Below are positions 1 to 64,000 of a stretch of 64,000 nt of DNA, piece by piece. The position numbers and the translations under genes were made by a program. The DNA is from Candidatus Proruminimicrobium quisquiliarum (lineage in GTDB: Bacteria > Elusimicrobiota > Endomicrobiia > Endomicrobiales > Endomicrobiaceae), in contig JAHDRN010000009.1 of assembly GCA_018433245.1 (NCBI GenBank), positions 62,001-126,000 on the forward strand, read 5' to 3'. The first letter of the stretch is position 1. Every line of letters begins with the position of its first letter. The notes under the pieces are model-generated. The model searched no databases. It had not been told where the DNA came from and was given only the letters and a program-made list of their open reading frames with translations.

Positions 1-1205
1 CCGCCAAATCCCAAAGAATTTGACATTGCGCAATTAATCTGCCGGTTTCTTGCAACATTAGGAACATAATCCAAGTCGCAGTTCGGATCCTGCGTCTCAT
101 AATTTATTGTAGGATGAATAAAACCATTTTCCATACATAAAATTGTTGCAATAGCCTCAACTCCTGCGGCGGCTCCGAGCAAATGTCCGGTCATTGATTT
201 TGTTGATGAAACCGGTATTTTATAAGCTCTTTCGCCGAAAACTGTTTTTATAGCAAGCGTTTCCGTCTTGTCATTTAATTCCGTTGAGGTTCCGTGAGCG
301 TTTATATAGTCTATTTCATCTTTTGAAATACCGGCGTCTTTTATCGCCAATTCTAAAGCCTGAATAACGCTTTTTGCTTCCGGATCGGGAGCCGTCATAT
401 GATATGCATCGTCTGATGCTCCGTAACCTGCAAGTTCCGCATATATTTTTGCGCCTCTTGCCTGCGCATGTTCTAATGTTTCAAGAACTACAATACCTGC
501 GCCTTCGCCTATAACAAAACCGTCTCTGTTTAAGTCAAAAGGCCTTGACGCTTTAGCAATATCGTCGTTTCTTGTTGACAGGGCCTTTATATTATTAAAA
601 CCCGAAACTGCCAAATCAGTTATTGTGGCTTCCGCTCCGCCGGTAATAATAATATCGGCGTCTCCGTATCTGAGAAGTCTTAAAGCATTGCCGATAGCAT
701 GATTTGCCGACGCGCATGCGCTTGAAACGGCATAATTAGGTCCGGTAAAACCGTACTCAATCGCTATTTCTCCCGGCAGCATATTTGTTATTATCATAGG
801 AATTAAAAAAGGAGAAACACGTCTCGGTCCTTTTTCTACAACCACGGAATGTTCCTGTTCTGTTATCTCAAGACCACCCATTCCTGTTCCGGTAATAACT
901 CCTATTCTTGACAAATCTTCTTTAGACAAATCCAGTTTGGAATCTTCGATCGCCATTTTTGCGGCAATAAAACCCATCTGGGTAAATCTGGCCATTCTTC
1001 TTGCTTTCTTTTTGTCAATAAAATTTTCGGGCACAAAATTTTTGACGTTGGCGCAAAATTTAGTGGCAAAATTGGAAGCGTCAAACGCCGTAATGGGGTT
1101 TGCTCCGGATTTACCTTCTCTTAAAGAGTCGGTAAATTCCTGCTTGCCAATACCTATAGGAGAAAGAACCCCCAGTCCTGTAATGACAACTTTTTTCTTA
1201 TTCAT
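1..1205 (-). CDS. fabF: 3-oxoacyl-ACP synthase II, 3' end cut by window edge
   Basis: This is the condensing enzyme that extends acyl-ACP with malonyl-ACP in cytoplasmic type II fatty-acid synthesis. The reading frame starts at an ATG (1203-1205) with the KAS II opening MNKKKVVITGLGVLSPIG. About 401 codons are present. The thiolase-fold triad is complete: Cys164 in SSACAS, His304 in AHGTSTELND and His341 in MTGHLLG, one residue off the E. coli FabF numbering. The frame is open at the window start, in the C-terminal NSLGFGG motif, so roughly a dozen residues are missing. It is the last visible gene of the fab cluster and follows acpP by about 20 bp, the usual acpP-fabF pairing. Confidence 0.97.
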   Translation of the reverse strand, partial: MNKKKVVITGLGVLSPIGIGKQEFTDSLREGKSGANPITAFDASNFATKFCANVKNFVPENFIDKKKARRMARFTQMGFIAAKMAIEDSKLDLSKEDLSRIGVITGTGMGGLEITEQEHSVVVEKGPRRVSPFLIPMIITNMLPGEIAIEYGFTGPNYAVSSACASANHAIGNALRLLRYGDADIIITGGAEATITDLAVSGFNNIKALSTRNDDIAKASRPFDLNRDGFVIGEGAGIVVLETLEHAQARGAKIYAELAGYGASDDAYHMTAPDPEAKSVIQALELAIKDAGISKDEIDYINAHGTSTELNDKTETLAIKTVFGERAYKIPVSSTKSMTGHLLGAAAGVEAIATILCMENGFIHPTINYETQDPNCDLDYVPNVARNRQINCAMSNSLGFG

Positions 1206-1225
1206 AAGCTTTTAATTCTCTGAAC

Positions 1226-1465
1226 TTATTTAGCTTGATGAGAAGAAATATATTCAATAGCCTGCCCGACAGATTGAATTTTTTCAGCTTCTTCATCAGG
1301 AATCTCAATACCAAATTCTTCTTCAAATGCCATAACGAGTTCAACGGTATCCAAAGAATCTGCGCCCAAATCATTTATAAATGATGCTTCCGGTTTAACT
1401 TCTGCCGGATCAACTCCCAATTGTTCAACAATAATTTCTTTTACTCTTGTTTCTATGTCTGCCAT
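1226..1465 (-). CDS. acpP: Acyl carrier protein
   Basis: This 79-residue acidic helical protein carries growing acyl chains on a phosphopantetheine arm. The attachment serine is Ser37 in the [11 protein letters not shown] motif. Length and the acidic C-terminal half ([17 protein letters not shown]) are typical of bacterial ACP. It lies between fabG and fabF, the common order in bacterial fab operons. A GGGGGACAG-type ribosome binding site precedes the ATG on the minus strand. The holo-ACP synthase that would load it is not in this window. Confidence 0.98.
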
Positions 1466-1544
1466 TTTACTGTCCCCCTGTTTTTGTTGAGTTGTGATAC
1501 AACCCTTTTTATTTTTAACTGCACTTTAACTATACTGCCCTTAC

Positions 1545-2288
1545 TTACATATACATTCCGCCGTTTACCGACAAAATCTGTCCTGTAATATAAGAGGACT
1601 CTTCACTTGCAAAAAATAATGCGGCTTTTGCTATGTCGCTTGCTTCTCCGAGCCTCTTTAACGGAATCTGTTCAGAAAGTTTTGCTTTCACATCATCAGT
1701 TAAAGCATCGGTCATCGCCGTTCTGATAAATCCCGGCGCTATCGCGTTAACCAAAACGTTTCTTGAAGAAAATTCCCGCGCGCATGTTTTAGTTAAAGCT
1801 ATCACTCCGCCTTTTGAAGCCGAATAATTCGCCTGACCTGCATTACCCATAAGACCTACAACAGACGTTATATTTATAATTCTGCCTGATCTCTGTTTAA
1901 ACATCTGTTTCGTAACCGCCTTGGTGCAGTTAAAAACGCCTTTGAGATTAACCGATATTACCGCATCCCATTCCGTTTCGCTCATTCTGAGCACCAAGTT
2001 GTCTTTCGTTATGCCCGCATTGTTTATAAGTATATCAATTTTTTCAAATTTTTCAAGCGTTTTTGCGGCAAGAGATTCGCAATCCTCTAATTTTGCAACA
2101 TTGCCCGCAACCGCAAGCGTTTCTACTCCGAAAACTTTTTTTAATTCTTCGGCCGTTTTCTGCGCCAATTCAATATTGATGTCAGATACTACAATATTTG
2201 CGCCCTCTTTGGCAAATGTTTCGGCTATTGATTTGCCTATACCCTGAGCGCATCCTGTTATAACCGCTGTCTGTCCTTTTAATCTCAT
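1545..2288 (-). CDS. fabG: 3-oxoacyl-ACP reductase
   Basis: FabG reduces 3-oxoacyl-ACP to 3-hydroxyacyl-ACP with NADPH in the elongation cycle. The 247-residue protein is a classical short-chain dehydrogenase: nucleotide motif TGCAQGIG near residue 11, NNAG at 89-92, catalytic Ser142, Tyr155 and Lys159 (YSASK), and a C-terminal GQILSVNGGMYM. Its start overlaps the fabD stop by 4 bp (ATGA type), which suggests translational coupling. Context among fabD, acpP and fabF makes FabG far likelier than another SDR. Confidence 0.97.
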   Translation of the reverse strand: MRLKGQTAVITGCAQGIGKSIAETFAKEGANIVVSDINIELAQKTAEELKKVFGVETLAVAGNVAKLEDCESLAAKTLEKFEKIDILINNAGITKDNLVLRMSETEWDAVISVNLKGVFNCTKAVTKQMFKQRSGRIINITSVVGLMGNAGQANYSASKGGVIALTKTCAREFSSRNVLVNAIAPGFIRTAMTDALTDDVKAKLSEQIPLKRLGEASDIAKAALFFASEESSYITGQILSVNGGMYM

Positions 2289-3217
2289 TGGTTCAACTCC
2301 TTTAATGTCTTTTCTAAACTTGCCAAATCTTCAATATTAAGAACTTTTTTAGTTTTGTCTATTCTTCTCATAAGGCCCGACAATACTCTCTGCGGCCCTA
2401 TTTCAATAAACAATCCCGCGCCGTCCGCAATCGCGTTTAAAATTGAAGCGTCCCATTTTACAGAATTATTTATTTGTTTTGCAAGTTTTTCTTTGATATT
2501 TGAAACGTCTTTTGTTATTTGAGCATCGCAGTTTGTAATTACCGGATATACGGGGTTATTAAATTCATACTTATTTAATTCTTCTTTCATCATTTCAGAT
2601 GCCGGGGTCATTAATTTTGAATGAAACGGGCCTGATACATTTAATACTATAGCCTTGGACGCTCCCTGATCCTGAGCAAGCTGAACAGCTTTCTGAACCG
2701 CTTCTGCTGAGCCGGATATTACGATCTGTCCCGGAGAATTAAAATTTACCGCGTCGCAAACGCCTGTTTGGCTTGCCTGAGCGCATATATTGACAACAAT
2801 ATCTTTATCCAATCCTAAAATCGCCGCCATAGTTCCGGGATTTTGTTCCGACGCTTTCTGAATAAATCCGCCTCTTGCTTTAACCATTGAAAGGCCGTCT
2901 TGAAAATTAAAAATGCCGGCAGCGCACATAGCGGAATATTCCCCGAGAGAATGCCCTGCCGTTATTATTTCAAATTTATTTAAATCCGCGGACTGTTTTA
3001 AAATTTCAAAACATGCCATGCTTGCCGCAAAAATAGCCGGCTGCGCATTTTGCGTGTTTTTTAAATCTTCTTCGGTTCCCTCAAACATTATTTTTTTAAG
3101 ATCTGCTCCGAGCATCTCTATTATATTTTTTGCCGCCGGATATTTTTCATATAAGTCTTTTCCCATCCCGACGTACTGCGAGCCTTGTCCGGGAAACATC
3201 AGCATTATTTTTTGCAT
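2285..3217 (-). CDS. fabD: Malonyl-CoA:ACP transacylase
   Basis: FabD moves malonyl from CoA to ACP to supply the condensing enzymes. The 310-residue protein has the N-terminal FPGQGSQYVGMG motif, the nucleophile Ser90 in GHSLGEYSA and the partner His199 in GPFHSKLM. Length is normal for the family. It lies between fabH and fabG and overlaps fabG by 4 bp. The start is an ATG with a GGAGC-like site upstream. Confidence 0.97.
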   Translation of the reverse strand: MQKIMLMFPGQGSQYVGMGKDLYEKYPAAKNIIEMLGADLKKIMFEGTEEDLKNTQNAQPAIFAASMACFEILKQSADLNKFEIITAGHSLGEYSAMCAAGIFNFQDGLSMVKARGGFIQKASEQNPGTMAAILGLDKDIVVNICAQASQTGVCDAVNFNSPGQIVISGSAEAVQKAVQLAQDQGASKAIVLNVSGPFHSKLMTPASEMMKEELNKYEFNNPVYPVITNCDAQITKDVSNIKEKLAKQINNSVKWDASILNAIADGAGLFIEIGPQRVLSGLMRRIDKTKKVLNIEDLASLEKTLKELNQ

Positions 3218-3286
3218 ATTTTTGTTGCTCCTAAATTTTAATCCTTACGGAAAAAATTTTTCTAAAATCCTGTTTTTATGATTTTT

Positions 3287-4273
3287 TTATATTTTAAGCA
3301 CCGCGGCGCCCCAAGTGAGGCCTCCGCCGAACGCCATAACAGTTATTATGTCGCCTTTTTTAGCTGCTCCGGAACTGATTGCTTCATCAAGCGCTATTAT
3401 TGTGGTTGCTGCCGACATATTGCCGTATTTGTGGACATTTACGTAAATTTTTTCTTTGGCAACGCCGAGTTTTTTGCCTACGGCTTCTATAATTCTCAGA
3501 TTTGCCTGATGCGGTATGTACAACGCGATATCTTCATCTTTTTTTCCGGACAGTTCCAGCGCTTTTCTGGCAGCTTCTGCCATTTTGACAACAGCTATTT
3601 TAAAAACTTCTTTACCTGACATTTTTATATAGTGAAGTTTATTTTCAACAGTTTCGTGTGTTGTCGGCATTGCCGTTCCGCCGGCAGGCATATTTAATAA
3701 ATTTGTGTAAGTTCCGTCAGCTCCTAAATGTACTGACAAAACATCTTTTTCTGTTTCCGATGCCTGTAATACCATAGCGCCGGCTCCGTCTCCGAATAAA
3801 ACACAAGTATTTCTGTCTGTCCAGTCTGTTATTCTCGTCATAACTTCTCCGCCGACTAAAAGGACAGTTTTGTACGCACCTGATTCTATAAAAGATTTCG
3901 CTATTGAAAGCCCGTAGATAAAACCTGAACATGCGGCCGATATATCAAACGCCACGGCGTTTATTCCAAGTTTTTTTTGTAAAATACAAGCCGTTGCCGG
4001 AAACGGCATATCGCCGGAAATCGTAGCTACTATTATTATATCTATATCATTTATTGAAATTTTTGATTTTTCTATGGCTTTTTTAGAAGCTTCAAAAGCC
4101 AGATCGGATAAATTTTGATTTTTACCTATTATTCTTCTTTCTTTTATGCCGGTTCTTTCGGTTATCCACTGATCTGAAGTGTCAACCATTTTTTCCAAAT
4201 CGCTATTTGTTAAAATTTTTTCCGGTACATAAGACCCTGTTGCTAAAATTTTTACGTTAAATTTATTCATCAT
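3287..4273 (-). CDS. fabH: 3-oxoacyl-ACP synthase III
   Basis: FabH starts fatty-acid synthesis by condensing acetyl-CoA or a branched acyl-CoA with malonyl-ACP. In 328 residues it shows the nucleophile Cys115 (ISAACSGF), the histidine of PHQANLRI and the asparagine of YGNMSAAT, completing the Cys-His-Asn triad. The C-terminal GGGLTWGAA block is standard. It follows plsX by about 10 bp and precedes fabD, the common plsX-fabH-fabD order. Two consecutive ATG codons open the frame (MMNK); either could be used. Confidence 0.97.
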   Translation of the reverse strand: MMNKFNVKILATGSYVPEKILTNSDLEKMVDTSDQWITERTGIKERRIIGKNQNLSDLAFEASKKAIEKSKISINDIDIIIVATISGDMPFPATACILQKKLGINAVAFDISAACSGFIYGLSIAKSFIESGAYKTVLLVGGEVMTRITDWTDRNTCVLFGDGAGAMVLQASETEKDVLSVHLGADGTYTNLLNMPAGGTAMPTTHETVENKLHYIKMSGKEVFKIAVVKMAEAARKALELSGKKDEDIALYIPHQANLRIIEAVGKKLGVAKEKIYVNVHKYGNMSAATTIIALDEAISSGAAKKGDIITVMAFGGGLTWGAAVLKI

Positions 4274-4283
4274 AACACCCGCT

Positions 4284-5303
4284 TTAAGATTTTATAATAT
4301 GCCCGTATTTTGCAAGTTCCCGGGCTATTTCGTCGTTAACATGCTGAGAAGCGTATTTTGCGGCTACTATAACCGCGTTTTTTACCGCTTTTGCATTTGA
4401 TTTGCCGTGGCCTATAAGACAAACTTCGTTTACTCCCAATAAAGGGGCTCCGCCCTGTTCGGTATAATCAACTTTTTTTTTCATACTGTACATAGCGACT
4501 TTTAAAAACGGTATAATACCCCAAAACAGCGGATTGCTTTTTACGCTGTCTTTTATAAGTTTAATAATCATTTCGGCAATGCCTTCGCCGAATTTTAAAA
4601 TAACGTTTCCTACAAATCCGTCGCATACGACTACGTTTGCTTTTCCTTTCGGTATGTCTCCGCCTTCTATGTTTCCTATAAAATTAAGTGATGTTTGTTT
4701 AAGCATATCTGATGCGGCAAAAGTAAGCTCGTTGCCTTTTGTGTCTTCTTCGCCTATTGATATAATTCCTATTTTCGGTTTAGACTGTCCTAAAACTTTT
4801 TCGGCGTATATGCTTCCCATAACGGCAAACTGCATAAGATGTTCCGGTTTGCAGTCAACGTTTGCTCCGACGTCTAATATTGTGCACATGCCTGATACGG
4901 TAGGAAAAGGCGTTGATATGGCCGGTCTTAAAACGCCGGGAATTCTTTTGAAATACATTATTGCTGTAGCCATTGCCGCGCCGGAATTGCCCATTGAAAC
5001 AAAAGCATCGGCCTGTTTTTCAACGACAAGCTTCGCGCAGACTGCCATTGAAGAATCTTTTTTCTGCCTTACGGCGTTTGCAGGCGATTCATGCATTTCT
5101 ATAACTTCGGTTGCATTAATAACTTTTATTTTGCTCGGCGAAATACTATGGATCTTTGCGTATTTGTCAAGCAAAGGATATATGGCTTCCTGTTTGCCGA
5201 CAAGAAGCACTTCATGGCTTGTATGCTTAACGGCAAGTACGGCGCCCTCTACATTTATGTCAGGAGCTTTATCGCCGCCCATCGCATCAAGAGCGATTAT
5301 CAT
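4284..5303 (-). CDS. plsX: Phosphate acyltransferase PlsX
   Basis: PlsX converts acyl-ACP to acyl-phosphate for the PlsY route of phosphatidate synthesis, linking fatty-acid and phospholipid synthesis at the membrane. The 339-residue protein starts MIIALDAMGGDKAP and has EMHESPANAVRQKKDSSM, GNSGAAMA and GVNEVCLIGHG, all PlsX hallmarks. The gene begins directly after the rpmF stop, and the rpmF-plsX-fabH order is widely conserved. Length is normal. Confidence 0.97.
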   Translation of the reverse strand: MIIALDAMGGDKAPDINVEGAVLAVKHTSHEVLLVGKQEAIYPLLDKYAKIHSISPSKIKVINATEVIEMHESPANAVRQKKDSSMAVCAKLVVEKQADAFVSMGNSGAAMATAIMYFKRIPGVLRPAISTPFPTVSGMCTILDVGANVDCKPEHLMQFAVMGSIYAEKVLGQSKPKIGIISIGEEDTKGNELTFAASDMLKQTSLNFIGNIEGGDIPKGKANVVVCDGFVGNVILKFGEGIAEMIIKLIKDSVKSNPLFWGIIPFLKVAMYSMKKKVDYTEQGGAPLLGVNEVCLIGHGKSNAKAVKNAVIVAAKYASQHVNDEIARELAKYGHIIKS

Positions 5304-5531
5304 TTACTTCTGTTCCTTCTGCTGCTCTTCGCTTTGAGTTTTTGTTTTTTTCACTTTTTTAGGAACAATGAGTTTCCCGTTGTAGAATCCGCATTCCGGG
5401 CAAACTCTGTGAGGCATTTTCGGCGCTCCGCAGTTTGAACATTTATTTGAATTTTCCGCAGTTATTTTGGAATTTGCAGACCTCCTGCAATCTCTGCGGT
5501 GCGGAGTATGTTTTCTTTTTGGATTTGGCAT
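5304..5531 (-). CDS. rpmF: Ribosomal protein bL32
   Basis: This 75-residue protein of the large ribosomal subunit opens with PNPKRKHTPHRRDCRRS and holds a CxxC...CxxC zinc ribbon (CSNCG then CPECG), so it is the zinc-binding form. It is slightly longer than usual because of a Lys/Glu/Gln-rich C-terminal tail. Position between yceD (DUF177) and plsX is the canonical bacterial arrangement. Confidence 0.96.
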   Translation of the reverse strand: MPNPKRKHTPHRRDCRRSANSKITAENSNKCSNCGAPKMPHRVCPECGFYNGKLIVPKKVKKTKTQSEEQQKEQK

Positions 5532-5542
5532 TTTTCCCCCAT

Positions 5543-6010
5543 TTACTTCTTATTTAATTTTATTATTTTTGACCACTTTTGCGCAATAAATTCACCGTCA
5601 TTTTTTTCTTTACATTTACAGTCTTTTTCATTCTTATTACATCCGCAGACCTGACATATTCCTTTACATCCGTCATAACATAACGGCTGCATGGGAATAT
5701 CCAGTATTATTGTCTGTTTTATATCATCGGAAAGGTCAAACTCTTCGTCTTCCTTAGAAAAAGAACTTTCAAAAGCGATACTTACGCTTTTGTCAAAAAT
5801 CTCAAGACACCTTGAACATTCAAAAGTCTCGGTTCCGTATATTCTGCCGACTATATTGATAATATCCGAATATCTTACCGCTTTAAAAGAAATTTTTAAA
5901 TCTGATTTTTTTACAACACCTTTTTCCAAATCAAGTTTAAAAATTTCATCTTTTACTTCAAGCTCTTTTTTCTTTTTAAAATCATCAAAACGTAATATAA
6001 ATTTCCCCAT
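5543..6010 (-). CDS. yceD: YceD/DUF177 family protein
   Basis: This 155-residue protein belongs to the YceD/DUF177 family, almost always encoded just upstream of rpmF and linked to 23S rRNA accumulation in other organisms. The diagnostic part is the Cys-rich C-terminal block LCYDGCKGICQVCGC, probably a metal site, preceded by ETFECSRCLEIF. It is the first gene of the rpmF-plsX-fab run and the operon promoter probably lies in 6011..6125, though I found no convincing -35/-10 pair there. Molecular function is unproven. Confidence 0.88.
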   Translation of the reverse strand: MGKFILRFDDFKKKKELEVKDEIFKLDLEKGVVKKSDLKISFKAVRYSDIINIVGRIYGTETFECSRCLEIFDKSVSIAFESSFSKEDEEFDLSDDIKQTIILDIPMQPLCYDGCKGICQVCGCNKNEKDCKCKEKNDGEFIAQKWSKIIKLNKK

Positions 6011-6125
6011 ATCATATATGTAAAACAGTATTAGATTATATTTGTTAGTTAGCCGTTTGTCAATACCTTAATATAGCGTTATTTACCCGTTTACCATATA
6101 TAAAAACAGCTTACAACATTAAACG

Positions 6126-6161
6126 AAAAGAGACAGGCGTTTTTAACATCCTGTCTCTTTT
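6126..6161 (-). terminator. Rho-independent terminator after the porin pair
   Basis: A perfect 12-bp inverted repeat (AAAAGAGACAGG / CCTGTCTCTTTT) around a 12-nt loop lies about 20 bp beyond the stop of the porin gene at 6182 and ends in a short U run on the minus strand. It separates the porin unit from the yceD-fab operon. The stem is nearly symmetric, so bidirectional action is possible. Confidence 0.8.
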
Positions 6162-6181
6162 TGTTTATATAAACAAATTAA

Positions 6182-7420
6182 TTATTTGCTTCCAAACTTC
6201 CAATTTACGCCCATTATACCGCGTGTTTCCCACCAGTTGTCTGACCCGTATTCAGCTACGGCATAAGCATATCCGGCATAAAATTCTATTGTTTCAGTAT
6301 ATTTATATTTTGCCGTTAAATCATACTCATACCAATAAGAATCTCCGCCCTCTGCATCTCCGTTTTTGAATATATCAAGCGATACTCCGTATTTGCCTTT
6401 CGTCCAATCCGCTCCGATATTATATGATTCTAAATTATACAGACCCCAATACCACCAGTATGTGCTTGATATAAGTCCGAAATTTGCATCAGATACATCT
6501 GACCAAAAATTATTGCCTGCTCTTAAATACTGAACTCTTGGCGTAAGAGTCATGTCTTTAATTTCAAATTTATAAGAAGCATTAAGTCTTGTAAGTATGG
6601 AATCACTAAGAACCTGGTCAAATATTTTTGAAGAATCGCTTGAATACTGCTGAGCAAATTCTCCGGATGCCGTTAACGCTCCGAATTTGACCATAGGTTT
6701 TATACCGATGGTTTCCATTCTGTTGCCAAGTCCAACTACTTGATATGATGTTGTTTCAGAATCATACAAATAACCTTTTACGCAAATATTATCATTGATT
6801 TTATACTTGCCGTTTATGATTATCATGTTTATCTTGTCATTGTTTACGGTGCTGTTTTCGTTCGCCAATTTTGAATAAACCAAATCTACTTTTACTTTTT
6901 CCTTGTCATCATACGTCAACTGGGCTCCGTCCATTCCGCCGTCAAACGCGCTGCTCCAATTATACTGAGAATATGCATAACCCCATTTCCACATATCTCT
7001 TAAGCCTACATAAAATATTGAATCGCCTTTTTCGCCGTAATAAAATTTACCGACTTTTAACGTCAGTCTGTCATTGTCAAATAAATTTTTAAATACTATG
7101 TTTGCTTCGGCAAGAACCGTCTTGCTTAACAATCCCGTATCGCTTGTATTATCCGCCTGCTGGCCGGCCAAATAATTATCGCCCCAGCTGCCTCTGTACA
7201 TCAATGCTACGTTTGCTTCAATATTTTCTTCTAATCCGAAATTCGCCCCTACAAATAATCTTGAATCAGTATAGCTGTACTCATCCGCAAAATTCGTATT
7301 GCCCTGCCATCTATCCATACTTCCCATAATATCCAACTGTCCGTACCAGTTTATCTGCGCGCTTGCCATTGCAGGCACAAACAAAGCCAACGTAACAACT
7401 AACACAAAAAACTTTTTCAT
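6182..7420 (-). CDS. Porin-like outer-membrane beta-barrel, copy 1
   Basis: This 412-residue exported protein has a signal peptide (MKKFFVLVVTLALFVPAMASA, cleavage likely after ASA) and mature start QINWYGQLD. The rest is alternating polar/aromatic strands rich in Tyr, Trp, Gly and Asp with short turns, typical of a 14-18-strand porin. It is paralogous to the next gene (7473..8705): same signal peptide, same INWYGQLD start and the shared FKNLFDND block. The C-terminus is NWKFGSK, not a terminal aromatic. AAGGAGAG precedes the ATG. No specific porin family is recognised and substrate is unknown. Confidence 0.85.
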   Translation of the reverse strand: MKKFFVLVVTLALFVPAMASAQINWYGQLDIMGSMDRWQGNTNFADEYSYTDSRLFVGANFGLEENIEANVALMYRGSWGDNYLAGQQADNTSDTGLLSKTVLAEANIVFKNLFDNDRLTLKVGKFYYGEKGDSIFYVGLRDMWKWGYAYSQYNWSSAFDGGMDGAQLTYDDKEKVKVDLVYSKLANENSTVNNDKINMIIINGKYKINDNICVKGYLYDSETTSYQVVGLGNRMETIGIKPMVKFGALTASGEFAQQYSSDSSKIFDQVLSDSILTRLNASYKFEIKDMTLTPRVQYLRAGNNFWSDVSDANFGLISSTYWWYWGLYNLESYNIGADWTKGKYGVSLDIFKNGDAEGGDSYWYEYDLTAKYKYTETIEFYAGYAYAVAEYGSDNWWETRGIMGVNWKFGSK

Positions 7421-7472
7421 ACTCTCTCTCCTTGTTTAAATTTTTCAAAAATTGTTTAGAATTTAAAACTTT

Positions 7473-8705
7473 TTATTTACTGCCGAATTTATAACCGGCG
7501 CTTAATACATATATCATATGTTTTTCAGAGCCGTCGTCTTCAAATCCCAAATAAGCTATTCCGCCTCTAAAATTAACATTTTCTTTATAATTGTACTGCG
7601 CAGTAAAATCAACTTCATACATTTTATTTGCCTCATCTCTGTCGCCGAGTCTGTAATAGTCAAGTGCAAATTTAAATTTAGAAATCGTATAATCCGCTCC
7701 GAAATTTAAACAATCCAAACTTCCTGCTTCAGCAAAAAAACCGACTCCTGACATCATTCTAAACATTGACGTAAAATAGATTCCTGTATAAAGATTCTGA
7801 GTATAAGGAGCATAAAACTGCGAACCTGTCATAAAATACATGCCTCTTACTTTCAACGGATTTAAATCATATGATGCGTCTAACTTTGCAAAATATCCGT
7901 CCGCCGTACGTCTTGTAGAAAACATTGACCCGTCATCGTCTCCGAATACCTGAGCAAGTTCCAAAGCCGCAGCCAATTTTCCAAAAGTAAACTCGGGCTT
8001 TGCTCCCAATATTTCAAATCTTAAATAATCACTGCCGTCGGCATATTCTGAATCATATAAATATCCCTGAACTTTCCACATATCGTTAAATTTATAATTT
8101 GCATTGATAAACGTTGTATTTACCTTAGCTCCGGCAGGCGTGTTTTCGTTTATTATTTTAGAATAACCGGCGTCTATTTTCAAATTCTCTCTGTTGTCAT
8201 AAGTCGCAACTACTCCGTCCATACCGCCGTCGGTAAACATTTCCGGATACGGCATTCCTATCATACCGATAAGAAAATAAGAATAAACCAAATCTCTCGG
8301 ACCTACGTTAAAAAAAGTTCCGCCGTTATAAAACTGTCTTCCGACTTTTGCCGAAATTTTATCGTTGTCAAAAAGATTTTTAAAAACAACATTTGCTTCC
8401 GTCACTCTTACGGCGCTTAATACGCCGGTATCGTTTGAATTATCTATCTGCTGACCGGCCAGATAATTATCGCCCCATGTGCTGAAATACATTAAAGACA
8501 TATTACCTTCAATATTTTCCGCCAAATCAAAATTTGCTCCGAGAATTACTCTTGAATATGTATTGCTGGTACCGGGTTCCGAATAAGATTCGTCATCAAT
8601 AGAATAGCCGAAAACATCCAACTGCCCGTACCAGTTTATCTGCGCGCTTGCTACTGCAGGCACAAACAAAGCCAACGCCAACATCAAAACAAAAAACTTT
8701 TTCAT
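7473..8705 (-). CDS. Porin-like outer-membrane beta-barrel, copy 2
   Basis: This 410-residue paralogue of the 6182..7420 protein is first in the pair. It has a signal peptide (MKKFFVLMLALALFVPAVASA), mature start QINWYGQLD, an internal NYLAGQQ and FKNLFDNDK block shared with copy 1, and C-terminus GYKFGSK. The predicted fold is an outer-membrane barrel with many strand-turn repeats. A strong ribosome binding site (AAAAGGAGAGAG) and a consensus promoter (8767..8795) precede it, so high expression is likely. The gap to copy 1 is 52 bp without an obvious terminator, so both are probably cotranscribed. Substrate is unknown. Confidence 0.86.
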   Translation of the reverse strand: MKKFFVLMLALALFVPAVASAQINWYGQLDVFGYSIDDESYSEPGTSNTYSRVILGANFDLAENIEGNMSLMYFSTWGDNYLAGQQIDNSNDTGVLSAVRVTEANVVFKNLFDNDKISAKVGRQFYNGGTFFNVGPRDLVYSYFLIGMIGMPYPEMFTDGGMDGVVATYDNRENLKIDAGYSKIINENTPAGAKVNTTFINANYKFNDMWKVQGYLYDSEYADGSDYLRFEILGAKPEFTFGKLAAALELAQVFGDDDGSMFSTRRTADGYFAKLDASYDLNPLKVRGMYFMTGSQFYAPYTQNLYTGIYFTSMFRMMSGVGFFAEAGSLDCLNFGADYTISKFKFALDYYRLGDRDEANKMYEVDFTAQYNYKENVNFRGGIAYLGFEDDGSEKHMIYVLSAGYKFGSK

Positions 8706-8766
8706 ACTCTCTCCTTTTGAAAGTTTTTAAATTGTTTATATTTTTTACAACTTCTTAACATTTAGC

Positions 8767-8795
8767 ATTATAAAAAAAAACTATCGGCGTGTCAA
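8767..8795 (-). promoter_or_regulatory. Consensus sigma-70 promoter for the porin pair
   Basis: On the minus strand TTGACA (8790..8795) and TATAAT (8767..8772) are separated by exactly 17 bp, both perfect matches to the housekeeping consensus. The predicted start near 8760 gives a leader of about 55 nt before the porin ATG at 8705. A run of nine T lies in the spacer. Confidence 0.88.
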
Positions 8796-8814
8796 TAGCA
8801 ACTAATCAAAAAGT

Positions 8815-11298
8815 TTATGAATACAAATAAAAGAAATCTTTCAAAAAATGACTGAGATGCCTGTCGGCGTAAAAAACTATGTATTTATTTTTAAACACAG
8901 GCTGAAATTTTAATTTAAAATTTTTAAGCGCGTTTATATCGTATTTAAAATGTTCTCCGAAAACAAAAATTTTAGCCTTCTGAACAAAATCATCGTCCAG
9001 AATAATTTTTTCGGTAGGCGTAAGCCCCAGATTAAACCACTTATAATTGTTTTCTTTTGCCCAGCAAACGGATTTGAACAAAATATATTGAAGCATATTT
9101 TCGGCGCAGTCGCTTGTATATCTGACATTTGAAACAAAAACTTCATATTTGTCCCGCGATAACAATAAATAGGCATAAGCCGACAGAAAACCGGCTTTTT
9201 TTACAAGTATATATTTTTCTGCCGAATGAGATGAAACGTCAAACATTTTATTTTTTAAGTTGCCGAAATCTTTCTGCCACTGAAAATCCACAAAATCAAT
9301 ATATTTTTTTTCTTTTTGGAAAGTTTCTTTATCGGTTATTTCAAATTTATATTCCCCGTCCATTTTATCCGCCGTTTCTTTTATTTCTTTTAACGGCAGC
9401 GACTCTTTTGAAAAAGTTTCAAGCAAAACATTGGCGTCAGCGCCGAAAGGAGCTATATCCATACCCATATCGTCGTAAATTCTCAAATTTTTATTGCCGA
9501 CATATAAAAACGTGGGCGTTACATTTTTCAAATCAGTCATTTCTTTAAAATCCCATATAAGCTCTTTGGCCGAAACTTCATTGCCGACAGGATCGCCGAA
9601 AACTATTGAATTGTTGTTTATCTGGGAATACATTATAAAAGAATTCGTATCTTTGTAAAATAAATTTCTGTTCTCAAAAGCGTAATTAGCGTAAACATAT
9701 TTGCTGGAATTTGCAAGCGATTTTATATTGTCCGAGCTTATCTGCACTTGTTTATATCTCGATCTTTTTAATAACTCAGACAAACTTACAATTAACAAAA
9801 TCACCGCCATACCCGTACAAATTCTTAAAAATCTGCCGGCATCACTGGCGCTAAACAAACTTGTCAGAAAATTTGTTATGGTATAAATGTCCTGTTTGTA
9901 AACAAAAAAACCGATCCAAACCGAACCTATAAAAACGGCCGTTATCGCGGAAAACCACATCATATTAAGTTTAGGCGTTACAAGACTGAGATTTCTGTAA
10001 AAATATTTTTTTGACGGAATAACAAGAGACAGCATAACTATCAAAGCGAGTATTTTTTCATAACCGTATCCGTTAATTAGAGCAAGCGGAAACAGCGTCG
10101 CAAACAACGCAACCGCCCAAACGTACGCCGCTCTTATTCTCAAAAGCAGTCCTCTGGAAATAAACAATAATAATATTCCGACTATGCTTATTGAAAAATG
10201 CAGCAAATCAAGAATTATTGAAGGTATATATACAACAAGTCTGCTTATTATTGATGACGATACGGTTGTGACTCCCGAAAACAAAATTATTGTTCCGCTT
10301 AAAAAAGTACTTATCGTAAGCGCCTGAGGAATTATTGACTGCATTCTTCCGCTGTAAAATCTTGCAAGAATTCTGAACCTTTTTTTAGCTCTGAAAAATT
10401 CATGGCTGGCAAGAAGAACCAACGCTATGCCGAGCGGAAAAAAATAAAATATTGCCCTGTACGCAAGCAAAGCGCCCATAACCGTAGCGCTTGCGGTTTC
10501 AGACGGCAGCATCATTACAATAGCGGTTTCAAAAACGCCCATTCCGCCGGGAACCTGGCTTAAAATTCCAAGCATCTGCGCGACAAGAAATATCTGCAAA
10601 AGCGTTATGTAGCTTATTGTATCCGGAGGCAGCAATATATATAAAGTACACGAGGCCAGAATCCAGTCTGCCGTTGCAAGAAGCATCTGCCACAATGTAA
10701 TATTAATTGACGGAAATGTTATCGTCCATTTAAAAAACTTTAAAGGTTTTGATTTAAAAATACTGAGCAAACTGTATACTGTAACGATTGTTAAGAATAA
10801 AAAACCTAAAGGTCTTGACGATATAAAGAAAAATTTATGGCTGCTGAATTCAACGGGACTGAACGTAAAAACAAGTCCGCCCAGTATTAATAATCCGAAC
10901 CAGATGGTGGCGGACGAAAAAAACAAAACTTTTGTAACATTGAGCATTGATACGTTATATAAAGAATACAATCTGTATCTTATTGACCCTCCGAATAACA
11001 TTGAATAACCCGTATTATTGCCGAGGGCATTGCTGATAAAACAAGTAAACACGACGTTTTTAAATTTCAACGGCACGCGTATAAAATTAAAAGCTATAAC
11101 GTCATACCCGCTTAAAATAAGATAGTATGATAAAGCTAAAACCAACGCTATTAGCACTTTAAACGACGGAATCGCCTTTATGGTGTCAATTATCTGCTGG
11201 TAGCTGTAATTTTTCATTTCGTGGCTCAAAAGCGTAATAGCCGCGATAAAAATGACGATTCCCAAAGGAGCTATAAGGATTTTTATAATTTTTTTCAT
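8815..11298 (-). CDS. mprF: MprF-like lysylphosphatidylglycerol synthase/flippase
   Basis: The protein resembles MprF, which transfers an amino acid (usually lysine) from tRNA to phosphatidylglycerol and flips the product, lowering membrane negative charge. From the ATG at 11298 it has 827 residues: an N-terminal half of many membrane helices with GYDVIAFNF and FGGSIRYRLY, typical of the flippase domain, then a cytosolic DUF2156 domain from about residue 520 with IVFGDPVGNE and FNLGLTPTEK. An in-frame TTG at 11316 would add six residues but has no ribosome binding site; the ATG site is weak too. Aminoacyl donor (Lys, Ala or Arg) cannot be read from sequence. Confidence 0.87.
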   Translation of the reverse strand: MKKIIKILIAPLGIVIFIAAITLLSHEMKNYSYQQIIDTIKAIPSFKVLIALVLALSYYLILSGYDVIAFNFIRVPLKFKNVVFTCFISNALGNNTGYSMLFGGSIRYRLYSLYNVSMLNVTKVLFFSSATIWFGLLILGGLVFTFSPVEFSSHKFFFISSRPLGFLFLTIVTVYSLLSIFKSKPLKFFKWTITFPSINITLWQMLLATADWILASCTLYILLPPDTISYITLLQIFLVAQMLGILSQVPGGMGVFETAIVMMLPSETASATVMGALLAYRAIFYFFPLGIALVLLASHEFFRAKKRFRILARFYSGRMQSIIPQALTISTFLSGTIILFSGVTTVSSSIISRLVVYIPSIILDLLHFSISIVGILLLFISRGLLLRIRAAYVWAVALFATLFPLALINGYGYEKILALIVMLSLVIPSKKYFYRNLSLVTPKLNMMWFSAITAVFIGSVWIGFFVYKQDIYTITNFLTSLFSASDAGRFLRICTGMAVILLIVSLSELLKRSRYKQVQISSDNIKSLANSSKYVYANYAFENRNLFYKDTNSFIMYSQINNNSIVFGDPVGNEVSAKELIWDFKEMTDLKNVTPTFLYVGNKNLRIYDDMGMDIAPFGADANVLLETFSKESLPLKEIKETADKMDGEYKFEITDKETFQKEKKYIDFVDFQWQKDFGNLKNKMFDVSSHSAEKYILVKKAGFLSAYAYLLLSRDKYEVFVSNVRYTSDCAENMLQYILFKSVCWAKENNYKWFNLGLTPTEKIILDDDFVQKAKIFVFGEHFKYDINALKNFKLKFQPVFKNKYIVFYADRHLSHFLKDFFYLYS

Positions 11299-11319
11299 AT
11301 TACAATACCAAACCAAACT

Positions 11320-11515
11320 AAGCAGCTTAGATGATTGGAAGTTGAGAAGCTTGGCAATTCCACGGCAACAAACTCAAAAAATCATGTAGTTAAATTACTT
11401 AACATCCTGTTTCTTTTCGTTACCACTAAGCTTCCTAACTTCCCAGCTTCTGTCTTCAAAGTCGTTGCAGTTACTGAACTTCCAAGCTTCCTAACTTCCC
11501 AGCTTCTATACTGTA
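11320..11515. repeat. Degenerate AAGYTTGG palindromic repeat, copy R1
   Basis: This intergenic stretch between mprF and the deaminase gene is built of short units of the form AAGCTTGG / AAGTTGAG on the left (11335..11355) and their complements on the right. The right half holds a 24-bp block present twice without change at 11428..11451 and 11484..11507 (AAGCTTCCTAACTTCC then CAGCTTCT). Left and right parts can pair into a long imperfect stem. The right end, read on the minus strand, is ACAGTATAGAAG, close to the end of R2. The block ends at the stop codon of the deaminase gene. A 63-codon plus-strand frame inside is not a credible gene. Confidence 0.7.
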
Positions 11516-11992
11516 CTAGTATTTAATTTTGTCTTTCTTTTTATTCCAAATTTTAAACGGGTCAACCGCATTATCAGTATCAATCTGCTCCATTTTCACG
11601 GTAAATCTGCCCGTCTTGAGTTCATTATATATTTTTAAATCCCTGAATCCGTACTTTGAAACGGTTTCTTTTGTGACTGCATAATAAATTTTTTTAATAT
11701 TTGCCCAATAAACGGCCGAAAAACACATCGGACACGGCTGGCATGACGAATATATAACGCATCCCGTTAAATCAAAAGTTTTTAATTTTAAAGATGCTTT
11801 TCTTATCGCGTCTATTTCCGCGTGCAGAGTCGGATCATTTTTTTTGGTAACGCGGTTGTAACCGTATGAAATGATTTTGCCGTTCTTTACTATAACGGCA
11901 GCAAAAGGCCCGTTGTTATTTAATCTGACCTTTCTGACTGCCAAAGAAATAACTTTTCTTAGAAATAATTTATGCTTTTGATTTTTATCCAC
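11516..11992 (-). CDS. Guanine deaminase-like zinc deaminase
   Basis: The protein is a CDA-fold zinc-dependent nucleobase/nucleoside deaminase of 158 residues. The zinc site is His57-Ala-Glu59 (LHAEIDAIRKA) with Cys87 and Cys90 in SCQPCPMC. The YWANI segment after the cysteines and the C-terminal DPFKIWNKKKDKIKY closely follow Bacillus-type guanine deaminase (GuaD), so guanine to xanthine is the best guess. tRNA adenosine deaminase TadA is the alternative but fits the C-terminus less well. It is the last gene before repeat R1 and follows the EamA pair by about 20 bp. Confidence 0.78.
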   Translation of the reverse strand: MDKNQKHKLFLRKVISLAVRKVRLNNNGPFAAVIVKNGKIISYGYNRVTKKNDPTLHAEIDAIRKASLKLKTFDLTGCVIYSSCQPCPMCFSAVYWANIKKIYYAVTKETVSKYGFRDLKIYNELKTGRFTVKMEQIDTDNAVDPFKIWNKKKDKIKY

Positions 11993-12010
11993 GGGAATAT
12001 TATACTAAAT

Positions 12011-12421
12011 TTAATGCAATAAAATTATTCCCGTTACAATTAAGATAACCGCGGATAATTTTTGGATTGAAAAAGGTTCGCCCATAATGCAGAAAGCTAT
12101 TATTGCCGTAACAAGAGGAAATACGGCAACAGCCGGAACTACTTTTGAGGCATTGCCTTTTGTAAGCGCTTTAAAATAAAACAGATATCCCAAAAGACTT
12201 ACCGAAGCCGAAATAAAAAGAAACGATATATTTTTAAAAGGAAAATTAATTGCCGTTTCGGTTTTTCCGGTAAACAAAACAAACAAAATCATTACCAGCG
12301 CCGACCATATCATTCTTACGGATATACCTGTCGCGGGATTAACATTTTTAAGAGCGGTTTTGTCAAAAACGGGAGCAAGCCCCCAAAAAAATATCGTAAG
12401 TCCTATATATATCCATTCCAT
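12011..12421 (-). CDS. Half-size EamA/DMT transporter, copy 1
   Basis: This 136-residue membrane protein consists of a single EamA repeat with about four to five hydrophobic segments. It starts MEWIYIGLTIFFWGLAPVFDK and ends GIILLH. Most EamA transporters are about 300 residues with two repeats in one chain; this one is a half. It is clearly paralogous to its neighbour at 12434..12844 (same FWG-PVFDK opening, YFKAL, SKVVPA, PL-T-IIAF-IM blocks). The 12-bp gap suggests cotranscription and possibly a heterodimer. Substrate is unknown. Confidence 0.82.
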   Translation of the reverse strand: MEWIYIGLTIFFWGLAPVFDKTALKNVNPATGISVRMIWSALVMILFVLFTGKTETAINFPFKNISFLFISASVSLLGYLFYFKALTKGNASKVVPAVAVFPLVTAIIAFCIMGEPFSIQKLSAVILIVTGIILLH

Positions 12422-12433
12422 TTTTTTCTCCGT

Positions 12434-12844
12434 TTATTTTATAAGAGCGACGCCCGTTACTATAAAAATTATAGCTACGAGTTTTTTTATGCTGAAGGAC
12501 TCTTTCATAATTAAAAAAGCTATGATTGACGTAAAAAGCGGATAAGTCGCGGCCGCCGGCACTATTTTTGAAGCAAACCCGCCCGCTAAAGCCTTAAAAT
12601 AAAATATAAATCCCAAAAGGCTGAACGAAGAAGCGGTTACAAAAAGTATAATGGATTTTAAATCAAGTTTTTTTATAACTTCCGCTTTGTTAAAAATAAA
12701 AACATATATAAACATTATTGAACCGGCTGTCATCATTCTGATTGCAACCGCAAGCACAGGATCTATTGCATTCAGCGCCATTTTGTCAAAAACGGGAGAT
12801 ATCCCCCATAAAATTATTGTAAGTCCTATAAAAAACCATTCCAT
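12434..12844 (-). CDS. Half-size EamA/DMT transporter, copy 2
   Basis: This 136-residue single-EamA membrane protein is the paralogue of 12011..12421. It opens MEWFFIGLTIILWGISPVFDK, has a central FYFKALAGGFASKIVPAAA block and ends ALIK. The two genes have identical length and probably arose by tandem duplication. A GGGGGAA-type ribosome binding site precedes the ATG. Repeat R2 starts about 12 bp upstream, so any promoter lies in or beyond that repeat. Half-size DMT proteins work as dimers; substrate cannot be predicted. Confidence 0.82.
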   Translation of the reverse strand: MEWFFIGLTIILWGISPVFDKMALNAIDPVLAVAIRMMTAGSIMFIYVFIFNKAEVIKKLDLKSIILFVTASSFSLLGFIFYFKALAGGFASKIVPAAATYPLFTSIIAFLIMKESFSIKKLVAIIFIVTGVALIK

Positions 12845-12855
12845 AATTCCCCCAA

Positions 12856-12985
12856 AATAGAAGCTGAGAAGCTGAGAAGCTTAGATGCTTGGAAGCTGAG
12901 TAAAAAACAGCAATTTAGCAACTGCCGTTAAAGCCTTTGCTAAGATGCTAAACTTCCCAACTTCTAAACTTCTATATTGTAAGAT
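12856..12985. repeat. Degenerate AAGYTTGG palindromic repeat, copy R2
   Basis: The left arm (12858..12900) is a run of units such as TAGAAGCTGAG, AAGCTTAG and TGGAAGCTGAG; the right arm (12940..12982) is the complement of AAGTTTAG and AAGTTGGG units and ends, on the minus strand, ACAATATAGAAG. The centre contains CAACTGCCGTT. The arms can fold into a long imperfect hairpin. Unit sequence and end motif match R1. It lies between the EamA pair and the DUF486 gene. Confidence 0.7.
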
Positions 12986-13054
12986 TACAAATTACGAAAC
13001 ATATTGTCAACCTTATGTTATATTTTGGTTTACAATAAAAACAGAATAGATTAT

Positions 13055-13384
13055 TTATTTTTTGAAAATAAAAAGCGCTGCTACGATAAGAAAAACAAAG
13101 CCGACATAGTGGTTCCAGTGGAGATTTTCTTTAAGATATAAAACGCTGAAAAAAGAAAATACTGTAAGCGTTATTATTTCCTGCAATCCTTTAAGCTGCG
13201 CCGCGGAACAATAGGAATGTCCGATTCTGTTTGCCGGAACCTGAAAGCAATACTCAACAAAAGCTATAAGCCAGCTGACAAGTATAACTATCCATAAAGC
13301 TTTATCTTTAAATTTAAGATGACCATACCAGGCAAAAGTCATAAATATGTTTGATATCGTAAGCAGAATGGCGGTTTTATACAT
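13055..13384 (-). CDS. DUF486 (DMT-like) small membrane protein
   Basis: This 109-residue integral membrane protein has four hydrophobic segments. The central EYCFQVPANRIGH motif and LKGLQEIITL match the DUF486 family of small DMT-like proteins, whose substrate is unknown. Its start overlaps the end of the upstream 268-residue gene by 8 bp, so the two are translationally coupled. It is the last gene of the folD-led run. Confidence 0.82.
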   Translation of the reverse strand: MYKTAILLTISNIFMTFAWYGHLKFKDKALWIVILVSWLIAFVEYCFQVPANRIGHSYCSAAQLKGLQEIITLTVFSFFSVLYLKENLHWNHYVGFVFLIVAALFIFKK

Positions 13385-14183
13385 TTTTTAAATCTGAAGG
13401 ATTATCTCTGGGCGCAAGTTTTATGCTGTACAAAACAAAACCGCCTGATACTATTGAACCTGCAAAATATATTACCCAAAGATATGTGAAATATCTTCCG
13501 AAAAGCGCCGTAATTCCGGCGCTTATTATTGAAAGAGCCATAATAATAAGACCCGTTTCCATATATCTCCATTTTGTTTTCATATTTGTGTAAACGGCTC
13601 CGAGCATATAATTATGCCTTCTGTGCCTTACAAAAGCGCTTGCAAGAATTATAAGACCTACCGGCGATATAAGCTGCACTATAAGATGTATAAGGACAAG
13701 CTGAATCTGTCTTGTGCCTTGCGAAAACCATTTTGCGTCGTACAATGTGAGCCACTGGCCCATACTGCCTATTATTTTTGAACCGTCTATCGCCATTGAA
13801 TTGGTCAAAACAAAAATTACTCCCATGCAAATGCCTATTGCATAAGCGGCAAATTCGGATGATTTCGGCGCGCCGCCCTCTCCCGGCACCCAGTGAAGAA
13901 TGCTTACAAAAACGGAAGGAGCGATTACGGCCATTATAAAAAACTGTCTTGCCGAATTTATAATCATAGGCCACGGATGCGGCCCCATAATATTCTGCAA
14001 AGGCCTTGTTATAAAATAAATCCCGAATAAAATAAACGCGATAAAAAGTTTCTGATAGCCTATTTCGCCGAACATAATCTTTCTTATTTTGCTTACTCTT
14101 TCAACTTCCAAAGCCATGCCGAAATACAAAAGTCCGGTAATAACCGGAACAAAAATATTGACTATAACAGAAAGTTCCATCAA
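13377..14183 (-). CDS. Polytopic membrane protein of unknown function
   Basis: I do not recognise a family for this 268-residue protein. It shows about seven hydrophobic segments, with polar loops around residues 25-45 (EVERVSKIRKIMFGEIGYQ) and 190-205 (RHRRHNYMLGAVYTN), and a basic C-terminal tail. No catalytic motif is visible. It overlaps the upstream 183-residue gene by 4 bp and the downstream DUF486 gene by 8 bp, so it belongs to a tightly coupled group. Its stacked helices next to a DMT-like gene suggest an envelope transport or sensing role, but this is speculation. Confidence 0.7.
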   Translation of the reverse strand: MMELSVIVNIFVPVITGLLYFGMALEVERVSKIRKIMFGEIGYQKLFIAFILFGIYFITRPLQNIMGPHPWPMIINSARQFFIMAVIAPSVFVSILHWVPGEGGAPKSSEFAAYAIGICMGVIFVLTNSMAIDGSKIIGSMGQWLTLYDAKWFSQGTRQIQLVLIHLIVQLISPVGLIILASAFVRHRRHNYMLGAVYTNMKTKWRYMETGLIIMALSIISAGITALFGRYFTYLWVIYFAGSIVSGGFVLYSIKLAPRDNPSDLKNV

Positions 14184-14731
14184 TCAGCCTCGCATATACA
14201 AAATTTAATATCTTTGTGAACTATTTTATTATTTTTTAAGCCTGAAGATTCGGTTACAAAAAAAACGGGATGCTGTTTTTGTTCATCCGCAGCGACTTCG
14301 CAGTGCACCGTATTTTTCAATACCGTAAAAAAACTTAAATAAGGGTTATTATACGGAATTTCAACGGTAATAAAATCTTTATCCGTCAATTTACCTCTTT
14401 TCAGTTTAGCCAAAAAAGTATATATTTTATCCAAAGCAAAAACAAGATACAGTTTTTGATAATCGGTATTTTGCGGATTTAAAAATAAAAAATCTTCGTT
14501 ATCTTTATGCCAGCAAAGCTGTACGGATTTTGTTCTTTTGCCTATACACATCAGTCTGTGAGCGCCGTAACATTTTCTTGACGTGTATAAAATATCAACC
14601 GCGCCGGTTTTAGTGCGCGTTTGAAGAGTTTTTGCCGTAGGCTTAAAAGTTTTTATTAATCCTTTTTTTTCAAGCAGGCTGAAAATTTTTACGGACGGTT
14701 TAACGGGATTTAAATTTATTTGTTTCATCAT
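14180..14731 (-). CDS. Hypothetical soluble protein
   Basis: This 183-residue protein has no signal peptide or membrane segment and no recognised domain. It is rich in Lys, Thr and aromatic residues, with three Cys near the middle (SRKCYGAHRLMC and LCWHKDNED) and a CICEAD end. The ATG overlaps the folD stop by 4 bp, and its stop overlaps the next membrane-protein gene by 4 bp. Coupling with the downstream unknown membrane protein suggests the two products act together. Normal codon use and the coupled overlaps argue that it is a real gene. Confidence 0.65.
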   Translation of the reverse strand: MMKQINLNPVKPSVKIFSLLEKKGLIKTFKPTAKTLQTRTKTGAVDILYTSRKCYGAHRLMCIGKRTKSVQLCWHKDNEDFLFLNPQNTDYQKLYLVFALDKIYTFLAKLKRGKLTDKDFITVEIPYNNPYLSFFTVLKNTVHCEVAADEQKQHPVFFVTESSGLKNNKIVHKDIKFCICEAD

Positions 14732-15588
14732 TTTTGGAAAGCTAAAACCGTATTGTGCATAAGCATAGTAATCGTCATCGGGCCTACTCCGCCCGGAACG
14801 GGCGTTATGTCTATATTCATATTTTTTACGGATTCAAAATCAACGTCGCCGCACAGTTTTCCGTCTACTCTGTTAATTCCCACGTCTATTACGGCCGCTC
14901 CGTCTTTAATGAAATCTTTGTTAATCATATTGGCTTTGCCTATCGCGCATATTAATATATCGGCTTGTTTTGTTATATTTTGCAAATCTTTTGTGGCCGA
15001 ATGCGCCATCGTGACGGTCGCATTATTTGCAAGCATCAGCATTGAAACGGGTTTACCGACAAGATTTGATCTTCCTATAACAACGGCGTTTTTGCCTTTT
15101 ATGTCAATATTTGAATATTTTAAAAGATAAATTACTCCCATCGGAGTGCATGACACAAGCAGTTTTTGCTCTACTATAGCCTGCCATGATTTTACCAACG
15201 TAAGCATCCCGGCATTGTAAGGATGAAGTCCGTCAACGTCTTTCGCCGGCGAAATAGCTGCAATGCATTTGTCCGGATTTAATCTTTCCGGAAGCGGCAG
15301 CTGCAGCAGAATACCGTCAATATTTTTGTCTTCGTTTAATTTATTTATTAAGTTTATTATTTCTTCCTGGGTGGAACCGGCCGGCATATTATTATGAAAA
15401 GATTTTACTCCTATCTGCGCGCAGGCTTTTATTTTTGAACCTATATAAACTTTACTTGCCGGATCTTCGCCGACAAGTATCGTGGCAAGACCGGGCACTC
15501 TGCCTTTTTTCTTTGTCAACTCTTCAACCTGCAGCTTAAGTTCCTGCCTTATTTTTTCCGATATTTCTTTGCCGTTTATAATTCTCAA
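14728..15588 (-). CDS. folD: Methylene-THF dehydrogenase / methenyl-THF cyclohydrolase
   Basis: This bifunctional cytoplasmic enzyme interconverts methylene-, methenyl- and formyl-tetrahydrofolate for purine and one-carbon metabolism. The 286-residue protein carries all signatures: DPASKVYIGSK with the catalytic lysine, LLQLPLP, DVDGLHPYNAG, VIGRSNLVGKPVSM (dinucleotide binding) and PVPGGVGPMTITML. Length is normal. It heads a coupled run with two orphan genes and DUF486, and lies 10 bp downstream of a PilZ gene. pabB and pabC elsewhere in the window supply the folate precursor. Confidence 0.97.
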   Translation of the reverse strand: MRIINGKEISEKIRQELKLQVEELTKKKGRVPGLATILVGEDPASKVYIGSKIKACAQIGVKSFHNNMPAGSTQEEIINLINKLNEDKNIDGILLQLPLPERLNPDKCIAAISPAKDVDGLHPYNAGMLTLVKSWQAIVEQKLLVSCTPMGVIYLLKYSNIDIKGKNAVVIGRSNLVGKPVSMLMLANNATVTMAHSATKDLQNITKQADILICAIGKANMINKDFIKDGAAVIDVGINRVDGKLCGDVDFESVKNMNIDITPVPGGVGPMTITMLMHNTVLAFQK

Positions 15589-15598
15589 AGCAGCCCTC

Positions 15599-15940
15599 TT
15601 AATTTAACTGATGTCTTATATAAGATCTGAAAGTTTCAAGATTTACGCTTTCAGTTTCGCAGATTTTAACTCCGTACAACGGATCAAAAAAACCTTTATC
15701 CGTTCTTACTACTTCTCCCGTTAAAACTATAACGTCGCTTAGAATATTGATTTTTATAAATATTTTCTGACCGATATTAAATATGCAGTCGCTTTCTATG
15801 GCAAAACCCGATTCGCTGACATTTGTCAAAAAACATTCACCTAAAATATTCTGAGTCTGGGCAGATGAAATGCTTGTGGAATGGGAAACTTGTTTTCTGG
15901 GAAATTGTCTTCTTTCGCTCAGCATGTTTCCTCCCGACAT
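15599..15940 (-). CDS. PilZ domain protein, copy 1
   Basis: This PilZ-type protein of up to 113 residues probably binds cyclic di-GMP. The RRQFPR motif near the N-terminus and NVSESG about 30 residues later match the RxxxR and D/NxSxxG c-di-GMP motifs. Two ATG codons are possible. The first (15940) has AAGGAGA upstream; the second (15925, giving MLSERRQFPR) has GGGAGG and matches the start of the paralogue at 16159..16485. The outer start is reported, but the inner one is at least as likely. No output domain is fused. Confidence 0.83.
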   Translation of the reverse strand: MSGGNMLSERRQFPRKQVSHSTSISSAQTQNILGECFLTNVSESGFAIESDCIFNIGQKIFIKINILSDVIVLTGEVVRTDKGFFDPLYGVKICETESVNLETFRSYIRHQLN

Positions 15941-16158
15941 CTGTTGTTTCTCCTTGCTTATATTCCGGTTTTTTTCCGTTTACAGTATAATTTATTAAAT
16001 TAAAAAAAACGAAAACTCTTTGTAAATTATTTGTAAACTTTACAGTTGCTAATAATATCATTTTTTTTTCGTTTTTTGCAATAGAATATAAGCGCGGCAA
16101 AATACAAAAAAACGCCGCAACCGCCTAATTTATCAGATATTTGCAGCGAATTTTCAGG

Positions 16159-16485
16159 TTAATTCAATTGGTATTTGATATATGTTTTGAAAAGGTCAAG
16201 ATTTACGCATTCTTCTTCGCATATTTTTATGCCGTACAACGGTTCAAAAAAACCTTTGTCTATCCTTATTACTTCGCCCGTCAAAAAAACAGTATCGTTA
16301 AGAACATCAATTTTTATAAAAATTTTTTCGCCTATTGAAAGTATGCTGTCGGTTTCAATGGCAAATCCGTCTTCACAGACGTTTATAAAGAAACACTCTC
16401 CCAAAACATATTGCGTCTCGGCCGCCATAACGCTGGTAGAGCAGGAAATCTCTTTTCTTTGATATTTTCTTCTGTCTTTGAGCAT
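16159..16485 (-). CDS. PilZ domain protein, copy 2
   Basis: This 108-residue paralogue of the 15599..15940 protein matches it over the whole length (GECF-NV-E-GFAIE, IGEKIFIKI, DKGFFEPLYGIKICEEE). The first motif is intact (RRKYQR), but the second reads NVCEDG, with Cys in place of the conserved Ser of NxSxxG, which may weaken or change ligand binding. A GGAGG site precedes the ATG. The 218-bp gap to copy 1 holds no other gene, so the two may be transcribed separately. Confidence 0.83.
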   Translation of the reverse strand: MLKDRRKYQRKEISCSTSVMAAETQYVLGECFFINVCEDGFAIETDSILSIGEKIFIKIDVLNDTVFLTGEVIRIDKGFFEPLYGIKICEEECVNLDLFKTYIKYQLN

Positions 16486-16597
16486 ATCCGCCTCCGTTCT
16501 ATCCTGATGTAAACGCTTTTTCTTGCATATATATTATAAAGTTTTTCATTGAAAAAGATATGAATTATTTGTGAAATTTTTGAAAAACTTTACAATA

Positions 16598-16636
16598 AAA
16601 AAACGGAGGAATTTTAAAATCCCGCCGCCGTTTTTT
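16598..16636 (-). terminator. Rho-independent terminator after the DJ-1 gene
   Basis: AAAAAACGGAGG (16598..16609) pairs with CCGCCGTTTTTT (16625..16636) with one mismatch around an AT-rich loop. It lies 15 bp past the stop at 16651 and ends in a run of T on the minus strand. Confidence 0.8.
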
Positions 16637-16650
16637 ATTTATGAAGTAAA

Positions 16651-17166
16651 TTATTTCTGTTTGTTTAACATATTTATTAAAAATTTGGCAAATTCTTTTG
16701 CGCTTTGAGGCCCGTTTCCGGTTAAAATATTTCCGTCATTTTCAACGTTTTTCGCCGTATATTGGGCTCCGCCTTTAATTAAAGCGTCTGCTCCGTCGGG
16801 AAAAACAGTCGCTTTTTTGTCTTTTAAAATACCGGCGTTTGCCAAAATTACAGGCGCGATGCATATTGCGGCGACAATTTTGCCGGAATTCAAAAACTTT
16901 TTTGCAAGTTCATGAACAAATCCGTCATTAAAATAAACGGCCGCTCCGGGCCCGCCTATAAAAACTACGGCTTCGTAATCATCAGTATTTATATCTTTAA
17001 CTAAAATATCGCTTACGGCTCTGATTTTTATTTTCCCGTATATTTCTCCGACAACAGTGCTTGCGGTTATTATTTCAAATCCCGCCTGTTCAAGTATTTC
17101 TTTCGGTTCAATATATTCTTCGTCTCTGAATTTTTGCGGCGCAGCTACAAATACTATTTTTTTCAT
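16651..17166 (-). CDS. DJ-1/PfpI family protein
   Basis: This 171-residue cytoplasmic protein has the DJ-1/PfpI fold: MKKIVFVAAPQKFRDEEY with the conserved Glu of the EE pair, VVFIGGPGA, and the nucleophile-elbow Cys in AICIAPVILANAGIL. His does not follow the Cys, unlike classical PfpI (AICHGP), and Ile-Ala-Pro is found in several chaperone/deglycase-like members. Family members are linked to protein or glyoxal damage repair or protease activity, and the exact role cannot be assigned. It is followed by a terminator and preceded by the cyclophilin gene 30 bp away. Confidence 0.85.
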   Translation of the reverse strand: MKKIVFVAAPQKFRDEEYIEPKEILEQAGFEIITASTVVGEIYGKIKIRAVSDILVKDINTDDYEAVVFIGGPGAAVYFNDGFVHELAKKFLNSGKIVAAICIAPVILANAGILKDKKATVFPDGADALIKGGAQYTAKNVENDGNILTGNGPQSAKEFAKFLINMLNKQK

Positions 17167-17196
17167 TCTGTTGCCTGCCTTTGAAAAAATACCGTA

Positions 17197-17706
17197 TTAT
17201 TTTTCTATCGTTATTTTATTTATAACAACCGGATCAATCGGATTATCTCTCATATCGCATTCGGTTCTTGCAATTTTTTTTATAATTTCCAAATCTTTAA
17301 TACCTGAAACCTGCCCGAAAATAGTATGATTTCCGTCTAACCATGGCGTCGCTACTTCCGTTATAAAAAACTGCGAGCCGTTTGTGTTGGGACCGGCGTT
17401 TGCCATGGCAAGAAGACCCGGTTTATTAAACTTTAAACCGTTGTTCGTCTCATCTTCAAATTTGTATCCGGGTCCGCCTGTCCCTGTTCCGAGCGGACAG
17501 CCGCCCTGTATCATAAAATCGGGGATAACTCTGTGAAAAGTCAAACCGTCATAAAATCTCTTTTTTGTTTTTTTGCCCGTTTTTAAATCGGTAAATTCTT
17601 TCGTTCCTTCAGCAAGACCGACGAAATTTGCGACTGTAACCGGCGATTTGTCTTCAAATAAATCAATTTCAATAGTCCCCATGGACGTTTCAATCAGCGC
17701 TTTCAT
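17197..17706 (-). CDS. Cyclophilin-type peptidyl-prolyl isomerase
   Basis: This 169-residue enzyme catalyses cis-trans isomerisation of X-Pro bonds during folding. FHRVIPDFMIQGG with the active-site Arg, GPGYKFEDE, NTNGSQFFI and WLDGNHTIFG are standard cyclophilin motifs. It has no signal peptide, so it is cytosolic (PpiB-like). A small Lys-rich insertion (FTDLKTGKKTKKRFYDG) precedes the active site. The ATG has no strong ribosome binding site. It lies between the RCC1-like and DJ-1 genes. Confidence 0.93.
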   Translation of the reverse strand: MKALIETSMGTIEIDLFEDKSPVTVANFVGLAEGTKEFTDLKTGKKTKKRFYDGLTFHRVIPDFMIQGGCPLGTGTGGPGYKFEDETNNGLKFNKPGLLAMANAGPNTNGSQFFITEVATPWLDGNHTIFGQVSGIKDLEIIKKIARTECDMRDNPIDPVVINKITIEK

Positions 17707-17717
17707 TTTTTTCTCCG

Positions 17718-18599
17718 TTATTTATTATCAAAAATTTTTAAACTTCCGTGTTTGTCACCCGCATAAACGACAGATCCGTCTTTTTTTAGGCCCACCGTAT
17801 AACCGAGATTGGCGTATATCGCCGTAATATCTTTCCAGCTTCCGACATTACATTGTCCGCTTTTATTATGCCCTACCGCCACAACCGTTCCGTCCTTCTT
17901 TAGTCCGACAGTGTGGCCTCCGGCTGAAATTGCAATTATATTTCTCCAGTTTTTTACATTACATCTGCCGTCACCCGAAAATCCCGTTGCCACTACCGTG
18001 CCGTTTTTCTTTAGCCCGACAGTATGGCCAAAACCCGCATCTATTGAAATAATATCTTTCCAATTTTTAACATTGCATTCACCCATTTGATTATCCCCGG
18101 TTGCAACTACTGTTCCGTCTTTCTTTAAACCTATAGTAATGCCGATGCCTGCTGAAATTTGAATTATATCTTTCCATCCGGAAACGCTGAATTTTTTATT
18201 GTTGTTAACTTCTGTTGCAACTACTGTTCCGTCTTTCTTCAATCCGACTGTATGGTATCTTGACGAGTCTATGGAAACTATATCTTTCCAGTCTTTGACA
18301 TTGCATTCTCCGAATTTATTTTTCCCTACAGCTACTACGGTCCCGTCTTTTTTCAGGCCGACGGTGTGAAAAGCTGAAGGGGCTATCGCAACAATATCTT
18401 TCCAATCGGAAACATCGCATTGTCCGTAGTAATTATATCCTCCGGCTGTTACCGTCCCGTCATTCTTTAATTCCACTACATGTGAATTAAAAATATATAT
18501 GCTTTTGGTAAGTTTTGTATCGTTTGCCGAAGCTCCGTAACAAATATTACAGCACAATACAAAGACTGCAACAAAAAATAATTTGCAAATGTTTTTCAT
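17718..18599 (-). CDS. Secreted RCC1-like repeat protein
   Basis: This 293-residue exported protein has a signal peptide (hydrophobic LFFVAVFVLCC, cleavage probably near CYGASA). The mature part is six complete repeats of about 38 residues plus one shorter repeat, each with a core VGLKKDGTVVA-G followed by CNVKDWKDIIAI. This is the RCC1/ATS1 pattern and suggests a seven-bladed propeller. The third repeat lacks the usual TG and Cys. Such proteins bind other proteins; the partner is unknown. It is preceded by AGGAGCG at the start codon and followed closely by the cyclophilin gene. Confidence 0.83.
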   Translation of the reverse strand: MKNICKLFFVAVFVLCCNICYGASANDTKLTKSIYIFNSHVVELKNDGTVTAGGYNYYGQCDVSDWKDIVAIAPSAFHTVGLKKDGTVVAVGKNKFGECNVKDWKDIVSIDSSRYHTVGLKKDGTVVATEVNNNKKFSVSGWKDIIQISAGIGITIGLKKDGTVVATGDNQMGECNVKNWKDIISIDAGFGHTVGLKKNGTVVATGFSGDGRCNVKNWRNIIAISAGGHTVGLKKDGTVVAVGHNKSGQCNVGSWKDITAIYANLGYTVGLKKDGSVVYAGDKHGSLKIFDNK

Positions 18600-18665
18600 T
18601 TTATCGCTCCTGTTTTTATTTTTTAAAATTTAACAACTATTTTTTTTATTTATGTAAATAATAAT

Positions 18666-19823
18666 TTATATTCTTTTTATTCTTTCAATATACAAATTAA
18701 AATTATTTTTCATATCTTCCATGCAGTCGCCGCCGAATTTTTCTCTCATCGCTTTTGCAAGTTCAAAAGCAACTGCGGCTTCCGCGACAACTCCGCATGC
18801 CGGAACGGCGCACGCGTCGCTTCTTACGGCTTCGGCTTTTTCCATCTTTTTTGAACCTAAATTAACCGATCTCAACGGCCTTACCAAAGAAGGTATAGGT
18901 TTCATCGTACATGAAATTTCAATATTTTCACCGTTCGTTATTCCGCCTTCGGTTCCGCCGGCCCTGTTTGTTTTTCTGTAAAAAGATTTATTTTTTGAAT
19001 AAAAAATTTCATCATGGGCGTCGGAACCGAAAACTCCGGCAAATTGTGTTCCCATGCCGAATTCAACCGCTTTTACCGCCTGAACAGCCATTAAACTCTG
19101 CGCAAGCCGGCCGTCCAATTTCATATCCCACTGCGTATGGCTTCCCAGGCCTACCGGAATATTTTCCGCGATGACTCTTATTTTTCCGCCCAGAGTATCG
19201 CCTTTTGACATTGCTTTTTTTATGATCTGTATCATTTTTTTTGAAGCGGTCTTATCCGGACATCTTACAAAAGACATTTCGGCTTCGTGCCTTATTTTGT
19301 CTTTGGGAATTCCGGACAGTTTTGCGGTTACTTTGCCTATCTGCTCCACGTATGAATAAATGCTTATCCCGAATTCTTTAAGAAGTTCGCGGCATACGGC
19401 GCCTACCGCGACTCTTGCCGCAGTTTCTCTTGCCGACGCTCTTTCAAGAATATCTCTGAAATCGCTGACTCCGTATTTCATCAATCCCGCAAGATCGGCA
19501 TGGCCCGGTCTGGGTTTTAGAAGGCATTTTCCGTCAAGATCAACCGATATCGGAGACATTATTGATCTCCAGTTTTCCCAGTCTTTATTAGCTATGTACA
19601 GAGTTATAGGAGAACCTAGAGTTCTGGCATGCCTTACGCCTGAGATTATAGTCACGTGGTCTGTTTCTATTTTCATTCTCTGGCCTCTGCCGTATCCTTT
19701 TTGGCGTCTTGCCAGATCAACGTCAATATCTTCGGTATTTATGTTAAGCCCCGACGGAATTCCTTCCAAAATTGCAAGAACTCCCTGTCCGTGGGATTCT
19801 CCCGCCGTTGAAAAACGTATCAT
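18666..19823 (-). CDS. aroC: Chorismate synthase
   Basis: AroC converts EPSP to chorismate, the last shikimate step, with reduced FMN. The 385-residue protein contains STAGESHGQG near the N-terminus, RPGHADLAG, ASARETAARVAVGA and SDACAVPACGVV, all diagnostic. Length matches the longer bacterial type. aroB, aroQ and the PABA genes lie about 30 kb away, so the pathway is split. Upstream is radA (79-bp gap) and downstream an exported RCC1-like protein. Confidence 0.97.
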   Translation of the reverse strand: MIRFSTAGESHGQGVLAILEGIPSGLNINTEDIDVDLARRQKGYGRGQRMKIETDHVTIISGVRHARTLGSPITLYIANKDWENWRSIMSPISVDLDGKCLLKPRPGHADLAGLMKYGVSDFRDILERASARETAARVAVGAVCRELLKEFGISIYSYVEQIGKVTAKLSGIPKDKIRHEAEMSFVRCPDKTASKKMIQIIKKAMSKGDTLGGKIRVIAENIPVGLGSHTQWDMKLDGRLAQSLMAVQAVKAVEFGMGTQFAGVFGSDAHDEIFYSKNKSFYRKTNRAGGTEGGITNGENIEISCTMKPIPSLVRPLRSVNLGSKKMEKAEAVRSDACAVPACGVVAEAAVAFELAKAMREKFGGDCMEDMKNNFNLYIERIKRI

Positions 19824-19902
19824 ATCTTACTCCTTAAAAATCTTTTTTATTTAATACTTTGCCAAGCCGGAAACGCCGTTGTTTCGCCCGGAATTCGCAA
19901 AG

Positions 19903-21279
19903 TTATTTATTTCTTATACGGGCCAAAGCCGCCTGAACGCTGTTGACTCCCGCAACGTCTATATTGCCTTTATATTCAAGTTTTTTAAAATTGCTTTCGG
20001 GAATAAGGGCTTTTTGAAACCCGAGTTTTTCGGCTTCGGCAAGCCTTTCTCTTATCTGGCTTACGGCTCTTACTTCGCCGGCCAGCCCGACTTCTCCGAA
20101 CACGACGGTTTTTTCGGGACATACGAAATTTGAATTTGCCGACGCTATCGCGCACGCTATCGCAAGATCGGAAGCCGTTTCTTTTACCCTTATTCCGCCT
20201 GCTATGTTTATAAATACGTCCTGGTTTTCCAAAGGAAGCCCGATTCTTTTTTCAAGCACTGCTATTATTATAATGACTCTGTTTAAATCATATCCCGTGA
20301 CCATTCTTCTCGGGAGCCCGAAATTAGTTCTTGAAACAAGAGACTGTATCTCAAGCAATATGGGCCTTGTTCCTTCCATACAGGAAGTCACTATGTTTCC
20401 GGCAACGCCGGAAGCTCTTTCGCCTATAAATATAAAGGAAGGATTCTTTACTTCTTCAAGCCCCTCTCCTTTCATTTCAAAAATGCCTATTTCGCTCGTC
20501 GGACCGAATCTGTTTTTGTAAGCCCTTAAAATTCTGTATATCTGCTGTTTTTCATTTTCAAAATATAAAACGGTGTCAACTATATGTTCTAAAATTCTGG
20601 GTCCGGCCAAATCTCCGTCTTTTGTAACATGCCCGAGCAGAAATACCGTTATATGTTTTGATTTTGCGATTCTCAAAAGTTCCGCCGCGCATTCTCTTAC
20701 CTGCCCGACCGAACCCGGCGCTCCGGACAGTTCCGGATGATATATCGTCTGTATGGAATCTATAATTAAAAACGGCGGCTCTATTTTATTTACGGCGTCA
20801 ATAATATTTTCTAAATTTGTTTCGGAAGCTAAAAAAATGCCGTCTTTATTAACTTTTAATCTTTCGGCTCTAGATTTAATCTGCGACAGCGATTCTTCGC
20901 CCGAAATATACAAAACCGTTCCGTTTTTTGCAAGCGCGCTTGAAATTTGAAGCATTAAAGTTGATTTGCCTATTCCCGGAGCTCCTCCCAAAAGGGTAAG
21001 AGAACCCGGCACAATGCCGCCGCCGATCATATTGTCAAATTCTTTTATATTCGTTTTGACTCTTACAAAACTTTTAACGGAAACGTCGTTTAACGCAAAC
21101 GTACCCGAAGAAAAACCCGTAAGCTGTCTTGTTGCGGATGAAGAAGAAGTCCCTGCCGCCTGCTTTTCTTCAACAAACGTGTTCCATTTACTGCATCCCG
21201 GACATTTCCCGAGCCATTTTGCGGATTCATGTCCGCAGTTCTGGCACATAAAAACCGTTTTTATTTTGGACTTTTTCAT
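19903..21279 (-). CDS. radA: DNA repair protein RadA
   Basis: RadA is a RecA-like helicase that processes recombination intermediates by branch migration. The 458-residue protein has an N-terminal C4 zinc finger (CQNCGHESAKWLGKCPGC), Walker A GGAPGIGKST, the RadA-specific KNRFG motif (KNRFGPTSEIGIF) and a C-terminal Lon-like domain (INIAGGIRV, FGEVGLAGEVRAV). Its ATG shares one base with the mlaD stop (TAATG), so translation is coupled to the lipid-transport genes. Confidence 0.96.
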   Translation of the reverse strand: MKKSKIKTVFMCQNCGHESAKWLGKCPGCSKWNTFVEEKQAAGTSSSSATRQLTGFSSGTFALNDVSVKSFVRVKTNIKEFDNMIGGGIVPGSLTLLGGAPGIGKSTLMLQISSALAKNGTVLYISGEESLSQIKSRAERLKVNKDGIFLASETNLENIIDAVNKIEPPFLIIDSIQTIYHPELSGAPGSVGQVRECAAELLRIAKSKHITVFLLGHVTKDGDLAGPRILEHIVDTVLYFENEKQQIYRILRAYKNRFGPTSEIGIFEMKGEGLEEVKNPSFIFIGERASGVAGNIVTSCMEGTRPILLEIQSLVSRTNFGLPRRMVTGYDLNRVIIIIAVLEKRIGLPLENQDVFINIAGGIRVKETASDLAIACAIASANSNFVCPEKTVVFGEVGLAGEVRAVSQIRERLAEAEKLGFQKALIPESNFKKLEYKGNIDVAGVNSVQAALARIRNK

Positions 21280-22610
21280 TATTTTGAACCCGTTGCCGCT
21301 ATCGATGCAACGCCGAACAACGAAGAAATATCCTTATCCGTAATTTTCACTTTAACATAAGGCATCCATGACGTTTTGGACGTTATATTTTCCGCCTGAA
21401 CGCCGGCATACAGCCAATGGAATACCCCTAATCTCGCTCCCGCCGCTATGTTAGGTTTTTTATCGGTAGTCTGCGAATTCGTATCAAAAATTTCAACATT
21501 AAAATAAAGTTTTCTGTATGTGTCAGCTATCGGATTATAGGGACTGAACCCCGCGCCGAGTCCGCCTGTTGATCTTATGGCTCCGCCGTAAATTTCAAAA
21601 TATTTTGATCTGAAACCCAACAAAGCGTCAAGTTTATTTATATTTTCCCTGTCTTCGGGCAAAACGTCTTTTGAATTGGCGATATTAGAAATACCGAGAT
21701 AATAAAATTTATTCGGATTCGGTCTGAACCTGATGCCGAAATCGTTGTAAGATTTCTCGGCTCTCGTGTCATATCTGTACATATATTCCCAGTCAATTTC
21801 AAGGCGGCTGGCTTTGCCGAACGTAGCTTTCAGTTCGTCAACCGTAGTTTTAATACTTGACACCGTCTGTTTCAATTCGGTCGCCATTTCTTCGTCGTTA
21901 ACCAAAGTTCCGATCGTTCCCTTGCCTTTATTTATCTTTGTCATAAATTCGTCAAGCTGCATTGATACTTTTTTAATTTCAAGAACGATTTTTCTTATAT
22001 CTTCTTTGTTTTGGCTCGTCACTTCGGCAAGATCGCCCGAGAATTTATTGAAATTATTTATTATCTGAGCGATTTCTTTTTCTTTATCGGCTATAGTCCG
22101 GCTTACTTTTTTAAGATTTTTAACGGTATCGGAAAGATTTTTAAAGAAGTCTTCGTTTACTCCGGAAGATACGTTCTTTAAAACTTTATTTACTTGTTCA
22201 ACAACGCCGGCAATCATATCTTCAATAGAACTTGATCCGAGCGTTTTTATTGAATCTCCGTCCGTAAGCATTTTATTTGAAGCAGTACCCGGAACGATTT
22301 CAATATATTTTGTTCCTATAATGCCGGTCGCGACTATTTTGGCGACGCCGTCGGAATATATTTTAACGCCCGAAGAAATATTTAAAATTATTTTCGCCTT
22401 TTCATTTTCCAAAATAATATTTTTTATATGTCCGACGTCAACTCCGGCGATTTTTACCTTCGCTTTTTTCGGAAGGCCCGAAGCGTTTTCAAAATACGCG
22501 TTTATGGTATATTTTGATTTAAAATCAAAATTCCCCAGCAGCATTATGGAAACGGCGACCGCGATAATTCCCAAAGTTACAAATAAACCGAGTTTTGATT
22601 CATTAGTCAC
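21279..22610 (-). CDS. mlaD: MCE/MlaD-family protein with C-terminal barrel-like domain
   Basis: This 443-residue lipid transport protein is anchored by one N-terminal helix (GLFVTLGIIAVAVSIMLLG). An MCE domain follows at about residues 38-120 (ASGLPKKAKVKIAGVDVG), then coiled-coil at about 125-245. From about 255 the sequence alternates polar and aromatic residues with turns (WEYMYRYD, GIRFRPN, KFYYLGIS, YFEIYGG), resembling a small outer-membrane barrel. E. coli MlaD is about 180 residues and lacks this part. It follows mlaF by 3 bp. No MlaE permease is encoded next to it. Confidence 0.85.
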   Translation of the reverse strand: MTNESKLGLFVTLGIIAVAVSIMLLGNFDFKSKYTINAYFENASGLPKKAKVKIAGVDVGHIKNIILENEKAKIILNISSGVKIYSDGVAKIVATGIIGTKYIEIVPGTASNKMLTDGDSIKTLGSSSIEDMIAGVVEQVNKVLKNVSSGVNEDFFKNLSDTVKNLKKVSRTIADKEKEIAQIINNFNKFSGDLAEVTSQNKEDIRKIVLEIKKVSMQLDEFMTKINKGKGTIGTLVNDEEMATELKQTVSSIKTTVDELKATFGKASRLEIDWEYMYRYDTRAEKSYNDFGIRFRPNPNKFYYLGISNIANSKDVLPEDRENINKLDALLGFRSKYFEIYGGAIRSTGGLGAGFSPYNPIADTYRKLYFNVEIFDTNSQTTDKKPNIAAGARLGVFHWLYAGVQAENITSKTSWMPYVKVKITDKDISSLFGVASIAATGSK

Positions 22611-22613
22611 GAA

Positions 22614-23384
22614 TTATTTCTCCTCAAAATCAAAAGACATTTCAACGGGGATAGGCCCCTGCATAAGCCCTTCAACAAACTGTTTTACATATTCGTTACG
22701 GGTATTTTTTACCTCTTCAACCGTTCCGTTAAAAATAATTTTGCCCTGATAAAGCATTAAAATTCTGTCCGCTATTTTATAAGCCGACTTCATGTCGTGC
22801 GTTACGACTATCGAAGTTATTTTAAGCTCTTTTTTTAAATGCATTATAAGAGAACCTATTACGTCGGACATTATCGGATCAAGGCCTGTCGTCGGTTCGT
22901 CGTAAAAAATATATTTCGGCTGATACGCTATCGCTCTTGCAAGCCCTACTCTTTTTTTCATGCCGCCTGAAATTGCCGACGGTTTTAAATGTTCAATATC
23001 ATTAAGACCCACCATCGCCAGACACAGTTTTACTCTTTCTTTTATTTCGGGTTCGGTCAATTTTGTTAAATTTCTTAAACCGAACGCCACGTTTTCTTCT
23101 ATGGTCAGAGAATCAAAAAGAGCCGATTCCTGAAACAAATATCCCATTTTTTTTTGAATGTCGTAAAGAGCGAATTTATCGGCTTTTATTATATCAACGC
23201 CGTCAATAAAAACAGCGCCTTTATCCGGTTTTATAAGTCCGACGATATTTTTAAGCAAAATGCTTTTGCCGGTTCCCGATCCGCCTATAACGACAAGCGT
23301 TTCGCCGTCTTTAACTTCCAAATTAACTCCGCTTAAAACTTGTTTCGGACCGAATGACTTATAAAGATTTTCCACTTTTATCAT
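22614..23384 (-). CDS. mlaF: MlaF-type ABC transporter ATPase
   Basis: This 256-residue ATPase should energise MCE-type phospholipid or lipid transport at the inner membrane. Walker A is GGSGTGKS, the signature is AISGGMKKRVGLARA, Walker B is YIFYDEPTTGLD and the switch histidine follows in VVTHDM. The GGMKKR signature is typical of Mla/Ttg2A ATPases. It is the first gene of an mlaF-mlaD-radA run and follows a terminator. The usual neighbour mlaE is missing between mlaF and mlaD, so the permease must be elsewhere if it exists. Confidence 0.92.
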   Translation of the reverse strand: MIKVENLYKSFGPKQVLSGVNLEVKDGETLVVIGGSGTGKSILLKNIVGLIKPDKGAVFIDGVDIIKADKFALYDIQKKMGYLFQESALFDSLTIEENVAFGLRNLTKLTEPEIKERVKLCLAMVGLNDIEHLKPSAISGGMKKRVGLARAIAYQPKYIFYDEPTTGLDPIMSDVIGSLIMHLKKELKITSIVVTHDMKSAYKIADRILMLYQGKIIFNGTVEEVKNTRNEYVKQFVEGLMQGPIPVEMSFDFEEK

Positions 23385-23445
23385 TTTACATATTGTATAA
23401 CATTTTATAGGGTTTTTGCCAGTATTTTCAATATTAATTTAAAAG

Positions 23446-23477
23446 AAAAACCCCGCGGTTTTGAGCGCGGGGTTTTT
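23446..23477 (-). terminator. Rho-independent terminator after the Ntn hydrolase gene
   Basis: A perfect 12-bp stem AAAAACCCCGCG / CGCGGGGTTTTT with an 8-nt loop lies about 30 bp past the stop at 23506. It ends in T-runs on both strands and insulates the mlaF operon from the upstream gene. Confidence 0.9.
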
Positions 23478-23505
23478 AATGCCGTTGTCAGGCAAAAAAC
23501 TTTCG

Positions 23506-24606
23506 TCAGTCAAATTTAGGCACTTTTAATTCCGACGGATCGGCTTTTTTGAAAAGTTTGGAAACATTGCCGTGGTAATCCTGATTTTTGCTTAAATCTA
23601 TTTTCATCGTTTCGGCGATACCGTTAAATGACGCAAAATCCGCCCAGACAAGATAAGGGCTTATTGTTGACTCGTAATAATAATATCCGTTCGTTAAATC
23701 TCCCAATGTGCGCCATATCGTAGCGGCCGTGTATGGATTTTTAGGATCCAACGAAACTATAAAAGGCTGCGAAGCATTTCTTGTCACGCTTAAAACATAA
23801 GCAAGCGCTTCTCTGAGATTGTTGGGCTGCGGCAAATTTTTCATATAAAAAGATGCTCTTACGAAACGGTCTGTCGCCTGAGAAGTACCGGGCAACGGTT
23901 TATCGCCGCCGAATCCCTGATACTCTTTAAGATTTTCCCGCTGTTTGTCAAACGTCGGAGAATTGGTCATAATCGTATAGGCGCGGTCATGATATATAAC
24001 CGGTTTGCCGTTTATATATTCTATAACGGCCGAATCGCCGGTTTTATCCGCAAGGGCAAGATGAAGAGAAGCTTTTGTCATCGCTGTTCCTACGGTCGGA
24101 ATATACATCGGAATATTGACGTCAACTATCTGAATTTTTTCCTGTTTGATCGCTGTTACCGCTTCTTCAACAGTAGAATAATTATCCAGAATATACTGAG
24201 CCCATAAAGCTATTGACAATCCCGGCCGCGTTTCGTCCCTTTTTCCGTAATCGCTTTCATTAAGCCAGAGTAAATTTGCTTCAAGCCCTTTTTCGTTTAT
24301 TCCGTCGGATGCAAAAGACTGCCCTTTTACGGAAGACGCCAAAACTATACTGCCGTATTTTGCAGACCATAGGGCAGCGTTTGGCTCGTTAAGACCGCTG
24401 CGCTTAATTCCTTTCGGAAGAAACCACAAAGCGCTGTCTACATTTTCAGGCCAGTCCATATTTCTTCCTACTAAAACAGCCTGTCCGTTATTTGCCGACA
24501 AGACTCTGCTGCATGCGAAAACGGCGTCATCAACAAAAAATAAAAATGCCGCTGACAGAAAAACAAGCGGCGCGCAAAAATAAAAAAACTTTTTAAAATA
24601 AATCAT
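23506..24606 (-). CDS. Exported choloylglycine hydrolase/penicillin acylase-like Ntn hydrolase
   Basis: This 366-residue linear-amide C-N hydrolase of the bile-salt hydrolase/penicillin V acylase family has a signal-like helix (residues 5-25). The mature nucleophile is Cys32 (FACSRVL), followed by Asp51 in GRNMDWPE, the family spacing. IMTNSPTFDKQ and SVTRNAS hold further active-site residues. An in-frame GTG at 24627 overlaps the GAGGAGA ribosome binding site, so the ATG at 24606 is chosen. Substrates may be bile salts, penicillin V or acyl-homoserine lactones; none can be favoured. Confidence 0.88.
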   Translation of the reverse strand: MIYFKKFFYFCAPLVFLSAAFLFFVDDAVFACSRVLSANNGQAVLVGRNMDWPENVDSALWFLPKGIKRSGLNEPNAALWSAKYGSIVLASSVKGQSFASDGINEKGLEANLLWLNESDYGKRDETRPGLSIALWAQYILDNYSTVEEAVTAIKQEKIQIVDVNIPMYIPTVGTAMTKASLHLALADKTGDSAVIEYINGKPVIYHDRAYTIMTNSPTFDKQRENLKEYQGFGGDKPLPGTSQATDRFVRASFYMKNLPQPNNLREALAYVLSVTRNASQPFIVSLDPKNPYTAATIWRTLGDLTNGYYYYESTISPYLVWADFASFNGIAETMKIDLSKNQDYHGNVSKLFKKADPSELKVPKFD

Positions 24607-24691
24607 ATTCTTTCTCCTCACCGGCACAGACTATCAACCCGCATATTGTTTGACACCGTTTTAAGCGCCCGATATGCGCAAAAAAACAAAA

Positions 24692-24719
24692 AAACCCGTA
24701 CCTTAAAAGATACGGGTTT
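24692..24719 (-). terminator. Rho-independent terminator after the three small barrels
   Basis: AAACCCGTA (24692..24700) pairs with TACGGGTTT (24711..24719) around a 10-nt loop, about 20 bp past the stop at 24740, with A/T-rich flanks on the minus strand. It would close the PTS-barrel transcription unit. Confidence 0.75.
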
Positions 24720-24739
24720 CTGTTTTAAAACTCATTTTC

Positions 24740-25288
24740 TTATAACGCGAATTTATAACCTAAATTAAGATTTATTGAGGTGGCAGTAAATTTATCTCCG
24801 TTACCTTCTCCGGCATTTGAACCGTAAATCAATTCAACTATAAACGATTTTATTTCTGTTCCTGCGCCTATGCCCCAATATAGGCCGCCTTTTATATCGT
24901 CAATATCAGTGGCTCTCGGCATTCCGTATCCGATTTGTATTAAACCGTAAATACAGCTGAAAATTTCAGAATCTAAAGCCATTGTAGGTTTTGCCGCAAA
25001 ATAAATATTCGTAAAACCGACTTTAAGATCAGAATCATCTTTCATTGCTGTTTCAAGGCCATACATTAAACCGGCGCCTAAAGCTATGGCAGGATCAACG
25101 TAATAATAAAAATCGCCGCCTAATCCGAATGATGTTTCTAAATCCATACTTGAAACACCGTCGGGTTTTATGGTAGAATTTAATCCTATCCCCAACTTTG
25201 CATCAGCTTCCATAGCGCCTTTCTCGCTTGCCAAAACAGGCAATGCAAGAACCAACATCAACAAAACCGACAAAATGCTTTTCTTCAT
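24740..25288 (-). CDS. Small outer-membrane beta-barrel protein, copy 1 of 3
   Basis: This 182-residue exported protein starts at ATG 25288, preceded by AAGGAGAGG. An in-frame TTG at 25306 would add six residues but covers the ribosome binding site. The signal peptide is KKSILSVLLMLVLALPVLA. The mature part has about eight amphipathic strands (GGDFYYYVDP, FTNIYFAAKP, IYGLIQIGYGMPRATD) and ends GYKFAL. It is paralogous to the next two genes. The fold looks like a small OmpA/OmpW-type barrel of unknown role. Confidence 0.83.
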   Translation of the reverse strand: MKKSILSVLLMLVLALPVLASEKGAMEADAKLGIGLNSTIKPDGVSSMDLETSFGLGGDFYYYVDPAIALGAGLMYGLETAMKDDSDLKVGFTNIYFAAKPTMALDSEIFSCIYGLIQIGYGMPRATDIDDIKGGLYWGIGAGTEIKSFIVELIYGSNAGEGNGDKFTATSINLNLGYKFAL

Positions 25289-25349
25289 TTTCCTCTCCTT
25301 TTTCAAAATTTTGAAACAATTTTACTGCCTCGTTTGCATTGTAGCATAT

Positions 25350-25895
25350 TTATATTGCAAATTTATAACCTACGTTTAAAGTTACCATAGAGTGTGTAAC
25401 GTCAAATGCCGGATCCGACGGTCCCGGTTTTACTGTCATTTTATTGTTTGAATATACTACTTCAACTATCCATGACATCAATTCTATTCCCGCTCCCGCT
25501 CCCCAGTATATTCCGCTGTCTACTTTTTCAACATCTGATACTCTGACAAGCCCGTATCCGAACTGCCCCAATAAATAAACGTCGGCAATAAACCCTATTT
25601 TCGGCTTTACCGAAACATAAATGTTCGTCATTCCGATTTTGACCCCGGCCGGATTTTTAACTTTAGAATCAAAAACATTGCTTATTCCGGCTCCGATTCC
25701 GACGGAGGGAAGAAGATACATATAACCTTCCGCGCCAAGTACAAAAGGGCTGTCCACGTCCATTGTTAGCCCACCACTGCCGTCTATCTTTGCATTAACT
25801 CCGTAACCGGCCTTACCTACAACTTCAAGCGTTTCACAAAAAGCGGGTACAACCAAACCAATCATCAACAACACTGCCAAAAAACTTTTTTTCAT
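25350..25895 (-). CDS. Small outer-membrane beta-barrel protein, copy 2 of 3
   Basis: This 181-residue protein has a signal peptide (KKSFLAVLLMIGLVVPAFC, cleavage near FCE). It shares with its neighbours the order EGYMYLLPSVGIGAG, MTNIYVSVKPKIG, LLGQFGYGLVRVSD and GIYWGAGAGIELMSWIVEVVY, and ends GYKFAI. Predicted eight-strand barrel. The Ala-Phe-Cys at the signal end is not a good lipobox. Gaps of about 60 bp and 20 bp separate it from copies 1 and 3, with no terminator, so all three are likely one unit. Confidence 0.82.
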   Translation of the reverse strand: MKKSFLAVLLMIGLVVPAFCETLEVVGKAGYGVNAKIDGSGGLTMDVDSPFVLGAEGYMYLLPSVGIGAGISNVFDSKVKNPAGVKIGMTNIYVSVKPKIGFIADVYLLGQFGYGLVRVSDVEKVDSGIYWGAGAGIELMSWIVEVVYSNNKMTVKPGPSDPAFDVTHSMVTLNVGYKFAI

Positions 25896-25914
25896 TATGC
25901 CTCCTCAGGCATTT

Positions 25915-26472
25915 TTAATAATGAAATCTGTATCCTATGTTTAAAGCCAAAGTTGAATATGTTATATCTGAAGAATCCGAGCCGGCCGTAAGTTTGCCGT
26001 TATTTGAGGAATACAAAATCTCAAATATAAAAGATTCATATTCCACTCCCACTCCTATGCCGAAATACAACCCGTTTTCAACGCTGCCGGCAAAATCAGT
26101 CGCTCTTATAAGTCCGTATCCTATCTGTCCGATATAATAAATGCTGTAATCGTCAAAAGATATTTTAGGCTTTAGAGCAAAGTAAAGATTTGAAAATTCA
26201 TATTTCGCGTCTCCGCCTTCTTTTACTTTTGCTCCGAAAATATTGTTTGCTCCAAGTCCGATTCCTATTGAAGGAACCGCGTAATAATAAAAATCCGTTC
26301 CTATTGAAAACGTCATATTCATATCGGTTGTGCCGGCATCGGTCTTTAACGACGGATTTATCATAAATCCCGCCTTTATATCCGCTTCCGTTTTTCCGTC
26401 ATATTTTGATAAAGCAAACAACGGCGCCGTCAAAACAAACATCATTATTACGGCAAAAATACTTTTTTTCAT
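25915..26472 (-). CDS. Small outer-membrane beta-barrel protein, copy 3 of 3
   Basis: This 185-residue exported barrel protein has signal peptide KKSIFAVIMMFVLTAPLFA and a mature part with GTDFYYYAVPSIGIGLG, FSNLYFALKPKIS, YYIGQIGYGLIRATD and GVGVEYESFIFEILYS, ending GYRFHY. It is first of the three tandem paralogues and follows the ptsI stop by only 17 bp, with GGGAGGA as its ribosome binding site and no room for a separate promoter and terminator. It is therefore probably transcribed with the PTS genes, and the barrels may form the outer-membrane entry for the sugar. That link is inference. Confidence 0.83.
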   Translation of the reverse strand: MKKSIFAVIMMFVLTAPLFALSKYDGKTEADIKAGFMINPSLKTDAGTTDMNMTFSIGTDFYYYAVPSIGIGLGANNIFGAKVKEGGDAKYEFSNLYFALKPKISFDDYSIYYIGQIGYGLIRATDFAGSVENGLYFGIGVGVEYESFIFEILYSSNNGKLTAGSDSSDITYSTLALNIGYRFHY

Positions 26473-26489
26473 CTTATCCTCCCGTTATA

Positions 26490-28235
26490 TTATCTGTATT
26501 TGAATTTTTTAATTACTCCGGAAATCGCGGCTCTGTCCGAACATTTCAAAAGCTCGTTAGCAAGATTTTTTGCGTCTTTCATTGAAACGCTTCTGATAAC
26601 ATTTTTAATTTTCGGTATCTGAATCGCGGACATACTGAACTCGTCAAGACCAAGTCCTAAAAGAGCGATTGAAAATTCCGGCGAACCGGCCATTTCCCCG
26701 CACATTCCGACCGATTTACCGGCGTTGTGTCCGGCGTCAATTATTGTTTTTAAAAGCCTTAAAATCGCAGGGTGCAGAGGATCGTATAAAAAAGCAACGT
26801 CTTCGTTTACCCTGTCAACCGCCATCGTGTACTGAATTAGATCGTTTGTCCCTATTGACATAAAATCAACTTCCTTGGCTATAATATCGGCTACTACGGC
26901 AACCGAAGGAACTTCTATCATCGCTCCGATCTGTATGTTTTCGTCAAATTTTTTGCCTTCTTTTCTCAGTTCAATTTTTGCCTGGTTTAAAATATCGTTT
27001 GCCTGTCTTATTTCTTCAATCTGGGATATCATCGGATACATTATTTTAACATTGCCGTTGACCGACGCTCTTAAAATTCCTTTAAGCTGGGTTTTAAATA
27101 AATCAGGATACTTTAAACAAAGCCTTATTGCTCTTAATCCCATAAAAGGATTTGCTTCCTGTCCGATATTCATAAGACCGAGTTTTGAAATTTTATCTCC
27201 GCCAAGATCTATGGTTCTTATTATAACCTCATACGGCATCATCATTTTTGCGACTTTGCTGTAATTGCTGAAATGTTCTTCTTCCGTCGGAAGAGTTTTT
27301 CTGGTAAGATACATAAATTCGCTTCTGTATAATCCTATGCCGTTTGCTCCGTGTTTTAAAACAGAACGGACTTCCTCCGGATTTTCAATGTTTGCGCCTA
27401 AAACAACTTCTTTGCCGTCAATTGTGGTCGCGGGCAAATCTTTAAGTTTTTCAAGATTTTTCTGCGTCGCGGCCTGTATATCGTGTTCTCTTTTATAATT
27501 TTCCTGCGTTTCTTTTGAGGGATTTAAAATTACGATACCCTGATTACCGTCAACTATTATAGACATTCCGTGCGAAACCTGCGACGTAATATTTTTTAAA
27601 CCGACGACGGCCGGTATTTCTAGACTTTGGGCGACAAGCGCGGTATGCGAAGTTTTGCCGCCTGTGTCGGTGGCAAAGCCTCTTACCATTACTTCTCTCA
27701 TTGAAACCGTATCGGAAGGCGTAAGATTTTTTGAAACAACGATTGATTCCGAATCCAAGTCCGCAAGAGTCTTTTTTTGTTTGCCCTGCAAATGTCTCAT
27801 CAGTTTTTTGGCAACATCAACAATATCGTGCTTTCTTTCTCTGAAATATTCGTCGTCAATCAAATCAAAAGCTTTCGTTATCTTTTCGGTTACTTTATAA
27901 ATGGCGAATTCCGCGCTGTTGCCTTCGTTAATCAAAGCGACGGCATCTTTGTTAAGCATCGGGTCATTTAAAATCAGCACATGGGCATCTGCGATTTTTG
28001 CATAGCTTTTCCCGAGCATTTTGTTTAATTCAACCTGATTTTCCTGAAGTTCGGCTTTTGTTTTGACAATCGCCTGATTCAAACGCGTTATTTCGTCTTT
28101 TATTTTGTTTTTCGGTATTGTTTTTTCTATTAAAACAAGTTCGTCGTCTTCAAATAAAAAAACTTTGCCTATGGCAACGCCGGGCGATGCCGGAACGCCG
28201 GTTAAAATAATGTTTGTTTTGTCATTTGGAGTCAT
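26490..28235 (-). CDS. ptsI: PTS enzyme I
   Basis: Enzyme I takes phosphate from PEP and passes it to HPr. The 581-residue protein has the N-terminal domain with active His197 in GGKTSHTAL, the PEP-binding barrel with TIDLGGDK, GLRAIRLCL, IGTNDLIQYT and the C-terminal MCGEMAGSP. Length is normal. It is the last PTS gene in the run and overlaps ptsH by 4 bp. It is followed after 17 bp by the small-barrel genes. Confidence 0.97.
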   Translation of the reverse strand: MTPNDKTNIILTGVPASPGVAIGKVFLFEDDELVLIEKTIPKNKIKDEITRLNQAIVKTKAELQENQVELNKMLGKSYAKIADAHVLILNDPMLNKDAVALINEGNSAEFAIYKVTEKITKAFDLIDDEYFRERKHDIVDVAKKLMRHLQGKQKKTLADLDSESIVVSKNLTPSDTVSMREVMVRGFATDTGGKTSHTALVAQSLEIPAVVGLKNITSQVSHGMSIIVDGNQGIVILNPSKETQENYKREHDIQAATQKNLEKLKDLPATTIDGKEVVLGANIENPEEVRSVLKHGANGIGLYRSEFMYLTRKTLPTEEEHFSNYSKVAKMMMPYEVIIRTIDLGGDKISKLGLMNIGQEANPFMGLRAIRLCLKYPDLFKTQLKGILRASVNGNVKIMYPMISQIEEIRQANDILNQAKIELRKEGKKFDENIQIGAMIEVPSVAVVADIIAKEVDFMSIGTNDLIQYTMAVDRVNEDVAFLYDPLHPAILRLLKTIIDAGHNAGKSVGMCGEMAGSPEFSIALLGLGLDEFSMSAIQIPKIKNVIRSVSMKDAKNLANELLKCSDRAAISGVIKKFKYR

Positions 28236-28501
28236 ATTTCCTCTCCGAACCCGTTATTAAATATTTCTTCCATTTTGCTTATCGCTTCATTTTCGTCAAT
28301 TCCGTCCGCTCTGAATAAAAGCTCCGTTCCGTTTGCAGCCGCAAGCATCATAAGCCCCATTATGCTTTTAGCGTCCACTGTATATTCGTCTTTAACAATC
28401 GTAATTGTTGACTGGAATTTCATCGCCGACTGCACAACCATTGACGCCGGTCTTGCGTGCAGTCCCAGTTTATTGATAACTCTCAATTTTTTTTCCGTCA
28501 T
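28232..28501 (-). CDS. ptsH: PTS phosphocarrier HPr
   Basis: This 89-residue HPr relays phosphate from enzyme I to the IIA proteins. His15 lies in GLHARPAS and the regulatory Ser46 in DAKSIMGLMML. Keeping Ser46, together with hprK in the same run, means HPr(Ser-P) regulation is likely. It lies between the IID and ptsI genes, overlapping ptsI by 4 bp. The length and the GTELLFRADGIDE segment are typical. Confidence 0.97.
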   Translation of the reverse strand: MTEKKLRVINKLGLHARPASMVVQSAMKFQSTITIVKDEYTVDAKSIMGLMMLAAANGTELLFRADGIDENEAISKMEEIFNNGFGEEI

Positions 28502-28535
28502 AAATATTCCTTAACAAGCTAAATTAATTTAACCG

Positions 28536-29321
28536 TCACAATCCCAAATAACCGATCACAAAACTGAATAATATGGCGCAGTAAAACATTATAACGGGCC
28601 TCATTTTGCCGAATAAAAAACTAAACAGCAAAATTATTCCGAAAATTCCTATTTCGGGTATAGAATAATCGTAAACCCCTATATTAACAGCCGGATTAAA
28701 TCCGAATAAATCAAAATAAAAATATAAAGTCGCCACAATCGCGGCAAGACCTATAAGCCTTACAATATCGCCTATATAGGTAAGTTCAAATTTTGCCACA
28801 AGTTTAATCATCTGTTCATTCAGCCTGAAACTTATAAATAAAATCCAGTATCTGAATAAAATATGCACCACATTATACAAAAATATAAAAGCGATTGGCG
28901 CAACCCATAAATAATCTGCGTCAAACATATTAATCGCAAGGATGGACAACAGTATAGCGACAAACGACGTAACCGGACGCCACGTCCCCCAAAAAAATGA
29001 ATCTCCTATCGCGGCAATCGGACCCGATATCACCGATTTTAAAATCTCCGGTTTTTTTGTATTTTTGGATCTGCCGCTTGCTATTTCTCTTTCGGCGTTT
29101 ATAATCATTGCAAAAACTATGTTTGCCATATAAGGATTTGTGTTGAAAAAACCTATGTGCCTCAATAATACCTCTTTTCTTTTATTTTTATCCGGATATA
29201 ATTTTTTTAAAACGGGATACAAAACATATAAAAATCCGATATTCTGCAGTCTTTCAAAATTCCACAAAGACTGGACAAAAAACGTTCTGATAAATAATTT
29301 CGCGTTTATTGAGTTATTCAT
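28536..29321 (-). CDS. PTS mannose-family EIID component
   Basis: This 261-residue integral membrane IID subunit works with IIC to move a sugar of the mannose/fructose/sorbose class. The N-terminal cytosolic part has QSLWNFERLQNIGFLYVLYP, then GFFNTNPYMA and ISGPIAAIGDSFFWGTWRP, which are IID hallmarks. Hydrophobic segments lie in the C-terminal half. It overlaps the IIC gene by 8 bp. Sugar specificity cannot be read from it. Confidence 0.94.
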   Translation of the reverse strand: MNNSINAKLFIRTFFVQSLWNFERLQNIGFLYVLYPVLKKLYPDKNKRKEVLLRHIGFFNTNPYMANIVFAMIINAEREIASGRSKNTKKPEILKSVISGPIAAIGDSFFWGTWRPVTSFVAILLSILAINMFDADYLWVAPIAFIFLYNVVHILFRYWILFISFRLNEQMIKLVAKFELTYIGDIVRLIGLAAIVATLYFYFDLFGFNPAVNIGVYDYSIPEIGIFGIILLFSFLFGKMRPVIMFYCAILFSFVIGYLGL

Positions 29322-29964
29322 CTTTCTTTTTTAAAAAAGGAATTCCTATAATATTTTTAAAATTGTATAAAACCAAACCAAATCCGAAAACAGGCAGATA
29401 ATACCAGGCTTTTTTAAAAGCTACTTCAAGTCCCGACGGAATATATACCGCCATATTTATATATATCAGTCCGCCCAGCACCATAAAAACGAAATAAACT
29501 ATAGCAGCCCTTAATATAAAAAGAACAAGTCCCGAATACAAACCGACCGATATTCTGTATTCTTTGCCCTGTTCTATTCCTTTTTCTATCCAATGCATTA
29601 TCTTTGTGTTGAAAAGTCTTCCCGCTATATCAACTTCCCTGTATAAATATGCAAACGGAACCGCAATCGCAAGCGCGAATATCGCCGCGTCCTGGCTGCC
29701 TTTAAAATGCAGACAGCTCCACGAAACCGACAATACCGTCATCATCGTTAAATCAACCGGAATTGACGTTCCCAGAGGAATCGCGTTTATCCACATCATT
29801 TCAACTATCATGCCGAGCCAAAATCCTGTATTTATATCTCCCAGAATATATCCTACAAGCGGACCCGCGAATATCGGCCTTGAAACCATAAACTGTCCGA
29901 ACATTGTTATATCCAGGCTCAAAAATGCGCCGAGTACCGACAAGACTACGAGAGTTTCTATCAC
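29314..29964 (-). CDS. PTS mannose-family EIIC component
   Basis: This 216-residue IIC membrane subunit has several helices and the family segments SRPIFAGPLVGYILGD, GFWLGMIVEMMWINAIPLG and VDLTMMTVLS. Its length is somewhat short (E. coli ManY is about 266). It overlaps the upstream GH57 gene by 4 bp and the downstream IID gene by 8 bp, so GH57, IIC and IID are coupled. It forms the sugar channel with IID. Confidence 0.93.
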   Translation of the reverse strand: MIETLVVLSVLGAFLSLDITMFGQFMVSRPIFAGPLVGYILGDINTGFWLGMIVEMMWINAIPLGTSIPVDLTMMTVLSVSWSCLHFKGSQDAAIFALAIAVPFAYLYREVDIAGRLFNTKIMHWIEKGIEQGKEYRISVGLYSGLVLFILRAAIVYFVFMVLGGLIYINMAVYIPSGLEVAFKKAWYYLPVFGFGLVLYNFKNIIGIPFLKKKDE

Positions 29965-32024
29965 CTTTTTTCTCCGTTTTTAACAGATACCGTCAACGTA
30001 AATCCGAATTCCGCGCCCGGTTTTAAAGAAAATTTATATACATTAAAAACCGCGGTTCCCTGATATGTTTTTTCATATCCGTTTTCGGAAGTTGAGACCG
30101 TTTTTATCGGCGTTATCCAAAAAACTCCTTTTTTTGAACTTGAAACGGTTACGGACATACCGAGATTTTCATCGTTTCTTGTCCATGAAAAAACGTTTTC
30201 GGCTTGCGCGGCGTCGTCAAGCGTTTTATTTGAAAAAGCAAAAACCTGTTCCGCGGCAAACGTAAGATCAAGAGATTTAGCGTCGTTATTTATTATTTTA
30301 TAAGCGGCTTCATATCCTTCTTTTTTCAAAGGTGTTATGATTTTTTGAATTTCTACTTTTGAACTTGCGCCGTCAATCCATATATTTCCTTTTCTTGACA
30401 GTTCAAGTTTTCCTTCTTTAACGCCGATTTCGTAGCGCCCCAAAACAAAATCTCCCTGCTCTTTGAATTTTACCGGATAAATATCGGCGTATGACGTGTC
30501 ATTGTGAAAAAAATGGTCTACAAGCGAAGCTTTTCTGTACCAATCATAATTGAGATGCCTCTCAAGACCGAGTTCTTTAACTTTTATCTCATCCGAATGT
30601 ATGCTTGCCAATTCCTGAGAATCGGACACTTTATTATTGTATATTGCGTCTTTAAGTTTTTTATGATAGCCCTCGTAGCGCCTTGTTAATACGTTTGATA
30701 AATTATAATTTTTCTTTAAAATATCAAATTCAAAAATCGTTCCGCCGGTCTGCCTGACATAAATATTCTGAATCTTGCTTTCATAAAGAAATTCATCGCT
30801 GCCGTCGCAGTCAAAATCCGATTTATGCCATAAAGGTTTAATCTGCGCCGACTCGTTATAAATATTTTCTGCTTTTAACAGATGCTCGTAAACGGCGTTT
30901 CTCAAATGCGGCAGATAAAGACCTCCGAAAACTCCGTGCCAGTAAGCGCAGTTACACTGTCCTGCGTATAACGCGTCAGATAAGCCGGATAAGGACGCTC
31001 CTTTTTCAACAAGCGAATTGATTTTACCGCTTGTCCTTATCATTTTTTTATGCATATTGTTTGACTCGTCGTATTTGCTTAAAAAAGATCTCCAAAACCC
31101 GCCTCTTATAAAAGGTTTAAATCTGTCGTTGTTCTCGTTCTGCCTGATAAAATCGTCATAGTTATTCTGTATTTGGGCAGGAAGAGTCCATTCGGACATT
31201 TCAAAATAAGAACCGGTCTGCAGATAAATTCTGTCCTGAGGTTTTATAGAGTTTAAAACTTCGCTGAAAGTAACCGTTTCCACAATATCGGAATTTTCTT
31301 CCAGAGCCGTCAAAAATTTATCAAGCCAGCCGTATTCGTAAACATGCTTGTAGGTGCCGGGCCACATTCCGAATTTTTCGCCGTCATCGGCCATTACAAG
31401 AACCGTTTCTTTATCCTCTTGGGCCATACGTTTGAAATAATCAATACATACGTTTACGTCATGAAAAGGGATAAAATATCTTAATTTCTGGCTTATCGGA
31501 AATACGTTAAGCGGCGCTCCGTGGTCTTCAGTAGTGTAATATCCTCTTAAAGAATTAACGTCAAGCCCGGAAGAACTGAAATGAACGTCATCAAGCGCCA
31601 CATATTTTATTCCGGCATCGGTTAAATCTTTAACAAGAGACGGTTCCCATACTCGTTCGGCAATCCAGGCTCCGGCAGGATTACAATTGAACGTATTTTT
31701 TATAAACTGCGAGAGTTTATTTATCTGCCCGATTCTGTCCTTTTGCGGAATTACCGATAAAATTGGCTCGTAATATCCGCCCGATAAAATTTCAAGATTC
31801 CCTTTAGCTATTAATTTTTTTATGTTTGAAACGTACGATTTTTTGCTTAAAAGAAAATCCCACAAAATGCCGCTTGCGTGCAGATTCCATTTAATGCTTT
31901 TATGTTTAAGCATAACATCCATAAAAGGTTTATACGCGTTATCGTATCCTTTTTGAAAAACCCATTCAAAATTACCGACCGGCTGGTGATTGTGAACTGC
32001 GAATATAAATTTTATTTTTTTCAT
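29961..32024 (-). CDS. GH57 4-alpha-glucanotransferase-like enzyme
   Basis: This 687-residue glycoside hydrolase family 57 protein resembles the Thermococcus litoralis 4-alpha-glucanotransferase. It has HNHQP near residue 11, GGYYEP at 82, the nucleophile Glu123 in WIAERVWEP and the acid/base Asp214 in MADDGEKFG, at the same numbers as the T. litoralis enzyme. The C-terminal half holds the DUF1925/1926-type beta domains. It has no signal peptide and so acts on cytosolic glucans. It is placed between the IIB gene (4-bp gap) and IIC (4-bp overlap), an unusual position. Related alpha-amylase activity cannot be excluded. Confidence 0.92.
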   Translation of the reverse strand: MKKIKFIFAVHNHQPVGNFEWVFQKGYDNAYKPFMDVMLKHKSIKWNLHASGILWDFLLSKKSYVSNIKKLIAKGNLEILSGGYYEPILSVIPQKDRIGQINKLSQFIKNTFNCNPAGAWIAERVWEPSLVKDLTDAGIKYVALDDVHFSSSGLDVNSLRGYYTTEDHGAPLNVFPISQKLRYFIPFHDVNVCIDYFKRMAQEDKETVLVMADDGEKFGMWPGTYKHVYEYGWLDKFLTALEENSDIVETVTFSEVLNSIKPQDRIYLQTGSYFEMSEWTLPAQIQNNYDDFIRQNENNDRFKPFIRGGFWRSFLSKYDESNNMHKKMIRTSGKINSLVEKGASLSGLSDALYAGQCNCAYWHGVFGGLYLPHLRNAVYEHLLKAENIYNESAQIKPLWHKSDFDCDGSDEFLYESKIQNIYVRQTGGTIFEFDILKKNYNLSNVLTRRYEGYHKKLKDAIYNNKVSDSQELASIHSDEIKVKELGLERHLNYDWYRKASLVDHFFHNDTSYADIYPVKFKEQGDFVLGRYEIGVKEGKLELSRKGNIWIDGASSKVEIQKIITPLKKEGYEAAYKIINNDAKSLDLTFAAEQVFAFSNKTLDDAAQAENVFSWTRNDENLGMSVTVSSSKKGVFWITPIKTVSTSENGYEKTYQGTAVFNVYKFSLKPGAEFGFTLTVSVKNGEKR

Positions 32025-32028
32025 TTTT

Positions 32029-32532
32029 TTAATCTATTTTTAAATTTTTCGCCTCTTTTTTTATAGTGTCTGAAATATTATGTCTTTCGTCGTTGGGCAA
32101 AATTCTTGATTCAAGTTCTATCCCGCAGGATATCATTTTCATAAACGCCCTGATATCGTTTGCATCAACCGATACGTTTGACAAAAGCTGTTTTTTCCCG
32201 TGGACAAAGTGCATCCCGCCGACGTTTACGGAATTGAATTTAACGCCGTTTTCTATCATTTTTACTATATCGCAGGGATTTGAAAAAAGTATCATTACTT
32301 TTTCATTGTCGTATACGTTGTTTATTATTTCGTAACTGGCGTCTTTAATGTTTCTTATGGACAATTCAACGGTGCTCGGCATCGCCATTGAAAGAAGCGC
32401 CTGCTGCATTTCGTCGTTTGCAACCTCGTTTGAAACAACAAGTATTCTGTTGACGAAAACAGTTTTAAGCCAGCCTTGGACTATCTGGCCGTGTATAAGC
32501 CTGTCGTCTATTCTGATAACTTCTATCCCCAC
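32029..32532 (-). CDS. PTS mannose-family EIIB component
   Basis: IIB accepts phosphate from IIA and gives it to the incoming sugar. With the GTG start at 32532 the protein is 167 residues and opens MGIEVIRIDDRLIHGQ, placing the phosphorylation site at His14. The GTG is chosen because AGAGGTGG lies at the right distance upstream and family members start there; an upstream frame to 32553 lacks support and would run into repeat R3. The motif MPSTVELSI is typical. GH57 follows after 4 bp. Confidence 0.94.
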   Translation of the reverse strand: MGIEVIRIDDRLIHGQIVQGWLKTVFVNRILVVSNEVANDEMQQALLSMAMPSTVELSIRNIKDASYEIINNVYDNEKVMILFSNPCDIVKMIENGVKFNSVNVGGMHFVHGKKQLLSNVSVDANDIRAFMKMISCGIELESRILPNDERHNISDTIKKEAKNLKID

Positions 32533-32553
32533 TATAACCACCTCTTTTAACAA

Positions 32554-32639
32554 CGGAAGTTTGGAGGCTTGGAAACTTTGAAGTTTGACAACGGCAAAAA
32601 CTTCAATCCCTCAAGATTTTTTGCTTCCGTTTTTATTAA
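32554..32639. repeat. Degenerate AAGTTTGG palindromic repeat, copy R3
   Basis: The gap between the IIA and IIB genes contains AACGGAAGTTTGGAGGCTTGG followed by GAAACTTTGAAGTTTG and a GACAACGGC core; AACGGAAG at the left pairs with CTTCCGTT near 32625. The units match R1 and R2 in form, although this copy is shorter and its right arm is less regular. It is the only gap longer than about 35 bp within the PTS operon, so the transcript probably reads through it and may fold there. Confidence 0.55.
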
Positions 32640-33056
32640 TTATTTAAGTCTCGCCATTAACAACTGCTTTGCATTTACTATGCTTTTTTGTCCGTCGGCC
32701 AAAACTTTATCCGCCAGTTCTTTGGCGTTAAGCGCCGTTTTACCGGCAAAAAGAGCCGATATTATCATAGGAAGATTTACTCCCGTCAAAACTTCAACGT
32801 TGAATCTCTTGCACATCGGAAGCGCCGCATTGCACGGAGTTCCGCCGAGCATATCCGTAAGAATCAGAGTTCCTTTTTCTTTATCGTTTATTTCTTCTAA
32901 AACATTTGCAATCCGTTCCTGTAAACTTACCAGATTGTCGTCGCTTATATCTTTTTTTACAGAATATAAATTATCCTGATGCCCGGCTATGACTTCAGCC
33001 GTTCTTATAAGTTCGTCGGTTAGCCCGCAGTGCGAAACTATTAAAATTTTTATCAT
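32640..33056 (-). CDS. PTS mannose-family EIIA component
   Basis: This 138-residue stand-alone IIA domain carries the active His9 in LIVSHCGL. The family motif LTDMLGGTPCNAAL follows at about residues 78-91. It receives phosphate from HPr. It overlaps the yvcK gene by 4 bp upstream and is separated from the IIB gene by repeat R3. In many mannose systems IIA and IIB are fused; here they are separate. Confidence 0.94.
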   Translation of the reverse strand: MIKILIVSHCGLTDELIRTAEVIAGHQDNLYSVKKDISDDNLVSLQERIANVLEEINDKEKGTLILTDMLGGTPCNAALPMCKRFNVEVLTGVNLPMIISALFAGKTALNAKELADKVLADGQKSIVNAKQLLMARLK

Positions 33057-34003
33057 TTTCTTTTATCCTCGCCGATTAAGGAAAAAATTGTTTTTGCCAA
33101 TTTCTCAAAATCATGATGAGCATACTGAGTATGCGAAACAAAATCTTTCCTTATTATTTTAACATTTTTATGTCTGTTTGTATCAATTTCAACAGGAAGA
33201 GAAAATTCTCTGGCGTATCTTCTGGCGACAGGCGCGGCTATTTTTCCGGCGTTTACAAGAACCGCGTCAAGTATTCCTTTATACGAATGCTGTTCTATGG
33301 CGGCAATATGGTCGGTTAAATTAAAGTTCGCCGTTTCTCCTATCTGCGTCATTATATTGCATATATATATTTTTTTCGCTTTTGTTTTCTTTAGAGCGCC
33401 TATAACGCCGTCAAACAGTAAATTTACTATTACCGACGTATAAAGAGAGCCGGGCCCGAGTATTACAAAATCAGCCTGCATTATGGAATCGGCGACTTTG
33501 CCTGAAACTTTCGCGTTTTTAGGGAAAATTTCAACATGTTTTATCGCGTTTTTGCTTTTTGAAATTCTGCTTTCGCCTTTTATTTGTTTGCCGTCAATAA
33601 GAGTCGCTTTGAGCGAAACATTTTCAAGCGACACCGGCAAAACTTTTCCCTTTATTGCCAGAACGTCTCCCGCGTTTGCGATCGCTTTGTCAAATCCTCC
33701 CGATACTTCCGATAAAGCCGTTAAAAATAAATTGCCGAACGAATGATTTGAGAGCGACCCTTTTTTAGGAAATCTGTATTGAAAGAGTTTTGCCATCAGG
33801 CTTTCTTCTTCGGACAGCGCCACAAGGCAGTTTCTTATATCGCCCGGCGGCAGAACGCCGAGTTCGGTTCTTAATTTGCCGGAACTTCCTCCGTCGTCTG
33901 AAACCGCCACGACCGCGGTTATGTCAAACGGATATTTTTTCAACCCTCTTAAGAGAGTTGAAAGCCCGCTTCCTCCGCCGATTGCAACGATTTTATAATT
34001 CAT
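33053..34003 (-). CDS. yvcK: YvcK/GlmR gluconeogenesis factor
   Basis: This 316-residue protein of the YvcK/GlmR (CofD-like) family regulates carbon flow toward cell-wall precursors and binds UDP-GlcNAc in Bacillus. The motifs IGGGSGLSTLLRGLK, VSDDGGSSGKLR and LPPGDIRNCLVALS are diagnostic. It lies next to rapZ, the common order in Firmicutes, but whiA is absent and PTS genes follow instead. It overlaps the IIA gene by 4 bp. Confidence 0.95.
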   Translation of the reverse strand: MNYKIVAIGGGSGLSTLLRGLKKYPFDITAVVAVSDDGGSSGKLRTELGVLPPGDIRNCLVALSEEESLMAKLFQYRFPKKGSLSNHSFGNLFLTALSEVSGGFDKAIANAGDVLAIKGKVLPVSLENVSLKATLIDGKQIKGESRISKSKNAIKHVEIFPKNAKVSGKVADSIMQADFVILGPGSLYTSVIVNLLFDGVIGALKKTKAKKIYICNIMTQIGETANFNLTDHIAAIEQHSYKGILDAVLVNAGKIAAPVARRYAREFSLPVEIDTNRHKNVKIIRKDFVSHTQYAHHDFEKLAKTIFSLIGEDKRK

Positions 34004-34004
34004 T

Positions 34005-34865
34005 TCAGCCTGCTTTTGATATGTCTCTGTGGTACAGAGTTACTTTGTATTTGTTTTTTATGAAAAACTTGGCCAGTTTTTCCGCCGCAGCCACGGATCT
34101 GTGTCTGCCGCCGGTGCAGCCTACGGCTACCGTAAGCTGGCTTTTGCCTTCTTTTATATAACCGGGTATCAGAAATTTCAAAAGGTTTGAAATCTTATTA
34201 AAAAAAGTTTTATACTGTTTTTGTTTCTCAATATATTTAACAACGGCAGCGTCTTTTCCGGTTTTCATTTTCAGCGAGCTTACATAATTGGGATTTGAAA
34301 TAAACCTCGCGTCAAATACAATATCGGCTTCCTGAGCTATGCCGTATTTAAACCCGAACGACATTACCGTCAAAAACATCCGTTTCCCGCCGAGCGACGC
34401 GCCCGTTAAATTTGCAAGAATACTTTTAAGCTGTCCTATCGTCATATCGGTCGTGTTTATCTGGCGGCTTGCAAGATTTCTTATAATTTCAAGACGTTCG
34501 CGCTCTCTGGCGACAGATTCTTTCACAAGTCCGCCTAAAGGATGTTTTCTTCTGGTTTCGGAATATCTTTTTAAAAGAGTATTGTCGTCCGCGTCTAAAA
34601 AAAATATTTCGTTTTTGATTTTTTCGTCTTTTAATTTCTTAAGTATGCCGGATATTTTTGAAATGTTTTTGCCGGATCTTATGTCAACGCTCAAAGCGAC
34701 GTTTTTATACTTTTTTCTGTCTTTTTTGCACAAGTCTATGAATTTAAAAATAAAATCCATCGGCATATTGTCTATGCAGACAAAACCGAAATCTTCAAGT
34801 ATGTTGAGTACTTTGGTTTTGCCTGCGCCGGATATGCCGGAAATTATCAGAAAATTACTTTTCAT
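34005..34865 (-). CDS. rapZ: RapZ/YvcJ nucleotide-binding adapter protein
   Basis: This 286-residue P-loop protein of the RapZ/YvcJ family has Walker A SGISGAGKT and VCIDNMP near the start, then the C-terminal CTGGRHRSVAAAEKLA region that binds RNA or GlcN6P in E. coli RapZ. In E. coli it controls GlmS through small RNAs; in Bacillus it influences competence. The gene overlaps hprK by 11 bp and precedes yvcK by 1 bp, placing it in a conserved carbon-regulation group. Confidence 0.95.
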   Translation of the reverse strand: MKSNFLIISGISGAGKTKVLNILEDFGFVCIDNMPMDFIFKFIDLCKKDRKKYKNVALSVDIRSGKNISKISGILKKLKDEKIKNEIFFLDADDNTLLKRYSETRRKHPLGGLVKESVARERERLEIIRNLASRQINTTDMTIGQLKSILANLTGASLGGKRMFLTVMSFGFKYGIAQEADIVFDARFISNPNYVSSLKMKTGKDAAVVKYIEKQKQYKTFFNKISNLLKFLIPGYIKEGKSQLTVAVGCTGGRHRSVAAAEKLAKFFIKNKYKVTLYHRDISKAG

Positions 34866-35805
34866 TTTTTGATTTGTTCATCTGGGCTATTAATTTTTTG
34901 CTTAATTCAAGCGCCGAAAAATGTCCGCGGTTTTTTAATCTCTGGTTTAAACTCGCCGTTTCAACTATAATCGCAAGATTTCTTCCGGGCCCTACCGGAA
35001 TCGTAAGTTCCGGAACATTTACGCCCAAAATATCGGTATAATGCTCGTCTATGCCGAGCCTTTCATGATTTTTTGCCGCGTCCCATTCAATAAGATTTAT
35101 GACAAGTTCTATCTTTGATTCGTCAAGAATATTGGCCACGCCGAACATTCTCTGTACGTCTATTATTCCGATGCCTCTGATTTCCATGTGGTGCTTGCTG
35201 ATTCCGGCGCTTTTTCCTATTAAAATATGTCCGGATCTTTTTGTAATTTCAACTATATCGTCGGACACGAGCATATGGCCTCTTTTGACCAGTTCAAGCG
35301 CGCATTCCGACTTGCCTATTCCCGATTTTCCTCTTATAAAAACGCCCAGACCGTAAACGTTTGATAAAACGCCGTGCAGTTTTTCCGACGGCGCAAGTTT
35401 TTCGTCAAAATAATATATTAAATCGCCCAAAAGCTGGGCCGAGGTTAAAGACGTTTTTAAAAGGGGTACTTTAATTTCATTGAAAACTTCAATCATTGTG
35501 GGAAGCGGGTCAAAACTTCTTGTTATTATGCAGCACGGAACCTGCTTGGGGGAAAAAACTTTTTTTAAAATATCAATCTGCTGTTCGCGCGATAATTTTT
35601 TGAGAAAAGTAAACTCGGCTATGCCTATTATCTGGGCTCTTTCATAAGGCAAATGTTCAAAAAACCCGGCAAAAGCGAGCCCGGGTCTGTTTACGTCGGG
35701 AACCGTGACAAGCCTGTTAAGTCCATCGGCCCCTGCAATTATTTCTAATTTAAAATCGCGAGATTTCTCGTCAAAAAAAGTGCCTACTTTGAGCACTTTC
35801 ATCAA
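34855..35805 (-). CDS. hprK: HPr kinase/phosphorylase
   Basis: HprK phosphorylates and dephosphorylates Ser46 of HPr according to metabolic state. The 316-residue protein has Walker A GKSGIGKSECALELVKRGH, LVSDDIVEI and the family signature MEIRGIGIIDV. The matching HPr with Ser46 is encoded at 28232..28501 in the same run. It overlaps ptsN by 4 bp and rapZ by 11 bp. Length is normal. Two adjacent Met codons (MMKV) open the frame. Confidence 0.96.
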   Translation of the reverse strand: MMKVLKVGTFFDEKSRDFKLEIIAGADGLNRLVTVPDVNRPGLAFAGFFEHLPYERAQIIGIAEFTFLKKLSREQQIDILKKVFSPKQVPCCIITRSFDPLPTMIEVFNEIKVPLLKTSLTSAQLLGDLIYYFDEKLAPSEKLHGVLSNVYGLGVFIRGKSGIGKSECALELVKRGHMLVSDDIVEITKRSGHILIGKSAGISKHHMEIRGIGIIDVQRMFGVANILDESKIELVINLIEWDAAKNHERLGIDEHYTDILGVNVPELTIPVGPGRNLAIIVETASLNQRLKNRGHFSALELSKKLIAQMNKSKNEK

Positions 35806-36260
35806 TAGGCGTCCTCTTGCTGTATAATTTTAACTATTTCTTCTTTTGTTTCCGCGTTTTTAATCGCCTGTCTTAAGAATTTATCTTTAAACAATCTTGA
35901 AATTCTTGATAAAGCTTTTAAATGCTGACCGGTAACTTCAACCGGACCTACCAAAAGAAATACGATATATACAGGTTCTCCGTCAAGAGAATTAAACTCC
36001 AAACCTTTTTTAGATATTCCCAAAACGCCTACTTGTTCGTTTAAAACATCGGTCTTTCCGTGGGGTATTGCAACTCCCTGTCCGATTCCGGTAGAACCTA
36101 ATTTTTCTCTTTCTAAAACGACTTCAACGATTTCGTCGGTTTTTTTAACCTTTTTTGTTGTTTTCAAATGTTCAATCAGCTCAATAATCGCGTCCTTCTT
36201 GTTTTGAGCTTTAAGGTCAACAATAATTGAATCTTCGCTCAAAAAATCCATGATATTCAT
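35802..36260 (-). CDS. ptsN: PTS IIA nitrogen/fructose-type protein
   Basis: This 152-residue PTS IIA domain of the fructose/nitrogen (PtsN) type has its phosphorylated residue at His67 in VAIPHGKTD. There is no membrane or IIB domain, so it is probably regulatory like PtsN. The ATG at 36260 is chosen because GGGAGGAAG lies just upstream and the protein then starts MNIMDFLSEDS; an upstream frame to 36293 lacks a binding site. It follows the hibernation factor gene and overlaps hprK by 4 bp. The hpf-ptsN neighbourhood resembles the rpoN operon of Proteobacteria. Confidence 0.93.
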   Translation of the reverse strand: MNIMDFLSEDSIIVDLKAQNKKDAIIELIEHLKTTKKVKKTDEIVEVVLEREKLGSTGIGQGVAIPHGKTDVLNEQVGVLGISKKGLEFNSLDGEPVYIVFLLVGPVEVTGQHLKALSRISRLFKDKFLRQAIKNAETKEEIVKIIQQEDAY

Positions 36261-36295
36261 TACACTTCCTCCCAAAACTTCTATAATTTTCAATT

Positions 36296-36844
36296 TTAAA
36301 ATTCAGGTTCAAGCATTACAAGAGAACCGCTGTCGTTTCTGTACAAAACGTTTATTTTGTCGGTTGACGAATTTAAAAACATATAAACTCTGTAATTAAA
36401 AGAATCCATTTCGCTTATCGCATCCTCAATGGAAACGGGCTTTACGTCAAATCGTTTAATTTCGGCTATTTTTGTTCTGGAGTCTTCCATCGCGTCAAGC
36501 GAGAATACTTCCGATTTTATTTTTTTTGATTTTAATACTTTTAGATTTTCCGATCTGTGGATTTTTGAAATTTCTTTTTGTTTTCTGAGCTGCTTGGTAA
36601 GTTTGTCTACCGTGAGGTCTATTGAGGCGTATAAGTCTTCCGATTCTTCTTTTGCTCTGAACGGTTTGCCGCCCACGCTGAACACGACTTCGGTAATCTG
36701 TCTGTTTTTTTCCACCGATAAAACTACGTGTGCCATGACATTATCGCCGTCAAAAAACTTGCCGGCTTTCGCCACTTTTTGCCTGACATAAGTGTCAATT
36801 GCATCAGTCAGTTTCAAATGTCTTGCTGTGATGTTTATTTGCAT
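36296..36844 (-). CDS. hpf: Ribosome hibernation promoting factor, long form
   Basis: This 182-residue factor dimerises ribosomes (100S) in stationary phase. It starts MQINITARHLKLTDAI, with an N-terminal RaiA/HPF domain to about residue 95, and ends with the C-terminal dimerisation domain (FDVKPVSIEDAISEMD...FNRV-like block). The ATG at 36844 has AAAGGAG at good spacing; an upstream frame to 36913 would add a 23-residue extension not seen in the family and cross the promoter. It is first in the PTS-regulator run. Confidence 0.95.
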   Translation of the reverse strand: MQINITARHLKLTDAIDTYVRQKVAKAGKFFDGDNVMAHVVLSVEKNRQITEVVFSVGGKPFRAKEESEDLYASIDLTVDKLTKQLRKQKEISKIHRSENLKVLKSKKIKSEVFSLDAMEDSRTKIAEIKRFDVKPVSIEDAISEMDSFNYRVYMFLNSSTDKINVLYRNDSGSLVMLEPEF

Positions 36845-36871
36845 AGCGCTGTCTCCTTTGTTTATCCCTGT

Positions 36872-36900
36872 CTTATACCATTTTTTGTTTTTAAAGGCAA
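36872..36900 (-). promoter_or_regulatory. Probable sigma-70 promoter for the hpf-PTS operon
   Basis: On the minus strand TTGCCT (36895..36900) and TATAAG (36872..36877) are 17 bp apart, giving a leader of about 20-25 nt before the hpf ribosome binding site. Each box has one or two mismatches to consensus. A further TATAAT lies upstream near 36935. No downstream gene has an obvious promoter of its own. Confidence 0.55.
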
Positions 36901-36955
36901 TAGACAGGAACAAATGTAAGATGCCTGATATTTGAATTATAGGTGAAATAACGTT

Positions 36956-38086
36956 TTATTTAAATATCTTTTTGAAAATCCCGTCGCTGTTGGAGTTTGC
37001 GTCGGGAGCCGTTTCACCCATTGATTTTGCGTATTCAAACAATGCTTTTCTTTGTTCGTTTGTCAGATTTTTAGGCACATGAACGTTTACTTTTACAAAA
37101 AGGTCGCCCTTTGCCCTTCTTCCGAGCCTCGGAAATCCCTGTTCGCGCACTCTGAGCGTAGTACCGGGCTGAGTACCGGGCGCTATTTTTACTTTGACGG
37201 TTCCTTCAAGAACGGGAACGTCGTAATCAAGCCCCAAAACCGCCTGCGCGTAAGTGAGTTTTATTTCGGTATATAAATCGTCTTCTCTTCTTTGAAAGTT
37301 TGCCTGCTGTTTTAATCTTATAATAACGTACAAATCTCCGGATTGCGAACCGTTAGGCCCTGCGTTTCCGCCGCCCGAAACTCTCAAAGTAGTTCCTTCG
37401 GTTACGCCCTGCGGAATTTTTACTTTTACCGTATGCGTAGTCTGGACTGTTCCTGTTCCTCTGCATGACGAGCACGGATTTTCAATAATCTGGCCTTCGC
37501 CTCTGCATTGCGGACATGTCTGCGCAAATGAGAAAAAACCCTGACTTACGCTGATTTGCCCTCTGCCTTTACATTTAGGACATGTTTTTGTTGAAGTGCC
37601 GGGCTTTGCTCCGCTTCCTCCGCACGTTGAACATGTTTCTTTTTTGGGAACTTTAAGTTCAACTTCTTTTCCGTTCATAGCGTCAAGAAACGAAACTTCA
37701 AGCTCGTACTGCAAATCTTCGCCTCTTCTCTGCTGTCTCTGGCTTCCTCTTCGTCCGCCTGACCTTCCTCCGCCGAATATATCTCCGAAAATATCTCCGA
37801 AAATATCGCCCATATCGCCCATGTTGCCGTATTGCTGATATCCTCCGCCTCCGCCTCCCATGCCGTTTACGCCTTCATGTCCGAACGAATCATAAGTTTG
37901 CTTTTTCTTGGCGTCGGACAATACGTCGTAGGCTTCGTTTATTTCTTTAAATTTATCTTCCGCCGCTTTATCGCCCGGATTTTTGTCCGGATGGTATTTC
38001 ATCGCTAATTTTCTGTAAGCTCCCTTTATTTCATCGGCAGATGCGCCTTTTTGAACGCCCAGTACTTCGTAGTAGTCTCTCTTCAT
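36956..38086 (-). CDS. dnaJ: Chaperone DnaJ
   Basis: This 376-residue Hsp40 co-chaperone stimulates the DnaK ATPase. It has a J domain with HPD ([11 protein letters not shown]), a Gly-rich region (about 75-115), four zinc repeats ([32 protein letters not shown]) and the C-terminal substrate domain. The ATG at 38086 follows AAAGGA and gives the standard [10 protein letters not shown]; an upstream frame to 38107 adds seven residues and is not favoured. It is separated from dnaK by an orphan gene and two palindromes. Confidence 0.96.
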
Positions 38087-38155
38087 CTCGTTTCCTTTAA
38101 CAGCCAAATATCGACTTCAGTATTTTGCTGCAACTTTGAATTTTCTATTTAAGAC

Positions 38156-38270
38156 GATATCAATCTTTTGCCTGCGATTTCGTATTGCAAAAGCTTATGT
38201 ACCGCCGCTTCGCTTTTACTTTGTACACCGCGCCTTTTCAATACTTCATCTCGCCTAAAATCTTGATATC
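38156..38270 (-). repeat. Long-stem palindromic element A
   Basis: A 115-bp imperfect palindrome bounded by GATATC on both sides. Read on the minus strand, its centre is GTGTAC, an AAAGTAAAAGCG-containing loop, then GTACATAAGC. The arm before the loop (AAGATTTTAGGCGAGATGAA) and the arm after it (AAATCGCAGG) align with the corresponding arms of element B at 38767..38878, which lies in the opposite orientation. It sits between dnaJ and the orphan gene. No terminator-type T-run follows. Confidence 0.75.
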
Positions 38271-38294
38271 TTTAACGACATAACAACTTATATT

Positions 38295-38741
38295 TTAAAA
38301 ATTTATTTCTTTTTTAGTTAATTCTATTTCTGTACCATCAAAAGTATATAAACAAATAATGCTACTTTTTTCTTCATATATATGTTTTGCGTTATCTATG
38401 TTGGATTGTCCAAAATATGCAGTTATACTGCAATTTCTTTTTGTTTTTCTTGGTATAGCTATCCATCTATCACAATCCATTGGTGTATAATAAGCATCAT
38501 TGCTATCTTTCGATTTAAAATACATTCCCATTGTAGGATCAATCCTGATATTTTTATCCCCTATATTATGAATAGAAAAATATACAATCGTCCCAGCACC
38601 ATGATGAAAATCTATTTTAAAATACCCTTCTGCTTTTTCTTTTTTTGGAATTGACAACCATAAAGCAACACCTACTGCTCCGCAAGTTCCGATAGCAGTA
38701 AAAAAATTTATAATTAAATTTGTTATTTCATAACCACTCAT
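38295..38741 (-). CDS. Orphan single-pass membrane protein between palindromes
   Basis: This 148-residue protein has one N-terminal hydrophobic segment (residues 8-29, ending LWLSIPKK) and a soluble part of predicted beta strands (AGTIVYFSIHNIGDKNIRI, CDRWIAIPRKTKRNC, SSIICLYTFDGTEIEL). I recognise no family; such N-terminal helix plus beta-domain proteins are frequent accessory hypotheticals. Base composition is visibly more AT-rich than dnaJ and dnaK. It splits the usual dnaK-dnaJ pair and is bracketed by related palindromes A and B, which suggests acquisition as a small unit. No clear ribosome binding site precedes its ATG. Confidence 0.7.
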   Translation of the reverse strand: MSGYEITNLIINFFTAIGTCGAVGVALWLSIPKKEKAEGYFKIDFHHGAGTIVYFSIHNIGDKNIRIDPTMGMYFKSKDSNDAYYTPMDCDRWIAIPRKTKRNCSITAYFGQSNIDNAKHIYEEKSSIICLYTFDGTEIELTKKEINF

Positions 38742-38766
38742 TTTATATTGACTCTTTGTGCTTTTA

Positions 38767-38878
38767 GCGACTAGAAAGATTTCAAGCGAGACAAAGAGTT
38801 TTCAAACCGAAGTGTACGTAAGTGAAACGGTACATAAGGTTTGAAAACTCAAAGTCACAGCTGAAATATTTCGGTCGC
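38767..38878 (+). repeat. Long-stem palindromic element B
   Basis: A 112-bp palindrome running from GCGAC (38767) to GTCGC (ending 38878). Its arms pair over almost the full length, including a perfect 13-bp block GAGTTTTCAAACC / GGTTTGAAAACTC (38796..38808 and 38838..38850). The centre reads GTGTAC, GTAAGTGAAACG, GTACATAAGG, homologous to element A in inverted orientation. It begins about 25 bp upstream of the orphan gene and ends 5 bp past the dnaK stop. Confidence 0.8.
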
Positions 38879-38883
38879 AATAA

Positions 38884-40776
38884 TTACTTCTTGTTTTCGT
38901 CCACTACTTCCGCATCCACAACATTATCCCCATTATTCTGCTGTTGCTGTCCTGCTCCCGCCTGCGAACCGCAACTGCCATCCGCGCATCCGCCGCCCTG
39001 AGCCTGTCCTGCCTGCTGTTGCTGCTGAGCCTGCTTGTAAACGACTTCCGCCAGTTTGTAAGACGCCGTCTGAAGCTTTTCTTTTGACGCTTTTATTGTA
39101 TCTATAACTCCGCCTTTAATAGCTTCTTTCGTTTCGTTTATAGCCTGTTCAACCTGAAGCCTTTCTTCCTGAGAAATTTTATCGCCGTGTTCTTTTAAAC
39201 TTTTCTCTGTCGCATATACCAAATTATCGGCTTCGTTTTTAACTTCTATTTCTTCTTTTCTCTTTTTGTCGTCGTCGGCATACTGTTCCGCCTCTTTTAC
39301 GAATTTGTCTATTTCGTCTTTTGACAATTTCGTTGACGAGCTTATTTTAATAGACTGCTCTTTTCCCGTTCCGAGATCTTTTGCGGTTACGTGCAAAATA
39401 CCGCTTGCGTCTATATCAAACGTAACTTCTATCTGAGGAACGCCTCTTGGAGCAGGCGGAATTCCTTCAAGCATAAATCTTCCCAAAGAAACGTTATCTT
39501 TAGCCATAGGTCTTTCGCCCTGAAGAATATGTATTTCAACGCCCGGCTGGTTATCCTGCGCAGTTGAGAAAACCTGCGATTTTTTTACCGGCACGGTCGT
39601 ATTTCTGTCAATGATCGGCGTTCTTACGTTTCCGAGAGTTTCAAGACCAAGCGTTAAAGGAGTAACGTCAAGCAAAAGAATGTCTTTTACGTCGCCCGTC
39701 AAAACCGCTGCCTGAACTGCGGCTCCGTTAGATACGCATTCCATCGGATCTATTCCTCTTTCAACTATTGAACCTACGTGTTTTTCAACAAACTTCTGGA
39801 CGATAGGCATTCTTGTAGGACCGCCGACGAGAATAACTTTCGTAAGATTTGAAACTGAAAGTTTCGCGTCTGACAGAGCCTGGTCTATTGAAGCTTTGCA
39901 TCTCTGGACGATAGGATCAACGAAATTTTCAAGAGTTGCTCTTGAAAGTTTTATTGTCAAATGTTTAGGACCCGAAGCATCGGCCGTTATGAAAGGAAGA
40001 TTTATGTCTGTTTCAAGAACGTTTGAAAGTTCAATCTTTGCCTTTTCTGCGGCTTCCTGAAGTCTCTGGACCGCCATTTTATCGTTTCTTAAATCTATTC
40101 CGTTTTCTTTTTTAAAAGTATCTGCGATGTAATTGATTATCGCTTTATCCATATCTGTTCCGCCGAGCTGCGTGTCGCCGGAAGTGGACAATACTTCAAA
40201 AGTTCCTTCCGCGCCCATTTCCATAATGGTTACGTCAAGAGTTCCGCCGCCAAGATCAAATACCATTATTTTCTGCTCTTTGCCGACTTTGTCTATACCG
40301 TAAGCAAGCGACGCCGCCGTAGGTTCGTTTACAAGCCTGACTACTTCAAGACCGGCTATTGCGCCCGCGTCTTTTGTCGCCTGTCTCTGGTGGTCGTTAA
40401 AATAAGCAGGCACCGTAATAACCGCCTTTTCAACTTTAGTGCCGAGATAAGCTTCCGCGTCTTTTTTAATTTTCTGCAATATAAATCCCGACAACTGCTG
40501 AGGAGTAAACTCCTTGCCGTTTATCTGGTATTTAAAATCAGTTCCCATTTTTCTTTTAAACGCCGAAACCGTTCCTTCCGGGTTTGTGACCGCTTGTCTT
40601 CTTGCCGGTTCTCCGACGAGAAGCTGTCCGTCTTTCGTAAAAGCAACATACGACGGAAACGCTTTTCCTCCGAGCGTCGTTCCTTCAGCCGACGGGATAA
40701 GCGTTACTTTTCCGCCTTCCATTATCGCCGCCGCAGAATTTGATGTTCCTAAGTCTATTCCTATAATTTTACTCAT
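38884..40776 (-). CDS. dnaK: Chaperone DnaK (Hsp70)
   Basis: This ATP-dependent chaperone is 630 residues long. Its nucleotide-binding domain has [30 protein letters not shown] and [10 protein letters not shown]; the [13 protein letters not shown] linker leads into the substrate domain. The tail is Gln/Gly/Cys-rich ([17 protein letters not shown]) and ends VVDENKK rather than the common EEVD-like end. It follows grpE by 15 bp. Palindrome B starts right after its stop codon. Confidence 0.97.
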
Positions 40777-40791
40777 GATACCCTCCGTTTT

Positions 40792-41424
40792 CTATTTATT
40801 TTCTTCCTTATTTTCGTTGTTATCGGCTTTCTCTTCTTTCTTTTCGTCTTCCAAAATTTCATTCTTCTGTATTTCCGGCGCTTTTGACACTTTTACTTTC
40901 GCCGCTCTCATTAATTTGCCGTTGAATTTGTAACCCGGCTGATATACTTCAAGCACCGTTCCTTCCTCTTTGTCCGACTCAACGTACGCCAGCGCGTCGC
41001 AGAAATGAGGGTCAAATTTTTTGTCAAGGCATTCTATTTTTTCAACGCCTTCCTCTTTAAGCATTTTAGCGAATTCTTTGTGAATCATATCCAGCCCGAC
41101 CATTATGCTGTCTAAATTTTTACCGGTTTTAACGCTTTGTAAAGCCTGCTCAAAAACATCATATATGCTTATCTGTTTTATAAGAATTTTTTCTCTGCCC
41201 CAATTTAAAAAATCCTGTTTTTCTTTTTCCGTTCTTCTTCTGAAATTTTCAAAATCGGCTTTGAGTCTCAAAAGCTGGTCGTAATATTCTTCGGCTTTTT
41301 TCTGCTTTTCCTCAACAGACTGCTTTAAAATATCAAGTTCCGAAAGTTTCTCTTCTCTTGCGATTTCTTCAAGCGCTTCCGGATTTATATCTTCCGTTTC
41401 TTTTTTTTGTTCTTCACTCGTCAT
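40792..41424 (-). CDS. grpE: Nucleotide exchange factor GrpE
   Basis: GrpE releases ADP from DnaK. The 210-residue protein has an acidic N-terminal tail, a long coiled-coil (about 30-80), and the core DFENFRRRTEKEK, FEQALQS, VGLDMIHKEF and VYQPGYKFNGKLMRAAKVKVSK. The C-terminal tail is Glu/Lys/Asn-rich. It overlaps the hrcA 3' end by 11 bp and is followed by dnaK. Confidence 0.96.
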   Translation of the reverse strand: MTSEEQKKETEDINPEALEEIAREEKLSELDILKQSVEEKQKKAEEYYDQLLRLKADFENFRRRTEKEKQDFLNWGREKILIKQISIYDVFEQALQSVKTGKNLDSIMVGLDMIHKEFAKMLKEEGVEKIECLDKKFDPHFCDALAYVESDKEEGTVLEVYQPGYKFNGKLMRAAKVKVSKAPEIQKNEILEDEKKEEKADNNENKEENK

Positions 41425-42451
41425 CGTCTTCTTCTCCTATTTGCGATAAATATCCGTTGACTACTTTTGAAACGGAATCAACAAGAGATATCATTTTTTC
41501 GTATTCCATTCTTTTGGGGCCGATAATTCCCAAAACTCCTATAATTTTATTGCCGTAACTGTATGACGTTGTTATTACGCTTAAATCTTTCTGTTCTTCG
41601 CCTATTTTTACCTGAATTTTATTATTTAAATCTTTGCCTATTATCATCTTTAATTTATCTCTGTCTTCATTTAACTGCATCAAATAACGCGCCGATTCCA
41701 AGTCTTTAAAGTCAGGAATTGATAATACATTTGATGTGCCGTCCATATATATGTCGTCCTGTATGCTGTCTATAACGCTGCTTATGCAGCCGGCAAATTC
41801 AATCATATTTTTCTGTTTATTTTCGTAATGCTGTATTTCTCCTAATATTCTTTTGCCCGCTTCCGTAAGAGACATTCCTCTTAATTTTCTGTTAAGGAAT
41901 TTTTTCAAATCGTACAAATCATCGGCGTCTATGCTTATGCTGACAATCTTGTTTTTAACCGTTCCGGTTTTAGTAAGAAGAACAACCAAAACTTGGTCTT
42001 TTGAAATCTGTATAAGTTCAATATTTCTTATTTCGTTATTTTCAATTTTCGGAGCCACCACAAAACCCGTATAATGCGAAAGACCCGATAAAATTCTTGA
42101 CGTCTGCGACAACAACGCGTCTATTTCTTTTGTCTTTTTTTCGTATTCTTTTCTTATCTTTTCTTCTTCTATAACTGCCAGTCTCTGCATTTCTATAATA
42201 GAATCAACGTACGCCCTATATCCTGCGTCGGTCGGTATTCTTCCGGCGGAAGTATGCGGATGCGTTAAAAAACCTTCTTTTTCAAGTTCCGCCATCAAAC
42301 TTCTTAAAGTGGCCGGCGATAAATCAAAATTATATTCGTTTTCCAAAACGCTTGAACCAACCGGTTTGCCCGTTTTTATAAACTGGTGGATTACGGCATA
42401 CAGCACCTTAGACTTTCTTTCTTTTAAAACGTGCTCCGCAATTTGTCTCAT
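41414..42451 (-). CDS. hrcA: Heat-inducible repressor HrcA
   Basis: HrcA represses heat-shock operons by binding CIRCE. With the ATG at 42451 (GGGGAGA upstream) the protein is 345 residues and starts MRQIAEHVLKERKSKVLYAV; the winged helix with SPATLRSLMAELEKEGFLTHPHTSAGRIPTD follows. A longer frame to 42538 would start inside the promoter and is rejected. Two CIRCE sites upstream show autoregulation of the hrcA-grpE-dnaK unit. The C-terminal IIGVLGIIGPKRMEYEKMI is family-typical. Confidence 0.96.
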   Translation of the reverse strand: MRQIAEHVLKERKSKVLYAVIHQFIKTGKPVGSSVLENEYNFDLSPATLRSLMAELEKEGFLTHPHTSAGRIPTDAGYRAYVDSIIEMQRLAVIEEEKIRKEYEKKTKEIDALLSQTSRILSGLSHYTGFVVAPKIENNEIRNIELIQISKDQVLVVLLTKTGTVKNKIVSISIDADDLYDLKKFLNRKLRGMSLTEAGKRILGEIQHYENKQKNMIEFAGCISSVIDSIQDDIYMDGTSNVLSIPDFKDLESARYLMQLNEDRDKLKMIIGKDLNNKIQVKIGEEQKDLSVITTSYSYGNKIIGVLGIIGPKRMEYEKMISLVDSVSKVVNGYLSQIGEEDDDE

Positions 42452-42479
42452 TTCTCCCCGCTCAAAACAATTATATTTT

Positions 42480-42506
42480 TTAGCACTCGCTTTATAACAG
42501 TGCCAA
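42480..42506. promoter_or_regulatory. CIRCE operator 1 (HrcA site)
   Basis: On the plus strand TTAGCACTC (42480..42488), nine bases, then CAGTGCCAA (42498..42506). The left arm is a perfect CIRCE half, the right matches seven of nine. It overlaps the last base of the -10 box and covers the expected transcription start, about 30 bp before the hrcA ATG. Confidence 0.9.
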
Positions 42507-42534
42507 TTATAACACAGATATTTTGGTTTGTCAA
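42506..42534 (-). promoter_or_regulatory. Consensus sigma-70 promoter of hrcA-grpE-dnaK
   Basis: On the minus strand TTGACA (42529..42534) and TATAAT (42506..42511) lie 17 bp apart, both perfect. The promoter sits between two CIRCE operators, one touching the -35 and one touching the -10. Housekeeping sigma transcription blocked by HrcA is the clear model. Confidence 0.93.
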
Positions 42535-42558
42535 GCACACAATGTTTGAGAGTGCTAA
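42532..42558. promoter_or_regulatory. CIRCE operator 2 (HrcA site)
   Basis: On the plus strand CAAGCACAC (42532..42540), nine bases, then GAGTGCTAA (42550..42558). The right half is a perfect CIRCE half and the left matches six of nine. It overlaps the -35 box. With CIRCE 1 it forms a double operator. Confidence 0.8.
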
Positions 42559-42586
42559 TTAAAATGATTTTTAAGACGGAGCTGCG

Positions 42587-44776
42587 TTATTTTTTTAAAA
42601 CCAGCGTTGAAACAACTTTATCCTGAGGGTATAGTTTTTTTAACGTTTCAACCGTTTTATTAAATTCATCTTTACGGTTTGTTTTATTATAAAGGGCGAC
42701 AAGACTTTTTAATCCTTCAAGACTGTCCGGGACCAGTTCAAGCGATTTTTTGAAACATTCTTCTGCTTTGTCAAGATTATTCATCATAAAATACAAACTG
42801 CCCATATTTATATAAGTAAACGCATATTCGTTTTTCCTTCTCGGTTTCCAGTAATCCGCGTTTCTTATAAGTTTGCCGGGAGCGTCAAGATGTTTTTGAT
42901 ATTCGTCAAGCGCTTTTTGATATTCTCCGTTTTGCACATAAAGCCATGCAAGCCTGTAATACGTTTCCGGAAAAATCGGATCTATTAATTCATACTCATT
43001 ATAATATCTTACCGCTTTTTGAAAACTGTCGTCTCTGTTTTTTAACGCCGTTTCCGCGTTTTTCTCGTCTTTTTTGGCAAGAAACCCATTATATTGAAGA
43101 TTATATTCCGCCCACAGTTTAGTATAAAGCGCGCCTACCAGAAATTTTGACTGAACGTAATTCGGCGCAAGCTTCCATAAACTTTCGTATTCCGCCAACG
43201 CTTTACTTACGTCATCGTTTTGGAATCTGTCGTTATAATTGTTGGCTTTAAAATATCTCGGCATTATAAAAGACGGATTTTTTCTAATAGTTTTATCAAA
43301 ATATTCAAGCGATTCGTTCCATCTGCCCTGTTTTGAATAATAAATTGCCGTTGCGTGCGTTTTATCAGCCTGGAAAAAACCGTAAAACACAAATATAAGA
43401 TAACACATCATTAAAAATATTATTATCTGCACTATTCTTTTTATAACGGAAGGAAATACAACAATATCTATTTTTTCTTTCTTTATATATTGAAAAGATA
43501 TCGCCGCCGTAAGACCTATAAGCATCCATAACATTACGCCGGAAGAAACAAACCTCAGAGAAACGCACACAAGATTATGCCCGAGCTGCGCGACCAGCGC
43601 GCTTAAAACGCCGAGCTGTATATAAGCCATAGTTCCGTCGTTTAAATTGCGTCTTCTGAAATACGCCAGATTTTTCAGTCCGAGAGTCAAAAATAACGCA
43701 AGCAAAGCAAGAAAAATGCCTATTCCGATTATTCCTTCATCGTAAAAAACTTCCAGATATTCGTTTTCGGCATGGTCTGTTTCGGTATTGTGGGCTCCTT
43801 CAATAAAAAATATTTCGGGCCTTCTGAACGAAGGATATGTCAGATAAAAAGTTCCTATTCCCGTTCCCAAAACGGGATTTGTGTTTATCATTTCCCAGGT
43901 GGCAAGCCATGTGCACGTTCTGAAAGAAGCGCTGTCCGGACGTTTTTTCATCTGTATAAATATCGCTCCGGAAACGGTGGTTATGGTAAGAACCGACATT
44001 ATTATAAGTATAAAAATTCTTTTTGATTTTTCTATATTGAGAATAAAATTAACAAATAAAAATCCGAAAGTTAATAGACCCAGACCGTATCCTATCCATG
44101 CTCCTTTTGAATAAGTGGCTACGGTTGAAAAAGTTATCAAAATCCACAAAAATAAAAGATGAAATTTTCTTTTTTTAAAAAATAAAGCCAGCGTTATCGG
44201 GCTCATAACAACAAGAAAATCGCCTAAGAAATTTGGGTTGCCGAAAGTTGAAAAAATTTTCGGGCCGAAAGCCTGCCGCCATGCAAAAGGATCAAGACCT
44301 TTGTCGGGAGGAGGCGGGAAAAAATTTATATCTATAAACTGGAGAACGGAATATATGCAGACTATGTATGTGGCGGATATTAAAAAATTTATAAGTCTGT
44401 TTACATTTTTCTTGTCGTTAAAAACATCCGCTATAACTAAAGCCAAAAGACAATATATAAGCCTTCTGGAAAATTCATTCAGAGAAGCGTAATTAAAATA
44501 TGAAAATAAATATGAAATAAGGCCTGAAATCAAAAATAAAAGCACCGGCGCTGCGACAACCGGATTTTGCCGCAAAGTCGGAAATAAATTCTCTTCAAAT
44601 TTTAAGATTAACCATGAACAGATTAAAAAGATTCCGCCGATTTGAACTATGGTTATTTTAATCTGGGCGGAATCATAAGTCCCGAGATAAAAACTTACCG
44701 CAACCAAAAAATAAAAAAGAGGAACGCCGTACTGTAGTATTTTTGAAAAAGTTTTTTTTATTATATCGGACAACAT
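42587..44776 (-). CDS. O-antigen ligase-like membrane protein with TPR tail
   Basis: This 729-residue membrane protein has about a dozen helices in the first 450 residues and a Wzy_C/O-antigen-ligase region around 210-400 (GNPNFLGDFLVV, GTGIGTFYLTYPSFRRPE, HAENEYLEVFYDEGIIG). Residues from about 480 hold TPR-like repeats (AIYYSKQGRWNESLEYFDK, ALDEYQKHL, NMGSLYFMMNNLDKAEE). WaaL-type ligases join glycans to lipid A core; other members glycosylate proteins. The TPR tail is found in Gram-negative pilin or protein ligase relatives. Ligase versus polymerase cannot be decided. Confidence 0.84.
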   Translation of the reverse strand: MLSDIIKKTFSKILQYGVPLFYFLVAVSFYLGTYDSAQIKITIVQIGGIFLICSWLILKFEENLFPTLRQNPVVAAPVLLFLISGLISYLFSYFNYASLNEFSRRLIYCLLALVIADVFNDKKNVNRLINFLISATYIVCIYSVLQFIDINFFPPPPDKGLDPFAWRQAFGPKIFSTFGNPNFLGDFLVVMSPITLALFFKKRKFHLLFLWILITFSTVATYSKGAWIGYGLGLLTFGFLFVNFILNIEKSKRIFILIIMSVLTITTVSGAIFIQMKKRPDSASFRTCTWLATWEMINTNPVLGTGIGTFYLTYPSFRRPEIFFIEGAHNTETDHAENEYLEVFYDEGIIGIGIFLALLALFLTLGLKNLAYFRRRNLNDGTMAYIQLGVLSALVAQLGHNLVCVSLRFVSSGVMLWMLIGLTAAISFQYIKKEKIDIVVFPSVIKRIVQIIIFLMMCYLIFVFYGFFQADKTHATAIYYSKQGRWNESLEYFDKTIRKNPSFIMPRYFKANNYNDRFQNDDVSKALAEYESLWKLAPNYVQSKFLVGALYTKLWAEYNLQYNGFLAKKDEKNAETALKNRDDSFQKAVRYYNEYELIDPIFPETYYRLAWLYVQNGEYQKALDEYQKHLDAPGKLIRNADYWKPRRKNEYAFTYINMGSLYFMMNNLDKAEECFKKSLELVPDSLEGLKSLVALYNKTNRKDEFNKTVETLKKLYPQDKVVSTLVLKK

Positions 44777-44806
44777 TTTTGCCCCGGTTCGTCAGATAAA
44801 CACAGA

Positions 44807-44879
44807 AGCCGACAAGAGGATTTGAACCTCCGACCCATCGCTTACGAAGCGATTGCTCTACCAACTGAGCTATGTCGGC
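44807..44879 (-). tRNA. tRNA-Thr (anticodon CGT)
   Basis: A 73-nt cloverleaf on the minus strand: acceptor GCCGACA / TGTCGGC, D-loop AGCTCAGTTGGTAGAGC, anticodon stem ATCGC / GCGAT with loop TTCGTAA (anticodon CGT, reading ACG), variable GGGTC, T-arm GGAGG TTCAAAT CCTCT. The sequence follows E. coli tRNA-Thr(CGT) closely. Discriminator is T and no CCA is encoded. It lies between the O-antigen-ligase-like gene and a small membrane protein gene; I see no integrase nearby. Confidence 0.95.
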
Positions 44880-44911
44880 GTATGTTTACATCGGCGTATA
44901 TTATACAATAT

Positions 44912-45238
44912 TTAATATGTTATTGAAATTAAAAAAATTCCAAATACCAGCACATAACAAAAAACGGTAAAATTCAGCCACAAAACAAATTTCCAGCTGT
45001 ATGAGTTTTCCTGTTTTAAAATTTTAGAAACCGCGTTGACCAATATTTTTATAATGATTCCGGCCGCAAAAGACGCCGCAAAAGACACTGCAGCTATGCT
45101 TATGTACACGGCGGCCGTTAAAACCAAAAAATTTTCAAATATACCCATAAGTATGATTTTTTGGTTTATAAAATACCCGAGAAAAACCGACAATAAAAAC
45201 AAAATTATAAAAAACAGTCTCTTATTCGTATAAAACAT
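44912..45238 (-). CDS. Small membrane protein of unknown function
   Basis: This 108-residue protein has three hydrophobic segments (about 8-24, 32-68 and 85-107) joined by a short basic loop (NAVSKILKQENSYSWK). No family is recognised. It ends 33 bp before the tRNA and starts 1 bp after the stop of the TPR gene, so it is probably cotranscribed with it. The lack of charged residues in the helices argues against a transporter with ion-binding sites. Function unknown. Confidence 0.6.
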   Translation of the reverse strand: MFYTNKRLFFIILFLLSVFLGYFINQKIILMGIFENFLVLTAAVYISIAAVSFAASFAAGIIIKILVNAVSKILKQENSYSWKFVLWLNFTVFCYVLVFGIFLISITY

Positions 45239-45239
45239 T

Positions 45240-46208
45240 TCAGCGCTCCGACATTTCCTTAAGTTCTTTTATCGCGTCGTCATTGCCGCAGTACGCCGCT
45301 GTTTTAAAATATTCCGCCGCTTTGGACGGCATATTCGTATCTTTATAAACCTTGCCTATGTAATAATTTACTATATTGTTTTTTGTGTCAAAACGAAGGG
45401 CCTGAAAATACCACCCCAGCGCTTTTTCATACTCTTTTTTTTCATAATATATCCGGCCTATTTTATAATAAGGCATTATATATCCGGTATCGGTCTTTAT
45501 GGCTTGATTGTAGCATTCTATCGCCTGTTGGAAATCTTCTTTCTGTCTGTAAATTTCACCCAGTCCGCAGTATGCCAAAATATTTTTATCGTTGCTCTCT
45601 ATGGCTTTTTTATAAAAATTAACGGCGTTATCCAAGTCGCCTTCCTCTTTGTAAGTATAAGCTATAAAATTATAAAGTTCGCTTTTATCGTTTACGTTTA
45701 TCAAAGCTTTGTTATACCAGATTCTCGCCCTGTCAAATTTTTGCAGATGTTCAAAAATTCTGCCCATAAGCCTGTACGCCAGATTATTATCTTTATTTAA
45801 CGTTATGCTTTCGTTAAGATATCCCATCGCTTTGTTAAATATCGAAAGCGAATCCAGAGTCTGGGCTTTTTGGTAATAAGCGTAGCCCAGAGCGTAATAC
45901 ACGTCGGAAGACTTATCTTTTTTCAAAACTTTTTTAAGGTATTCTATGGCGCGGTCGTAATAACCCGTCTTAATCATTGATATCGCCATATTTTTATATA
46001 CATCTTCGTCGCCGTCGCCCATTGATATCAATTTTTTATAATATTTTGACGACTGAAAATAATTGCCTTCCGAAAAATTATTGTCGGCGATAAATTTAAA
46101 CAATTCTTTTTTATAGTGCTGGTTTTTAAGGACATAGCAAAACGCAAGCGACATTAAAAATAATATTGTAACGGTTAAACTGATTTTACAATTCAAATCA
46201 AATTTCAT
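45240..46208 (-). CDS. TPR repeat protein, membrane-anchored
   Basis: This 322-residue protein has a single N-terminal helix (ISLTVTILFLMSLAFCYVL) and about eight tetratricopeptide repeats (DVYKNMAISMIKTGYYDRAIEYLKK, ILAYCGLGEIYRQKEDFQQAIEC and similar at 34-residue spacing). TPR proteins act as scaffolds for protein complexes. It is followed after 1 bp by the small membrane protein and preceded after 32 bp by corA. The partner complex is unknown; the nearby O-antigen-ligase-like TPR protein suggests an envelope role. Confidence 0.85.
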   Translation of the reverse strand: MKFDLNCKISLTVTILFLMSLAFCYVLKNQHYKKELFKFIADNNFSEGNYFQSSKYYKKLISMGDGDEDVYKNMAISMIKTGYYDRAIEYLKKVLKKDKSSDVYYALGYAYYQKAQTLDSLSIFNKAMGYLNESITLNKDNNLAYRLMGRIFEHLQKFDRARIWYNKALINVNDKSELYNFIAYTYKEEGDLDNAVNFYKKAIESNDKNILAYCGLGEIYRQKEDFQQAIECYNQAIKTDTGYIMPYYKIGRIYYEKKEYEKALGWYFQALRFDTKNNIVNYYIGKVYKDTNMPSKAAEYFKTAAYCGNDDAIKELKEMSER

Positions 46209-46240
46209 AATTTAGGAATATTTTTGTTTTTAAACAGGGA

Positions 46241-47233
46241 TTAAAACCATTTCTTCTTTTTCATATAAAAATAAAGGAATATTGTTGCGACAAGTATTAT
46301 GAATATCGCAAAAAACCAGGTGCCACGCGGTCCTAACACGTCAACTTCCAAAAAGTTTACGTTCATTCCGTAATAACTGGCGATAATAAGTATCGGCAGA
46401 AAAATTGTGGCTATAACCGTTAAAAATTTTATTACTTCGTTTAATTTTAAAGTAACCGCCGACATATATATGACTATAAGAGAACCTATCATTTGCGACG
46501 AAGCCGTTATCGTTTTATTTAATCTGTCAAGCTGATACGTTATGTCTCTGAAATATGCCGAATAACTGTCCTGAAGATATTCGCTGTTGCCTCTTGAAAA
46601 AAAACTGTATACGTACTGTTGCGGATCGGTAATTTTTTTTAGAGACAGCAGCACTTTTTTATAATCTAAAATTTCCTGCATATATTCCTGTTTGGCGTTT
46701 TCAAGAATTTTATCTTCCAATAAATCTATTTTGTTGCCTATCTTTTCCATGGTAAGTTCAAGGTTTGCCACAACTTTTGAAAGAATATTATATAACAGAT
46801 TATCCATATTTTTTAATTCTATCTGCGGTTTCAATTTTGCTTTCTGCATAAGCATATCTATAAATTCTAATTCTTCCGTATGAACGGTTACAAGTAAATT
46901 TTTCGCGATAAATATGTCAAGTTCGTATATGGACTCTTCAAAATCGGCGATATTCATAGTTTTTTGGCGGATACCGTGTATGTTTACGAATATGTAATTG
47001 TTAAACTCTTCAACTTTTGGGTTGTATAAAGGGAACAGACAGTCTTCTATTGAAAGCTCATGAAACTGGAAAGTTTCTGAAAGCAAAGCTATTTCATCGG
47101 TGGCAAGATCTCCTTTTTCAAGGCTGAGATCAACCCACAGAAGATTCGGTTTTGAATTATAAATCCTGCCCAAATTTTCAACGTTTAATTCGCATTCGCA
47201 AATATTATCTTTCAGATAAACCGCTTTTATCAT
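46241..47233 (-). CDS. corA: CorA-family magnesium/divalent cation channel
   Basis: This 330-residue protein has the large N-terminal cytosolic domain and two C-terminal helices with the YYGMNVNF signature (GMN selectivity motif) between them, at about residues 287-294. The tail YFYMKKKKWF is basic as usual. CorA channels admit Mg2+ or Co2+/Ni2+; the sub-type is not decided. It is divergent from the cspA gene, sharing a 193-bp gap with the cspA promoter. Confidence 0.94.
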   Translation of the reverse strand: MIKAVYLKDNICECELNVENLGRIYNSKPNLLWVDLSLEKGDLATDEIALLSETFQFHELSIEDCLFPLYNPKVEEFNNYIFVNIHGIRQKTMNIADFEESIYELDIFIAKNLLVTVHTEELEFIDMLMQKAKLKPQIELKNMDNLLYNILSKVVANLELTMEKIGNKIDLLEDKILENAKQEYMQEILDYKKVLLSLKKITDPQQYVYSFFSRGNSEYLQDSYSAYFRDITYQLDRLNKTITASSQMIGSLIVIYMSAVTLKLNEVIKFLTVIATIFLPILIIASYYGMNVNFLEVDVLGPRGTWFFAIFIILVATIFLYFYMKKKKWF

Positions 47234-47330
47234 TTTTCCCCCGTAAACTAAATACGGTATCGCTTATAAGTTTTGAGATTTTACAAAATAAAAAATTTAT
47301 AGTAAAGATTACGTTTTGCGCATTAAGCAC

Positions 47331-47359
47331 TTGACAAAGTTGTAAATATATACTTTAAT
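47331..47359 (+). promoter_or_regulatory. Promoter of the cold-shock gene
   Basis: TTGACA (47331..47336) and TTTAAT (47354..47359) are 17 bp apart; the -35 is perfect and the -10 has one mismatch. A start near 47366 leaves a 60-nt leader with two small hairpins before the ribosome binding site AAGGAG (47412..47417). Confidence 0.8.
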
Positions 47360-47366
47360 ATGTCCG

Positions 47367-47405
47367 TGGGTTTGAAAAAACCCAGAAAAAGTTCGTAAAT
47401 GAACT
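47367..47405 (+). promoter_or_regulatory. Structured 5' leader of the cold-shock mRNA
   Basis: Two consecutive hairpins fit in the leader: TGGGTTT / AAACCCA with a GAAA loop (47367..47384) and AGTTC / GAACT (47390..47405). They sit just upstream of AAGGAG. A GAAA tetraloop stabilises the first. Cold-shock leaders often change fold with temperature; that role here is inferred. Confidence 0.5.
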
Positions 47406-47426
47406 ATAAACAAGGAGTAGAAGTAA

Positions 47427-47630
47427 ATGGCACAAGGTAAAGTAAAATGGTTTAACGACCAAAAGGGTTATGGATTTATTTCCAACAATGATGGATCTGG
47501 CGATGTGTTCGCACATTATTCAGCAGTACAATCTGAAGGATTCAAATCACTTGCTGAAGGCGACAGTGTTGAGTTCGACGTTGTAGAATCAGACAAAGGA
47601 CCTAAGGCAGCTAACATAAGAAAAATATAA
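47427..47630 (+). CDS. cspA: Cold-shock protein (CspA family)
   Basis: This 67-residue single-strand nucleic-acid binding protein has RNP1 KGYGFI and RNP2 DVFAHY, and starts [12 protein letters not shown]. It acts as an RNA chaperone. It is the only clear plus-strand gene in the window. It has its own promoter, a structured leader, AAGGAG at 10-nt spacing and a strong terminator (47644..47678), so it is a single-gene unit. Codon choice is more varied than in the neighbours. Confidence 0.97.
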
Positions 47631-47643
47631 TTAGCTATCATTG

Positions 47644-47678
47644 AAAAACACCCCGCCGTCAAACGGCGGGGTGTTTTT
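47644..47678 (+). terminator. Strong terminator of cspA
   Basis: A perfect 16-bp stem (AAAAACACCCCGCCGT / ACGGCGGGGTGTTTTT) with a 3-nt loop lies 14 bp past the cspA stop. The T-runs on both strands would also stop minus-strand transcription of the pabC unit, 18 bp past its stop codon. Confidence 0.95.
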
Positions 47679-47695
47679 ATTTTGTAAATGATTTT

Positions 47696-48499
47696 TTAAA
47701 TTTTTAAAAACCGCTTATATAAACTGCTTATGTTTCCGAAAATTTCATTGTCTAATTTAAATTTTTTACCATTAATTGATTTCACCGGCATTACGCCCAT
47801 CAATGAATTTGTAAGAAATACCGCATCGGCCTTCATAAGTTCATCTTGAGAAAAAAAGCCTTCTGTAAGCGGAATATTTTTTTGTTTTGCAATGTGCAAT
47901 ATTTTTTCTCTGACTATTCCCGGCAATATCCCTGATTCAAGCGAGGGGGTATAAATCTTATTTTTATTTATAAAAAAAATATTGGCGCATGCGGTTTCGG
48001 TGATATTTTCTCTGCCGTTTAAAAATAAAACATCATCATAACCCTCTTTAAGAACTGTTATTTTTTCTAAAATATTTTCCAGATAATTTAAAGTTTTATG
48101 TCCGGACAACAAAGATTTTTCATTTTTTATTCTTTCTGAAAATTTTATTGACAATCCGTATTTGTATTTTCCCGGATTATAAACTTTCAAATCGGTATTA
48201 ATCAATATATGGTTTTGTTTTGCTCCTTTGAAAAATAAAAGTTTCAGCGCGCCCTCCCGTATTTTATTTATATTTATCAATTTTCTGCTGTTTTCAATAA
48301 ATTCCGGTAAGGTCATATCTAATTTAAGTTTCAAAAATGCGGAACTTTTTTTTAATCTTCTATAATGTTCTTTAATAAAAACCGGATTTTTATCCGTTAT
48401 TTTAATCGTTTCAAATAACCCGTATCCGTAAAATAATCCTGCTCCTGAAATAAAATCCGGATTTTTATCCGTTATCCTGCCGTTTAAACATATTTTCAT
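47696..48499 (-). CDS. pabC: Aminodeoxychorismate lyase-type class IV aminotransferase
   Basis: This 267-residue PLP enzyme of fold type IV contains SGHKTLNYLEN with the PLP lysine, NGRENITETACANIFFI and GILPGIVREKIL. Next to pabB it most likely releases p-aminobenzoate and pyruvate from aminodeoxychorismate for folate synthesis. D-amino-acid or branched-chain aminotransferases share the fold, so context decides. The gene follows pabB by 3 bp and ends at the shared terminator. Confidence 0.9.
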   Translation of the reverse strand: MKICLNGRITDKNPDFISGAGLFYGYGLFETIKITDKNPVFIKEHYRRLKKSSAFLKLKLDMTLPEFIENSRKLININKIREGALKLLFFKGAKQNHILINTDLKVYNPGKYKYGLSIKFSERIKNEKSLLSGHKTLNYLENILEKITVLKEGYDDVLFLNGRENITETACANIFFINKNKIYTPSLESGILPGIVREKILHIAKQKNIPLTEGFFSQDELMKADAVFLTNSLMGVMPVKSINGKKFKLDNEIFGNISSLYKRFLKI

Positions 48500-48502
48500 T
48501 TT

Positions 48503-49915
48503 TTAACCTTCCATCGCTTTTTGTAAAGCCTTAGCTTTAAGAATTGCTTCTTCATATTCCGACTCTTCATCGGAATCCCACACAATGCCTCCTCCTGCCT
48601 GAAAAAAAGCCTTTCCGTCTTTTAAAACTATAGTTCTGATTACAATATTAAAATCCATATTCCCGTTAAGATCCAGATAACCTATTGAGCCCGTGTAAAT
48701 ATTTCTCCGCGTCGGTTCAAGCTCGTCAATAATTTCCATGGCGCGGATTTTCGGAGCACCCGTAATTGAAGCTCCCGGAAAAGTTGCTTTTATAATATCC
48801 GAAAATTTAACGTCTTCTCTTAATTCTCCGGTAATGGTTGATACAAGATGATAAACCGTAGGATATTGCTCCAATGAAACCAGTTCTTCCACCTTTACGG
48901 TTCCCATTTTAGATATTCTGCCTAAATCGTTTCGTGCCACATCTACAATCATTATTAATTCAGATTTATCTTTTTCGCTGTTCAAAAGTATTTTTTTATT
49001 CAACAGATCCTGTTCTTTATTTCTGCCGCGGGCAATCGTCCCTTTTATGGGTCTTGTTTGAATTTTTCTGTTTTCAACACGAAAAAATCTTTCGGGAGAA
49101 CTTGATATTATTTGAAAATCGCCGTAATCAATAAAGGAAGAAAACGGCGCGGGATTTATCTTTCTGAGCCGTTGATATAATAACCACGGCTCCTGTTTAT
49201 ATTCCGTTTCAAAGAGCAGCGTTAAATTAGTCTGATAAATATCGCCGTCTTTAATATATTTTTTTATTTTGCCGAGGCTTTTAATATATTCTTCTTTTAA
49301 AAAATTTGAAGTAATTTTGTGTTTTACTTTTTCCTGCCGTGCCTTAACGGATTTAATGTTTTTATTTACCTGTTGAATTGCTGCCGTTAAATTTTTTATT
49401 ATATTTTCTGCCGGTTTGTTTATGCCGTGGGCGACAATGAAACATTCTCTTCTGTTATGGTCATAAACAAAAATACCGTCATAAAGTCCGAAACATATGT
49501 CGGGAATATTTTTATCATCTTCGGCAAGAGACGGAATTTTTTCAATTTGACGGCATAAATCATAAGATAAAAAACCTACAAATCCGCCGGAAAAAGGAAA
49601 AGGGCTTTTATGATTTTTTTCATATTTATCAAAAAATTTCTGAAAAATATCCAGAGACTTTGAATTTGTAAATTCATGCAAACTGTTGCTTTCAATAATT
49701 TCAATTTTGTCTTCTTTTGCTTTAAAAACCGCCAACGGGTCAAAGCCTATAAATGAAAATTTTCCGAATTTATCGTAATGTTGCCCGCTGTCAAGAAAGA
49801 ACGGATACGGTCTATCTTTAACAAAATGAAAAATTTTGTCAAATCCGGTTTTTAAATTCACTTTTTTAATAATCACTGAAGGCCCGCCTTGTATTGATTT
49901 TTGGAACGGCAACAT
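48503..49915 (-). CDS. pabB: Aminodeoxychorismate synthase component I
   Basis: This 470-residue chorismate-binding enzyme makes aminodeoxychorismate with a glutamine amidotransferase partner. RPIKGTIARG has Lys in the PIKGT motif, diagnostic of PabB (TrpE has PIAGT). DVARNDLGR, FPGASITGAPKIRAMEII, RRNIYTGSIGY and FQAGGGIVWDSDEESEYEE are also present. The partner subunit PabA is not in this window. It lies upstream of pabC and near aroQ and aroB. Confidence 0.95.
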   Translation of the reverse strand: MLPFQKSIQGGPSVIIKKVNLKTGFDKIFHFVKDRPYPFFLDSGQHYDKFGKFSFIGFDPLAVFKAKEDKIEIIESNSLHEFTNSKSLDIFQKFFDKYEKNHKSPFPFSGGFVGFLSYDLCRQIEKIPSLAEDDKNIPDICFGLYDGIFVYDHNRRECFIVAHGINKPAENIIKNLTAAIQQVNKNIKSVKARQEKVKHKITSNFLKEEYIKSLGKIKKYIKDGDIYQTNLTLLFETEYKQEPWLLYQRLRKINPAPFSSFIDYGDFQIISSSPERFFRVENRKIQTRPIKGTIARGRNKEQDLLNKKILLNSEKDKSELIMIVDVARNDLGRISKMGTVKVEELVSLEQYPTVYHLVSTITGELREDVKFSDIIKATFPGASITGAPKIRAMEIIDELEPTRRNIYTGSIGYLDLNGNMDFNIVIRTIVLKDGKAFFQAGGGIVWDSDEESEYEEAILKAKALQKAMEG

Positions 49916-49954
49916 GGTTCGGGATTGATTAAAGTTTTTTGATAATTGATATCA

Positions 49955-50383
49955 TTACTTGCCGCTGAAATATTCCAATGCCAGTAAATATCCTTTTATT
50001 CCGAGTCCTGATATCTGTCCGACGGCAACAGGGGCTATAAACGAATTATGTCTGAATTGTTCTCTTGAATATATATTTGATATGTGAACTTCTATTACGG
50101 GGATTTCGACTGATGCTATGGCGTCCCTTATAGCTACCGAAGTATGAGTATAGGCGGCGGGATTTATTATTATGCCTTCAAAATTATTTTTCGCGCCTCC
50201 GATTTTATCTACAATTTCTCCCTCGTGATTTGACTGGAAACATTCAATTTCAACATTCATTTTTTTAGCAAAATCTTTTAATGTATTTTCAATATCGGCA
50301 AGCGTAAATTTTCCGTAAATTTCGGGTTCTCTCGTTCCCAATAAATTTAAATTCGGACCGTTAATAATTAATATTTTTTTCAT
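49955..50383 (-). CDS. aroQ: 3-dehydroquinate dehydratase, type II
   Basis: This 142-residue enzyme makes 3-dehydroshikimate in the shikimate pathway. [18 protein letters not shown] with the catalytic Tyr and the flexible-loop Arg, [27 protein letters not shown] and [11 protein letters not shown] are all present. Length is normal for the dodecameric type II enzyme. It overlaps the aroB stop by 4 bp, giving coupled synthesis of two consecutive pathway enzymes. Confidence 0.97.
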
Positions 50384-51468
50384 TTTAACACTTCCTTAAG
50401 CAAATTTAATACGGCTTTATCTTCAACTCCCATTTTAGATTTTATCTGTCCGATTTGTTTCGGCAAAACAAATTTTATTTTATCCGAAACGGATTTTTTA
50501 TCTCTTTTCATTACCTCAAAAAATTTAACCGGATCATATTTTTTATTTATATTCAGGCAAAAACCGGCTGCCGCAAGCATTTCTTTTAAAACGGACGCCG
50601 TATTTTTTTTTGCAAAAGACATTCTTTCGGCAAGCTCGCATACAAACAGCATTCCAATTGCGACGGCTTCTCCGTGCAGAAATTCTTTGTATTCCGTTAC
50701 CGTCTCCAAAGCGTGGGCGAAAGTATGTCCGAAATTTAAAAGCTCTCTTAAACCCTTTGTTTCTTTTTCGTCTTTACGGACAATATCGGCTTTAAAGCTG
50801 CACGATTTATAAATAATATTTTCAAAATCTTTTTCGGATATAAACTCTTTTTCAAAAATCAAGTTTAATTCCCTGAAAAATTTAACGTCAAAACTTACGG
50901 CGTACTTAATGACTTCCGCCATGCCGTTTCTCAAATGTCTTGAATTTAAAGTCTGTAAAAATTTCGTATTTATTAAAACGCATTGGGGCTGGTAAAAAGT
51001 TCCTATTATATTTTTGCCGCTTTCAGTGTTGACTCCCGTTTTGCCGCCGACCGAAGAATCTACCATGGCAAGCAGCGTAGTGGGAACCTGTATATATTTG
51101 AGACCTCTCATATAAACGGATGCGAAAAATCCGGCAATATCTCCGACGACTCCGCCGCCGAGCGCTATAACCGTATGCTGCCTGTCTACTCCGGAAGCCG
51201 TCGCATATTTGACTATGTCCGTTAAAATTTTAATATTCTTCCGCTCTTCTCCGGCTTTAAATACAAACGATTTAACGTCAATTTTTTCTTTTTCTAACAG
51301 CTGTTCAATTTTACGCAGATAAAAAGCCGCGACGTTTGTATCGGAAATAATAAAAACTTTTTTTTGAATGAGATATTTTTTTAACCGGGCGGAAAAATCA
51401 TTAAAATTATTTAAAAAAATTATAGGGTATCCGTGAGATACTTTTAAATTTATTTGTTTCATTTTCAT
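50380..51468 (-). CDS. aroB: 3-dehydroquinate synthase
   Basis: This 362-residue NAD- and metal-dependent enzyme converts DAHP to 3-dehydroquinate. [56 protein letters not shown] and [12 protein letters not shown] contain the active-site and zinc residues. Two ATG codons (MKMK) open the frame; neither has a strong binding site. aroQ follows with a 4-bp overlap. Confidence 0.97.
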
Positions 51469-51489
51469 AAACTCATAACCAAGTATTTT

Positions 51490-54400
51490 TTATTTTTCAG
51501 TAACTACGTAGTAATTATGATTTGTAAAGTCCCCGTTTATTTTTTTATATACGCGGGATTTAGGCGAAATATTTAAAACATTATTGTCGGAAACGACGGT
51601 AACGACGTAATCTTTATCTCTTTCAAGATCGGGAATTAAATAATATCCGTATTTATCGGTTAAAAAAGTGTCCGTTTTGCCGTCAGCCAAAAGCTTAATC
51701 TGTATTCTTGCGACGCCGTATCTGCCCTTTAATACTCGTCCCGCGATTGAAAGCTTTGCATTTTTATCCGTCGCAGGAGCAACTGCCGCCGGCGTCGGTT
51801 GAGATTCTCTTTTTTTATCTTGTTTAGGGCGTATTTTTTGAGATTCTTTTTCTTCACGTTCTATTCTTTTTAATTCTTCTTTTCTTAATCTTTCTTCCTC
51901 TTTGGCTTTCTTTGCCGCTTCTTTAGCGGCTAATTTTTCTTCCGCTATTCTTTTCTTTTCGGCTGCTTTTTCAAGTTTTTCCTGCTCTTTCTGCTGTTCT
52001 TTTATTCTCTTTTCTTCTTCTTTTTTTAGTCTTTCTTCTTCCTGTTTTTGTTTCTTTTCCTGTTCTTTTGTAAGTTTATCGCGAAGGTCCGCTTTTTTCT
52101 GTTCTTCTCTTCTTAATCTTTCCTGTTCCAATTGTTGTTCGGCTATTCTGATTTCTTCTTCTTTTTTTAGTCTTTCTTCTTCCTGTCTTTTCTTGTTTTC
52201 CTGTTCTTGTATAAGTTTATTCTGCAATTCCTGTTTTTTAGCTTCTTCTTCCTGAGCAAGCTGTTCCTGCAACGCTATCTGAGCCTGCATTTCCAATCTT
52301 CTTTTTTGTTCCTGATTAATTTTTTCCTGCAATTCTATTTTTTTCTGTTCTTCTTTTTTTAATTTTTCTTCTTCTTTCGCTTTCTTTGCGGCTTCTTCAC
52401 GGGCAAGTTTTTCCTGCAATGCAGCTTTTGCAAGTTCTTCTTTTCTTGCTTTTTCTTCTTCCAACGCTTTCTTCTTGGCTTCTTCTCTTGCCTTTCTTTC
52501 TTCCGCTTCTATTCTTTTTAATTCTTCTTTCCTTAATCTTTCTTCCTCTTTGGCTTTCTTTGCCGCTTCTTCACGGGCAAGTTTTTCCTGCAATGCAGCT
52601 TTTGCAAGTTCTTCTTTTCTTGCTTTTTCTTCTTCCAACGCTTTCTTCTTGGCTTCTTCGCGGGCATTTCTTTCTTCAGCTTCTATTCTTTTTAATTCTT
52701 CTTTCCTTAATCTTTCTTCCTCTTTGGCTTTCTTTGCCGCTTCTTTACGGGCAAGTTTTTCCTGCAAGGCTGCTTTTACAAGTTCTTCCTTTCTTGCTTT
52801 TTCTTCTTCCAACGCTTTCTTCTTGGCTTCTTCGCGGGCATTTCTTTCTTCCGCTTCTATTCTTTTTAACTCTTCTTTCCTTAATCTTTCTTCCTCTTTG
52901 GCTTTCTTTGCAGATTCTTTAGCGGCTAATTTTTCTTCCGCTTCTGTTCTTTTTGACTCTTCTTTTCTTAATCTTTCTTCCTCTTTTGCTTTCTTTTCGG
53001 CTTCTTTAAGGGCAAGTTTTTCCTGTAATGCCGCTTTTGCGAGTTCTTCTTTTCTTGCTTTTTCTTCTTCCAACGCTTTCTTCTTGGCTTCTTCTCGGGC
53101 CTTTCTTTCTTCAGCTTCTATTCTTTTTAACTCTTCTTTTCTTAACCTTTCTTCCTCTTTGGCTTTCTTTGCAGATTCTTTAGCGGCTAATTTTTCCTGC
53201 AATAACGCTATCTGAATTTCATCTTCATTTATAACCGGTTCTTTTATTTCTTTAACGGAAACCGCCTGTTTCTTTTTTTCTTCCTGAGATTGTTTTGCCG
53301 CTTCTTCGCGGGCTGCTTTTTCCTGCAAAGCCGCTTTTGCAAGTTCTTCTTTTCTTGCTTTTTCCTCTTCCAACGCTTTCTTCTTGGCCTCTTTAAGGGC
53401 CTTTTTTTCTTCCGCTTCTATTCTTTTTAATTCTTCTTTCCTTAATCTTTCTTCCTCTTTGGCTTTCTTTGCCGCTTCTTCTCGGGCAAGTTTTTCTTCT
53501 TTTTCTTTCAGTTTATAATCAATGACGACTTTAAAATCCTCATCAGTCAGACATTCCTTCAGACGTTCAGACGTAAAAATGCTCGGCGTAAATTTATAAT
53601 CATTGCTTGAAACTTCAATAGTGTAAACCTGATTAGGCATTAACCCGTCAACTGTATAATTTCCGTTTTTATCCGTTAACACAAAAGAATTAAAATCATA
53701 AAGAACTTTTGCGTTTTCCAAAGGCATTCCGTCAATTGTAACTTTGCCGGAAATTGAAAGTAATCCGTCGAAATTAATCTCTGTATCGCCGCTTATTCCG
53801 TTTACTGTTTTTTTTGATTCCGTAAATTTAATTTGTTTTGATTTTACCGAAACGGAATAATTTTTCCCGGCAGTCAGGCCGTCAAAAGAATACGCTCCCT
53901 GAGCATCTGTTTTTACAACTTTTGAAATTCCGCCTATTGAAATTTCAGCGTCTTTGACAAAAGCTGTGCCTCTGGTAACAACGCCGTATATTTTGTATTT
54001 TTGAACTGAGGCGGTAAAATTCTGCCCTCCCGTCTGGTTCGCCAGTTTTTTTACGGTTCTGTCTTTCGGGCTGAACATATAGCCCGGACTTGAAACTGAT
54101 ATGGCGTAATCTCTGTGAAGACCGAGTTTATTTATTTTATAAGCGCCGTTTTTATCGGTTTTTGTTTCTTCGGTTTGGTCGGATGACTCTACTTTAATTA
54201 AAGCTCCGGCAAAAGGTTTGTTGCTCATTTTTACAGTTCCGGAAATTGAACCGCTTAAAGAAAAATTTACATTATCAATATCCTGCGTAACTTTTTTCAG
54301 CTCAACAAATTTGGGAACCGGATTCATTTCGGAATTTATAACCGCAAGTATATAGCTTCCGTTGGCCGCCAGACCGTTGATTTCATAATACCCGTTTTCA

Positions 54401-55071
54401 TCTGTTTTATATCTTTTATTGTTAACTGCTATTTCAACGCCGGCAATTCCTTTTCCGGAAGAAGTAACGTATCCCATCGCTTTGATGGATTTTTCAAAAT
54501 TGTAAACAACATTTTTGTCCAGCTGATCAATTTTAAAAGGTTCAAAAACAACTCTATTTGATTCAACCGTAACCGTATAAGGGCCTTCATAAGAGAGATT
54601 ATCTATAAAATATTCACCGTCTTCATTTGTAAAATACTTAACGGCTCTGGTGTTAATCATTATTATTTCGCCTTTTGAAGGCTTGCCGCCGACTATAACT
54701 TTGCCGCTTATTGAATACGTTCTCTCGGATACTCCGAAATTTTCATTGATTTTGCTTGCCGTAAGGTTGGTATATGTTTTGGATTCGGGAGCAAACAAAA
54801 AACCGGCTTTAAAAGGCGTAACGGTATAATTGCCGCCCGCGGGCAAATTATAAGCGATATAATTGCCGCTTCTGTCGGTTCTTATAATTAATTCTTTGGT
54901 GCCGGTAACTTTTACCTGAATATCATTTAGCGGAAGTCCTGAAGCAGAGTTTCTGATAAATTTTCCGCTGATTGATACTTTCTGTTCTCCCGATACTCTT
55001 AAGGGAGCGTACAAAAATATAAGCACCAGTACAAATGCAAGCACCGGTAAAATTTTTTTCATATCTGTCAT
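51490..55071 (-). CDS. Large exported protein: regulatory-like beta domains and charged coiled-coil repeats
   Basis: This 1193-residue protein has a signal peptide (hydrophobic 8-22, cleavage near VSG). Residues about 30-525 form six or seven carboxypeptidase-regulatory-like/SdrD-type beta domains (ISGKV...G..V.LT...G.Y.I..L units). Residues about 535-1090 are a Lys/Glu/Ala/Arg-rich helix with near-identical 58-residue repeats (KAKEEERLRKEELKRIEAEE type). A last beta domain at 1105-1190 ends the protein. A second Met at residue 4 is an equally likely start. No enzymatic motif is seen; a rigid envelope or periplasm-spanning structure is plausible. It precedes the aroB operon by about 20 bp. 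Confidence 0.8.
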   Translation of the reverse strand: MTDMKKILPVLAFVLVLIFLYAPLRVSGEQKVSISGKFIRNSASGLPLNDIQVKVTGTKELIIRTDRSGNYIAYNLPAGGNYTVTPFKAGFLFAPESKTYTNLTASKINENFGVSERTYSISGKVIVGGKPSKGEIIMINTRAVKYFTNEDGEYFIDNLSYEGPYTVTVESNRVVFEPFKIDQLDKNVVYNFEKSIKAMGYVTSSGKGIAGVEIAVNNKRYKTDENGYYEINGLAANGSYILAVINSEMNPVPKFVELKKVTQDIDNVNFSLSGSISGTVKMSNKPFAGALIKVESSDQTEETKTDKNGAYKINKLGLHRDYAISVSSPGYMFSPKDRTVKKLANQTGGQNFTASVQKYKIYGVVTRGTAFVKDAEISIGGISKVVKTDAQGAYSFDGLTAGKNYSVSVKSKQIKFTESKKTVNGISGDTEINFDGLLSISGKVTIDGMPLENAKVLYDFNSFVLTDKNGNYTVDGLMPNQVYTIEVSSNDYKFTPSIFTSERLKECLTDEDFKVVIDYKLKEKEEKLAREEAAKKAKEEERLRKEELKRIEAEEKKALKEAKKKALEEEKARKEELAKAALQEKAAREEAAKQSQEEKKKQAVSVKEIKEPVINEDEIQIALLQEKLAAKESAKKAKEEERLRKEELKRIEAEERKAREEAKKKALEEEKARKEELAKAALQEKLALKEAEKKAKEEERLRKEESKRTEAEEKLAAKESAKKAKEEERLRKEELKRIEAEERNAREEAKKKALEEEKARKEELVKAALQEKLARKEAAKKAKEEERLRKEELKRIEAEERNAREEAKKKALEEEKARKEELAKAALQEKLAREEAAKKAKEEERLRKEELKRIEAEERKAREEAKKKALEEEKARKEELAKAALQEKLAREEAAKKAKEEEKLKKEEQKKIELQEKINQEQKRRLEMQAQIALQEQLAQEEEAKKQELQNKLIQEQENKKRQEEERLKKEEEIRIAEQQLEQERLRREEQKKADLRDKLTKEQEKKQKQEEERLKKEEEKRIKEQQKEQEKLEKAAEKKRIAEEKLAAKEAAKKAKEEERLRKEELKRIEREEKESQKIRPKQDKKRESQPTPAAVAPATDKNAKLSIAGRVLKGRYGVARIQIKLLADGKTDTFLTDKYGYYLIPDLERDKDYVVTVVSDNNVLNISPKSRVYKKINGDFTNHNYYVVTEK
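52380..53500 (-). repeat. 174-bp in-frame tandem repeat array in the coiled-coil gene
   Basis: The 58-residue protein repeat is a 174-bp DNA repeat; the same GCTTCTTCAC/GCTTCTTTAC landmark occurs at 52391, 52565 and 52739, exactly 174 bp apart. Further diverged copies and partial units extend to about 53490. DNA identity between adjacent copies is high, which points to recent unequal recombination. The array length is likely to vary between strains. Confidence 0.85.
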
Positions 55072-55142
55072 ATTCTATATATTTTAATATCATTTTTCAA
55101 CAATATATTTAAATTATAAGCAATTTTTTTAGGTTTAACCGA

Positions 55143-56021
55143 TTAAAGATTTCTTAAATTTTCGTTTCGTAACAAGCGTTTGTCGGATTGAGTTATAATT
55201 TTATCCAAAATATTTATCACTTTTTGTCTGTCTTTCGGGAATCTCGCCGATACCGGAACATAATTTGATGCATGATTTGAGAAAAATAGGCATTTAAAAT
55301 CCAGCATATTTTCCAATAATGTTTTTAATTCTTTTAATATTGCAAATTCATCGGGCATATGAAATTGTTTTAAACGCCATATTTCATACAGCGGAGTATT
55401 TTTTACAATCATCAGCGTCAGCGCAGCTATTTGTTCCGGACGGGCTCTGTTTAAAACAGCAGCAGTATTTTCGGCGTGTTTTAAAGAAAACTTTTCTCCG
55501 CCCAGACCAAGAATAACCGTAACGTTGGATTTAATCCCGGCCTGTTTTAATTTCAAAACCGATTCAATGTTTTTTTGCACAGAACCGTATTTTTGAGTAA
55601 ATTTATAAACATCTTCATCGCCGGTTTCAAATCCTATATAAACCAGAGACATTTTTTTGGATTGCAATTGTTTTAATTCGGCAACTGTTTTTAATTCAAC
55701 GGCTTTTGCGGAAGCGTACATTGATATTCTTGAAACAAGCGGAAATGCCGCGATGATTCTGTCGCAAATTGTCAGCAAATCTTTCTGCGCAATTATTAAG
55801 GCGTCTCCGTCGGCAAGAAAAACCCTGCGCGTTTCGGGATAATATGCTGCGGCGGTCGCTATGTCTTTTTCTATTTCTCTTATGTTTTTAATTTTGAATT
55901 TTTTATCTTTATAAGCCGGGCAGAAAATACACGAATTGTCGGAACATCCGAGAGTGACCTGCAATATTAAACTGTCAGCCTCGCTAGGAGGCCTTATAAC
56001 CGTGCCGTAATAGTTTAACAT
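55143..56021 (-). CDS. Radical SAM protein, CX4CX2C subfamily
   Basis: This 292-residue radical SAM enzyme has cluster ligands Cys26, Cys31 and Cys34 in LGCSDNSCIFCPAYKDK, with CX4CX2C spacing, found in a subfamily related to Elp3/YgiQ-like proteins. Further motifs are RRVFLADGDALII and LVYIGFETGDEDVYKF. Substrate is unknown. It has no N- or C-terminal extra domain. It follows the small TPR gene by 10 bp and precedes the large coiled-coil gene after a 71-bp AT-rich gap. Confidence 0.88.
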   Translation of the reverse strand: MLNYYGTVIRPPSEADSLILQVTLGCSDNSCIFCPAYKDKKFKIKNIREIEKDIATAAAYYPETRRVFLADGDALIIAQKDLLTICDRIIAAFPLVSRISMYASAKAVELKTVAELKQLQSKKMSLVYIGFETGDEDVYKFTQKYGSVQKNIESVLKLKQAGIKSNVTVILGLGGEKFSLKHAENTAAVLNRARPEQIAALTLMIVKNTPLYEIWRLKQFHMPDEFAILKELKTLLENMLDFKCLFFSNHASNYVPVSARFPKDRQKVINILDKIITQSDKRLLRNENLRNL

Positions 56022-56030
56022 TTTGATTAA

Positions 56031-56465
56031 TTAAACTTCAGCCATCTTTTCCAGTATTTTTATGTTTTGTTCGGTCTGATCGGCAAGTTCGCCGTTTTTT
56101 ATTTTTTTATAAACCGCACATGCTTCTTCAAACAGCGACAGCGCCTGTTTAAAATCAAGAACATCTTTTGTTTTTTCAAATCTTTTTGACAGGCAAAGCC
56201 CCTGATTGTTTTTTATTTTTGCAATAAGAATTTCATTTTTATCGTCATTCATGGACGAACTGATTTTGGCGTATGCCTTTTCGTAAAGCTCTATGGCCCT
56301 GTCGTATTTGTCCTGAGAAACCATCTTCTCTGCTTTTGATATCGTTCTTGCGATATAAAGCCTGTTATACGACTTTGCCGCATACGAAAAAACATCCGCT
56401 ATTACTCCGGATAAAACCAGTCCGGCCACGAATCCGACGATAATAGTTAAAGAAAAACTTTTCAA
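56031..56465 (-). CDS. Small membrane-anchored TPR-like protein
   Basis: This 144-residue protein has an N-terminal hydrophobic segment (LTIIVGFVAGLVLSGVIADVF) and two or three helical TPR-like repeats (YDRAIELYEKAYAKI, DFKQALSLFEEACAVYKKI). No exact family match is recognised. Its start codon immediately follows the stop of the next gene (56466..56924), so the two are probably coupled. Possible scaffold or chaperone for an envelope partner; not proven. Confidence 0.7.
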   Translation of the reverse strand: MKSFSLTIIVGFVAGLVLSGVIADVFSYAAKSYNRLYIARTISKAEKMVSQDKYDRAIELYEKAYAKISSSMNDDKNEILIAKIKNNQGLCLSKRFEKTKDVLDFKQALSLFEEACAVYKKIKNGELADQTEQNIKILEKMAEV

Positions 56466-56924
56466 TTAGAAACTGAAGTTAACAAATACAAATACCGGCA
56501 AAAATGTCGGGTTATTCTTTATTATGTTTACAAGACCGATCTGAAGTCCTTTCATTGTTTCGGTATAATTGATAAAACCCCACTGCAAACCCTTTACGTC
56601 TTTAGACCAGTTTACCAAACCGAACTGCGCTCCCTGAAATTGATCCGCCAAATTTACAACGCTCCACTGAACGCCTTGTCCGTCCTTTGTGCTTGATACT
56701 AATGCAGACTGCAAACCTCTTAATTTATCTGTCTGGGCATAAATGAATGAAAGCTGCACGCCGTCAACTGCCGGAGTTTCTGTCCCGATTGCAAGTTCCA
56801 ATCCGCCTGTGTAATCTTCATTAGGCACACAAATATCGCCCCATAAAGATAATTTAAAAACCTGAGCCTGCGCCGCGCCGCCCAAAAGAACTACTGCCAA
56901 CAAAACTAACAAAACTTTTTTCAT
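56466..56924 (-). CDS. Exported surface-repeat protein (LA_2272-like)
   Basis: This 152-residue protein has a signal peptide (KKVLLVLLAVVLLGGAAQA) and a repeated pattern of about 21-23 residues with cores GVQWSVVNLADQ, GAQFGLVNWSKD, GLQWGFINYTET and GLQIGLVNIIKN. This resembles the LA_2272-type surface repeats seen in Leptospira and other Gram-negative bacteria, presumed beta-structured. The C-terminus FVFVNFSF ends with Phe, consistent with an outer-membrane insertion signal. A GGAGG site precedes the ATG. Family assignment is tentative. Confidence 0.68.
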   Translation of the reverse strand: MKKVLLVLLAVVLLGGAAQAQVFKLSLWGDICVPNEDYTGGLELAIGTETPAVDGVQLSFIYAQTDKLRGLQSALVSSTKDGQGVQWSVVNLADQFQGAQFGLVNWSKDVKGLQWGFINYTETMKGLQIGLVNIIKNNPTFLPVFVFVNFSF

Positions 56925-56999
56925 TGTACTCCTCCTTTTTAATTATCCTGCTTTATTGTTATACTGCTGCAACAAAAATAAAACTTTTATTTTGCTGTC

Positions 57000-57581
57000 T
57001 TATAATAAATTCCCGACATCGCCCGTTATATTTCCGATTCCGGCTTTTGTTTTAGCGCTGACGCAAAAAATTAAATTTTTATCAATTCCTAAATTTTCAG
57101 CCGTATCGTTTTTAAGTTTTTCCAAATTCAAATTTGATATTCTGTCGGTTTTATTTACAATAATTTTAAATTTAACATTAACCGCCCTGACCCATTCTAT
57201 CATTACGCGGTCAAGTTCCGTCGGCCCCACAAGTCCGTCTACAATTATATATACCGCTTTAATATTTTTTCTGCCCGTTATGTATTCTTCTATCATCTGC
57301 TTCCAAGAAGATTTTTCCTCTTCGGATACTTTTGCAAAACCATAACCCGGAAGATCAACTATCCATCTGCCGTTTGACGGCGTAAAAATATTTATAGCCC
57401 TTGTTCTGCCGGGCGTTTTTGAAGTTCTGGCCAGATTTTTTTTATTGCAAATTGCGTTTATAACCGAACTTTTCCCGACGTTTGATCTTCCCACAAAAGC
57501 AACCTCGGAAATGCTTTGCGGCAGCTTCTGAGGTTCTGTTGAAGATATAAAAAAAGACGTATCCGTAAGTTTTACCGTCAT
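57000..57581 (-). CDS. engB: Ribosome biogenesis GTPase EngB/YsxC
   Basis: This 193-residue GTPase assists 50S ribosome assembly. GRSNVGKSSVINAI (G1), TPGRTRAINIF (G2), DLPGYGFAKV (G3), NKTD (G4) and SAKT (G5) are all present. Length is normal. The gene lies 1 bp after the Bax-inhibitor-like gene on the minus strand and ends 75 bp before the surface-repeat gene. Confidence 0.96.
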   Translation of the reverse strand: MTVKLTDTSFFISSTEPQKLPQSISEVAFVGRSNVGKSSVINAICNKKNLARTSKTPGRTRAINIFTPSNGRWIVDLPGYGFAKVSEEEKSSWKQMIEEYITGRKNIKAVYIIVDGLVGPTELDRVMIEWVRAVNVKFKIIVNKTDRISNLNLEKLKNDTAENLGIDKNLIFCVSAKTKAGIGNITGDVGNLL

Positions 57582-57582
57582 T

Positions 57583-58290
57583 TTAATTTCTTAGTTTTGT
57601 CAACAATCTCAATATTTCAAGATACAGCCATACCAGAGTTATCATTAACGCAAACCCGCCGTACCATTCCATATATTTAGGCGCTCCCGACATTGCGCCT
57701 TTTTGAATGATGTCAAAATCTATTATTAAATTTAACGAAGCGATTATCACTACAAAAATGCTGAATAAAATTCCGAATGTTGAAGAAGAATAAATAAACG
57801 GAATGCCTGCTCCGCCGAATAAACTTATTACCAGATTAACAATATAAAGAAGCATAATCGCAAACGTTGAAACTCCTACAACCGCATAGAATTTATTCGT
57901 AGCTCTTATATATCCGGCTTTGAACGCAAAAAGCATGCAGAATAAAACGCTGATTGTAAGGAAAATAGCGTTAACCGCGATGCCCGGATAAGATTTTTCA
58001 AAAATTAAAGTAATAACTCCCAAAAATAACCCTTCTAAAAACGCGTAAACCGGCGAAGTCCACGGAGATATATTTTTCTTAAAAACAGTAACGATTGCAA
58101 GCACAAACGACACTATCACAAGCGGCCAGACCAACGGCATAACGACATTCGGAGACGTCCATCCGAGATAGGCTCCCGCCGCCAAAATAGCCCACAACAG
58201 GAAACTTTTATTTATAGTTCCTTTTACGGTCATAGTTTCCTGCCCGTAACCGAGATTGCTGAATGTTTTATTGCTTAATACAGGATTCAT
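57583..58290 (-). CDS. Bax inhibitor-1/YccA-like membrane protein
   Basis: This 235-residue protein has seven membrane segments and matches the YccA-like branch of the Bax inhibitor-1 family (VYAFLEGLFLGVITLIFEKSYPGIA, FAFKAGYIRATNKF, IDFDIIQKGAMSG with a paired Asp region). Members leak H+/Ca2+ or bind FtsH in E. coli. Its first 23 bp overlap the end of the NUDIX gene in another frame; GGGGG just upstream marks the start. Function is not proven. Confidence 0.85.
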   Translation of the reverse strand: MNPVLSNKTFSNLGYGQETMTVKGTINKSFLLWAILAAGAYLGWTSPNVVMPLVWPLVIVSFVLAIVTVFKKNISPWTSPVYAFLEGLFLGVITLIFEKSYPGIAVNAIFLTISVLFCMLFAFKAGYIRATNKFYAVVGVSTFAIMLLYIVNLVISLFGGAGIPFIYSSSTFGILFSIFVVIIASLNLIIDFDIIQKGAMSGAPKYMEWYGGFALMITLVWLYLEILRLLTKLRN

Positions 58291-58741
58291 TTTTTCCCCC
58301 TTGTAAAAAATCTTTTGCTTTTTTCAACATTAGTTTTTGCGCACTATATTTTAAAACTTTTGTTGCCGATTCAAAATCAAACCATCCGCATTTTTCAATT
58401 TCTCCGTTGTTTCTGTCAACGAAATCGCTCTGCGCGCGACAGAGATAGTATATAACATTTTTTGTAATAATACTACCAAGCGTATGCGGAAGAACTCCTT
58501 TTGTTTTGTACGAATCCGTACATTTAAAATTACCGGCAAATTCCAATTCGCTTATTCCGGTTTCTTCAAATATTTCTCTTTTGGCCGCCTGTATTTCCGT
58601 TTCGCCTTCTTCAATATGTCCCTTCGGAAAACCCCACTGCAAATTTTTCGCCGAATAAACAAGCAAAAATAAAATATCGCCGTTTTTTACCGTGTAAATA
58701 ATTGCGCCGGCAGATGTTTCCTGAAACTGACCCATGCCCAT
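58268..58741 (-). CDS. NUDIX hydrolase
   Basis: This 157-residue hydrolase cleaves a nucleoside diphosphate linked to another moiety. The Nudix box is complete: GHIEEGETEIQAAKREI followed by FEETGI. The SAGAIIYTVKNGD start and KNLQWGFPKG before the box are typical of the diadenosine-tetraphosphate hydrolase group, so Ap4A is one possible substrate. The 3' end overlaps the next gene by 23 bp. It opens with MGMGQ, so either Met could start the protein. Codon use is normal. Confidence 0.9.
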   Translation of the reverse strand: MGMGQFQETSAGAIIYTVKNGDILFLLVYSAKNLQWGFPKGHIEEGETEIQAAKREIFEETGISELEFAGNFKCTDSYKTKGVLPHTLGSIITKNVIYYLCRAQSDFVDRNNGEIEKCGWFDFESATKVLKYSAQKLMLKKAKDFLQGGKNESCIKQ

Positions 58742-58763
58742 ATTATATAAAATTTAAAGCCGT

Positions 58764-58798
58764 AAAAAATCCTCCGCTGTTAAAGCGGAGGATTTTTT
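58764..58798 (-). terminator. Terminator after the histone-like gene
   Basis: A perfect 15-bp stem (AAAAAATCCTCCGCT / AGCGGAGGATTTTTT) with a 5-nt loop lies 22 bp past the stop of the small Lys-rich gene and 23 bp before the NUDIX start. It separates these units. Confidence 0.93.
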
Positions 58799-58819
58799 TG
58801 TATCGATAATCTGGATGTT

Positions 58820-58927
58820 TTATTTTTTCTTTTTTGCAACTTTTTTCTTCGCTACTTTTTTCTTCGCAGCTTTTTTAACAACTTTTTTTGCAACTTTCTT
58901 CTTTGCGGCTTTTTTGCAACAAGGCAT
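58820..58927 (-). CDS. 35-residue histone H1-like Lys/Ala-rich protein
   Basis: A short gene on the minus strand, ATG at 58927 with AAGGAG 7 bp upstream and TAA at 58820. The product begins MPCCKKAAKKKVAKK and continues with AAKKK and VAKKK repeats to the end, over half Lys. This is the low-complexity tail composition of histone H1 and bacterial AlgP/Hc1 proteins, so DNA or RNA binding and condensation is likely. It has its own promoter (59008..59036) and terminator (58764..58798), supporting a real single gene. The Cys pair might bind metal or oxidise. Confidence 0.8.
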   Translation of the reverse strand: MPCCKKAAKKKVAKKVVKKAAKKKVAKKKVAKKKK

Positions 58928-59007
58928 GTTTAATCTCCTTTTTCTCGTCTCAAAAAGAGACTTTTTGAACATCCAAAAAAAAGAACTTTTACAAATACTA
59001 CGTCTAT

Positions 59008-59036
59008 ATAATAAATCAATTTTAAAAAAAAATCAA
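59008..59036 (-). promoter_or_regulatory. Promoter of the histone-like gene
   Basis: On the minus strand TTGATT (59031..59036) and TATTAT (59008..59013) are 17 bp apart. The leader of about 74 nt contains a GTCTC / GAGAC hairpin (58947..58961) and the AAGGAG site. The region is extremely A/T-rich, so the match is less significant than elsewhere. Confidence 0.6.
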
Positions 59037-59086
59037 GTGTTTCCCAAATTTTTTTTTTAAAAAACCGACTGAAATTTATGTTTATG

Positions 59087-60013
59087 TTATTTTTTTTGCG
59101 ATTCTTCGCTGAACGTAAAAATAGTTGAGAAACTTTTCCACCACGGCTGTCTTTTTGCACCGAGAACTTTTAAAACTCTTCCTTTTTTTATCTGCGACAC
59201 TCCCGTTATTAAGTCGGCATATTTTAAACTGACTTCAAAATAATCCTTATTTTCTTCTATTTTCTTGACGGCGGCCGGCATCGGAATCATCTCATTTTCC
59301 TTTCTTGCTCCCAGCAAATGCCCGATATAATAAGCGATGTCTCTGGTATCGGTTATTATCGCAAGCACAACGTCTCCCGGAATAATATTTTCAACGTTTT
59401 TTCCGGCGGTATCTTCCAGAATTATAGTTTCAAGTTTAATATCCTCAACTTCTGCAAAATTGACCGTGCCGGGACTCGTTACATTTTCGTAATTCGGCAG
59501 TTTTCTGAATTCTCTGAGCGTAAGCTCTTCTGCTACTATATCTATTTCTATATCATCAAGCACAAAAAATTCTTCAAAAAGATTTTTCATATCGTCCGAC
59601 ATTAATATTTTCTGTCTGTTAAGCCTTTCGGCTATAAAATCTTTAAATTCCGTATCTATTGTCTTTGTGTAATTTTCAATTACTCCCGGAGTCAGTCTGT
59701 ACGAGTAAATTGATTTTTCAAACGAAAACCAGTCTACGGAAACGGGATATTCGTAAACTATCGGATTGTAAGACATAACCGAACTGAATCTCAGAAGGTC
59801 CGCATTTTTGCTGTTTGCGATTATATGAATAAGTCCGAAAATACTTTTCTGTTTAAAATTTATTTTGGCTTTGTAGGCGGTAATGTACTTTAACATTATT
59901 CCTATGTTTATTATGGCCTGTTCAAGATTTCCGCCGGCAAGCTCAAGCGCCTGTCTTGCTTCATCCTCGTTACAGCCGAAATCTTCCATTAGAGCTTTAA
60001 TATTTTCTGTCAT
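59087..60013 (-). CDS. Conserved-looking protein with N-terminal UBA-like domain
   Basis: This 308-residue protein has an N-terminal three-helix UBA/TS-N-like domain (residues 1-40: IKALMEDFGCNEDEARQALE then LAGGNLEQAI), the pattern used by EF-Ts and NAC-alpha. The remainder is mixed alpha/beta with no recognised motif; GDVVLAIITDTRDIAYYIGHLLGARKE may be a small beta domain. It has no signal peptide. It directly follows xerC (1 bp gap). Function unknown; a role in protein quality control is conjecture. Confidence 0.75.
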   Translation of the reverse strand: MTENIKALMEDFGCNEDEARQALELAGGNLEQAIINIGIMLKYITAYKAKINFKQKSIFGLIHIIANSKNADLLRFSSVMSYNPIVYEYPVSVDWFSFEKSIYSYRLTPGVIENYTKTIDTEFKDFIAERLNRQKILMSDDMKNLFEEFFVLDDIEIDIVAEELTLREFRKLPNYENVTSPGTVNFAEVEDIKLETIILEDTAGKNVENIIPGDVVLAIITDTRDIAYYIGHLLGARKENEMIPMPAAVKKIEENKDYFEVSLKYADLITGVSQIKKGRVLKVLGAKRQPWWKSFSTIFTFSEESQKK

Positions 60014-60014
60014 T

Positions 60015-60962
60015 TTATTTTCTCGGATGCGCCTGATTGTAAATTTTTCTTAAACTTTCAAGAGTGACATGGGTATATATCTGCGTCGTCGCCAGATTTT
60101 TATGGCCCAGTATCTGCTGCACAGTTCTTATTCCGCAGCCTCTGTCAAGCATATGCGTCGCGAAGCTGTGTCTTATCGTGTGAGGCGAAACTTTTTTTAA
60201 ATAACCGGCTTTAATAAACCAGCCGTGAAGCGCCTTGCGGGCTCCTCTTGAAGAGATTCGTCCTCCGTATTTATTTAAAAACATGGGAGAGTCCGTTTTG
60301 CAGCTTTGACCCGCGCCGCGCCGAAAGTCAAGATATTCTTTAATCGCGTTTAAACATTTTACGCCGACGGGAACGGTTCTTTCCTTTGCGCCTTTTCCGA
60401 ACACTTTTACCGTTTCTGATATTATATCCAGATCTTTAAGATTTAAATTTATCATTTCTTCAATTCTTATGCCCGACGAATACAAAAGCTCAAGCATCGC
60501 TTTATCTCTTAACGGCAGCTGCGGAATATCAAACAAATCTAGGATTTCCTGTTCGGTTAAGAAAACCGGAATCTTTTTTTCCTTTTTAGGAGTCGCCATT
60601 GCCGACACCGGATTTGTTGTTATCCGCGAATTTATCGCCAAAAATTTATAAAAAGATTTTAAAACTGCAAGCTTTCTTCCTATTGAACTTTTTTTAAGAT
60701 TATTATTATAAAGAAAAGCCAGATAATCCCTGACGGTATGTTTAGTGCAGTTTTCAAAAGAGACGGAATTATGTTTGTTTGTTAAAAAAACGGCAAAACC
60801 TCGCATGTCTGCCGCATACGCTCTTGCCGTATGTACGGAATAATTTCTTTCTGCCTGAAGATACCGAATAAACTGTTCTATTTTGGCGTCTTTGTTTTTT
60901 TCCGTTTTGTTGTTTTCTTTGTTGTTGGTTCCGCCGTTGTTTTCGGTTCCTGTTTTATCCAT
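60015..60962 (-). CDS. xerC: Tyrosine recombinase XerC/XerD
   Basis: This 315-residue Xer recombinase resolves chromosome dimers. Catalytic residues are visible: Arg in SSGIRIEEMINL, Lys in KGAKERTVPV, HTIRHSFATHML with His-x-x-Arg, the His of LGHKN and Tyr in TTQIYTHV. The N-terminal 28 residues are unusually Asn/Lys-rich and low complexity. ATG 60962 has AGGAA upstream; an upstream in-frame ATG lies further inside topA. The gene overlaps topA by 85 bp. XerC versus XerD is uncertain. The dprA-topA-xer context indicates a host enzyme, not a phage integrase. Confidence 0.9.
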   Translation of the reverse strand: MDKTGTENNGGTNNKENNKTEKNKDAKIEQFIRYLQAERNYSVHTARAYAADMRGFAVFLTNKHNSVSFENCTKHTVRDYLAFLYNNNLKKSSIGRKLAVLKSFYKFLAINSRITTNPVSAMATPKKEKKIPVFLTEQEILDLFDIPQLPLRDKAMLELLYSSGIRIEEMINLNLKDLDIISETVKVFGKGAKERTVPVGVKCLNAIKEYLDFRRGAGQSCKTDSPMFLNKYGGRISSRGARKALHGWFIKAGYLKKVSPHTIRHSFATHMLDRGCGIRTVQQILGHKNLATTQIYTHVTLESLRKIYNQAHPRK

Positions 60963-63094
60963 TGCAAATTCCTGCATTTCGGAAAAGCCGAACAAGTTAA
61001 AAACGGTCCTCTTTTCCCGATTCTTTTAAGCATTGGGCTTCCGCATTTTGCGCATTTGATATCGGTTTTTTCCGGCTCCGGTCTTATGACTTTGTTGCCG
61101 TTTTTATCTATTGAAAAAGTCGTTTTGCAGTCCGGATAATGTTCGCAGGCGAGATACGGGCCTCTGAACCCTCTTTTTTTAAGAAGCATTCCTCCGCATT
61201 TCGGGCATTTTTCGTCGGTGACTTCGGGTTCATTGCTTACTTTTTTTCCGTCTTTGTCAACGGAGAACGTCGTTTTGCAGTCCGGATAGCCGGAACACGC
61301 CATAAACGGGCCTCTTCTGCTGTCTCTTATAACCATCGGCTTTCCGCACGCGGGGCATTTTTCGTCCGTCATTTTCGGTTCTACTTTTTGCCTCTGCGCC
61401 GTTTTTTCGGCGGTCGTTATATCCGTTTCAAAAGGAGCGTAAAATTTTTTAATAACTTCCTGCCATTTTACTTTGCTTTCGGCTATATCGTCAAATTTTT
61501 CTTCAATATCGGCGGTAAAATCATAATTTATGACGTCGTTAAAATGCGTTTTTAAAAAATTGTTTACAACTATTCCCAAATCAGTCGGAATAAATTTTTT
61601 CGCTTCAAGCCTGACGTATAATCTGTCAAGAATCGTTTTAATGGTCGGAGCATACGTTGAAGGACGGCCTATTCCGTGTTCTTCAAGAGCCTTAATCAAA
61701 CTTGCTTCGTTATATCTTGCCGGCGGTTCGGTAAAATGCTGTTCGGAAAGAAGATTTAATAAATTCAAAATATCTTTTTCTTCAAGAACGGGAAGTTTCA
61801 AATCGTCTTTTTCGTCTTCGTCCCGGACGTAATATACTTTCGTAAAACCTTCAAATTTAAGCGCGCTTCCCGACGCTCTGAAAATACAGTCGTTGGCAGA
61901 TATGTCTACGCTTGTGGTATCGTAAACGGCGTCAGCCATCTGGCTTGCGACGAATCTCTTCCATATTGCGTCGTAAAGTTTATATTCGTCGGATGATAAA
62001 TATTCTTTCATCAATTCCGGAGTTCTGCGCACGGAAGTAGGTCTGATCGCTTCGTGGGCTTCCTGAGCTCCTTTTGATTTTGTTTTGTAAAATCTCGGTG
62101 TTTTAGGCAGAAACCCTTTGCCGTATTGCGCTTCTATAAATTTTAAAGTTTCATCCTGAGCCGATTTTGCGACGTTTAACGAATCGGTTCTCATATATGT
62201 TATAAGACCGACTACTCCTTCCGAGCCCGTATTTACTCCTTCGTACAAATGCTGCGCTATCATCATTGTTTTTGAAGGGGAAAAACCTATTCTTCTTGAA
62301 ATATCCTGCTGCATAGTTGAAGTGGTATAAGGGCCGTAAGGAGATCTTCTTCTTTCTTTCTTTTCAACTTTGCTTACGCTGTATTTCGCATTTTGCAGGT
62401 CATTTAATATAGTATCGGCTTCCTGTTTGTTTTTTATTGACAGCTTTTCAAATTTTACGCCGTTTTTTGATATAAGGTTGGCTTTAAAAGCTATATCGGT
62501 TTTTTGAAGTTCGGCCGTGATTGACCAATATTCAACCGGAATAAATTTATTGATTTCTTCTTCCCTGTCGCAGATCATCATAACGGCGACCGACTGAACT
62601 CTTCCGGCGGACAATCCTCTTTTTATCTTTTTCCATAATAAAGGCGACAGTTTATAACCTACCAGTCTGTCCAAAATTCTTCTGGCCTGCTGGCTGTCAA
62701 CGAGAGCCATATCTAATTTTCTGGGATTTTTAACTGCACTTTTTATCGCTTCGGCCGTTATTTCGTGAAATGTTATTCTGCTTGTTTCGGCATCTTTTAA
62801 TTTTAACAGTTCCTGCAGATGCCATGCGATAGCTTCCCCTTCCCTGTCAAAATCAGTCGCAAGATATACATGGTCAACGGCTTCAACGGCTTTTTTTAAA
62901 TTTGCTATGACTTGTTTTGACTTTGGAACAGCTATATACGTGGGTTTAAAATTATCTTCCGTGTCTATTCCGATTTTGCTTTTCGGAAGATCTCTGATAT
63001 GGCCGAAAGAACTTTTAACTGTATAGTCCTTTCCAAGGATTTTTGATATTGTTTTTTCTTTAGCGGGAGACTCTACTATTACCAAGTATTTCAT
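60878..63094 (-). CDS. topA: DNA topoisomerase I
   Basis: This 738-residue type IA topoisomerase relaxes negative supercoils. TOPRIM motif ATDFDREGEAIAWHL, catalytic Tyr300 in ITYMRTDS, and HGIGRPSTYA are present. Three C-terminal C4 zinc fingers follow (CPACGKPM, CPKCGGML, CAKCGSPM starts). The final 25 residues are Lys/Thr-rich. The start overlaps nothing; the 3' end overlaps xerC by 85 bp. It follows dprA by 39 bp, the common dprA-topA order. Confidence 0.97.
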   Translation of the reverse strand: MKYLVIVESPAKEKTISKILGKDYTVKSSFGHIRDLPKSKIGIDTEDNFKPTYIAVPKSKQVIANLKKAVEAVDHVYLATDFDREGEAIAWHLQELLKLKDAETSRITFHEITAEAIKSAVKNPRKLDMALVDSQQARRILDRLVGYKLSPLLWKKIKRGLSAGRVQSVAVMMICDREEEINKFIPVEYWSITAELQKTDIAFKANLISKNGVKFEKLSIKNKQEADTILNDLQNAKYSVSKVEKKERRRSPYGPYTTSTMQQDISRRIGFSPSKTMMIAQHLYEGVNTGSEGVVGLITYMRTDSLNVAKSAQDETLKFIEAQYGKGFLPKTPRFYKTKSKGAQEAHEAIRPTSVRRTPELMKEYLSSDEYKLYDAIWKRFVASQMADAVYDTTSVDISANDCIFRASGSALKFEGFTKVYYVRDEDEKDDLKLPVLEEKDILNLLNLLSEQHFTEPPARYNEASLIKALEEHGIGRPSTYAPTIKTILDRLYVRLEAKKFIPTDLGIVVNNFLKTHFNDVINYDFTADIEEKFDDIAESKVKWQEVIKKFYAPFETDITTAEKTAQRQKVEPKMTDEKCPACGKPMVIRDSRRGPFMACSGYPDCKTTFSVDKDGKKVSNEPEVTDEKCPKCGGMLLKKRGFRGPYLACEHYPDCKTTFSIDKNGNKVIRPEPEKTDIKCAKCGSPMLKRIGKRGPFLTCSAFPKCRNLQWIKQEPKTTAEPTTKKTTKRKKTKTPK

Positions 63095-63133
63095 TTTAAC
63101 TCCAATAAAAAAACAGCAAAAAATTTACGGGTT

Positions 63134-64000
63134 CTATCTGTTTCTTATATATAACTGGCCCGGTACCGCTCTTATAAATCCGTCAAGTTCCAACTCGGTC
63201 AAAATAACAGCCAGTTCCGGTATGTCTATTTTCATGCTTTCGCTTAAAGCGTCAACCGACATTCCGTCAATTGTTGATTCTATAAGTTTCAAAACTGCCA
63301 AATTGCGAGTGTTAGTAATATCATTTATATTTTTCGTTGTCAATTTTTTTTCTTTCTTTTGCCTGCGTACCCATAAGGATAAAGAATGCATAGATTCAAC
63401 GACGTCCTCGGGATTTAAAGCTATCAGACATCCGTCTTTTATAAGACTGTTCGGCCCTTTTGAATAATTGGAAAAAACCGAACCCGGCACCGCAAAAACG
63501 TCTCTTCCGTAATCCAAGCTCAATTTTGCCGTAATCACGGCTCCGCTTTCAAGAGCGGCTTCCGTTACGACCGCCGCCATTGAAAGACCGGCTATGATTC
63601 TGTTTCTTCTGGGAAAAGATGCTTTATCCGGTTTCTGCCTCATTGGAAATTCGCTTATTAAAACATTATCCGCGGCTATTTGATCCTGAAGTTTTCTGTT
63701 TTCGGGTGGATAATAATGGAGAAGTCCGTTGCCCAGCACCGCGATTGTTCTTCCGTTGTTTTTCAATACCGAACGGTGCGCTTCCGTATCAATTCCTCTT
63801 GCAAGTCCTGATATCACGCAGATATTGTTTTGCGCGAAATACCGGCAAAAATGATTCGTAACCGATATCCCGTAATTTGTGGGTCTTCTTGAACCGACAA
63901 CGGCAACCGAAATATTATCGTTTTTTTTTAATGTTCCTTTAATATACAGAACGGGCGGGAAATCGCATATATCTTTAAGCTGAGCCGGATATTCCGGATC
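63134..64000 (-). CDS. dprA: DNA processing protein DprA, 5' end cut by window edge
   Basis: DprA loads RecA on incoming single-stranded DNA in transformation. The frame is open to the window end; 288 codons are visible and about 70-80 N-terminal residues are missing. The first visible part reads YPAQLKDICDFPPVLYIKG, then VVGSRRPTNYG, SGLARGID, VLGNGLLHYYPPEN and FPRRNRIIAGLSMAAVVTEA, all DprA Rossmann-fold marks. The C-terminal winged-helix-like domain ends VPGQLYIRNR. A GTG at 63815-63817 is internal, not a start. Confidence 0.95.
   Translation of the reverse strand, partial: DPEYPAQLKDICDFPPVLYIKGTLKKNDNISVAVVGSRRPTNYGISVTNHFCRYFAQNNICVISGLARGIDTEAHRSVLKNNGRTIAVLGNGLLHYYPPENRKLQDQIAADNVLISEFPMRQKPDKASFPRRNRIIAGLSMAAVVTEAALESGAVITAKLSLDYGRDVFAVPGSVFSNYSKGPNSLIKDGCLIALNPEDVVESMHSLSLWVRRQKKEKKLTTKNINDITNTRNLAVLKLIESTIDGMSVDALSESMKIDIPELAVILTELELDGFIRAVPGQLYIRNR

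Follow-up and report, generated by a model that had tools for sequence, protein, structure and literature searches.

The GH57 gene that sits inside a mannose-family PTS operon of the window (the whole stretch of 64,000 nucleotides analysed here) probably encodes a housekeeping cytosolic glycogen 4-alpha-glucanotransferase, which would be co-expressed with the HprK/HPr phosphorelay and would not be a partner of the permease. This function is assigned on the basis of homology and gene-loss patterns. What we observe is the identity of the enzyme and its catalytic residues, its conserved position, its loss together with glycogen synthase (GT5), the occurrence of GH77 in its absence, and its retention after loss of the permease. 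The source genome, judged by its relatives, belongs to the Endomicrobiaceae in the phylum Elusimicrobiota.

The gene is part of a run of twelve genes on the minus strand, from 36913 down to 26490, in the order HPF-PtsN-HprK-RapZ-YvcK-IIA-IIB-GH57-IIC-IID-HPr-EI, with identities given by Pfam and NCBIfam profiles (Table 1). IIA, IIB, IIC, IID, HPr, EI and HprK of a mannose-family PTS are all present in this contiguous run, and so are the phosphorylation sites, i.e. the histidines of IIA, IIB and HPr and Ser46 of HPr. The window carries both IIC and IID, and its PTS is not of the permease-less regulatory kind. Most adjoining genes overlap or sit a few bases apart; the IIA-IIB gap is 86 bp (perhaps ca 107 bp if IIB begins at an in-frame GTG located 7 codons downstream) and the IID-HPr gap 34 bp. 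GH57 itself starts with ATG 4 bp after the end of IIB, and its stop overlaps the GTG start of IIC by 4 bp, the spacing being exactly as an initial reading made from the DNA letters (the sequence-only reading) had stated. Directly after EI, three tandem paralogous outer-membrane beta-barrel genes are found (24740-26472, minus strand; the first shares 41% identity with the third), and just downstream of this cluster lies a gene for a putative secreted protein of the choloylglycine hydrolase/penicillin V acylase family (23506-24627, minus strand; PF02275, E 1e-46).

Table 1. Genes of the operon in the window, in order of transcription.
Feature	Coordinates	Strand	Evidence
HPF / sigma-54 modulation (S30AE) protein, first in run	36296..36913	-	PF02482 + PF16321
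PtsN-like EIIA (PTS_EIIA_2)	35802..36293	-	PF00359 E 5e-38
HprK, HPr(Ser) kinase/phosphatase with P-loop	34855..35805	-	TIGR00679 above cut-off
RapZ	34005..34865	-	NF003828 above cut-off
YvcK/GlmR-type CofD-like protein	33053..34003	-	TIGR01826 above cut-off
EIIA, mannose family, phospho-His in VSHCG	32640..33056	-	PF03610 E 7e-18
EIIB, mannose/sorbose family; phospho-His motif DDRLIHG	32029..32553	-	PF03830 E 2e-47; sequence
GH57 4-alpha-glucanotransferase (by sequence), 687 aa; E123 nucleophile, D214 acid/base	29961..32024	-	PF03065 + PF09094 + PF09095; whole-length 1k1w match E 5e-140; five conserved regions + specificity Lys
EIIC, mannose/sorbose family, 216 aa, shorter than E. coli ManY	29314..29964	-	PF03609 E 8e-28; matches ManY 6k1h/7dyr
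EIID, mannose family	28536..29321	-	PF03613 E 4e-40; solved EIID chains, E 1e-27
HPr with His15 and Ser46	28232..28501	-	PF00381 E 3e-29; sequence
Enzyme I (EI), 581 aa	26490..28235	-	sequence + position; profile matches directly after HPr in syntenic loci

The GH57 protein aligns over residues 1-662 with the 4-alpha-glucanotransferase of Thermococcus litoralis (1k1w), and its three domains (GH57 catalytic, AmyA-A_glucT_m and AmyA-gluTrfs_C) score far above the Pfam cut-offs, while the same search gave no BE_C domain. Alignment to the five conserved regions places Glu123 in WIAERV of region 3 and Asp214 in ADDGEKFGMW of region 4, which bears out the earlier statement that the catalytic pair is in place. 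A lysine at logo position 23 and a tryptophan opening region 3 have been given as marks of the GH57 4-alpha-glucanotransferases (PMC6037648), and the window protein has both, the lysine in ADDGEKFGMW and the tryptophan in WIAERV. A dead or misassigned enzyme is rejected, as these motifs are intact. By its domains, its match to 1k1w, its catalytic residues and this lysine, the protein can thus be assigned as a well-conserved 4-alpha-glucanotransferase with the corresponding activity predicted, in line with the name that the sequence-only reading had given it. Glycogen synthase (GT5) and a GT35 phosphorylase are encoded in the same genome, as are two more GH57 proteins, one a branching enzyme with a BE_C domain and the other 729 aa long. 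A search of the genome gave no GH77, so that the GH57 of the operon is its only recognised dedicated 4-alpha-glucanotransferase.

The arrangement was surveyed in 295 Elusimicrobiota genomes, many of which are metagenome bins, such that absence calls carry that error. GH57 of the window type is found in 96 of them and mannose-type IIC in 241. Thirteen of the 96 are without an IIC match, and in one of these (G002) the contig ends inside GH57. In every one of the 83 genomes where both are present, IIC is the next gene downstream of GH57 on the same strand; this was read from coordinates in 67 and from fetched loci in 16, and in one of the 67 (G076) the distance looks large solely because the GH57 match is truncated. 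Krumholzibacteriota have GH57 in 34 of 80 genomes, and PTS genes flank it in 24 of the 30 loci examined, with IIC/IID following in 16 of the 24. The adjacency is therefore widespread (83/83 in Elusimicrobiota and at least 16 Krumholzibacteriota loci), not a peculiarity of one genome, and an accidental placement can be rejected from these counts. The arrangement had been called unfamiliar from described PTS operons, and our literature searches likewise gave no description of GH57 inside one.

The proposal that GH57 synthesis is coupled to that of the transporter holds in part. The IIB-GH57 gap is at most 30 nt in 46 of 58 loci and overlaps of -4 are common, which makes co-expression, and probably coupled translation, credible; the tight overlap with IIC, on the other hand, is not universal, match-to-match distances reaching 161-225 nt in a few genomes. 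The conservation of the arrangement in two phyla suggests that glycogen-turnover and sugar-sensing proteins are made together. A PTS operon of the order IIA-IIB-IIC-IID-HPr-EI that lacks GH57 also occurs (L147-L152), among others in families of the gut Elusimicrobium type.

We now turn to the losses of the gene. Among the matches listed, 76 genomes were assigned to the Endomicrobiaceae, and 56 of them have IIC: 36 with both GH57 and GT5, 13 with neither, 2 with GH57 only and 5 with GT5 only (Fisher p 4e-7, a value that ignores shared ancestry; 7 discordant). The five with GT5 and PTS but no full GH57 are G106, where the gene is decaying, G028, with a broken contig, G014, which has GH77, and G022 and G180. 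Some Endomicrobiia with GH57 show only weak GT5 matches, and may have a glycogen synthase of a different kind. GH57 is pseudogenised in place between IIB and IIC in five genomes of endosymbiont type (G106, G110, G113, G128, G142), where it is broken into fragments or carries stops, with IIB, IIC, IID, HPr and EI intact. Such pseudogenes of endosymbiont-type Endomicrobiaceae, at differing stages of decay between intact IIB and IIC, are seen at loci L156, L163, L164, L171 and L172. In some endosymbiont genomes HprK (G023; L154, 8708-9260, minus strand) and IID (G194; L169, 6246-7055) also appear fragmented, so that decay is beginning to reach the rest of the PTS operon there. Within this family the presence of GH57 tracks glycogen synthase and not the PTS: endosymbionts without glycogen synthase have lost GH57 or have it as a pseudogene, and they retain IIB, IIC, IID, HPr and EI.

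Two genomes, G005 and G014, are cleanly devoid of GH57, with IIB touching IIC, and have a GH77 of ca 900 aa; in G005 a GT5 match is absent. Outside the Endomicrobiaceae, only 7 of 219 Elusimicrobiota genomes are without both GH57 and GH77, and family f16 has both. Beyond the Elusimicrobiota, nine genomes with PTS- or HprK-linked GH57 have no GH77. Genomes with GH77 and no GH57 show what one would expect if a non-homologous enzyme had taken over the same activity. That GH57 might be essential to the permease is rejected, since IIB adjoins IIC in G005, G014 and G022 and GH57 pseudogenes stand beside intact PTS genes.

The reverse case is also found. Taking permease-less to mean that a search covering the mannose-type IIC family gave no match, 12 Elusimicrobiota from several families retain GH57 (G049, G057, G068, G070, G072, G078, G080, G094, G130, G247, G288, G302). 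HPr-EI follows GH57 directly in 10 of them, and the contigs of the other two end inside GH57. HprK and RapZ mostly lie upstream, and many of the loci also have a lone IIA, which often stands directly before GH57. The His and Ser motifs of HPr are intact in 10 of 10 of these loci. The P-loop of HprK is intact there too, and the phospho-His is intact in every lone IIA except that of G057, a mannose-type protein (L121, 9884-10315, minus strand) with Arg at this position (ILTRGNF) that is possibly a non-phosphorylatable regulator. At locus level, GH57 lies directly before HPr-EI also in four Krumholzibacteriota cases (L192, L198, L199, L200). No mannose-type IIC was found in the whole genomes behind L066, L069, L070 and L103, a set that overlaps in part with the contigs of the phylum survey. 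GH57 lies directly or nearly directly after HprK, with no permease genes, in members of the Sumerlaeota and Zixibacteria and in one unplaced bacterium (L074, L081, L103), and mannose IIC and GH77 are both absent from these genomes. A GH57 branching enzyme with BE_C is located within the hprK-ptsHI cluster of other Elusimicrobiota (L065, L088, L121, L122, L123, L125, L126); IIC is still present in the first two, and in L122, L125 and L126 a DUF4912 protein stands between RapZ and the branching enzyme. The position of GH57 depends on the phosphorelay cluster, not on the permease.

Since GH57 is lost with glycogen synthase and kept without the permease, its partners are to be sought in glycogen metabolism and the HprK/HPr/EI phosphorelay operon, not in the transporter. 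In the mechanism that we propose, GH57 would move maltooligosaccharide segments between alpha-1,4-glucan chains, which would let glycogen synthase, branching enzyme and phosphorylase build or run down the store. Its slot in the hprK-rapZ-EIIMan-ptsHI operon, which is immediately ahead of IIC, or of HPr-EI in genomes that have lost the permease, would cause it to be produced together with the sugar-sensing phosphorelay, presumably by co-transcription. GH57 would be independent of the permease, and the PTS of GH57, and the benefit would be a glycogen-remodelling capacity matched to hexose-phosphate and PEP status.

A serious rival, with a real although clearly minority chance of being correct, is that GH57 was inserted once into a housekeeping operon of the elusimicrobial ancestor and has been passed on vertically with rare rearrangement, with no functional link beyond constant expression. 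The operon indeed carries unrelated housekeeping genes (HPF, RapZ, YvcK), and one branch of the GH57 tree (support 75, or 96 without families f12 and f15) sets the PTS-linked sequences of Elusimicrobiota apart, as a single ancient insertion followed by vertical descent in this phylum would allow. However, the IIB-GH57-IIC order is present in a second phylum, even though the AU test rejects a single clade of all GH57 sequences linked to PTS or HprK genes, those of Krumholzibacteriota and others among them (p-AU 0.0004), which means either a repeated origin of the association or a transfer of the block. A clade of the Elusimicrobiota and Krumholzibacteriota sequences is borderline in the same test (p 0.057). 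Moreover, neither deep divergence nor the loss of the permease nor the insertion of further genes (branching enzyme, YvcK) has disrupted the gene order, which speaks against inertia as the whole explanation.

A different possibility, which would add to the housekeeping role instead of replacing it, is direct control: HPr, through the phosphorylation state of His15 or Ser46, or the mannose-type IIA could bind GH57 and set glycogen turnover to PEP/hexose status. We regard this as rather unlikely, and as doubtful in the extended form in which the HprK/HPr/EI phosphorelay of Elusimicrobiota and Krumholzibacteriota, including its permease-less versions, would be a dedicated controller of glycogen turnover acting directly on the GH57 (and branching enzyme) of its own operon. 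GH57 does stay between HprK/RapZ/IIA and HPr-EI in lineages without mannose-type IIC, with the phosphorylation sites and P-loop intact there, a lone phosphorylatable IIA often directly in front, and the branching enzyme within the same cluster in some loci. There are also precedents: HPr of E. coli controls glycogen phosphorylase (PMC11046441), and Brucella melitensis has a permease-less regulatory PTS in which HprK, EIIA-Man and NPr are clustered (PMC2937029). The Arg in the IIA of G057 counts against such control, and operon inertia predicts the same picture.

Coupling to the importer, in which GH57 would process or be fed by the sugar brought in by the PTS, and uptake would be joined to alpha-glucan storage via the permease, is very unlikely. 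The position of GH57 between IIB and IIC, at a spacing of 4 bp, would fit it, but GH57 and permease have been lost independently in both directions, and the PTS delivers a sugar phosphate, which is not a substrate for a 4-alpha-glucanotransferase. Of the link between sugar uptake and alpha-glucan storage drawn in the sequence-only reading, the tight packing in a PTS operon thus stands and the partnership with the importer does not, as GH57 disappears with GT5 while the permease stays, and persists beside HPr-EI in genomes that have lost the permease. For the Endomicrobiaceae this PTS has been annotated as a glucose system (PMC11257099), a point in favour of coupling; this 2024 paper on Endomicrobia refers to the mannose PTS and to glucokinase, and a search of its text for glycogen or glucanotransferase gave no match. 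Least probable of all is that the protein is merely GH57-like with another specificity, e.g. hydrolysis or branching instead of transfer: the assignment within the clade is made from sequence, and 1k1w, the relative with a solved structure, comes from a hyperthermophile, but both catalytic residues are retained in 81 of 81 sequences compared, the position-23 lysine and the 4-alpha-glucanotransferase domain set are there, and BE_C is absent.

The proposed housekeeping glycogen enzyme, co-expressed with the phosphorelay, bears on a wider matter. The targets of HprK/HPr in Gram-negatives without a Firmicute-type catabolite repressor are an open question, and a glycogen enzyme encoded in the hprK-ptsHI operon of two phyla, even after loss of the permease, is a concrete candidate for a target or a co-regulated process. 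The endosymbionts provide a natural experiment here: without glycogen synthesis they erode exactly GH57 within an otherwise largely intact PTS operon.

Compared with known systems, the window enzyme shares with that of T. litoralis the whole-length homology, three Pfam domains, Glu123/Asp214 and five conserved regions, but its sequence is clearly diverged, its host is an anaerobic and probably mesophilic bacterium, and its gene is embedded in a PTS operon. As in E. coli, a PTS phosphocarrier would be linked to glycogen turnover; the partner there, however, is a phosphorylase encoded elsewhere, whereas binding of HPr to GH57 is a hypothetical step suggested by gene order. The permease-less cluster of B. 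melitensis resembles those of several Elusimicrobiota relatives, but no alpha-glucan enzyme has been described in it, and the window retains its permease. With the hprK-rapZ-EIIMan-ptsHI operon of Gram-negatives, the operon of the window shares the order HPF-(PtsN)-HprK-RapZ-IIA-IIB-IIC-IID-HPr-EI, seen also in the GH57-less loci mentioned above, and it differs by the glycogen enzyme at the IIB/IIC junction. The locus is thus of a known operon type, and is new in having a glycogen enzyme inserted.
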